Shown piece by piece: positions 1-37,592 of a stretch of 37,592 nucleotides of DNA; position 1 is the stretch's first letter; every line of letters begins with the position of its first letter. The stretch comes from Burkholderiales bacterium (GTDB lineage Bacteria > Pseudomonadota > Gammaproteobacteria > Burkholderiales > Usitatibacteraceae). Made by a program: the position numbers and the translations under genes. The stretch spans positions 1-37,592 of the forward strand of contig JANXWW010000122.1 in NCBI GenBank assembly GCA_025350945.1. Direction: 5' to 3'. The notes under the pieces were generated by a model. The model had not been told where the DNA came from. It saw only the letters and a list, made by a program, of their open reading frames with translations, and did not search any database.

Positions 1-1
1 T

Positions 2-145
2 GGCAAAGCGACCGCGAAATTAGGCAACGCCAGCTTCGCGGATCGTGCGCCGCCTGCCGTGGTCGCGCAAGAACGCGAACGTCTTGCTAGCTTTGAAAAC
101 AAAGTTGTTTCCATGCGCGTGCAGCTAAAAAAATTGCAGCCTTAA
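2..145 (+). CDS. valS: Valyl-tRNA synthetase, C-terminal end (partial, truncated at window start)
   Basis: Frame 2 reads GKATAKLGNASFADRAPPAVVAQERERLASFENKVVSMRVQLKKLQP*, typical of the ValRS C-terminal coiled-coil tail. Confidence 0.85.
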   Translation, partial: GKATAKLGNASFADRAPPAVVAQERERLASFENKVVSMRVQLKKLQP

Positions 146-169
146 CTACAGCCTTTATTGCAGCCTTAA
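134..169 (+). repeat. 12-bp tandem repeat x3 spanning the valS stop codon
   Basis: TTGCAGCCTTAA | CTACAGCCTTTA | TTGCAGCCTTAA read directly; copies 1 and 3 identical. Confidence 0.9.
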
Positions 170-182
170 AAAAACATAAACC

Positions 183-1457
183 TTGTTGCTACCCCAATCG
201 CTCCGCGCACTTCGCTCCAAAAACTTTCGCGCGTATTACATCGGCCAGGCAGTGTCCCAGCTTGGTTCATGGATGCAATCGGTCGCGATTATGTGGCTCG
301 CGTATCGACTGACGGGCTCAACGGCGGCGACCGGCACGATTGGTTTTTTATCGATGGCACCGTTTATCGTCATCACGCCGATTGCGGGCGCGCTGTCGGA
401 TCGTGTAAGCCGCAAAAAACTGCTCCTTACCGTGCAAAGCCTGCTATTGCTGGTCGCATTAGCACTTGCGATAGTGACGGCGACTGGTCATATCACGATC
501 ACGCTGCTGGCGACTTTTGGTTTTATGCAAGGCATGTTGAATGGCATTGAAGTGCCGACACGTCATGCATTTTTCGTACAATTGATTGACGACAAAAATG
601 ATTTGCCGAACGCAATTGCGCTGAATTCAATTAACATCAATGGCACGCGTTTGATTGGACCCGCACTGGGTGGGTTGGTGATTGCAGCCGTTGGTGAAGC
701 CGCCTGTTTTGGCTTAAATGCGTTTTCATATCTCGCCGTGCTGATCCAGCTCATGCGCATCAAACCGCATGAGCCCATTCGCAAAGCAAGCAGCCAATCA
801 TTTACGCGCGATCTCGCCGATGGCTGGCGTTTCGCACTCACGCATCCGGTCATTCGCCCGCTTGTGCTGATGGTCGGCGCGGTCTCGTTTGCGATCAGCC
901 CATACACCATTTTGATGCCGGCCATTTCGGTTGAGACATTCAATCAAGGTGCCAGATTAAACGGTCTCTTCATCAGCGCCGTGGGCTTGGGCGCGCTGAT
1001 TGGCGCGATCACCTTCGCGCTGCGCCCCAATGTACGCGGACTCACGCGATGGCTGCTCGGCACCGCATCAATCGCCGCATGCGGCGTGATCGGGTTTTCG
1101 TTTTCGCGCATTGAATGGATTTCATTCATGTGTATGTCGATGACCGGCATGGGCTTGATGGGCTCATCGGTTTGCGTAAATACCATTATTCAATCCATTG
1201 TCGATGACGATAAACGCGGCCGCATCGTCAGTATTTATTCCACATTTTTTATTGGTGCCGCACCATTGAGCCACCTCGCCGCAGGCTGGCTCGCGGTGAA
1301 AATTGGCGCACCACATACTTTCCTCGTTTGCGGAGCGATTTGCGCGGGTGCGTGCCTGCTGTATCTTGCGTATCTACCCAGACTACGAAAACACATCCGC
1401 CCCATCTACGCCGCGCGCGGCATCATCGAACCCATTCAGGAAGAGGCTACAAAATGA
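183..1457 (+). CDS. MFS transporter (MFS_3 / EntS-like family)
   Basis: 424 aa, multiple hydrophobic helices, ALSDRVSRKKLL MFS loop motif; TTG start. Confidence 0.85.
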   Translation: MLLPQSLRALRSKNFRAYYIGQAVSQLGSWMQSVAIMWLAYRLTGSTAATGTIGFLSMAPFIVITPIAGALSDRVSRKKLLLTVQSLLLLVALALAIVTATGHITITLLATFGFMQGMLNGIEVPTRHAFFVQLIDDKNDLPNAIALNSININGTRLIGPALGGLVIAAVGEAACFGLNAFSYLAVLIQLMRIKPHEPIRKASSQSFTRDLADGWRFALTHPVIRPLVLMVGAVSFAISPYTILMPAISVETFNQGARLNGLFISAVGLGALIGAITFALRPNVRGLTRWLLGTASIAACGVIGFSFSRIEWISFMCMSMTGMGLMGSSVCVNTIIQSIVDDDKRGRIVSIYSTFFIGAAPLSHLAAGWLAVKIGAPHTFLVCGAICAGACLLYLAYLPRLRKHIRPIYAARGIIEPIQEEATK

Positions 1458-2236
1458 ACACCGTACTATTTGAACAACACGGCAGCATTGGCATCATGAC
1501 GTTTAACCGGCCGGAGGTTTTTAACGCAATGTCGGTGGAATTGATCCTGGCGTTTCGTGATGTGACAAATGAGATTATTAAATCAAACAGTGTTCGCGCA
1601 TTGATCGTACGCGGCGCGGGCAAAGCGTTTTTGGCGGGCGGCGATGTCGGCCATTTTTACAGGGAACGTGAGCGCGTTGCCGAAACCGTCAAGCCACTCG
1701 GCGATGCGCTGCACGAAGGCATCATCAATATTCGCACCATGCCTTTTCCCGTTGTAGCTGAAGTGCAAGGAGCCTGCGCGGGCGCGGGCTTGAGCGTGAT
1801 GATGGCGTGCGATTTTGCGATTGCCAGCACCGCCGCACAATTTAAAACCGCCTACACGCAAATCGGCCTATCACCCGATGGCGGCAGCACGTATTTTTTG
1901 CCGAGATTGCTGGGCATGCGCAAAGCAACTGAGCTGATTATGTTGTCCGAGACCATCAACGCCGAACAAGCGCTGGCGCTGGGTTTGGTGAATCGCGTGG
2001 TGGACATCGATGCGCTTACGACTGAAACCATGCAATTGACTGAACGCCTCGCCGCCGGTGCCACGCAAGCCTACGCGCGCGCGAAGCGACTCATCAATCA
2101 GTCATGGAATACGCCGATCAAAGAACACCTTGCTGACGAAATCGCCTACTTTGCCGACTGCGCAAAAACAGATGATTTCAAAGAAGGCGTCACCGCGTTT
2201 GTGGAAAAACGAAAGCCTAAATTTACGGGGAAGTAA
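1454..2236 (+). CDS. Enoyl-CoA hydratase/isomerase family protein
   Basis: MNTVLFEQHGSIGIMTFNRPEVFNAMS...GAGKAFLAGGDVGHF...GACAGAGLSVMMACDFAIAS crotonase signature; ATG overlaps the stop of the upstream gene (ATGA). Confidence 0.9.
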   Translation: MNTVLFEQHGSIGIMTFNRPEVFNAMSVELILAFRDVTNEIIKSNSVRALIVRGAGKAFLAGGDVGHFYRERERVAETVKPLGDALHEGIINIRTMPFPVVAEVQGACAGAGLSVMMACDFAIASTAAQFKTAYTQIGLSPDGGSTYFLPRLLGMRKATELIMLSETINAEQALALGLVNRVVDIDALTTETMQLTERLAAGATQAYARAKRLINQSWNTPIKEHLADEIAYFADCAKTDDFKEGVTAFVEKRKPKFTGK

Positions 2237-2241
2237 ATCGA

Positions 2242-2478
2242 CTAACGTTTGGAAATTGTAAAGGTATACGTGGATGCGGTTTCTTCCGAGCCCAACAGCG
2301 GATTACCCGTTTGCCGACAAAACGCCGCGAAATCTTTAACTGAACCTGGGTCAGTCGCGACAATGCGCAACACTTGCCCCGATTCCATATCCGCCAACGC
2401 TTTTTTGGCGCGCAGGATAGGCAGTGGGCAGTTCAGGCCTTTAACGTCCAGCTCTTTGGTGATGCTTAGTGTGTTCAT
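2242..2478 (-). CDS. tusA: TusA/SirA-family sulfurtransferase
   Basis: MNTLSITKELDVKGLNCPLPILRAKKALADMESGQVLRIVATDPGSVKDF; CPxP motif. An alternative in-frame start exists at 2517. Confidence 0.88.
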   Translation of the reverse strand: MNTLSITKELDVKGLNCPLPILRAKKALADMESGQVLRIVATDPGSVKDFAAFCRQTGNPLLGSEETASTYTFTISKR

Positions 2479-2526
2479 GTTTTGCTCCCATGTGTTGCTG
2501 CCATGTGTTGCTGCCATGTGTTGCTC
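2475..2526 (-). repeat. 13-bp tandem repeat, 3 near-perfect copies plus 1 degenerate copy, over the tusA start region
   Basis: CCATGTGTTGCTG at 2488 and 2501, CCATGTGTTGCTC at 2514, degenerate TCATGTTTTGCTC at 2475 containing the annotated start. Confidence 0.9.
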
Positions 2527-3060
2527 CCTAACGCGAGCTGAGAATATAACAGAGTGGGCTGGTTTTTTTGGGGAAGTTACGGGAACGGTGCGCTGACTGG
2601 CTACGTAAAAAACGGATGCGATGCAGAATGTTGTGATCCCCAAATTGAGGCGTCCGCACACACAAAAAAAATGAGACTGTAGCTTGAGCACACTGAGTGA
2701 AGCAATTTGCGCCGCATGTGTTCTCCATTAACGAGGCCCATCGGCAGCCTAATCAAACCGTAAGAAAACGTTTAAAACATTCCCAGATACTCAACGTGAA
2801 CACATCAAAAACCATCCATCAACGCAGAATGATGGTTCAGGCGTTCTCAATCGTGAGCCTATCCTTGGTGCCACTCAGCGTCAGGCTGCGCGCGGATTTG
2901 CAAAGACTGCGGTGCGGTTATTCTCTTAAAGCGCGTCACATAAATACCGCCATAAAAATTTACTCTGCGAAAATGTCGGGTCTTGCTGGCGATTATCGTT
3001 TTAAAAAGTGCAAGCCACCTTACCGGGCGGCGTATTCAACTCACTTGAACGGAGAACGAT

Positions 3061-4698
3061 ATGGCAGGTCATGGCAGCAAGCCCCTTCGCGGGCTGGAGA
3101 GCACACAACAATCGAGCATTCAAACGGGAAAATTTGGGCGCATGTTTCGCTGGCTTGAGCCTGCACAAATCGGGCGGACGCCGCAGGAGCAGATCGCCAT
3201 TACCGACCTTTGCAAGGGCCTTGCGAAGGCGATGATTGGCAACGAATTTAATACCAAAGTGGACGTCGGCGGCAGCCCGACACCAGACTCGGACATCAAC
3301 ACGCCCGAACCAAACGATGAAAACCCGACCATACCAGCGGGCTACACCTACTTTGGACAGTTTATTGATCACGATATTACGTTCGATCCCGCATCGTCAT
3401 TGCAACAACAGAATGACCCTGACGCGCTGGTTGATTTCCGCACGCCACGACTTGATCTGGACTGCATTTATGGCCGTGGGCCTGCGGACCAGCCCTACCT
3501 GTACGACAAATCCAATCGCAGCAAATTTGTGCTCGGCGCTGATCGTGGCGTGAATGGCATGAAGCGTCCCGATCTGCAACGCACCGCAGATTTTACCGCG
3601 CTCATTGGCGACAAGCGCAACGACGAAAACAAAATCGTGGCGCAGATTCAGGCGCTGTTTCTAAAATTTCACAACAAGGTTTTTGACGATTTGAAAGCAC
3701 GTCCTGATGCATCGGATGATGATCTGGTGTTTGCTGAAGCGCAGCGGATTGTGCGATGGACTTATCAATGGCTAGTGCTGCACGATTACTTGCCGAAAAT
3801 CTGCGACGCCAAAGTGATTGAATCGATCATGCCAAAGAAAGATAAAGGCGAGCGTAATCCGAACTTCAAGTTCTATCGCCCGCATGACGGCGACGCTTAT
3901 ATTCCGGTTGAATTTTCGGTTGCTGCATTTCGCTTTGCCCATTCAATGGTTCGGCCCAGCTATGCGCTCAACGATATTGTCCTCACCACGCCGACCGCAA
4001 AATTTAAGTCGGCCAAGGGAAAGGTCACCCCTTTTGCGCGCGTGCCGATTTTTGTTCGGCAAACAAGTGCCGTCACCGATGCAATGAATGGATTTGGCGA
4101 GCCGCTGCCACCGGCGTGGGGAATCGACTGGACTTTCTTTTTTGGCGAACCAAAAAAAATTCCAGCAGGCCAGAAACAAATCCCGCAGTTAAGCTATCGC
4201 ATTGATGCGACCCTGGTTGATCCGTTGGGCAACCTGCCCGAATTTGCGCGGGCTGGTATTCCCTCACCTTTCGAGTCACTCGCCTTCCGCAATCTGATGC
4301 GCGGCGTGAGCATGGGCCTGCCATCGGGGCAGCGCGTGGCCGAGATGATGAACGTGTCCAAGATACTCAGCGATGCACAGCTATGGCATTCAAAAGCGGA
4401 CGGTGATGTCATTGGCAAATGGGATGAAGGCAAAGCGCTGCTTGCGGGCAACAAGCGCTGGCTGCAGGGCTGTGCGCCACTGTGGTTCTATATTCTCAAA
4501 GAAGCCGAGATATTGAACAAAGGGCATCACTTGGGCGAAGTCGGCAGCAGAGTTGTGGGCGAAACCATGATTGGTCTTGTATGGTACGACCATTTCTCCT
4601 ACTTGTTCCAAAAACCGCAATGGACGCCGAAGGACGAAGGCATCGCGGGATTGACCGACAACCTTGATATGCTGGCATTAACAAAATACGTTGGCTGA
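3061..4698 (+). CDS. Animal-type heme peroxidase family protein (bacterial)
   Basis: 545 aa with GYTYFGQFIDHDITFDP (distal His), AFRFAHSMVRPSY (proximal His), RNDENKIVAQIQALFLKFHNKV (Arg/Glu catalytic region), NLMRGVSMGLPSGQ. Confidence 0.9.
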   Translation: MAGHGSKPLRGLESTQQSSIQTGKFGRMFRWLEPAQIGRTPQEQIAITDLCKGLAKAMIGNEFNTKVDVGGSPTPDSDINTPEPNDENPTIPAGYTYFGQFIDHDITFDPASSLQQQNDPDALVDFRTPRLDLDCIYGRGPADQPYLYDKSNRSKFVLGADRGVNGMKRPDLQRTADFTALIGDKRNDENKIVAQIQALFLKFHNKVFDDLKARPDASDDDLVFAEAQRIVRWTYQWLVLHDYLPKICDAKVIESIMPKKDKGERNPNFKFYRPHDGDAYIPVEFSVAAFRFAHSMVRPSYALNDIVLTTPTAKFKSAKGKVTPFARVPIFVRQTSAVTDAMNGFGEPLPPAWGIDWTFFFGEPKKIPAGQKQIPQLSYRIDATLVDPLGNLPEFARAGIPSPFESLAFRNLMRGVSMGLPSGQRVAEMMNVSKILSDAQLWHSKADGDVIGKWDEGKALLAGNKRWLQGCAPLWFYILKEAEILNKGHHLGEVGSRVVGETMIGLVWYDHFSYLFQKPQWTPKDEGIAGLTDNLDMLALTKYVG

Positions 4699-4712
4699 TA
4701 ATGCATCGCCGT

Positions 4713-4746
4713 AAAAATAGCGCCGATTGTTCGGTGCTATTTTTTT
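4713..4746 (+). terminator. Rho-independent terminator after the peroxidase gene
   Basis: AAAAATAGCGCCGA-TTGT-TCGGTGCTATTTTTTT; 14-bp stem with one G-U pair, followed by a T-tract. Confidence 0.85.
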
Positions 4747-4757
4747 GCGCTCTAAAA

Positions 4758-4786
4758 TTGCAACTGCATCGCAAACTGCGTTAAAC
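4758..4786 (+). promoter_or_regulatory. Predicted sigma70-type promoter for the chrB-chrA operon
   Basis: TTGCAA - 17 bp - TTAAAC; implied start near 4791-4795, directly before the first leader hairpin. Confidence 0.5.
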
Positions 4787-4792
4787 TTTAAT

Positions 4793-4898
4793 CACGGGAA
4801 TTGCAAGCTCCCGCTGCTTAGCCCGCGATCAAAAAATCGCCAAGGAGCAAGACGGTGTCCCGTCCAAGCGCTGCTTAATCTCCTCCAAAGGACAGCCC
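4793..4898 (+). promoter_or_regulatory. Structured 5' leader RNA of the rhodanese-chrB gene; candidate chrB-a/chrB-b class RNA motif
   Basis: Stems CGGGA/TCCCG (4795-4799/4809-4813), GCGAT/ATCGC (4825-4829/4836-4840), GACGG/CCGTC (4851-4855/4860-4864), AAGC/GCTT (4866-4869/4873-4876), GGAG/CTCC (4844-4847/4880-4883); TCCTCC adjacent to the AAAGGA Shine-Dalgarno. Confidence 0.55.
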
Positions 4899-5738
4899 AT
4901 GGACACCGCATCTACATTCATATCTGCTATTCAACTTTCTAAAACACTTGGCTCGGCAGCAGCGCCGCTATTGCTGGACGTGCGCGCCCAGCCTGCCTTT
5001 CAAGCCGATTCACGCATGCTGGCGAGCGCCACGTGGCGCGATCCGGCGACTGTTGCCGACTGGCGAAAATATTTGCCGGTGCATCGCGATATCGTTGTGT
5101 ATTGCGTACGCGGTCATGAGGTCAGCAAAAATACATGCGCCGCTTTACGTGAGATTGGCTTGCATGCTTATTCGCTGGAAGGCGGCGCAGAAGCGTGGAA
5201 ATCTGCCGGGTTGCCAACAATTGAAAAGCATGCTGAATTGCGCGTTCCTGCCGGTGTAAACGCGCCAACGAAATGGGTCACACGTGAACGCCCAAAGATT
5301 GATCGCATCGCGTGCCCTTGGCTGATTCGGCGATTTATTGATCCGACGGCAGAATTTATTTATGTGCCAACGAAAGACGTTTTATCATTCGCCGAAACAC
5401 AAAACGCGATTGCCTATGATGTGCCGAATGTGCAATTTACACATCGGGCTGATGCATGCAGTTTCGATGCGCTGATCGCAGATTTCAAATTGAATGATCC
5501 GGTATTGGCTGATCTGGCGGTGATTGTGCGCGGAGCCGATGTTGGCAACCCTGCTGGGCAGCCAGACCTTACACCGCAATCGGCGGGCCTACTGGCAGTC
5601 TCGCTTGGCTTGTCGGAACTTTATCGCAATGATCACGAGATGCTTGCTCACGGCATGGTGATATATGACGCACTCTACGCATGGCTCAAAAGCGCACGTG
5701 CGGAAATTCACAACGCTGACTTGTTTAAAAAATCATGA
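4899..5738 (+). CDS. chrB: Rhodanese domain fused to ChrB C-terminal (chromate resistance) domain
   Basis: N-terminal rhodanese with IVVYCVRGHEVS active-site loop; C-terminal KWVTRERPKIDRIACPWLIRRFIDPTAEFIYVP typical of ChrB C-terminal domains. Confidence 0.88.
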   Translation: MDTASTFISAIQLSKTLGSAAAPLLLDVRAQPAFQADSRMLASATWRDPATVADWRKYLPVHRDIVVYCVRGHEVSKNTCAALREIGLHAYSLEGGAEAWKSAGLPTIEKHAELRVPAGVNAPTKWVTRERPKIDRIACPWLIRRFIDPTAEFIYVPTKDVLSFAETQNAIAYDVPNVQFTHRADACSFDALIADFKLNDPVLADLAVIVRGADVGNPAGQPDLTPQSAGLLAVSLGLSELYRNDHEMLAHGMVIYDALYAWLKSARAEIHNADLFKKS

Positions 5739-7078
5739 TCAGTCACACATCAATTTCGTTTTCTGACGCGCTGAAATTTTGGCTGAAGCTGGGCTTTATC
5801 AGCTTCGGCGGGCCAGCCGGGCAAATCGCCATCATGCATCGTGAATTGGTCGAGCAGAAGCGCTGGATTTCGGAAAAACGATTTTTGCATGCGTTGAATT
5901 TTTGCATGGTGCTGCCCGGGCCGGAGGCGCAGCAGCTCGCCACCTACATCGGCTGGCTGATGCACGGCACGGTTGGCGGCATTATTGCGGGCGGCTTGTT
6001 TGTGCTGCCTTCACTGTTTATTTTGATCGTTTTGAGCTGGATTTATTTGGCGTTTGGCAACCTGCCAGTCGTCGCCGGATTGCTCTACGGCATTAAACCG
6101 GCAGTGACGGCGATTGTGCTTTTTGCGGCGTGGCGGATCGGCTCAAAAACGTTAAGGAATGTATGGCTATGGGCGATTGCTGCCGCTGCATTCATCGCTA
6201 TTTTTGCCTTCACGGTACCGTTTCCAGCGATCATTTTAGCGGCTGCAATTTTGGGCGCGCTCGGTGGCAAATTTGCACCAAAGAAATTCAGCGCAGGTAG
6301 TGTGCATGGCTCGGCATCAAATGAAATTGATAACGCTATCATCAATGATACGAGCCCCACACCGCCGCACGCTATTTTTAGTTGGACGCGATTCGCCAAA
6401 GTGATTGCCGTGTGTTTCGCGTTGTGGTTCGGTGCGATGTTCATTCTGATTTCGCAGCTCGGCTGGCAAGGCACACTCACACAGATGGGCTGGTTTTTTA
6501 CCAAGGCTGCGCTGCTCACATTCGGCGGTGCTTATGCCGTGTTGCCCTATGTCTATCAAGGCGCGGTCGATGGCTTTAACTGGCTCACCCCACAGCAAAT
6601 GATTGACGGATTAGCGCTCGGCGAAACCACACCGGGTCCACTGATTATGGTGGTTGCATTTGTCGGCTTTGTCGGTGGCGTGACCAAACAAATACTGGGA
6701 CCGGATTCAATATTTTTAGCAGGTGCCTTAGCCGCAACCGTGGTGACATTTTTTACGTTTCTGCCGTCGTTTTTATTTATTTTTATCGGTGGGCCCTTTA
6801 TCGAAACCACTCACGGCCAATTGAAATTTAGCGCGCCATTAACCGCCATTACCGCAGCCGTTGTCGGCGTGATTGTAAACCTCGCCGTATTTTTTGCGTG
6901 GCATGTTTGGTGGCCAAAGGCCAATGCAGAAAATGTGTTTGGTGGCGGCTTTGAATGGTTCGCCGCGTTACTCACCATCGCGGCCGCAATCGCACTATTT
7001 CGTTTCAAGATTGGCGTGATCTTCATCATCGCAGCCTGCGGCGTGGCGGGGGTTTTAAAAACTTTTGCAGGAATTTAA
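5735..7078 (+). CDS. chrA: Chromate transporter ChrA
   Basis: [60 protein letters not shown]; two CHR-type halves; ATGA overlap with the upstream gene. Confidence 0.95.
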
Positions 7079-7551
7079 TTCGCGACGTAATCGCCGGATT
7101 TCCCGCCTTTTTTCTCAAGCAGACGAATATCCGAAATCGTCATGCCGCGATCAACGGCTTTGACCATATCGTAAATCGTCAACAGCCCTGCTGAAACAGC
7201 CGTCAATGCTTCCATTTCAACCCCTGTTCTGCCAATCGTTTCAACAACCGCACGGCATTCAACCGAAGACGCAGATTCATCAAGAATAAATTCCACCGCA
7301 ACTTTGGTGATCATCAAAGGATGCGTAAGCGGAATCAAATCCGGTGTGCGTTTGGCGCCTTGAATCGCGGCAATGCGCGCGATGCCCAGCACGTCGCCTT
7401 TTTTGGCTCCTCCGCTTTTGATTAAATCGAAAGTTGCCGCCAGCATGCGAATATGTCCGCTTGCGGTGGCTACACGCTGCGTTTCGCGTTTTTCGCCGAC
7501 ATCGACCATGTGAGCTTGGCCGCTTTCGTCGAAATGGTTTAATGAAGACAT
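7075..7551 (-). CDS. moaC: Cyclic pyranopterin monophosphate synthase MoaC
   Basis: [19 protein letters not shown]...[30 protein letters not shown]...[23 protein letters not shown]. Confidence 0.96.
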
Positions 7552-7604
7552 GGATTTGGCTTTTTTCGTGAGTCAGTCAGTTTTTGAAGCGATTTCTGTG
7601 CATA

Positions 7605-7633
7605 TTTCTGTATTGCGCTACCGTTGGTACAAT
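7605..7633 (+). promoter_or_regulatory. Possible extended -10 promoter for the bepA-soxX-soxA set
   Basis: TGGTACAAT extended -10 with a weak TTTCTG -35 at 17-bp spacing. Confidence 0.35.
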
Positions 7634-7720
7634 CTATTCATGCTAAACACGTTGCGGGAACTGAAACCGCTCAATATCGTCAAAGATACAGAAGTCCAAT
7701 AAAATTTACGCAAAGTTTTC

Positions 7721-9436
7721 ATGCAAAAAGTATCGCCCAATCCAGTACATTATTTTTCAATTCCTTTTAAGCGCAAGCTTTGCAGGATGATGGTCAGCGC
7801 TACTATTTTATCCTTGGTGTTACCCGTCCACGCACAAGGCCTGCCCGATCTTGGTGATTCATCCGATGCTGTTATATCAGCACAGCAGGAACGCACCATC
7901 GGCAAACGAATTATGCTGGAGATACGCGGGGACCGCGCGTTTGTTGAAGATGCGGAATTGTCGGACTACATCACAGGCCTCGGTAATCGAATGATTGCGG
8001 CCAGTCGTGGCAGCACCAATGATAATCGCCGTGACTTCGAATTTTTTCTGCTAAACGATGAGGCAATTAACGCATTCGCATTGCTGGGCGGATTTGTCGC
8101 GATTCATTCCGGATTATTTCTGACGACGACCAATGAGTCTGAACTCGCGGGCGTCATGGGTCATGAGATCGCGCATATTTTGCAACGGCATCAATCGCGG
8201 GGTGCCGATGAGCAGCGCAAGAATGCGCCGCTTCAGCTGGCGATGTTGGCAGGTGCAATTCTTGCTGCACGCTCGAATTCCTCATCGTCGGCTCAGGCGA
8301 CCGAAGCAATCGTCGCCAGCTCAGCGGCATTGTCATATCAAAACCAACTCAATTACACCCGCGATTTCGAACGCGAGGCGGATCGTCTGGGATTGCTGGT
8401 CATGTCGCAGGCAAGTTTCGATCCGCAGGGCATGCCGGGATTTTTTGAGCGCATGTTGCGGGCGAACCGTCACAACGATGGCAAGACGCCCGGCTATCTT
8501 CGCACTCACCCGCTAACCACTGAGCGGATTGCCGAAATGCAGGATCGTGTTGCGTCAATGGGCACTGGTAACAAGCGCACCGCGAGCACTGGCGGCGCAT
8601 CGTTCAGCACCGAAGGCCGCAGCTCGGTACCGGACAGCGTGGAATACAAACTCGCGCGCGCAAAGTTGCGTGTGATGAGCATGAGCCCATTTGAGGCAGT
8701 CACTTTTTTCAAGGGCGAAATCGCTGCCAGTACTATCATGCGCAATCGCGCTGACGCGTACGGGCTCACGCTGGCGCTTACACAATCACGACAATTTGAC
8801 TCAGCCGAAAAAGAATTGGCCAGCATTCGCACTTGGAACGGTGGCCACCCATGGATTGAAAATCTTGCCGCACAAATCAAAAACGGAGAGCGCAAATTTG
8901 ATGAGGCGTTGAAAATTTATAAAGCGGCAATAAAAAATTTTCCGGGCCAGCGCGCATTAACGTATGGCTATATTGAAACGCTATATGAAGCCGGGCAAAT
9001 TGATGCGGCTTTGCTTGCCGCCAATGAACAACTGAAAAATATCGTCGATGATCCACGCTTGTACGAGCTTGCCGCTAAAGGCTATGAGCGCAAAAATAAG
9101 CGTCTCGCTGAGCATAAAGCCATCGGTGAAGCCTACTATCGGCGCGGCAATTTAATGGGCGCGATTCAACAATTTGAAATTGCAGTGAAGGCCAAGGATG
9201 GTGATTTTTATGAATCATCAGGTGCCGAATCACGGCTGCGTGAATTAAAACTCGAATTCAGAAATCGCCCACTGCTGCCGGGTGAAAAACGCGATAAAGA
9301 ATTAGATAAGGAACTCGATAAAGAATGGGGCAAAGAAAAGCCCGCCGTTGCACCAAAATTCACAACGCCCAGACTTTCACTTTCACTTCCATCAACGCAA
9401 CAACAACCTGCTACACGCGATGCTTTCAAACATTAA
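7721..9436 (+). CDS. bepA: M48 family metalloprotease with TPR repeats (BepA/YfgC-like)
   Basis: HEIAHILQRHQSRG (HExxH), NYTRDFEREADRLGLLVM, C-terminal TPR-like region, N-terminal signal-like segment. Confidence 0.88.
   Translation: MQKVSPNPVHYFSIPFKRKLCRMMVSATILSLVLPVHAQGLPDLGDSSDAVISAQQERTIGKRIMLEIRGDRAFVEDAELSDYITGLGNRMIAASRGSTNDNRRDFEFFLLNDEAINAFALLGGFVAIHSGLFLTTTNESELAGVMGHEIAHILQRHQSRGADEQRKNAPLQLAMLAGAILAARSNSSSSAQATEAIVASSAALSYQNQLNYTRDFEREADRLGLLVMSQASFDPQGMPGFFERMLRANRHNDGKTPGYLRTHPLTTERIAEMQDRVASMGTGNKRTASTGGASFSTEGRSSVPDSVEYKLARAKLRVMSMSPFEAVTFFKGEIAASTIMRNRADAYGLTLALTQSRQFDSAEKELASIRTWNGGHPWIENLAAQIKNGERKFDEALKIYKAAIKNFPGQRALTYGYIETLYEAGQIDAALLAANEQLKNIVDDPRLYELAAKGYERKNKRLAEHKAIGEAYYRRGNLMGAIQQFEIAVKAKDGDFYESSGAESRLRELKLEFRNRPLLPGEKRDKELDKELDKEWGKEKPAVAPKFTTPRLSLSLPSTQQQPATRDAFKH
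9293..9328 (+). repeat. 12-bp in-frame tandem repeat x3 encoding (DKE[LW])n
   Basis: GATAAAGAATTA | GATAAGGAACTC | GATAAAGAATGG. Confidence 0.8.
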
Positions 9437-9815
9437 GAAAAAAATCTGCTCGCCACATAGCGTTGCCACATTTTTAATCCCACTCTGGGTCGCCACTATT
9501 TCTCCTCCACTGCTTGCTCAGGCCACCGCCCCAGCAACAATCGCCAAAGGCCGTGCGATTTTTCTTGATGAGCGCAAGGGTAATTGCGCCGCCTGTCATA
9601 AAGCGCCCAACGATGAGGCCGTCAAAACGCAGTCGAAAATTGGCATGCCGCTTGAGGCCGTCAAAGCGAAGTATCCAGACCGCGCAAAACTACGCGATGC
9701 GATTTGGGATTTAAGCAAGACGGTGCCGAATACCATCATGCCACCCTACGGCAAAAATCGCATTTTGAGCGATGACGAGATTGACGCTTTGGTGGTTTAT
9801 CTTGAAACAATTTAG
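9420..9815 (+). CDS. soxX: Sulfur oxidation c-type cytochrome SoxX
   Basis: Signal peptide, GNCAACHKAP heme site, NTIMPPYGKNRILSDDEIDALVVYLETI C-terminus; start overlaps the end of the bepA-like gene. Confidence 0.88.
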   Translation: MLSNIKKKICSPHSVATFLIPLWVATISPPLLAQATAPATIAKGRAIFLDERKGNCAACHKAPNDEAVKTQSKIGMPLEAVKAKYPDRAKLRDAIWDLSKTVPNTIMPPYGKNRILSDDEIDALVVYLETI

Positions 9816-10734
9816 CGTAGTTTTTTTTGCATTAGCAGCGTTGATGGCGAACCACGTTCATTCGCAAGGCGCGTTGTCAAGCCTGTCACCTGAACAGGAT
9901 CGTGCCGCAATAATTCAGGCGCTGCAAAAGCGCTTGTCCGGCACGCGGCCTGAAGATTGGATTATTGGTAGCACGGCTTTCGAGCCGGGTGTGACCGCGA
10001 TCCCGTTGTCAGCTGCGAACGCAACCAACACTGCAGATATTTTGGCCATCGGCAAAAAACGATGGGAGCAAAAATTCAAAAACGGCAAAACGTTTTCCAA
10101 TTGTTTCCCCAACGGCGGTAAACGCATCGCCGGAACTTACCCGCAATTTGAGCCCTCGACCAAACAAGTGATGACGATTGAGACTGCGCTAAATCGCTGC
10201 CTGCAACTGCATGGCGAGACAACTATTGCGCCCGCCAACGTGAGCGAAATGGGGCCACTCGCCGCCTATGCGCGCAGCCTTTCCGAGGGCCAGTCATTGA
10301 ATATTCGCGTGCTGGGTCAAGGCGCACGCGATCGCTTTGATGCGGGTCGCCGATTATTCAATGCCCGAATTGGTCAGCAGAATTTTGCCTGTGCGTCGTG
10401 CCATGTACAACATGCGGGTGGTGTGTATGGTGCAAATTCGACCGCTGAGTCGACCACTGAGTCGACCACTGCGTCAACCAATGTGGCAGCAGTAAAAAAC
10501 CCGACTGCCATTGCCGGTGGCGGTCTGGCACCCGCTGTAGGGCAGGCGGTATCATGGCCGCGTGTGGAGCCAGGCGGTGGCATTCGCAGCCTGCATGCGC
10601 AGTTTCAGCGGTGTTTCCGGCGCAGCGGTGCAGAGCCTTTTCTCGAAGGCTCAGATGAATTTAATAATCTCGAATATTATCTGGCGTATCTCTCCATTGG
10701 TTTGCCGCTACGCTCACTGGCAACCACGCGTTAG
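9802..10734 (+). CDS. soxA: Sulfur oxidation c-type cytochrome SoxA (monoheme-type)
   Basis: MKQFSVVFFALAALMANHVHSQG signal peptide from TTG 9802 (ATG 9772 is an alternative); FACASCHVQHAGGVYG; FQRCFRRSGAEPF axial-Cys region; overlaps soxX. Confidence 0.88.
   Translation: MKQFSVVFFALAALMANHVHSQGALSSLSPEQDRAAIIQALQKRLSGTRPEDWIIGSTAFEPGVTAIPLSAANATNTADILAIGKKRWEQKFKNGKTFSNCFPNGGKRIAGTYPQFEPSTKQVMTIETALNRCLQLHGETTIAPANVSEMGPLAAYARSLSEGQSLNIRVLGQGARDRFDAGRRLFNARIGQQNFACASCHVQHAGGVYGANSTAESTTESTTASTNVAAVKNPTAIAGGGLAPAVGQAVSWPRVEPGGGIRSLHAQFQRCFRRSGAEPFLEGSDEFNNLEYYLAYLSIGLPLRSLATTR
10438..10480 (+). repeat. 12-bp in-frame tandem repeat (about 3.5 copies) encoding STAE/STTE/STTA inside soxA
   Basis: TCGACCGCTGAG | TCGACCACTGAG | TCGACCACTGCG | TCAACCA. 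Confidence 0.85.
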
Positions 10735-10752
10735 CCAAGCATTCCGCTTGGC
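10734..10752 (+). terminator. Hairpin overlapping the soxA stop codon, possible terminator or processing site
   Basis: GCCAAGC-ATTCC-GCTTGGC, 7-bp perfect stem; only a weak T-rich tail follows. Confidence 0.35.
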
Positions 10753-10922
10753 CTTGTTCAACCCAAATAGAATTTCATCGCCAATTCAGGCGTTTTGTCG
10801 CATATCCTGCCACTGGAAATGGCAACGATTTAGAATTGTGTGTGCGTTACACTTTCGCACGCATTAGTATCCTCAGTGTGTTCCAACTTATTAAAATTTA
10901 ATTGCACTCTCATCAATAAAAA

Positions 10923-12122
10923 ATGAATTTCATCAAACGGATATTCAAATTCCTGCTGCGTGCCAAAGTGATTCTGCCGCTGGTTTTACTGGCTGGCGTG
11001 ATTGCGGGTGCCGCTTATTTTCAGAAAAAATCGGAGGCAAATAAAGGCGAGCGATATCGGACAGCGGCAGTGGATCGTGGCCCCGTGATTCAGCGTATCA
11101 GCGCTAACGGCACCTTGAATCCTGTCACGGTCGTGAACGTGGGCACGCAGGTGTCAGGCACAGTCGTAAAGCTCTACACCGATTTCAACCAGCCCGTCAA
11201 AGCAAATCAGGTTTTGCTTGAGCTTGATCCTGCGCTGATCAAAGCCAACATCGGACAACTGGAAGCCGCGATGCGGTCTGCAGAAGCCACCATGCGGCTC
11301 GCCGAAAGCACGCTAAAACGCAATACCGAACTGGTCGCAAAAGGCTTTATCACGCCTCAAGCGCTGGAACAAAATTTAAAAGAACTGGATGTGGCCAAAG
11401 CGCAAGTTGCGCAAGCAAAAGCACAACTGGATCGCGAAAAAACCAATTTGAGTTACACCATTATTCGTTCACCAATTGACGGCATCATCATTGATCGCAA
11501 GATCGATATTGGGCAAACGGTGGCGGCGAGTTTTTCCACGCCGACACTTTTTCAAATCGCGAAAGATCTGGAAGCGATGCAGATCGACACCAGCGTGGCC
11601 GAAGCCGATGTGGGCAGCGTGAAGCAAGGTATGGATGTGCGATTTACAGTGGATGCCTATCCTGATCGCGACTTCAACGGCAAGATTCGACTAGTGCGAT
11701 TGAATCCAACGATCCAGCAAAACGTGGTGACCTATAACGTGATTGTGGATGTGACCAATGAAGGCAATGTGCTCAAGCCCGGCATGACCGCACAGGTAAG
11801 TTTCGTCGCGAATCAGCGTGCGGATGTGTTGCGCATTCCGAATGCGGCGCTGCGATTCCGTCCGGTGAAAGATGACAAGGCGGAAAAGAAGGATGACAAG
11901 AAAAAAACTGAGACCGTAAAGCCCGAAACAACAGCGCCAGCCGACAGAACCAGGCGTCCTCCATCACGAGTCTACAAGGTGGATGCAAAAGGTGAATTGG
12001 TAACGGTTGAAGTTCGTACTGGCGTGGCAAGCAGTCAGCATACCGAAATTATCTCCGGCGAAATCAAGATTGGCGATGAATTGGTGATCCGCGATTTGCA
12101 GGATAAGGGCGCGAAAAAATGA
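10923..12122 (+). CDS. macA: MacA-like efflux periplasmic adaptor (HlyD/RND-type membrane fusion protein)
   Basis: N-terminal TM, GTLNPVTVVNVGTQVSGTVVKLYTDFNQPVKANQVLLELD lipoyl half, hairpin, SPIDGIIIDRKIDIGQTV. Confidence 0.9.
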   Translation: MNFIKRIFKFLLRAKVILPLVLLAGVIAGAAYFQKKSEANKGERYRTAAVDRGPVIQRISANGTLNPVTVVNVGTQVSGTVVKLYTDFNQPVKANQVLLELDPALIKANIGQLEAAMRSAEATMRLAESTLKRNTELVAKGFITPQALEQNLKELDVAKAQVAQAKAQLDREKTNLSYTIIRSPIDGIIIDRKIDIGQTVAASFSTPTLFQIAKDLEAMQIDTSVAEADVGSVKQGMDVRFTVDAYPDRDFNGKIRLVRLNPTIQQNVVTYNVIVDVTNEGNVLKPGMTAQVSFVANQRADVLRIPNAALRFRPVKDDKAEKKDDKKKTETVKPETTAPADRTRRPPSRVYKVDAKGELVTVEVRTGVASSQHTEIISGEIKIGDELVIRDLQDKGAKK

Positions 12123-12862
12123 TGAGCGCGGTTATGCCGAAAGCGAGAGCCGACGCTTTGCGCGGGCCGTTGATTGCGCTGACCGACATTCGTAAAAGTT
12201 ATTTCAATGGCGATTTGGAAACGCCGGTGCTGCACGGCGTGAACGTGACCATCCATCACGGTGAATTTGTCGCCATCATGGGCCAATCGGGCTCAGGCAA
12301 ATCTACGTTGATGAATATTTTAGGCTGCCTTGATACGCCGACCAAAGGCAGCTATGTTCTTAACGGCCGTGAAGTTGAAAAATTAAGCGACAACGAGCTG
12401 GCCTCGGTGCGCAATGAAACCATTGGCTTCGTGTTTCAGGGTTTTAATTTATTGAAGCGCATGCCCTTGGTCGATAACGTGGCCCTGCCCTTGCTCTACG
12501 CGGGCGTGAGTATGGCGGAAGCGCGCAAGCGCGCCGCGGTGAAATTGCAGCAGACAGGACTGGGCGAATTTTTAAAGCGATTGCCCAATCAGATTTCCGG
12601 TGGGCAACAGCAGCGCGTAGCGATTTCACGCGCACTGGTGTGCGAGCCCGCGTTAATTCTCGCGGATGAGCCCACCGGCAATCTGGACACCGCCACCAGC
12701 AGCGAAATCATGAACCTATTTACGCGCTTGAATGAAGAGCAAGGCATGAGTATTTTAATCGTCACGCACGAGCCGGATGTGGCTAAATATGCGAAGCGAT
12801 TGGTGCGGCTAAAAGATGGTTACGTGACCTATGACGGGCCGATGGCGGATGCGCATTTATGA
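12119..12862 (+). CDS. macB: ABC transporter ATP-binding protein (MacB-type ATPase)
   Basis: Walker A GQSGSGKST, signature ISGGQQQRVAISRAL, Walker B ALILADEPTGNLDT. Confidence 0.93.
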   Translation: MMSAVMPKARADALRGPLIALTDIRKSYFNGDLETPVLHGVNVTIHHGEFVAIMGQSGSGKSTLMNILGCLDTPTKGSYVLNGREVEKLSDNELASVRNETIGFVFQGFNLLKRMPLVDNVALPLLYAGVSMAEARKRAAVKLQQTGLGEFLKRLPNQISGGQQQRVAISRALVCEPALILADEPTGNLDTATSSEIMNLFTRLNEEQGMSILIVTHEPDVAKYAKRLVRLKDGYVTYDGPMADAHL

Positions 12863-12973
12863 TTTATAAACTCTAGCATTGACGGGTGATTTGAAGCAAA
12901 AATGCCGCAAAACGCACGTCTATAAACGAGTTTTATAAAATTCACCTATGTCAAGTTTAGTTGGAGTAGCAAT

Positions 12974-14197
12974 ATGAATTTCTGGCAAGTGTGCCTCGAA
13001 GCCTTCCGCGCCATGGGCATGAACCGCCTGCGCGCGGGCCTTACCATGCTGGGCATTATCATCGGCGTGGGCGCGGTGGTGTTGATGTTGGCGATTGGCG
13101 AATCGGTGCGCGAAGATATTAATCGCCGTATCGATACGATGGGCAGCAACGTGATGGTGATTCTGCCGGGCTCGTCCACGTCGAACGGTGTGCGTGCAGG
13201 CCGCGGGGCCGCACAAACATTGACGTTAAGCGATTCAGCCGCCTTGGCCCAGCTTCCCGTGTTTGCGAATATTGCGCCGATTGTGCAGCAGCCGTTTCAG
13301 GTTGCGAGTGGTGCGAATAATTGGAACGCGAGCGTGTATGGCGTGGGCCCTGAATATTTCAATATCAAAGATTGGACTGCCGACAAGGGCAGCATTTTTG
13401 GTGATGTGGAAATGCGCTCCGTGTCGCGGGTTGCTGTCGTCGGCAGTACGGTCGCGTCAAATTTATTTGGCGAAGCCGATCCGATTGGGCAGACTATTCG
13501 CATTCGCAGCCGCCCGTTTGAAATCATCGGCGTGCTTGCAACCAAAGGCAGCGACTTGGGTGGTGGCGATCAAGACGACGCGATTTTTGTACCGCTCTCT
13601 ACCGCGCGGCAACAACTTATTCGCAGCTGGACGCCAGGCAGCATTCAATACATTTTGGCGCAAGCCGCCAGTGCGGATCAGGTGCAAGATGCGGTTTATG
13701 ATGCGACGCAACTTTTGCGCGTGCGCCACCGCATTCGCGAAGAACAGGAAGATGATTTCACGGTGCGCGATTTAGCATCCATCGCTGAGGCCGCGCAAGG
13801 CATCGCCACGGCGTTAACGCTACTGCTCGGTGCCATCGGCTCAATCTCGTTGCTAGTGGGCGGCATCGGCATTATGAACATCATGCTGGTGTCGGTGACT
13901 GAGCGCACCCGCGAGATTGGTATTCGCATGGCGCTGGGTGCTAAACGGCGCGATGTGTTGCTGCAATTTTTGACTGAGGCCATTGTGATCTGCGTGTGCG
14001 GCGGCGCGATTGGTGTGCTGCTCGCCTATCTGGGCAGCGTGGCGATTACAAAATTTTCACCGATGGAAGTGGGCATTTCTACTTCCGGTATTGTGATTGC
14101 GTTCAGCTTCTCTGCCATGATCGGCATATTTTTCGGTTTTTATCCTGCGCGTCGTGCGGCGGGATTAAAACCGGTTGAAGCGCTGCGCTATGAATGA
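12974..14197 (+). CDS. ABC transporter permease (MacB/FtsX type)
   Basis: MacB periplasmic core plus GGIGIMNIMLVSVTERTREIGIRMALGAKRRDVLLQFLTEA and PARRAAGLKPVEALRYE. Confidence 0.93.
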   Translation: MNFWQVCLEAFRAMGMNRLRAGLTMLGIIIGVGAVVLMLAIGESVREDINRRIDTMGSNVMVILPGSSTSNGVRAGRGAAQTLTLSDSAALAQLPVFANIAPIVQQPFQVASGANNWNASVYGVGPEYFNIKDWTADKGSIFGDVEMRSVSRVAVVGSTVASNLFGEADPIGQTIRIRSRPFEIIGVLATKGSDLGGGDQDDAIFVPLSTARQQLIRSWTPGSIQYILAQAASADQVQDAVYDATQLLRVRHRIREEQEDDFTVRDLASIAEAAQGIATALTLLLGAIGSISLLVGGIGIMNIMLVSVTERTREIGIRMALGAKRRDVLLQFLTEAIVICVCGGAIGVLLAYLGSVAITKFSPMEVGISTSGIVIAFSFSAMIGIFFGFYPARRAAGLKPVEALRYE

Positions 14198-14307
14198 TGA
14201 TTCTGGTCGCGGCGCGAATTGATCGTCGAAATCGGTTAATCTTATGGCTCAAGGGTTTCATTTTTCCGGACAATTTCCGAAGCCCTCATTTTTGAAAGGA
14301 TTGCCAA

Positions 14308-14505
14308 TTGGCCAAGCCAAATTACGATTTTGCAAAGCGTCAAAGAGAACTCGCGAAAAAAGCAAAAAAAGAAGAAAAACTTCGCAAGAAAGCTGAAGGG
14401 GCAGAAGATGCGGAAGGTGCGGAAGGCACATCAGGCTCGGAAACTGAAGATACCGAATCCGATGGCGATGCTGCGCCGGCGGACGACACCACGCCACCTG
14501 CATAG
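14308..14505 (+). CDS. Small charged hypothetical protein (basic N-terminus, acidic C-terminus)
   Basis: 65 aa MAKPNYDFAKRQRELAKKAKKEEKLRKKAEGAEDAEGAEG...; GAAAGGA Shine-Dalgarno upstream of a TTG start. Confidence 0.7.
   Translation: MAKPNYDFAKRQRELAKKAKKEEKLRKKAEGAEDAEGAEGTSGSETEDTESDGDAAPADDTTPPA
14392..14427 (+). repeat. 9-bp in-frame tandem repeat x4 encoding (AE[GD])4
   Basis: GCTGAAGGG | GCAGAAGAT | GCGGAAGGT | GCGGAAGGC. Confidence 0.75.
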
Positions 14506-14516
14506 TAACGATTCGC

Positions 14517-15122
14517 GTGAAAAATAACTTGAAGGCGCTATGCCTTTACTGTGGCTCAAACCCCGGCGACAAACCTGCCTACGCTGATGCAGCGGCACTA
14601 TTTGGCCGCACGCTGGCCGGGCACGGCATTGAGTTGATTTATGGCGGCGGCAGCGTAGGTCTGATGGGAATTGCGGCAGATGCGTGCCTCACCGCTAATG
14701 GAAAAGTCACCGGCGTGATCCCGCGGTTGCTTATGGAAAAAGAAGTGGGACACAAAAATTTGACGACGCTGCATGTGGTGGAAAACATGCACGAACGCAA
14801 AGCCTTGATGATGACACTATCCGATGGTTTTATCGCCTTGCCGGGCGGCTATGGCACGTTAGATGAACTGTTTGAAGCGCTGACTTGGTTGCAGCTGGGC
14901 TATCACGGCAAGCCGGTTGGTTTGCTCAACGTTGCTGGATTTTTTGATCAGCTCGTGGCGTTTTTAGGCCACGCGTGCGATGAGCGATTTCTGCGCGAAT
15001 TGCATCACGATGCGCTGTCGGTCGATAGCGATCTGGGCCGTTTAATTGCCAAGATGCAACATGCGGAAGCACTTGATACCGCAAAGTGGCTTGATCGCTA
15101 CAAACTCGCGACTGTCGTATGA
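14517..15122 (+). CDS. LOG family protein (TIGR00730-type Rossmann fold; cytokinin-activating-like phosphoribohydrolase)
   Basis: CLYCGSNPG...LIYGGGSVGLMG...MHERKALMMTLSDGFIALPGGYGTLDELFE. Confidence 0.92.
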   Translation: MKNNLKALCLYCGSNPGDKPAYADAAALFGRTLAGHGIELIYGGGSVGLMGIAADACLTANGKVTGVIPRLLMEKEVGHKNLTTLHVVENMHERKALMMTLSDGFIALPGGYGTLDELFEALTWLQLGYHGKPVGLLNVAGFFDQLVAFLGHACDERFLRELHHDALSVDSDLGRLIAKMQHAEALDTAKWLDRYKLATVV

Positions 15123-15141
15123 CAAAACCATGGCCACACGC

Positions 15142-15510
15142 CTACATCGTATGGGTGGCGCGATCTGACTTGGCGACCGGTGCCAAAATACCTTCGATTT
15201 TTTTCTTCAAATCCTTGCCGACTTCGTTATCCGGCAATTGAATTCCCACGCCTTGCGGGCGGCTGCCGGTGGTGTGCTGCGGATTAAGCCACGCGACTTT
15301 GCCGGTGAGCGGAATTTTGATCGGCTCTTCCAGAAACGATAGCACCACTAAAATTTCGTCCCCTAACTGATGCGGCTTATTTGTCTGCATAAACAAGCCG
15401 CCACCACGCAAGAGCGGCATCCATGACGCGTACAGCGCGCTTTTACCCTTGAGGTTGAGCGAGATCACATCGGGGCGACGGATGGGGATGATATTTGCTG
15501 GTGTGGACAT
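15142..15510 (-). CDS. pilZ: PilZ domain protein
   Basis: Small protein after holB; GGLFMQTNKPHQLGDEILVVLSFLEEPIKIPLTGKVAWLNPQ...GVGIQL. Confidence 0.85.
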   Translation of the reverse strand: MSTPANIIPIRRPDVISLNLKGKSALYASWMPLLRGGGLFMQTNKPHQLGDEILVVLSFLEEPIKIPLTGKVAWLNPQHTTGSRPQGVGIQLPDNEVGKDLKKKIEGILAPVAKSDRATHTM

Positions 15511-15547
15511 ACTGCACTTCCTTTTTTTTTCGATGCGTTTAAAACGG

Positions 15548-16564
15548 TTATCGAATGGCCTGTTGGTACGATATTAACAATTGTTCGAGCAAAAGTCTTG
15601 CGTTAAGCGGATGACTGATACTGCGCCGGGTTTGACGAAGTGCTGATTCGTAGCGAAAGAGCTTTGGCAATTCCACGCGTGCGGCAATTCTGGTTATCTC
15701 TTTCTGGTGATCGACATGGTGCCGTATTTGTCCGGCCAGCTTCGCAATCACGATATCCGCGACCCATGTTTGTAGCCAGGTGACGATATTGACCAAATCA
15801 CTTTTTTCAAAACTTTGCGCAGCAGCAACATAGTCTGCTTGCTCATCTGTTAGTACGCCCAAAAATGCCTGCCGCTCAGTTTGATAAGTGCGATCCGCAA
15901 ATTGAATCGCATCCAGCGGCGCACCACCGGCCATCGCCAGCGCGGTCGCAGGCTTCAAAACATTTTGCGCTTCAAGCCACTTCAAGGCTTCTTCAGCCGT
16001 TGGTGAGGCGAGCAGAATACGCTGGCAGCGGCTGCGAATGGTGGCGAGCAGACGCGTCATTTGATCCGTCACCAGCAGTATCACGGTGCGAGGTGGTGGC
16101 TCCTCCAGCGTTTTCAGCAACGCATTGGCGGCAGCCAGATTCATGGTTTCAGCCGGATAAATCACCAGCACGCGAAAGCCATCGCGATGGGTGGAAAGCG
16201 TCATGAAACTGCTCAGTTCACGCACCTGATCGATTTTTATTTCCTTGCTCTTTTTCTTTTCTTTGGTGCCGTCAGTCGCATCAGCCGACGCATCGGCGTC
16301 GCTATCATCATCAGATAAATTTTCCGGCACCAACTCACGAAAATCAGGATGATTGCCTTCGCGGTACCAACCGCAGGCATTGCAAGTGTCACAGGCAATA
16401 CCGTGCTCTGGCGATTCACACAAAAGTGATTGCGCCATAGCGCGTGCGAACTCTACTTTGCCAATGCCCTGTTTGCCGTGTATCAGCATCGCGTGCGGTA
16501 GACTGGCGCGGCGCGCGAGGAGCTCATCCAGCGGCGCACGATGCCAAGGCAGCAAATCAATCAC
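15548..16564 (-). CDS. holB: DNA polymerase III subunit delta'
   Basis: [26 protein letters not shown], Cys-rich zinc site, [22 protein letters not shown]. Confidence 0.93.
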
Positions 16565-17175
16565 GACACGAGTGCCACTAACAACTGACCTAGCTCTGCG
16601 CGAATTTCATCAAGCGTGCGCGCGGAGTCGATCACTTTAATGCGCGCAGGAAATTCCGCAGCACGCTTCAGATACGCGCTTTGCACACTGGAAAAAAATT
16701 CATTTTGTTCGCGCTCAAATTTATCCAATTCCAGCGTGCCGTTTTCCAATCTTTCACGTGCTACGGCCAGCGGCGCATCGAACAGAAATGTGATGTTGGG
16801 CTGCAAATGCCCATGCACCCATTCTTCCAGAATCGCGGCACGATTTTCAGACAAGCCACGGCCACCGCATTGATACGCATAAGTCGAATCAGTAAAGCGA
16901 TCAGAAATCACCCACTCGCCACGCTCAAGTGCGGGCTCAATCACCTTGGCAAGATGCTCACGACGCGACGCGAACACCAGCAGCGCCTCGGTTTCCGGAT
17001 GCATGGGCTCATTGAGCACAATACCGCGCAACGCTTCGCCCAGCGGCGTGCCGCCGGGTTCACGGGTAGTAATCACCTCAATATGTCGTGCGCGCAGTTG
17101 CTCGGCGATAAACACCAGATGCGACGATTTTCCTGCGCCATCGATACCTTCCAGCGTAATAAATTTACCGCGCAC
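16561..17175 (-). CDS. tmk: Thymidylate kinase
   Basis: [50 protein letters not shown]. Confidence 0.96.
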
Positions 17176-17190
17176 TCGACTCGCCTTTCA

Positions 17191-18204
17191 TCAACGACCC
17201 AATTGATATTTCGCAACCGCACGATTATGTTCATCAAGCGAGGCGGAAAAGTAATGTGTGCCATCGCCCTTGCCGACAAAATAAAGTTTTTCTGAGGCTG
17301 CGGGTTTCACTGCCGCAAGTAGCGAGCCCCAGCCCGGCATGGCAATCGGTGTTGGCGGCAGACCATCGCGGGTATAGGTGTTGTAAGGCGTATCAGTGGT
17401 CAAATCGCGTTTGCGAATATTACCGTCATAGTTTTCGCCCATGCCATAGATCACAGTGGGGTCAGTTTGCAAGCGCATAGGAATGCGCAGGCGATTGATA
17501 AAGACGGATCCAATCAAAGGACGCTCCTCTGCTTTGCCGGTTTCTTTTTCAATGATGGATGCCATCGTCAACACTTCATAAGGCGTTTTATAGGGCAAAT
17601 TTTTATCCCGCATTTCCCACGCCTCGGCCAATTTTTTCTTCATGGCCGCGTAACTGGATTTGAGCAACTCAACATCGGTCGTGCCGATGGCAAACCGGTA
17701 TGTGTCGGGGAAAAACAAGCCTTCCGGGTGCGTTTCAGTGGCGCCAATACGTTTCAATGCTTCGGCGTTAGATAAACCTTTGAGCGTTTCTTTAACGCCA
17801 CCGGTTTTTTCCAGACGAGCGCGCATGTCAGCAAATGTGGAACCTTCAACAAAGGTGACCGAAACGGCAATAACGTCGCCATCATTGAGCTTCTGCAAAA
17901 GCTCAAGCGGCGTGATCGCGGATTCAAGCCGATAGCTGCCTGCCTGAATACCGGTGGCCTGATTGGTGATGCGGCCCAGCAGCCATAGTGATTGCGATTC
18001 GGGCAAAAGTTTTTGCTCGGCAAGCTGCTTCGAAAGTGTTTTCAGCGAAGCGCCCGGCTTAACGATAAATTCAAAGGGCGTAGCACTACCCGCCGCATTC
18101 ATGGGCAAAGGCAGACTGTTGTGTGCGAAGTAGTAAGCCCAACCTGCTGCACCGGCAACCGCTGCCACCATGGCAAGTAGCGAGAGAATAAAAAAACGCT
18201 TCAT
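17191..18204 (-). CDS. mltG: Endolytic murein transglycosylase MltG
   Basis: VLTMASIIEKETGKAEERPLIGSVFINRLRIPMRLQTDPTVIYGMG...YNTYTRDGLPPTPIAMPG; start set at MKRFFIL. Confidence 0.94.
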   Translation of the reverse strand: MKRFFILSLLAMVAAVAGAAGWAYYFAHNSLPLPMNAAGSATPFEFIVKPGASLKTLSKQLAEQKLLPESQSLWLLGRITNQATGIQAGSYRLESAITPLELLQKLNDGDVIAVSVTFVEGSTFADMRARLEKTGGVKETLKGLSNAEALKRIGATETHPEGLFFPDTYRFAIGTTDVELLKSSYAAMKKKLAEAWEMRDKNLPYKTPYEVLTMASIIEKETGKAEERPLIGSVFINRLRIPMRLQTDPTVIYGMGENYDGNIRKRDLTTDTPYNTYTRDGLPPTPIAMPGWGSLLAAVKPAASEKLYFVGKGDGTHYFSASLDEHNRAVAKYQLGR

Positions 18205-18269
18205 TGACGAGCGGAACAAGCGGAGGCGACCGGGACAAGCGAATGATCTTGCGCCACCGGTGCGATAGC

Positions 18270-19505
18270 CTATGAAAAACGCTTAAAAACCAGCGTGCCG
18301 TTAGTCCCGCCGAAGCCAAATGAATTGGACAGCGCGACATCAATCTTCATATCCCGCGCGGTGTTCGCACAGTAATCCAGATCGCATTTGGGGTCCTGAT
18401 TGAAGATATTAATCGTCGGCGGTGAGATTTGGTTCTTGATGGCCAGCGCGGTGAAAACGGCTTCGATACCACCTGCGGCACCGAGCAAATGGCCGGTCAT
18501 CGATTTGGTCGAATTCACCACCAGTGAACGCGCATGATCGCCAAATGCTGCTTTCATGGCGGCCGTTTCGTTCAAGTCCCCCAGCGGCGTCGAGGTGCCG
18601 TGCGCATTCACATACTGCACATCGGTTGCATTAACTTTGGCGTTTTTTAGCGCGGCCAGCATGCCGCGCCGCGGTCCATCCATATCCGGTGCGGTGATGT
18701 GACTCGCGTCAGCGCTCATACCCATGCCCGCCAGCTCGGCGTAAATGCGCGCGCCGCGTGCCTGAGCATGCTCCAGCGATTCCAACACCAAAATACCGGC
18801 ACCCTCACCCAGCACAAAACCATCGCGATCACGATCAAACGGACGGCTCGCGGTTTCGGGCGAATCGTTGCGCTCGGATAGCGCTTTGCACGCGCAAAAT
18901 CCACCAATACCCGCCATGCTGACGGTCGCTTCGGCACCGCCCGCAATCATGACATCCGCATCACCGTATTCAATAAACCGCGCGGCATCACCAATGCAAT
19001 GCGCGGCCGTGGTGCAAGCCGATACCATTGATACGTTCGGCCCTTTAAGACCATAAATAATCGAGATCATCCCAGCGACCATATTCACAATCGAGCCGGG
19101 CACAAAAAACGGGGATATACGCCGCGGGCCCTTTGCCACGATCTCGCGAACGGTATCCTCAATCATCGGCAGACCACCGATACCCGAGCCAACATTGACG
19201 CCGATGCGCTCCGCATTCTCTTCGTTGACGACAAGGCCTGCGTCATCAATCGCCATTTTGGTTGCGGCGATGCCATAGTGAATGAACGAGTCCATGCGTC
19301 GCACTTCTTTGGCGGACATCCAATCGGCAGGGTTAAAGCCTTTTATCTCACCGGCAAATCTTGAGGGCAATAAGGATGCATCAAATTTGGTAATAGGGCC
19401 AATACCACTGCGACCATTGATGATGTTGTCCCATGCCATGTCAAGGCCATTGCCAACGGGAGACAAAATACCGAGGCCCGTGATTACAACGCGTCGTTTA
19501 CTCAT
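18270..19505 (-). CDS. fabF: 3-oxoacyl-ACP synthase II
   Basis: KRRVVITGLGILSPVGNG, VSACTTAAHCIGDAARFI, NAHGTSTPLGD, SFGFGGTNGTLVFKR. Confidence 0.97.
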   Translation of the reverse strand: MSKRRVVITGLGILSPVGNGLDMAWDNIINGRSGIGPITKFDASLLPSRFAGEIKGFNPADWMSAKEVRRMDSFIHYGIAATKMAIDDAGLVVNEENAERIGVNVGSGIGGLPMIEDTVREIVAKGPRRISPFFVPGSIVNMVAGMISIIYGLKGPNVSMVSACTTAAHCIGDAARFIEYGDADVMIAGGAEATVSMAGIGGFCACKALSERNDSPETASRPFDRDRDGFVLGEGAGILVLESLEHAQARGARIYAELAGMGMSADASHITAPDMDGPRRGMLAALKNAKVNATDVQYVNAHGTSTPLGDLNETAAMKAAFGDHARSLVVNSTKSMTGHLLGAAGGIEAVFTALAIKNQISPPTINIFNQDPKCDLDYCANTARDMKIDVALSNSFGFGGTNGTLVFKRFS

Positions 19506-19596
19506 GACTTATCAATTGGGAAACGTACGGGAAAAAGCAAGAGTTGAAAGAAAATGGGGACGCCAGATTGTCGCTTGCGTCCCCAATTCCCGGGAA

Positions 19597-19833
19597 TTAC
19601 TTTTTGTTTGAATTGATGTAGTCAATGGCTTGCTGAACGTTGGTGATTTTTTCAGCCGCTTCATCAGGGATTTCTGTTTCAAACTCTTCTTCGAGCGCCA
19701 TCACCAGCTCAACGTTGTCAAGCGAATCCGCACCCAGATCTTCAACAAACGAAGATTCATTTTTGATGTCTGCTTCAGCAACACCCAATTGCTCGGCTAC
19801 AATTTTTCTAACGCGTGCTTCGATGCTATCCAT
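19597..19833 (-). CDS. acpP: Acyl carrier protein
   Basis: [51 protein letters not shown] with DSL phosphopantetheine site. Confidence 0.98.
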
Positions 19834-19939
19834 TAATGCCACCTCCAAATTTAATAACAAATCATTTTACCAAATTGCCCGCAAACAAATATTTGCCGCA
19901 TAAAAATATAAATACTGACATTTGAAACATCATGAAACT

Positions 19940-20686
19940 CTAATCCATCAACATGCCACCATTGACATGAATCGTGTTGCCGGTAATGTAGGAGGCATGA
20001 GGCGATGCAAGATAACACACTGCGTGGGCAATATCATCAACTTGTCCTAGCCGACCCAACGGTACACTTTCCACCAGCTTGGATACTTGTTCTGCTGGCA
20101 GTGATTTGGTCATGTCGGTTTCGATAAATCCTGGTGCCACACAATTCACAGTAATGCCGCGGCTGCCGATTTCGCGCGCGAGCGCCTTGGTGAATCCGAC
20201 CATACCTGCTTTGGCCGCGACGTAATTAGTCTGGCCCGGGTTGCCCATAAAGCCGACCACGGACGCGATATTTATAATGCGACCAGCACGTGCCTTCATC
20301 ATCGATTTAACGACCGCACGACTCAAACGAAAAACCGACGTGAGATTGGTGTCGATCACAGCATGCCAATCGTCGTCCTTCATGCGCATCAACAGCGTAT
20401 CGCGCGTAATGCCCGCGTTGTTGACCAATATCGAGATGCCACCAAATTCAGTTTCGATGGCTTTAATAGTGCTGTCAATCGCTGCGGCATCTTGCACATT
20501 CAACACCATGCCTTTGCCTTTGAAACCCGCATCTGCAATTGCACTGCGAATGGTTTCAGCACCCGCGTCAGAGGTGGCGGTGCCGATGACGGTTGCACCT
20601 TGTTTCCCCAGCACATTTAAAATCGCCGCGCCAATGCCACGAGTGGCACCGGTCACCAGCGCAATTTGTCCGTCAAGCAATGGCAT
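19940..20686 (-). CDS. fabG: 3-oxoacyl-ACP reductase
   Basis: ALVTGATRGIGAAI, NNAGITRDTLLMRMKDDDW, NYVAAKAGMVGFTKALAREIGSRGITVNCVAPGFIETDM. Confidence 0.97.
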   Translation of the reverse strand: MPLLDGQIALVTGATRGIGAAILNVLGKQGATVIGTATSDAGAETIRSAIADAGFKGKGMVLNVQDAAAIDSTIKAIETEFGGISILVNNAGITRDTLLMRMKDDDWHAVIDTNLTSVFRLSRAVVKSMMKARAGRIINIASVVGFMGNPGQTNYVAAKAGMVGFTKALAREIGSRGITVNCVAPGFIETDMTKSLPAEQVSKLVESVPLGRLGQVDDIAHAVCYLASPHASYITGNTIHVNGGMLMD

Positions 20687-20733
20687 AACATTCCCCCTTG
20701 TTCACGCTATCCTTCGAGACATGCAGAATTTTC

Positions 20734-21672
20734 TTACGTCGCACGGAGTGCCTCGATTGCAGCCTTGAGCGACGCGACATCAAAAACTGCGTGGCAGCTT
20801 AGCCTAGGCTCAATGCGACGATTCAATCCCGTCAATATTTTTCCCGGAACACATTCGATTACAACAGTCGCGCCTTGTTTCGCCACGGACTGAATGGTTT
20901 CAACCCAGCGAACCGGGCGATAAAGCTGCTCAACTAACGCGTTTTTGATAGCGGCGGAATCAGTGAATGCAGTCACGTCGGCATTCTGAATCACGGGCTT
21001 CGTTGGTGAAACAATATTGACATTTTTCAAAAATTCAGCCAACTTTACTGCTGCCGGTTTCATCAGTGCGCAATGCGAAGGCACGCTCATCGGCAGCAAT
21101 AATGCACGTTTGGCTCCACGCTCTTTCGCTAACGCCATGCCACGCTCAACGGCGGTTTTATGTCCCGCAATCACGATCTGCCCCGGCGAATTCAAATTCA
21201 CCGCTTCCAACACTTCCCCCGCAGCAACTTCAACACAAATCGCGTTGATCGCATCCACTTCCAACCCCAGAATGGCTGCAATGCCGCCTGTGCCTTCGGG
21301 CACGGCATCCTGCATCGATTGCGCACGAAAACGCACCAGCGGCACGGCGTCAGCAAATGACAGTGCGCCCGCGGCCACTAATGCTGTGTACTCGCCCAAG
21401 CTATGGCCCGCGTATACATCGGCCTCCACGCCACCTGCTTCACGCCATGCGCGAAATGTGGCAACGCCTGCAACGAGCATGATGGGCTGCGTGTTTACCG
21501 TCTGCGCAAGCAATTCGGCTGGGCCATCAACCACCATTTTCCATAGATCCATTTCGAGTATGTGTGACGCCTCCTCGAATGTGGCCTTAACGATGGGCAT
21601 GGTGTCAAAGCCCGCCATCATGCCGATGGATTGCGACCCTTGCCCAGCAAACGTGAGTGCAAATTTTTTCAT
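20734..21672 (-). CDS. fabD: Malonyl-CoA-ACP transacylase
   Basis: FAGQGSQSIGMM, AGHSLGEYTALVAAGALSFADAV. Confidence 0.97.
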   Translation of the reverse strand: MKKFALTFAGQGSQSIGMMAGFDTMPIVKATFEEASHILEMDLWKMVVDGPAELLAQTVNTQPIMLVAGVATFRAWREAGGVEADVYAGHSLGEYTALVAAGALSFADAVPLVRFRAQSMQDAVPEGTGGIAAILGLEVDAINAICVEVAAGEVLEAVNLNSPGQIVIAGHKTAVERGMALAKERGAKRALLLPMSVPSHCALMKPAAVKLAEFLKNVNIVSPTKPVIQNADVTAFTDSAAIKNALVEQLYRPVRWVETIQSVAKQGATVVIECVPGKILTGLNRRIEPRLSCHAVFDVASLKAAIEALRAT

Positions 21673-21694
21673 GTTGTATTGGTATTTATGCGCA

Positions 21695-22657
21695 CTACCA
21701 GGTCAGCAGCGCGGCACCCCAGGCAAAACCACCGCCAAGGGCTGCGAGCAATACCGTGTCACCACTTTTGATCTTGCCTTCGTGCACTGAGGTATCCAGC
21801 GCCAACGGCACGGAAGCCGCCGAGGTATTGCCATGTCGATCAACGGTCACCACCACTTTTTCATCCGGCAGCGCGAGTTTTTTGGCGGCGTGCATGATGA
21901 TTCGTCGATTGGCTTGATGACACACAAACCAATCGATCTCTCTTGGCTTCATGTTGTTTGCATTGAGTGCTTCCCACGCCACATCCTCAAACGCTTTCAC
22001 CGCAAATTTGTAAACGCCCGCACCATCCATTTTCAAAAACGGATCGCCCCGCACTTTGCCGTTTTCTACAGTGCCGGGCGTGCACAACATCCCGCGATAG
22101 CTGCCGTCGGCGTGAAGATGCGTGGAGAGAATGCCAGGGGTTTCTGACGCCTTCAGAACTACCGCCCCCGCACCATCACCAAACAAAACACAGGTGCCGC
22201 GATCCGTAAAATCCATAATGCGCGAAAAAACTTCGGCACCGACCACCAGCGCGCATTTTGACGCGCCTGTTTTAATAAACTTTTCGGCCGTCGCCAGCGC
22301 GTAAACGAATCCTGCACATACTGCTTGCACATCAAAGGCGATTGATTGTTTGACGCCGAGTTTGTCTTGCAGAATGCACGCCGTCGCCGGGAACACCATG
22401 TCTGGCGTAGAGGTTGCGACAATGATGAGATCAATTTCAGATGCTGTTACATGTGCGGCAACCATCGCGTGCTGCGATGCGATTAACGCCAGATCGCTTG
22501 CGCTCTCATGATCAGCCGCGTAATGGCGTTCGCGAATGCCGGTGCGCGAAACTATCCATTCATCATTTGTTTCGACGATCTTGGCAAGATCATCATTGGT
22601 CACGACTTTTTCAGGTAAGTAACTGCCCGTGCCAACGATGCGCGCAAATACCGTCAT
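21695..22657 (-). CDS. fabH: 3-oxoacyl-ACP synthase III
   Basis: [66 protein letters not shown]. Confidence 0.97.
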
Positions 22658-23733
22658 GCCACTTCCTCAACTCTCGCTGCTGATTTTGCATCCTGCGGGG
22701 ACAATAGTCCTTGCGCATGAAGAAGTTCAACTTCTTTCGTGATGAGCGCCAGCAAATCATGCTCAACCTCTGACGCCGCGCGCGCCAGCGCTTTGGAGAA
22801 CGAGTAGGCGTCAGCGGAGCCATGACTTTTCACCACCACGCCGCGTAAGCCCAACAGCGCGGCACCGTTGTAACGGCGATGATCTACGCGCTTGCGAAAT
22901 CCATTAATTACTGCATATGAGGCGAGTGCGGCCATCTTGCGAAAAATATTTTTGGAGTATTCCTCCTTCAGGAAATCACCCATCATCTTGGCGATGCCTT
23001 CAGAGGTTTTCAGCATGACGTTGCCGACAAAACCATCGCACACCACGACATCTGTTGTACCTTTAAAAATATCGGTGCCTTCAACGTTACCGTAAAAATT
23101 GAGGTGACTTGCCTTCAGCAATTCGCCTGCCGCTTTTACTTTTTCGTTCCCTTTAATATCTTCCGAGCCAATATTGAGCAAACCCACAGAAGGATTAGGG
23201 TTGTTATCAACGGCCGTGGCAAGCATCGCGCCCATGATGGCAAATTGCAGGAGGTGCTCTGGCGTGCATTCCGCATTTGCGCCGAGATCCAGCGCGTACG
23301 CCACCCCTTTGCGAGTCGGCAGTGCCGCGCATATGGCGGGACGATCAATGCCCGGTAGCGTCTTCAGCACAAATTTCGCCGTACCCATCAAAGCACCGGT
23401 ATTGCCCGCGGATACACATGCGTCAGCTTCGCCCGACTTCACGAGATCGATAGCAACACGCATAGAAGAATGTTTTTTGTTGCGGATGGCGGAGCGAATG
23501 TCCTCATCCATGCCCACCACATCAGGCGCTTCAATCACTTTCAGGCGAGCGTTTGCCAATAGCAACTTGGCATCAGCACCCAATTTCGCGAGTTGCGCTT
23601 CAATCGCGCTGGTTTGGCCAACAAGTAGTGCTCGGCAGCTTGTCGCCTCGCCGAGGAACTGCACCGCAGCCGGAATGGTCACCGATGGGCCGTGATCGCC
23701 ACCCATCGCGTCAATCGCGATATTAATCTGCAT
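22654..23733 (-). CDS. plsX: Phosphate acyltransferase PlsX
   Basis: [54 protein letters not shown]-type C-terminal segment. Confidence 0.97.
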
Positions 23734-23795
23734 TTTGTGAGAGCCGCTTCTGAGGCAAACATGACAAGGCAGCTACTTGATAAATCAACAACTCC

Positions 23796-23829
23796 AAGGG
23801 CTTGCTCGTGCTTTTGAGCGCTAGCCCTT
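23796..23829 (-). promoter_or_regulatory. Long imperfect hairpin in the rpmF-plsX spacer
   Basis: On the minus strand AAGGGCTAGCGCTC-AAAAGCAC-GAGCAAGCCCTT; outer 7-bp and inner 4-bp helices, no T-tract. Confidence 0.5.
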
Positions 23830-23884
23830 CCGCTGTCACCGATTTTATTGCGCTCCTAACGACGGTAAGCGGAGCCCGCAAAAT

Positions 23885-24067
23885 TTATTCGTCGGCTTTG
23901 GTTTTGATAACTTTCTTGCCGCGATAGTAGCCGGTAGGCGAGACATGGTGACGCAAGTGCGCCTCACCCGTGGTTGGCTCTACGGCAAGCGCCGGGCCCA
24001 CCAGAAAATCGTGCGAGCGATGCATGCCACGCTTGGAAGGGGATTTTTTGTTTTGCTGGACTGCCAT
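23885..24067 (-). CDS. rpmF: 50S ribosomal protein L32
   Basis: [22 protein letters not shown]...[15 protein letters not shown]. Confidence 0.98.
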
Positions 24068-24119
24068 GATGTTTCTCCTGAATACTCAAACTATAAATTT
24101 AAAATGTACAACGTATTTT

Positions 24120-24716
24120 CTATTTCAATTTCAATTTAGTTCCAGCCGCGCCGTTTTTCAGCACAGCCAACTTCGAAAATGGTGAAACTTTTTTTTCTTC
24201 AGTAGATGGCGCATTGACCACATCAACCACATCAACCACATCAACACCAGCAGCTGACTTGGCTTTTCCGCCTACCGCTTTCTTTGCCTTGCCTTGCTTT
24301 TCTACTGCAATCGCCCAAAGCGGCAAATCAAGCAAGATTTCTTCTTCGATCAGATCCTGAAGCTCAATCTCTTGACCCAGTGCCACGTAATCTTCATCCG
24401 GTAACTCGTCCTCTAGGGGCGGTAACTCAGAGACTTCATCGACTAACACCAGACTGCTTTTAATCGATAGCTCATAACGTTGCGGTTCTAGCGACTGTGG
24501 ATCGGCTACCAAAAACCAACCAAAGATTATACACTTAAGACGCCTGATTCGTCTACCCGAAGCATCTGCCGCCTCTGTTCCCATCACGGTGTAGCGAATT
24601 TCACCTTCGCTGCCCGCCAGAAAAGGTTTGAGTCTTGGCAACCGCATCGGCTCAAAATCGCCCGACAGGGTTTGCTGTTGCCGGGTAAATCGTTCTAGAT
24701 TGAGTTTGGAAGTCAT
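24120..24716 (-). CDS. yceD: DUF177 / YceD family protein
   Basis: Position immediately upstream of rpmF; CIIFGWFLVADPQSLEPQRYELSIKSSLVLVDEVSELPPLEDELPDEDYV. Confidence 0.85.
   Translation of the reverse strand: MTSKLNLERFTRQQQTLSGDFEPMRLPRLKPFLAGSEGEIRYTVMGTEAADASGRRIRRLKCIIFGWFLVADPQSLEPQRYELSIKSSLVLVDEVSELPPLEDELPDEDYVALGQEIELQDLIEEEILLDLPLWAIAVEKQGKAKKAVGGKAKSAAGVDVVDVVDVVNAPSTEEKKVSPFSKLAVLKNGAAGTKLKLK
24213..24248 (-). repeat. 9-bp in-frame tandem repeat x4 encoding (DVV)n/NVV-like linker in yceD
   Basis: ATTGACCAC | ATCAACCAC | ATCAACCAC | ATCAACACC on the plus strand; protein VDVVDVVDVVN. Confidence 0.85.
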
Positions 24717-24804
24717 GCCGATTTGGCACAAGAAAACAATGCCGTATAAATCAATTGAATAGCCTCATATAATAGCGTTTAACCCGTAAAAAGTCAAAAA
24801 GCCA

Positions 24805-25398
24805 TTGATTTTGAAGATAATTCTTGCTTCCACCTCCCGCTACCGCGCAGATTTACTAAAGCGGCTACAAATCACCTTCGAGGTGGCGAAACCCGCCATT
24901 GACGAGTCGCCCCACAAAGATGAAAGCCCCGCCGACACGGCGCTAAGGCTGGCAATTGCCAAAGCACTGGTTGTGGCAAACGCGCCAAACCAAACTGTCG
25001 GCACCTTGATTATCGGCTCCGATCAAGTGGCCGATCTCAACGGCAAACAACTGGGCAAACCGGGCACGCGAGAAAATGCAATCGTGCAGCTACAAGCGAT
25101 GCGCAGACAGAAAGTTATTTTTCATACTGCGGTGGCACTGGTACACGTCGGGTTGCGGCGGATGCATTCACGCATCGTACCAACGGAAGTCACTTTTCGC
25201 GATTATTCTGATCGCGAAATTGAAAACTATCTTGATCGGGAAGACGCACTGGATTGCGCAGGCAGCGCAAAATCAGAAGGCTTGGGTGCCGCACTGATTA
25301 CACGCATGACCAGTGACGATCCCACCGCGCTCATTGGCTTGCCTTTGCTGGCACTGATAGACATGTTGGCTGCAGAAAATGTTCGAGTTTTAGCATGA
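24805..25398 (+). CDS. maf: Maf family nucleotide pyrophosphatase (YceF-like)
   Basis: ILASTSRYRADLLKRLQI, IIGSDQVADLNGKQLGKPGT, DALDCAGSAKSEGLGAAL; TTG start. Confidence 0.93.
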   Translation: MILKIILASTSRYRADLLKRLQITFEVAKPAIDESPHKDESPADTALRLAIAKALVVANAPNQTVGTLIIGSDQVADLNGKQLGKPGTRENAIVQLQAMRRQKVIFHTAVALVHVGLRRMHSRIVPTEVTFRDYSDREIENYLDREDALDCAGSAKSEGLGAALITRMTSDDPTALIGLPLLALIDMLAAENVRVLA

Positions 25399-26126
25399 CC
25401 ATGCCAAACAAATTCGGCAAGCTCTATCTCATTCCCACCAATTTGGCCGATCCGTTTACCCCGACTTCAATTCTGCCAAATAACGTTATTTCTACAGCGC
25501 TTACGCTGAATCACTACATCGCCGAAAACGCAAAAACGGCACGCGCTTTCCTGAAGGCAATCGGCATTTCGCGGCCGCTGCAGGAAATATCAATTGTCGA
25601 ATTGGACAAGCACAGCAACCAAATAGAAAACGATTCCGCACGCTCACTGCTCGCCCCGCTGTTGGCCGGTGTTGATGTTGGTTTGGTTTCCGAAGCAGGC
25701 GCGCCTGCGGTGGCGGATCCCGGCGCAATCGTGGTGGCAGCCGCTCATGAGGCGGGTATTCAAGTTGTGCCGCTGGTGGGTCCGTCTTCGATTCTGCTGG
25801 GCTTGATGGCGTCCGGTTTAAACGGTCAAAAATTCGCCTTCCACGGCTATCTTCCGCAAGAAAAAACAGCGCGTACAAAAGCGATTGCAGAACTCGAACG
25901 TGAGTCAAAACAAAAAAACATGACTCAAATATTTATCGAAACGCCCTACCGAAATACACCACTTTTCATGGACTTGATCGCGACACTAAACCCCATTACC
26001 AGGCTATGTGTTGCGACCGATTTGACGGGGCCCAATGAAAGCGTGCGCACCATGCAAGTGGCGAAATGGCGATTGTACAAACCAGAAATTGAAAAGATGC
26101 CGACACTGTTTTTATTTCTGGCCTAG
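25395..26126 (+). CDS. SAM-dependent methyltransferase, tetrapyrrole methylase/RsmI-like
   Basis: LYLIPTNLAD, VGLVSEAGAPAVADPGAIVVAAAHEAGIQVVPLVGPSSILLGLMASGLNGQKFAFHGYLP. Confidence 0.88.
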   Translation: MTMPNKFGKLYLIPTNLADPFTPTSILPNNVISTALTLNHYIAENAKTARAFLKAIGISRPLQEISIVELDKHSNQIENDSARSLLAPLLAGVDVGLVSEAGAPAVADPGAIVVAAAHEAGIQVVPLVGPSSILLGLMASGLNGQKFAFHGYLPQEKTARTKAIAELERESKQKNMTQIFIETPYRNTPLFMDLIATLNPITRLCVATDLTGPNESVRTMQVAKWRLYKPEIEKMPTLFLFLA

Positions 26127-26155
26127 TGTGCGTTAAACCTCTGATCAATGTCGAC

Positions 26156-29100
26156 CTACACGGTCAGCACCGGCACCTGCGTAAAAAAATTCTTCTTCGC
26201 CAGCATCGGTTCCAGTTCTTTCGCCGAGAGCGGCACGCTGAAGTAATAGCCTTGCCCGACGCTGCAGCCTTTTGCGCGCAGCAAACTGAGTTGCCCTGCC
26301 GTCTCGATTCCTTCAGCAATGACATCAAGGTCCAGGCTTTTTGCCATATTGATAATGGCAACGACGATAGCCGTATCATTTGGATCGACTGTAATGTCGC
26401 GAACGAAGCTCTGGTCAATTTTCAATTTGCTGATCGGCAGGCGCTTCAAATACGAGAGACTCGAATAGCCCGTGCCGAAATCATCCACCGCGAGATGAAT
26501 GCCCATCGCGGCAATTTCGTTGAGCATAGCAACGCTGGCTTCACCCTGACGCATGACCTGACTCTCGGTAATTTCTAACTCAAGAAATTCAGGTGCCAGA
26601 CCGGTGCGCGCCAAAATTGCGTTCAACATTTCGATAAAATTCTTGTCGCTCAATTGGCGCGCGGATAAGTTAACCGCGATGCGCCGCTTGGGCAGACCCA
26701 TGTCGTGCCATGCCTTATTCTGGCGGCAGCTTTCTTCCAGCACCCAGCGACCCAATTCATTAATCAGCCCAGTCTCCTCGGCGAGCGGAATAAACTCGCC
26801 CGGCATCATCACGCCGCCCTGCTCGCTCACCCAGCGCACCAGCGCTTCATAGGCGACAATCGCGCCGGTGTTAAGGTCGATCTGCGGCTGATATACCAAT
26901 GAAAAATTATTATTTTTAACAGCAACACGAAGGCTGGATTCCAGCGCGGCGCGACGCTTCACGGCAACGGTCATTTGCGGTGTGAAAAATTGGAAAGTAT
27001 TTTTTCCCAGGCTCTTGCTGTGGAACATCGCAGTATCGGCATTTTTCAGCAGCGTCGAGGCGTCTGTCCCGTCATCAGGAAATACGGCGATACCGATCGA
27101 GCCGGATACATGCTGATCGGCCCCGTTGACCTTGAAGGTTGAACGCAAACTTTGCAATATTTTTTGTGCAACGCGGGTGGCACCTTGATGGCCTTCAAGT
27201 TCATCGAGCAGCACAATAAATTCATCGCCGCCCTGACGCGCGATCGTGTCATGCGCGCGCACGGATTCGCTCAGGCGATGCGCGACTCGTCTGAGTAGAT
27301 CATCGCCCGCATCATGGCCGAGACTGTCATTGATGTTCTTGAAATTATCGATGTCGATAAACATCACGGCAAACTTTTTTGCGGTGCGCTCGGACCGCGA
27401 AATCGCGCCGGAAATACGGTCCTGCATCAGCGAGCGATTGGGCAATCCTGTCAGCGCATCGTGATACGCCAGATGAACGACGCGCGCCTCAATTGCGCGG
27501 CGCTCGGTAACATCGCGCGTATTGACCACAATACCGCGCACCGCCGGCACGTCGAGACAGCTTTTGCCCATCGATTCCAGCACACGCCATGAACCATCGC
27601 GCGCTTGCACGCGGAATTCGAACGGCTTATCGATGAAACCATTTTTAACCAGCTCCGCGAATCGCACTCGCATCAGGGCGACATCATCCTCATGCACAAA
27701 ATCATATTGGCTGCGGCCCACCATTTGCTGCGGATCAACACCCAGCAAATGGCGCACAGACGGGCTTTGGTAAGTGATGACGCCATCCGCATCCAGCACG
27801 GTCACGATGTCCATCGCGCTTTCGGTCAGCACCTGGAAGCGCCCTTCTGATGCTTCCAGCGCGCGCTTGACTTGTTTGAAGTCGGTGATGTCGGTGAGCA
27901 CCCCAATCAAGCCGAGCGGTTTGCCATCCGGGCTGGTAAAGCTGCTGATGTGTTTTACCATCTGCCGCTCACCACCCGCGCCATCGTGCAATACCACTTC
28001 GCTGGCGACTGATTTTCCGGATTGCAGCACTTCACGGTCCTCCATGATCGCGAGCGCAGCCAAATCAGGCGTGAGTAAATCATACGGCGTTTTGCCAATC
28101 CAGTCCTCACGGCGCATGCCCATGAACTCTTCCCAGGAGCGATTGAAGCCAAGATATTTATCGTCCAGACCCTTATAGAAAATCTGGCTGGGCAATACCT
28201 CAAGCAGCTCTTTGGTGAAGTGCAGTTGTTGATCCAAAGTACGGCCGGTGCGCTTGAGCTCGGTGATATCCGAACAGGTGAGCAAAATGCCGACAATTTT
28301 TTGATCCAGACCGCGTAACGGTGCCGCCGAGATACTGATTTCGCGCACCTCCGCAGGATTCGCATCCCAGATAATTTCTACGTTGCTGACCATATCGCCC
28401 GCCATCACACGGCTGCGAATATCGGCCGTGACCAAACGCGGTTGCCCATTGGCGAGCGGCAACGGCTTGCCCAAGACATTGTCTTCCGATATGCCGAACA
28501 TTCGTTCAGCCGCCGGATTCCACAAGGTCACAATGCCGTTCGGCGTGATCGAATAAATCGCCAGGGGCGAGGTCTCAACAATGGCGCGCAGAGATTCATT
28601 TAACGCGCGCAGCGTTTCCTGAGACGCGTGATATTGGGAAACATCTTCGATAGAGCCCAGCCCGTAGAGCGGCTCACCCAGCGCGCTGCGCACGGCCACA
28701 CCTGAGCGCTGCGCCCACATGACTGAGCCGTCCTTGCGCAGATACCTTTTTTGTTTGCTGACATGATTTTGCGTTGGTAACGATACTTCAGCGCTAGCTA
28801 ACTCCCCTGTGACGTCTTCATCGTCAGCGCTATCATCTGGATGAACAATTTCACGAAACCGCTTGCCGATGAGCTCATCACGGGTATAGCCCAGCATTTC
28901 GCAGAAGCGGCGATTAACAACGACAAAACGACCTTCCACATCAACTTGCGTCAGGCCAATGCCGACCAGGTCAAACGCCTCGCGAAACTTGCGCTCGCTT
29001 TCAGTGAGTTCACGCTCGCGCTGGCGCACCGATGCAGCCAAATCTTCCATTGTGTCGCTAAGCTCTTCAAGCTCGCGAAACTCGTGCCGCATATTGGACG

Positions 29101-29653
29101 ACCACGGATACAAACGAATATCGTGTTCTTTCAATTCACGCGTGAGGCGTGTAATCGGCGCGCTGATTTGCCGCGCAATAAGTGCACCCAACACACACGC
29201 AACTGCCACACTGCCTATGCCCCATATCAGCAACATATTGCGCAGCTTGCTGACTGCTTCTGCAGGCAGCGACATGTCGTTCAAAATATTGCCCGCCAGC
29301 ACACCCAGCAATAGCGTGATCGCCAGTACGACTGCGGTCATGCCAACGACAATGCGCAAGGTCAGCCCCGTTGTCAAGCGACGCGGATTGCTGGCGTTGG
29401 CAGACGCTGATTGTTTCGCATCAGCAGCGATCAGTGTCGCATTTGATTGTCTGACCTTCGTTTTATTGTCAGCGGCTAGATTATCAGCCACCCTGGACGC
29501 GTTTGTTCGCGCACTCTTGGCACGTGGACTTGACGATTTATCTGTAACCACATCGCCAGCAGCGGCCACCGACAACAGATGCGCGGATCGGGCTGAATTC
29601 CGCAATGAGTCACGCTGATGCTTTTTATCTTCGGGGCTTCGGTTACTGGCCAT
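26156..29653 (-). CDS. Membrane-anchored multi-PAS GGDEF-EAL protein (cyclic-di-GMP turnover)
   Basis: Two TM segments, HAMP-like region, about four PAS domains, RAHDTIARQGGDEF (I-site RxxD plus GGDEF), YEALVRW and DDFGTGYSSLSYLKRLPISKLKID (EAL). Confidence 0.95.
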   Translation of the reverse strand: MASNRSPEDKKHQRDSLRNSARSAHLLSVAAAGDVVTDKSSSPRAKSARTNASRVADNLAADNKTKVRQSNATLIAADAKQSASANASNPRRLTTGLTLRIVVGMTAVVLAITLLLGVLAGNILNDMSLPAEAVSKLRNMLLIWGIGSVAVACVLGALIARQISAPITRLTRELKEHDIRLYPWSSNMRHEFRELEELSDTMEDLAASVRQRERELTESERKFREAFDLVGIGLTQVDVEGRFVVVNRRFCEMLGYTRDELIGKRFREIVHPDDSADDEDVTGELASAEVSLPTQNHVSKQKRYLRKDGSVMWAQRSGVAVRSALGEPLYGLGSIEDVSQYHASQETLRALNESLRAIVETSPLAIYSITPNGIVTLWNPAAERMFGISEDNVLGKPLPLANGQPRLVTADIRSRVMAGDMVSNVEIIWDANPAEVREISISAAPLRGLDQKIVGILLTCSDITELKRTGRTLDQQLHFTKELLEVLPSQIFYKGLDDKYLGFNRSWEEFMGMRREDWIGKTPYDLLTPDLAALAIMEDREVLQSGKSVASEVVLHDGAGGERQMVKHISSFTSPDGKPLGLIGVLTDITDFKQVKRALEASEGRFQVLTESAMDIVTVLDADGVITYQSPSVRHLLGVDPQQMVGRSQYDFVHEDDVALMRVRFAELVKNGFIDKPFEFRVQARDGSWRVLESMGKSCLDVPAVRGIVVNTRDVTERRAIEARVVHLAYHDALTGLPNRSLMQDRISGAISRSERTAKKFAVMFIDIDNFKNINDSLGHDAGDDLLRRVAHRLSESVRAHDTIARQGGDEFIVLLDELEGHQGATRVAQKILQSLRSTFKVNGADQHVSGSIGIAVFPDDGTDASTLLKNADTAMFHSKSLGKNTFQFFTPQMTVAVKRRAALESSLRVAVKNNNFSLVYQPQIDLNTGAIVAYEALVRWVSEQGGVMMPGEFIPLAEETGLINELGRWVLEESCRQNKAWHDMGLPKRRIAVNLSARQLSDKNFIEMLNAILARTGLAPEFLELEITESQVMRQGEASVAMLNEIAAMGIHLAVDDFGTGYSSLSYLKRLPISKLKIDQSFVRDITVDPNDTAIVVAIINMAKSLDLDVIAEGIETAGQLSLLRAKGCSVGQGYYFSVPLSAKELEPMLAKKNFFTQVPVLTV

Positions 29654-29716
29654 TCGCTTTTTTCAGAGGAGGTTACAACACGCAAAAAAATTTCGGGCCT
29701 GATTAAACAGGCTTGG

Positions 29717-30094
29717 CTAAATCAAATCCACCAACAAAACATTATTTTCAACTTCATGAATTGGCACCCGCGCAAGCGACGCACCTTTGCACGGACCACT
29801 AACACACAAACCTGAATCTGCTGCGAAAACAGCCCCATGCGTGGCACAAATTAAGTATAACCCGTCGTCGTCAAACACTTCTCCCGGCAGCCAATCAAGC
29901 TCGGTGCCTTGATGCGGACAGCGATTGACATAAGCATAAATCGCGCCCTCGTATGCCACAACAAAACACGGCGTTTTTTTTGCCTCTAGTACGATCTCGA
30001 ACCGGATCGCTTTCCCGCCACGATTACCATCAACCAGCTCGCTGCGCTGGCAAATTACGGTGGGCATACGAGCAGGCAATAGAGTATTAGCCAT
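29717..30094 (-). CDS. Rieske (2Fe-2S) domain protein
   Basis: NRCPHQGTELDW...LYLICATHGAVF; CxH and CxxH ligands. Confidence 0.92.
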   Translation of the reverse strand: MANTLLPARMPTVICQRSELVDGNRGGKAIRFEIVLEAKKTPCFVVAYEGAIYAYVNRCPHQGTELDWLPGEVFDDDGLYLICATHGAVFAADSGLCVSGPCKGASLARVPIHEVENNVLLVDLI

Positions 30095-30746
30095 TTTGTA
30101 CCAACCATGCAGTGAGTTCGTTCACATTTTCGACAATTGCGGCTGAGTGCCGACTGGACAGCATCGCCCGTGAATGCGCGCCGTAGGCCACGCCCACCAC
30201 TGACACGCCCGCGTTGTGCGCCAGCGCCAGGTCGTGGGTGGTATCGCCAATCATCAACGTTCGCGCAGGCGTTACGTTTGCAAACTCCATTAGCCGCAAC
30301 AACATATCGGCGTCTGGTTTTGGCATGCCTTCATCGCCGCAGCGACTGAAATGAAAATGCGGTTTTAGTTGTGTACGCTCAAAAGCTCGCTCAAGCCCCG
30401 CGCGCGGTTTGCCGGTGGCGACTGCCAGCATGCGCTTCGGCCGCTTTAATTGCGACAGCATTTCACGCACGCCGCTATACAGCGTTGCCTCGTGATCGCG
30501 CGGCACATAATGCTCGCGAAAGCGCGCAGCGAAACGCGTGCGATCAGCATCGCTTAATTCGGGAAATAAAGTTGCAGTGGATTGCATAAGCCCCAGCCCG
30601 ATAATGCTTTTCGCCTGCACCAAAGTCGGCACCCGAAACGCCAGATCTCGGGCCGCGAATTGAATACATTCGGCGATCAAGCCGGTGGAATCACTCAATG
30701 TGCCGTCCCAATCAAAAACGATCAAATCAAATTGATGTTCACTCAT
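30087..30746 (-). CDS. HAD-IA family hydrolase (phosphoglycolate phosphatase-like)
   Basis: LIVFDWDGTLSDST, AVATGKPRAGLERAF, PKPDADMLL, MIGDTTHDLALAHNAG. Confidence 0.92.
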   Translation of the reverse strand: MSEHQFDLIVFDWDGTLSDSTGLIAECIQFAARDLAFRVPTLVQAKSIIGLGLMQSTATLFPELSDADRTRFAARFREHYVPRDHEATLYSGVREMLSQLKRPKRMLAVATGKPRAGLERAFERTQLKPHFHFSRCGDEGMPKPDADMLLRLMEFANVTPARTLMIGDTTHDLALAHNAGVSVVGVAYGAHSRAMLSSRHSAAIVENVNELTAWLVQNG

Positions 30747-31758
30747 ATTGGCGCGAGCGCAGAAACGCCAAATACCGCGTCAAATCTGGCGGCTGGGGCG
30801 ATTCAATGGTCAGGGTTTCACTTGATAGCGGGTGTACAAACTGAATCAAGCGTGCATGCAAAAACATGCGTTTTAATCCGCCATTTTTCACCGCCTGCGC
30901 AATTTTATTCAACTGAAAGTCACCGTATTTATCATCGCCAATAATCGGAAACCCAAGGTGCGCAAGATGCACACGAATCTGGTGCGTGCGGCCCGTGCGA
31001 ATATCGCAATTTAATAATGTCGCCATCCCCAGACGCTCAACCTGCGTAAAAATCGTGTGCGCATCCTGGCCATCTTCTTCATCCACCGAAACGCGTTTTT
31101 CTCCACTCGCGGTTACACGCTTCGCAAGCTTCACGCGCACATGACGCTTCTCGTCCGGCCAATCACCTTTTACCAGCGCATGATAATTTTTTTCCATGCG
31201 CGTGTCGGTTTCACCACGCAAGATCGCATGCAGCCCGGTCAGCGCGCTGCGCTTTTTTGCCACCAGCAATACGCCCGAGGTTTCGCGATCAAGTCGATGC
31301 ACCAGCTCCAGATATTTTGCCTCTGGCCGCTGCGCGCGCAGCGCTTCAATCACACCAAAACTGACGCCACTGCCGCCATGCACCGCCAGCCCCGCTGGTT
31401 TATCAATAGCGATTATGGCATCGTCTTCAAATAATAAACTCAAGCTCTGGCGGGCTTGTTGAGCCATTTTTGCCTCATTCGGCACGCCAGTACTTGTGCT
31501 AGCGATTCGAATCGGCGGGATACGAACCGCATCACCATCCTGCAAACGATAGTCCACATCCGCCCTGCCTTTGTTTACTCGCACCTCACCCGAACGCACG
31601 ATGCGATAGACGTGGCTTTTCGGCACGCCTTTTAGGATCGTGGACAAGTAATTATCGAGCCGCTGGCCGACATGCGCTTCGTCGATTTTCAGCGTGGATG
31701 ATGCCTCGGCGCTGGGTGCAGAAGTTGATTTTTTTGCGTTATTACCAGTAAGTGCCAT
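30739..31758 (-). CDS. rluC: 23S rRNA pseudouridine synthase RluC
   Basis: N-terminal S4 domain, LELVHRLDRETSGVLLVAKKRSAL, CDIRTGRTHQIRVHLAHLGFPIIGDDKYGD. Confidence 0.95.
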   Translation of the reverse strand: MALTGNNAKKSTSAPSAEASSTLKIDEAHVGQRLDNYLSTILKGVPKSHVYRIVRSGEVRVNKGRADVDYRLQDGDAVRIPPIRIASTSTGVPNEAKMAQQARQSLSLLFEDDAIIAIDKPAGLAVHGGSGVSFGVIEALRAQRPEAKYLELVHRLDRETSGVLLVAKKRSALTGLHAILRGETDTRMEKNYHALVKGDWPDEKRHVRVKLAKRVTASGEKRVSVDEEDGQDAHTIFTQVERLGMATLLNCDIRTGRTHQIRVHLAHLGFPIIGDDKYGDFQLNKIAQAVKNGGLKRMFLHARLIQFVHPLSSETLTIESPQPPDLTRYLAFLRSRQYE

Positions 31759-32145
31759 GTTAGGTTATACTTTTATCTCGTTGATTTTGAAGCGAGTCCG
31801 CGCAATTTTCGGATTTGATCAGGTCCCCGTAAAGGTTCACCGAACCACATTCCCGCGCGATTTTTAAATCCATCGCCAGCGAATGGTGAAACGTGAACCG
31901 GCTGCGGAAAACGGGCGGTCGTTTTTGCTCACCGCCGGATTGCTGAAAAGTTCAGTGAAAGATTCAGTGATTAAAGTAGCGATACTAAACGATTTACGCG
32001 CGTCCTCTGGCATGCCTTCGCGAACAAAATTGTCATCATGATTTTGTACGAGGCCCGTCGGAGCCAATACTCAAGCGGCGGCGTGAAGATGGAACATTTT
32101 ATGGATCAGGCATGTTTAACCTGATTCTGGACGAAAAGAATTGAG

Positions 32146-32187
32146 TTAACCAGCCGGTTTAAATATTGCCCGCCCGGTTAATTTTTT
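32146..32187 (+). terminator. Terminator-like/attenuator-like hairpin inside the rne leader region
   Basis: TTAACC...CCCGGTTAA followed by TTTTTT (32182-32187). Confidence 0.35.
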
Positions 32188-32251
32188 GCGTATTTAGTTT
32201 TTGCGAGTTTTTGTGAAATCCAATCATCAGCAACATAGATTTGGAATGTTG

Positions 32252-32384
32252 AACGGCGCTGCCACCAAAGGCAGCGCCGTTACTACTGCGTCGACCGTGA
32301 TCCGGCCGCGCATTTTTCACAAGCGCTGATCGTTCAGCGCCTTGCACCGCAAACACCGCGCGCGTAATGATGTAACGCGCGGTT
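32252..32384 (+). promoter_or_regulatory. Three consecutive hairpins in the rne 5' leader
   Basis: AACGGCGCTGCC-ACCAAA-GGCAGCGCCGTT (32252-32281); GCGCTGA-TCGT-TCAGCGC (32323-32340); ACCGCGCGCGTAATGATGTAACGCGCGGT (32355-32383). Confidence 0.7.
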
Positions 32385-32479
32385 GAATTCAATCATTCAC
32401 CGTTCCTCTTCCGGTACCGCACTGCGTTTGGTTCGATCATATTGGTCGATTGCAATAAGCGCGAGAAAGAAGAATAAGC

Positions 32480-35308
32480 ATGAAAAGAATGTTATTTAAC
32501 GCTACGCAAGCCGAAGAGCTTCGCGTCGCCATTGTTGACGGTCAAAAACTGGTCGACCTCGATATTGAACATGTTGGTCAGGAACAGCGCAAAAGTAATA
32601 TCTACAAGGCAAAGGTCACCCGGGTTGAACAATCGCTCGAAGCGATTTTTGTTGACTACGGCGCTGAGCGCCACGGCTTTTTGCCGTTCAAGGAATTAAC
32701 CCGCGAATACGTGCAAGGCGAAGACGGCGATGGCACCCGCGCCAAGCTCGCGCAAAATTTAAAAGTCGGCCAGGAAATCCTTGTGCAAGTCGAGAAAGAT
32801 GAACGCGGTAACAAGGGTGCGGCGCTGACCACCTATGTTTCACTCGCCGGTCGTTATTTGGTGCTGATGCCGAATAATCCGCGCGGCGGCGGTGTGTCGC
32901 GCCGTGTGGAAGGCGAAGATCGGGCCGAGCTGCGTGAAACATTAGACTCACTGAATATTCCAGCAGGCATGAGCGTGATTGCCCGTACTGCCGGCATAGG
33001 CCGCAGCGCAGAAGAATTGCAGTGGGATCTAAGTTACCTGATGCAGCTTTGGGAAGCCATCGAAGGTGCGGGTCGCGATGTTAAAGCACCCGAACTGATT
33101 TATCTGGAATCAAGCCTGGTGGTGCGCGCGATTCGCGATTTGTTCCAGCCCGATATTGGCGAGATTTTGATCGATACGCCAGAAATTTTTGAACAAGCGC
33201 AATCGTTCATGTCCACCGTAATGCCAGCCAATGTGGGCAAGGTCAAGCTTTACACGGATGACGTGCCGCTGTTCTCGCGCTTTCAGATTGAGCATCAGAT
33301 CGAGACTGCATATCGCCGCGATGTACAACTGCCTTCCGGCGGTGCCATTGTGATTGACCATACCGAAGCGCTGGTGTCAGTTGACGTGAACTCAGCCCGC
33401 GCCACGCGTGGTCACGATATTGAAGACACCGCATTCCGCACCAACTGCGAGGCGGCCGATGAGATTGCGCGTCAGTTGCGTTTGCGCGATTTGGGCGGCT
33501 TGGTGGTGATCGATTTCATCGATATGGAATCACCGAAAAATCAGCGCGAAGTAGAAAATCGTTTGCGCGACGCACTGCATCATGATCGCGCCCGTGTGCA
33601 AACCGGCAAAATTTCGCGCTTCGGTTTGCTCGAACTTTCACGTCAGCGCTTGCAACCCGCTCTGTCCGAATCAAGCTATATCCCCTGCCCACGCTGTCAC
33701 GGCATTGGTCATATTCGCGATACTTCTTCCTCTGCATTACATATTTTGCGCATCATCCAGGAAGAGTCGATGAAGGAAAACACGGCCGCCATTCACGCGC
33801 AAGTGCCAGTGGATGTGGCCACATTTTTACTGAACGAAAAACGTCAGGACGTGCATGCTATTGAGACCCGTTTCAAGGTCAATGTGCTACTGATTCCGAA
33901 CGTCCATCTTGAAACACCAAACTACGAAATCGAGCGTCTTCGCCACGATTCAGAAAAACTGGATGTCATTACACCAAGCTATCAGATGGTGGTGAAACCG
34001 ACTGAAGATGCAACCGCGAAAGCCGCCGCCGCCGCACCGGAAGTCAAGGCGACGCGTGCAGAACCTGTTGTCAAAGGCATCACGCCCGACCAGCCCGCAC
34101 CCATGGCGGCAGAACCTGCCTCACGTGAAGTGCGCACCGCTGCCGCACAAGCAGAACGCGCCAGAGCAGTAGCGAACACAAACACGAGCACGGTAACGCC
34201 TGCACCTTCGCTATGGAAGCGCTTTACCAGCTTCTTCAGCGGCGAAGTAGCCACACCACAACCTATTGCACCGCAGCGTCCTGAAGGTGAGCGCGTAAAA
34301 GACGCCACCAAAGAAGGTAGCCGCGACCAGAACCGTGATCGCAGCAGACGCGATGGTGGCCGCGACAATAAACGCGGTGGAGAACGCCGTCCAGGTCAGG
34401 GGCCGCAACTCCCCAACCAAGGACAAAATCGTCCTCCGCGTGGGCAGCAGGGCCGCGATGCAAATCGTGAGTTGCCTATCGCTGGCAATACCGATGCGAA
34501 ACCAGCTGAAGCAGCACGCCCACCTCGCGAACCAAGACCACCGCGTGAGCCACGTGAGGCGAGAGAACCACGCGCAGATTCACAAGGCGCACAGCAACAA
34601 AAACCGCGCCAGCCACAAGCACCAAAGCCCGCGCTGGAATCAAAACCTGCTGAGCAAACTGAGGAAGGCGAAAGCCGTGGTCGTCGCCGTCGTGGTCGCG
34701 GTGGACGCGGTGGTCGCGACAGCAATGGTGAACGAGGTGAACGTGCGCCGCGTAGTGACGCAACTAATGAAGCAATGAGCGGCCCGGCAGAAGTTGCTGC
34801 GGCACCAGCGGCGATGAATAACGCTGCCGCTATGGCAACGGCTGAACATAGCCAAACCACCGCGCCTGCTGTCGCGTCTGCCGTAGTGAGCACAGCACCC
34901 GTGCCTGCGTTTTTGATGGCCGATGCGCCGCAGCAAACTGCAGCGCTTGCGCCATCGCACGAGCCAATTTACGAAGCACCGGCACCGGTTGCAGCTCCTG
35001 CTGTACAGCAGCCTGCCCCGGCAATGCAGCCGGCGTTGGCGTTTGGCTCAGTTGATCAAATCGATGAACCGGAATCGGCCCGCTCAGCACCGCGTCGTCG
35101 TCCACGACCCGATCAAAACACCAACGCGCAGGCAAACGAGCCGTTAGTATTTATCGAGACGGCGGCTGACAAAGTGCAGCAGGCGGTATTGGCTGAAGAA
35201 GAGGCTCCACGCCGCCGCACACCGCGTCTACGCAAGCCGCGTGAAACGTTAAATGAGCCGTTGGTGGTGGTGGAAACACAACCAAATCAGAGCCCGCCCC
35301 AGCCGTAA
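32480..35308 (+). CDS. rne: Ribonuclease E
   Basis: MKRMLFNATQAEELRVAIVDGQKLVDLDIE, S1 domain, VSVDVNSARATRG, VVIDFIDM, PCPRCHGIGHIRD zinc link, Arg/Pro-rich disordered C-terminus. Confidence 0.97.
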   Translation: MKRMLFNATQAEELRVAIVDGQKLVDLDIEHVGQEQRKSNIYKAKVTRVEQSLEAIFVDYGAERHGFLPFKELTREYVQGEDGDGTRAKLAQNLKVGQEILVQVEKDERGNKGAALTTYVSLAGRYLVLMPNNPRGGGVSRRVEGEDRAELRETLDSLNIPAGMSVIARTAGIGRSAEELQWDLSYLMQLWEAIEGAGRDVKAPELIYLESSLVVRAIRDLFQPDIGEILIDTPEIFEQAQSFMSTVMPANVGKVKLYTDDVPLFSRFQIEHQIETAYRRDVQLPSGGAIVIDHTEALVSVDVNSARATRGHDIEDTAFRTNCEAADEIARQLRLRDLGGLVVIDFIDMESPKNQREVENRLRDALHHDRARVQTGKISRFGLLELSRQRLQPALSESSYIPCPRCHGIGHIRDTSSSALHILRIIQEESMKENTAAIHAQVPVDVATFLLNEKRQDVHAIETRFKVNVLLIPNVHLETPNYEIERLRHDSEKLDVITPSYQMVVKPTEDATAKAAAAAPEVKATRAEPVVKGITPDQPAPMAAEPASREVRTAAAQAERARAVANTNTSTVTPAPSLWKRFTSFFSGEVATPQPIAPQRPEGERVKDATKEGSRDQNRDRSRRDGGRDNKRGGERRPGQGPQLPNQGQNRPPRGQQGRDANRELPIAGNTDAKPAEAARPPREPRPPREPREAREPRADSQGAQQQKPRQPQAPKPALESKPAEQTEEGESRGRRRRGRGGRGGRDSNGERGERAPRSDATNEAMSGPAEVAAAPAAMNNAAAMATAEHSQTTAPAVASAVVSTAPVPAFLMADAPQQTAALAPSHEPIYEAPAPVAAPAVQQPAPAMQPALAFGSVDQIDEPESARSAPRRRPRPDQNTNAQANEPLVFIETAADKVQQAVLAEEEAPRRRTPRLRKPRETLNEPLVVVETQPNQSPPQP

Positions 35309-35349
35309 AAACGCACCAGCCATATAAAAATTTGTACAGTCGTTAATAG

Positions 35350-35382
35350 GCCGTTCGCAACATTTTGCGAACGGCTTTTTTA
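35350..35382 (+). terminator. Rho-independent terminator after rne
   Basis: GCCGTTCGCAA-CATT-TTGCGAACGGC-TTTTTTA; perfect 11-bp stem with T-tract. Confidence 0.95.
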
Positions 35383-35418
35383 TTGGCTGTTAGGATTATA
35401 AATTTGGAGGAACGAATA

Positions 35419-36030
35419 ATGACCACCGCAAAAAAACCTATCGATTTCTATTTTGATTTTTCCTCGCCGTATGGTTATCTGGCTGCGATGCGCATCGATG
35501 CGGTGGCGGCAAAATACGGGCGTAACGTGGCGTGGCGGCCTATTTTGCTGGGGCCTGCGTTCAAAGCCAGCGGCAACGCGCCGCTGATCAGCCAACCGCT
35601 TAAAGGCGATTATGCGCGGCGCGACTTGCCGCGAACGGCGGCATTTATGGGCATTCCCTTTGGCCTACCCACACCCTTCCCCACCGGTACGCAAAACGCA
35701 GCGCGGGCATTTTATTGGCTTAATGATCGCGATCCCGTGATCGCCAAGACAGTTGCGATTTCGCTGCTACAAACTTACTTTGTTGAGGGCCGCGATATTA
35801 CGTCGCCAGAAATCGTGGTGGAAATTGCCTCGCAGCATAACGTTGATTCGGCTGAGCTCAGCGCAGCATTGGCCGATCCGGTTGTTAAAGATCGCCTGAA
35901 AAAAGAAGTTGAAGCTTCACTGGCGCTGGGCGTGTTTGGCTCGCCCTATATCGTGGTTGATGGTGAAGCATTTTGGGGGGCGGATCGATTGGCGCAAATC
36001 GAAGCGTGGCTGAAAACAGGCGGCTGGTAG
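35419..36030 (+). CDS. 2-hydroxychromene-2-carboxylate isomerase / DsbA-like thioredoxin-fold protein
   Basis: IDFYFDFSSPYGYLAAMRID...GVFGSPYIVVDGEAFWGADRLAQIEAWL; GGAGG Shine-Dalgarno before the ATG. Confidence 0.92.
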   Translation: MTTAKKPIDFYFDFSSPYGYLAAMRIDAVAAKYGRNVAWRPILLGPAFKASGNAPLISQPLKGDYARRDLPRTAAFMGIPFGLPTPFPTGTQNAARAFYWLNDRDPVIAKTVAISLLQTYFVEGRDITSPEIVVEIASQHNVDSAELSAALADPVVKDRLKKEVEASLALGVFGSPYIVVDGEAFWGADRLAQIEAWLKTGGW

Positions 36031-36045
36031 CAAATAAGCAGTGCC

Positions 36046-36711
36046 CTAATATTTAAAAACATCGGGCTTCCCTAGCGCAGGAATCAGCTCAACAATCCCG
36101 CCTGCAAAAATCTCAACGGCAAGTGCAGCGAGCAGCAGGCCCATAATCCGCGTCGCAATATTCACCGTTGTTTTACTCATGCGTTGACCAACTTGCGACG
36201 CAATACGCAACGCAATCCACGTAACCAACGCGACCCCTACAGCGACACCGCACACTGCCACAATATGCAGCAAAGTTTTTTTCTCACTCGCGTAAATGAT
36301 GATCGTGGACATTGCACCCGGTCCGGCGAGTAACGGGATCGCGAGCGGCACCACGGCAATACTCGCCTTGTCTACCGCCTCTTCTGCTTCTTCAGGCGTT
36401 TGCTTGTCCGGTGAAGGCATTGCCTGCATCATCGCGAGTGCTGTGGTCATCACCAAAATTGCGCCGCCTACTTTAAAACTGGCGATGCTAATGCCAAATA
36501 CATCAAGCACGCGTTCGCCCAAAATGGCTGACACAAGCAGCACGATCGCCACGGTAATGGCTGCAATCCGCGCGGTTTTCATGCGTTCTATTTTGCTTTG
36601 ATGTGGCGTCATGGCGACGAACACGGGAACAATGCCGAGGGGATTGACGATCACAATCATTGCCACAAAAATCTTGACGTAAGCCGCCAGCGACAGCAAC
36701 TCTGCACTCAT
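36046..36711 (-). CDS. MarC/YhgN family integral membrane protein
   Basis: IVIVNPLGIVPVFVAMTPHQSKIERMKTARIA...PLAIPLLAGPGAMSTIIIYA. Confidence 0.93.
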   Translation of the reverse strand: MSAELLSLAAYVKIFVAMIVIVNPLGIVPVFVAMTPHQSKIERMKTARIAAITVAIVLLVSAILGERVLDVFGISIASFKVGGAILVMTTALAMMQAMPSPDKQTPEEAEEAVDKASIAVVPLAIPLLAGPGAMSTIIIYASEKKTLLHIVAVCGVAVGVALVTWIALRIASQVGQRMSKTTVNIATRIMGLLLAALAVEIFAGGIVELIPALGKPDVFKY

Positions 36712-37229
36712 GTTTTGTTGACCGGAACATCATCGGCGAATACACTCAATAGATGCTGACGCAGCCCTGTACAACCATGCTCAATAAGACTTAACACGTG
36801 CTCGAAATCCTTTTCTTCGCCCATGTAGGGGTCGGGCACTTCGCTTTGATTGCCGCTTTGCCCGCGAGTAGGGCTGTAGTTTAAAAATAGCTCTGCCTTA
36901 TGTGTATGCCGCGCCGGGCAGAGCGCCTTGAGATAGTCGAGATTGACCTCATCCATCGCCAACACATAATCGAATTGTCGAAAATCACTCACCGTCACTT
37001 GTCGCGCGCGTATGGACGTGAGATCAACACCACGACGTGCAGCATGATGAATTGAGCGCGCATCAGGTGCTGAACCGATTTGATAATCATGCGTGCCTGC
37101 GGAATCAATCTCGACTTTATCTTCCAGCGGCGTACCTGCAATCATCTTGCGGAAAACACCTTCAGCCGTCGGCGAGCGGCAGATATTGCCCATACAAACA
37201 AACAATATTCGAACGGTTTTTTTCATCAC
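36708..37229 (-). CDS. Low molecular weight protein-tyrosine phosphatase
   Basis: VRILFVCMGNICRSPTAEGVF (CxGNxCRS P-loop), DYVLAMDEVN, VPDPYMGEEKDFEHVLSLIE. Confidence 0.95.
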   Translation of the reverse strand: MMKKTVRILFVCMGNICRSPTAEGVFRKMIAGTPLEDKVEIDSAGTHDYQIGSAPDARSIHHAARRGVDLTSIRARQVTVSDFRQFDYVLAMDEVNLDYLKALCPARHTHKAELFLNYSPTRGQSGNQSEVPDPYMGEEKDFEHVLSLIEHGCTGLRQHLLSVFADDVPVNKT

Positions 37230-37244
37230 GAATTTTTCTTGTGA

Positions 37245-37592
37245 TCAGGCTTCAAGTGGAGTGTCGGGGCCGCCGAGCAGCATTCGGTTTCGCAACATGC
37301 GCAACTCATCGCGCAGCTTGCCAGCTTTTTCAAACTCCAGATTGCGCGCGGCTTCCATCATTTCGCGCTCGACACGCTTGACCGCTGTCTCCATTTGCTT
37401 TTCACTGAGCACATCGTATTTTTTCCGGTCTTGCGCGGCTTTGCGCTCGCTACTTTGCGTGGCGCGTTTCTCGTCTACGTTATACGCCCCATCAATAATA
37501 TCCTTGATTTTCTTGACGACTGATTTGGGCGTAATACCGTTATCCAGATTGAATTGAATCTGCTTAGCGCGGCGGCGATTGGTTTCTGAAAT
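37245..37592 (-). CDS. uvrB: UvrABC system protein B, C-terminal end (partial at window end)
   Basis: Minus-strand reading ISETNRRRAKQIQFNLDNGITPKSVVKKIKDII...EMMEAARNLEFEKAGKLRDELRMLRNRMLLGG (UVR domain). Confidence 0.95.
   Translation of the reverse strand: MSETNRRRAKQIQFNLDNGITPKSVVKKIKDIIDGAYNVDEKRATQSSERKAAQDRKKYDVLSEKQMETAVKRVEREMMEAARNLEFEKAGKLRDELRMLRNRMLLGGPDTPLEA

Follow-up and report, generated by a model that had tools for sequence, protein, structure and literature searches.

The leader of the chromate operon in the window (the whole 37,592-nucleotide stretch of DNA analysed) is a genuine member of the known orphan RNA family chrB-b, and comparison with its relatives leads us to favor, with a probability of roughly 0.6, its being a translational ON switch for that operon. 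In the folded state, hairpin 1 (P1), hairpin 2 (P2) and a pseudoknot between the P1 loop and the tail would leave the ribosome-binding site and the start codon free. In the blocked state, P2 would open and its strand CGGUGUCC would pair with GGACACCG at the start codon, so that initiation is blocked (Table 1). Some bases belong to both P2 and the start-codon helix, which would exclude each other, and in many relatives a short Shine-Dalgarno hairpin, starting at or inside the pseudoknot tail, would add to the block. A ligand stabilizing the folded aptamer would turn the resistance genes on. We infer that the leader passes between the two states in vivo, that the direction is ON and that a small ligand drives the change; this ligand would be chromate or a compound linked to chromate stress, with chromate as the first guess. 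Sequence and folding energies together support mutually exclusive aptamer and ribosome-site-blocking folds as the predicted behavior of these leaders in Burkholderiales.

Table 1. Positions in the window of the chrB-b leader, its predicted elements and the genes behind it
Feature	Position	Strand	Basis or remark
Probable promoter TTGCAA-17-TTAAAC	4758..4786	+	boxes 4758-4763 and 4781-4786; position agrees with homologous leaders
chrB-b RNA (RF03086)	4794..4874	+	covariance-model match, whole model
Hairpin P1	4795..4813	+	4795-4799 with 4809-4813, loop 4800-4808; Rfam consensus structure; kept in relatives
Pseudoknot 5' strand, in P1 loop, A4805 bulged	4803..4808	+	loop-tail complementarity over 74 leaders
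Variable linker hairpin GCGAU/AUCGC	4825..4840	+	4825-4829 with 4836-4840; insertion relative to the Rfam model; length and sequence vary between relatives
Hairpin P2	4851..4864	+	4851-4855 with 4860-4864, loop 4856-4859; Rfam consensus structure
Putative anti-start strand CGGUGUCC, inside P2	4853..4860	+	8 bp to 4901-4908; matched in relatives
Conserved CAAG after P2	4865..4868	+	columns invariant or at least 90% conserved in MAFFT alignment
Pseudoknot 3' strand GCUGC	4870..4874	+	loop-tail complementarity
UCC-rich stretch and Shine-Dalgarno AAAGGA (4887-4892), weak local hairpin	4881..4892	+	Shine-Dalgarno hairpins enriched family-wide
Start codon and codons 2-3 (AUG GAC ACC G)	4899..4908	+	4901-4908 is the predicted pairing partner of P2
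Rhodanese + ChrB_C protein, 279 aa	4899..5738	+	PF00581, PF09828
ChrA chromate transporter, 447 aa	5735..7078	+	PF02417

Family membership rests on a covariance match to RF03086 over the full 49-position model (positions 1-49) with a score of 43.0 bits (curated cut-off 36.5; E 2e-7), as the sequence-only reading had supposed; this is the sole match with E ≤ 0.001 in the window's genome. Its alignment contains the CCAAG and CUGC conserved 3' of the second hairpin, and it ends 24 nt before the start of the rhodanese-ChrB gene, which the next gene, chrA, overlaps by 4 nt. The other family proposed beforehand, chrB-a (RF03078), fell away: the window is absent from its matches up to E 10, and the window's genome has 0 matches. 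Relative to the RF03086 model, the window has 33 nt between the two conserved hairpins, a linker that contains a hairpin of its own, and the P2/start-codon pairing lies outside the 49 positions. RF03086 is present in 17 of 28 genomes of the window's family and 49 of 398 of its order, and in 3 of 369 and 20 of 379 genomes of the class and phylum samples, respectively. As an annotation, this new member is ordinary. We know of no ligand, mechanism or function for chrB-b, and the source of the chrB motif is reportedly a 2017 paper. In the literature searched, no paper names either Rfam accession (RF03086, RF03078) or a chromate riboswitch, and chrB RNAs appear in a single mention and in no dedicated study.

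An ordinary leader that matches the family by chance and has no regulatory role would fit the folding energy, which lies within the range of shuffled sequences (minimum free energy of 4788-4900, z = -1.53). Since 15 of 200 shuffles fold equally well, we dropped thermodynamic stability as evidence for the leader. What sets the leader beyond chance is the RF03086 match, together with the finding that many relatives carry this element ahead of homologous genes. A score above the curated cut-off, the expected place before the expected gene, recurrence in related genomes, and the permutation tests on the pseudoknot and on hairpin 2 and the start make a chance match hardly credible.

The strongest alternative pairing in the leader, between CGGUGUCC of hairpin 2 and GGACACCG at the start codon, was absent from the sequence-only reading. 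We followed it through a comparison set of about 75 leaders, for which 75 matches were extracted, weak or unusable ones dropped, and five leaders of further loci added, of which two are in L026 and three had gone unreported as RF03086 hits, one of these three in the window's own genus (G018, L144). Scanning the genome contigs by protein yielded just 6 loci. Two RF03086 matches at 27-28 bits (G077, G137) were set aside as likely false, since neither a gene nor a pairing there was plausible. For 52 unique pairs, the energy of hairpin 2 duplexed with the start window was -12.8 kcal/mol versus -10.0 for permuted partners (0 of 20000), in a test that ignores shared ancestry, as do all our leader permutations, and that includes a few starts set by hand beforehand from homology or reading frame. 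The signal persisted when the GGUGUC class was left out (-11.2 vs -9.3 kcal/mol, 0/20000). The complementarity peaks sharply at the start codon, with -14.8 at +3 and about -5 to -9 elsewhere.

Several hairpin versions occur, each with its own gene start. In the commonest class, hairpin 2 is GACGGUGUCCCGUC and the gene start AUGGACACCG, with CGGUGUCC the exact complement of GGACACCG. Hairpins of the form GACGC..GCGUCC are mostly followed by the start AUGGACGC, the hairpin GACGGUUUGCCGUCC of L026 by AUGGACGGCAA, and GAUGC..GCAUCC in G365 by AUGAAUGC. The start GGACACC is found behind 33 of 35 leaders with a GGUGUC hairpin and 0 of 40 without one; likewise, the GCGUCC arm is found in 11 of 13 leaders with a GGACGC start versus 5 of 62 otherwise. 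Codon choice shows the same association. Asp at the start is encoded by GAC in 59 of 61 cases (63% deeper in the same genes), and Thr by ACC in 33 of 34 members of the GGUGUC class versus 1 of 5 outside it (34% deeper in the same genes). A single genome, G122, contains both hairpin types before two different genes, each with its matched start. By these comparisons, hairpin 2 in Burkholderiales is complementary to the first three codons, the start codon included.

The same match could in principle be a DNA inverted repeat (CGGTGTCC ... GGACACCG) bound by a transcription factor rather than an RNA helix, and in the main class it is indeed perfect and near-invariant. However, a DNA-binding protein would hold the sequence, whereas here the sequence varies from leader to leader with complementarity preserved, and one of the two halves is always part of a conserved RNA hairpin. 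We therefore consider a DNA site very unlikely and continue with the RNA helix of the ON switch.

An N-terminus of the form MD(T/A/E/G) is common to unrelated proteins behind chrB-b, with M-D-T or M-D-A on rhodanese-ChrB, ChrA, an MFS protein, Cj0069-family proteins and others. ChrA carries the MD start when the RNA is directly upstream, but not as a later operon gene or without the RNA; a simple rule set these starts, and three loci (L026, L077, L094) were read by hand as RNA-linked AUGGA starts. Because unrelated proteins have the same N-terminus, the MD(T/A) start, judged from the compared sequences, belongs to the RNA. In four loci (L082, L042, L038, L055), chrB is shortened or internally deleted before chrA, and the RNA-adjacent MDT or MDA start is kept.

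Start-codon pairing is not universal in chrB-b. In 22 leaders from outside the class, called alphaproteobacterial from gene content and named plasmids, we found no pairing between hairpin 2 and the start (-8.7 observed vs -8.8 permuted), and it is therefore a feature of the lineage and not of the whole family. The exception is the alphaproteobacterial L026, with its MDG starts. In the alphaproteobacterial leaders the tail seems to block the Shine-Dalgarno site instead, for example AAGCUC with GAGCUU (by eye), with marginal statistics (423/20000). Leaders before SOD-rhodanese genes also have a start codon unpaired with hairpin 2. These two groups of leaders count against the ON switch. By eye, a decoy upstream of the Shine-Dalgarno sequence seems to replace the start codon as the partner in the SOD-rhodanese leaders: L062 and L087 carry GGCUUGGGCACCGUC, complementary to GACGGU and CCAAGCC.

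The lineage restriction also bears on whether the RNA and the first codons simply travel together as a cassette, in which case the hairpin/start match would reflect descent and any switch would act through the pseudoknot and the Shine-Dalgarno hairpin only. Such co-inheritance would account for unrelated genes with the same start, for chrB genes that are short ORFs keeping only that start, for the absent pairing in alphaproteobacteria, and for a Shine-Dalgarno hairpin enriched by itself. It sits poorly with at least six different complementary hairpin/start versions, with a Thr codon that follows the hairpin, with a pairing signal that persists without the main class, and with the two matched types in G122. 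We judge it unlikely, and continue to prefer a switch in which P2 and the start codon would pair.

The aptamer also includes the pseudoknot, which by comparison of leaders belongs to chrB-b. Because the MAFFT leader alignment misplaces the 5' arm of hairpin 1, the pair tests were run with anchored scripts. Over 74 unique leaders, loop-tail complementarity averaged -8.21 kcal/mol versus -6.47 for permuted partners, a value reached in 0 of 20000 permutations. Most leaders carry the loop/tail version GCAG(A/G)/(U/C)CUGC; others are UACAGG/CCUGUA (G056), ACCAG/CUGGU (G190), GGCAC/GUGCC (G014) and AACGC/GCGUU (G018). A CaCoFold analysis lists "chrB RNA", with the chrB family unstated, among the cases where covariation reveals a pseudoknot (PMC7657543). 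In the window, the contact would consist of G4803-C4874, C4804-G4873, A4806-U4872, G4807-C4871 and C4808-G4870, and at 5 bp it is weak (-4.6), which is a point against the ON switch. The sequence-only reading had proposed a pseudoknot between AAGC (4805-4808) and GCTT (4873-4876). The loop-tail contact itself was borne out, with its register shifted by a few bases: AAGC/GCUU would make the same contact in a different register, whereas the register that fits the family better joins 4803-4804 and 4806-4808 to 4870-4874. The motifs named in that reading all lie at the positions it gave, including the promoter boxes with their 17-nt spacer and the arms CGGGA/TCCCG, GCGAT/ATCGC and GACGG/CCGTC. One proposed helix, GGAG (4844-4847) with CTCC (4880-4883), is unconserved, the nearest relative (L011) having AAAAAGC there.

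We then compared the predicted energies of the two states, computed without the pseudoknot or any ligand. The window folds freely at -36.6 kcal/mol and at -36.3 with the helix 4853-4860/4901-4908, two near-equal values for folds that both tie up the start. With hairpins 1 and 2 forced and the pseudoknot unscored it reaches -31.6, so that start-blocked folds are 5 kcal/mol better. In the ensembles of 75 leaders, 7.0 hairpin 2/start pairs are expected; swapping the start regions lowers this to 4.7 and shuffling them to 1.5. Opening the ribosome site would cost 13.9 kcal/mol with a leader's own aptamer and 11.7 with a foreign one (0/20000). In the window itself there is no gain (9.45 vs 9.28), since GGUGUCC is shared by most of the foreign aptamers; this too counts against the ON switch.

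The Shine-Dalgarno hairpin beside the pseudoknot tail, proposed beforehand as pairing of UCCUCC with GGA (4890-4892), shows family-wide enrichment (6.18 vs 4.11, 0/200 shuffles). In the window alone it is weak, with an opening cost of 3.5 versus 2.3 kcal/mol in shuffles, 12% of which are as good. Control of the operon at the ribosome-binding site, as first proposed, is supported as probable.

The promoter suggested upstream of the leader is poor by consensus, and a consensus promoter scan gave no match at TTGCAA/TTAAAC. Its -10 position agrees with that of homologous leaders, 42 of 71 of which have their best -10-like hexamer 14-17 nt upstream of the hairpin 1 GGG; in the window, TTAAAC lies 15 nt upstream of it. 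From this spacing, the transcript probably starts at hairpin 1, about 4793.

Most recognizable genes that follow chrB-b correspond to components of known chromate operons, such as that of C. metallidurans pMOL28 (ChrB, ChrA, SOD, ChrE rhodanese, MFS), and they also include TauE-type exporters and Cj0069-family proteins. The ChrB_C domain was not found in 9 of the 14 chrB-b genomes examined, each with a completeness of 95% or more, which makes ChrB unlikely as an obligatory RNA-binding partner or sensor. Small hairpin-pseudoknot leaders can be protein sites, and the family takes its name from its place upstream of chrB; hence the leader might bind ChrB or another RNA-binding protein rather than a small ligand, with the alternative folds as the readout. 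The genomes lacking ChrB_C speak against ChrB only and would allow another protein, and the widely differing downstream genes also argue against a protein regulator, which we regard as improbable. The RNA may also be an OFF switch, or may act without a ligand.

The chrB-a family (RF03078) resembles chrB-b in preceding the same sulfurtransferase-ChrB and chrA operons, in alphaproteobacterial plasmids. By eye, its loop and tail are also complementary and GCGUCC pairs with GGACGC at the ribosome site, the pseudoknot strand and the Shine-Dalgarno helix being analogously exclusive. It differs in its 80-position model, which reaches the start codon, and in its target, the Shine-Dalgarno sequence and not the start codon. 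In three intergenic regions (G1031:C1:3346278-3346531, G956:C140:212865-213189, G970:C1:4269871-4270179), chrB-a and chrB-b stand divergently. The shared operons, the analogous exclusion and these divergent pairs suggest that both families answer one common signal. A region matching both models (G1066:C2:245882-245965) is possibly an intermediate between them.

Returning to the ON switch, chrB-b resembles known translational ON riboswitches with pseudoknot aptamers in that a compact pseudoknot aptamer immediately precedes the ribosome-binding site, with a blocking helix that excludes the aptamer fold. It differs in that the blocking strand would be part of the aptamer hairpin and its target the start and first codons, with a ligand that is putative. 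A bolder version, which we put forward tentatively and think rather doubtful, is that chrB-b, with chrB-a, is a riboswitch sensing chromate or another toxic oxyanion directly, that translation in Burkholderiales is gated by pairing between an aptamer-hairpin strand and the start codon, and that the RNA dictates the first 2-3 residues of unrelated proteins. The comparison gives chrB-b a concrete, testable expression platform and accounts for the MDT/MDA starts of unrelated proteins behind it. It would also narrow the ligand search to chromate-stress compounds, and break-and-restore mutations become informative in any laboratory Burkholderiales strain with the element.

Further chrB-b copies were seen near chromate genes. 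The window's genome has a second, decayed one (L165 3018-3078, minus strand, G000:C171), which at 27.3 bits scores below the cut-off. It precedes a rhodanese-ChrB pseudogene that is interrupted by an in-frame stop and seems to be joined to chrA; the start AUGGACACCGUU there still matches the hairpin GACGGUGUCC of this RNA. In G128:C67 (L054), three chrB-b RNAs lie in a row within 6 kb (1517-1570, 5671-5724, 7204-7258), preceding ChrA, a broken ORF and rhodanese-ChrB. Near a ChrB gene in L138, a near-perfect 26-bp inverted repeat (1398-1458), matched below cut-off by two microRNA models, is probably a terminator or repeat element. Closely upstream of the window's chromate operon lie a TusA-like sulfurtransferase (2242-2691, PF01206) and an animal-type haem peroxidase (3061-4698, PF03098). 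The peroxidase gene is followed at 4712-4750 by a hairpin, AAAAATAGCGCC...GGTGCTATTTTTTT, that a simple scan missed; with its flanking A and T tracts, it is likely a bidirectional terminator.
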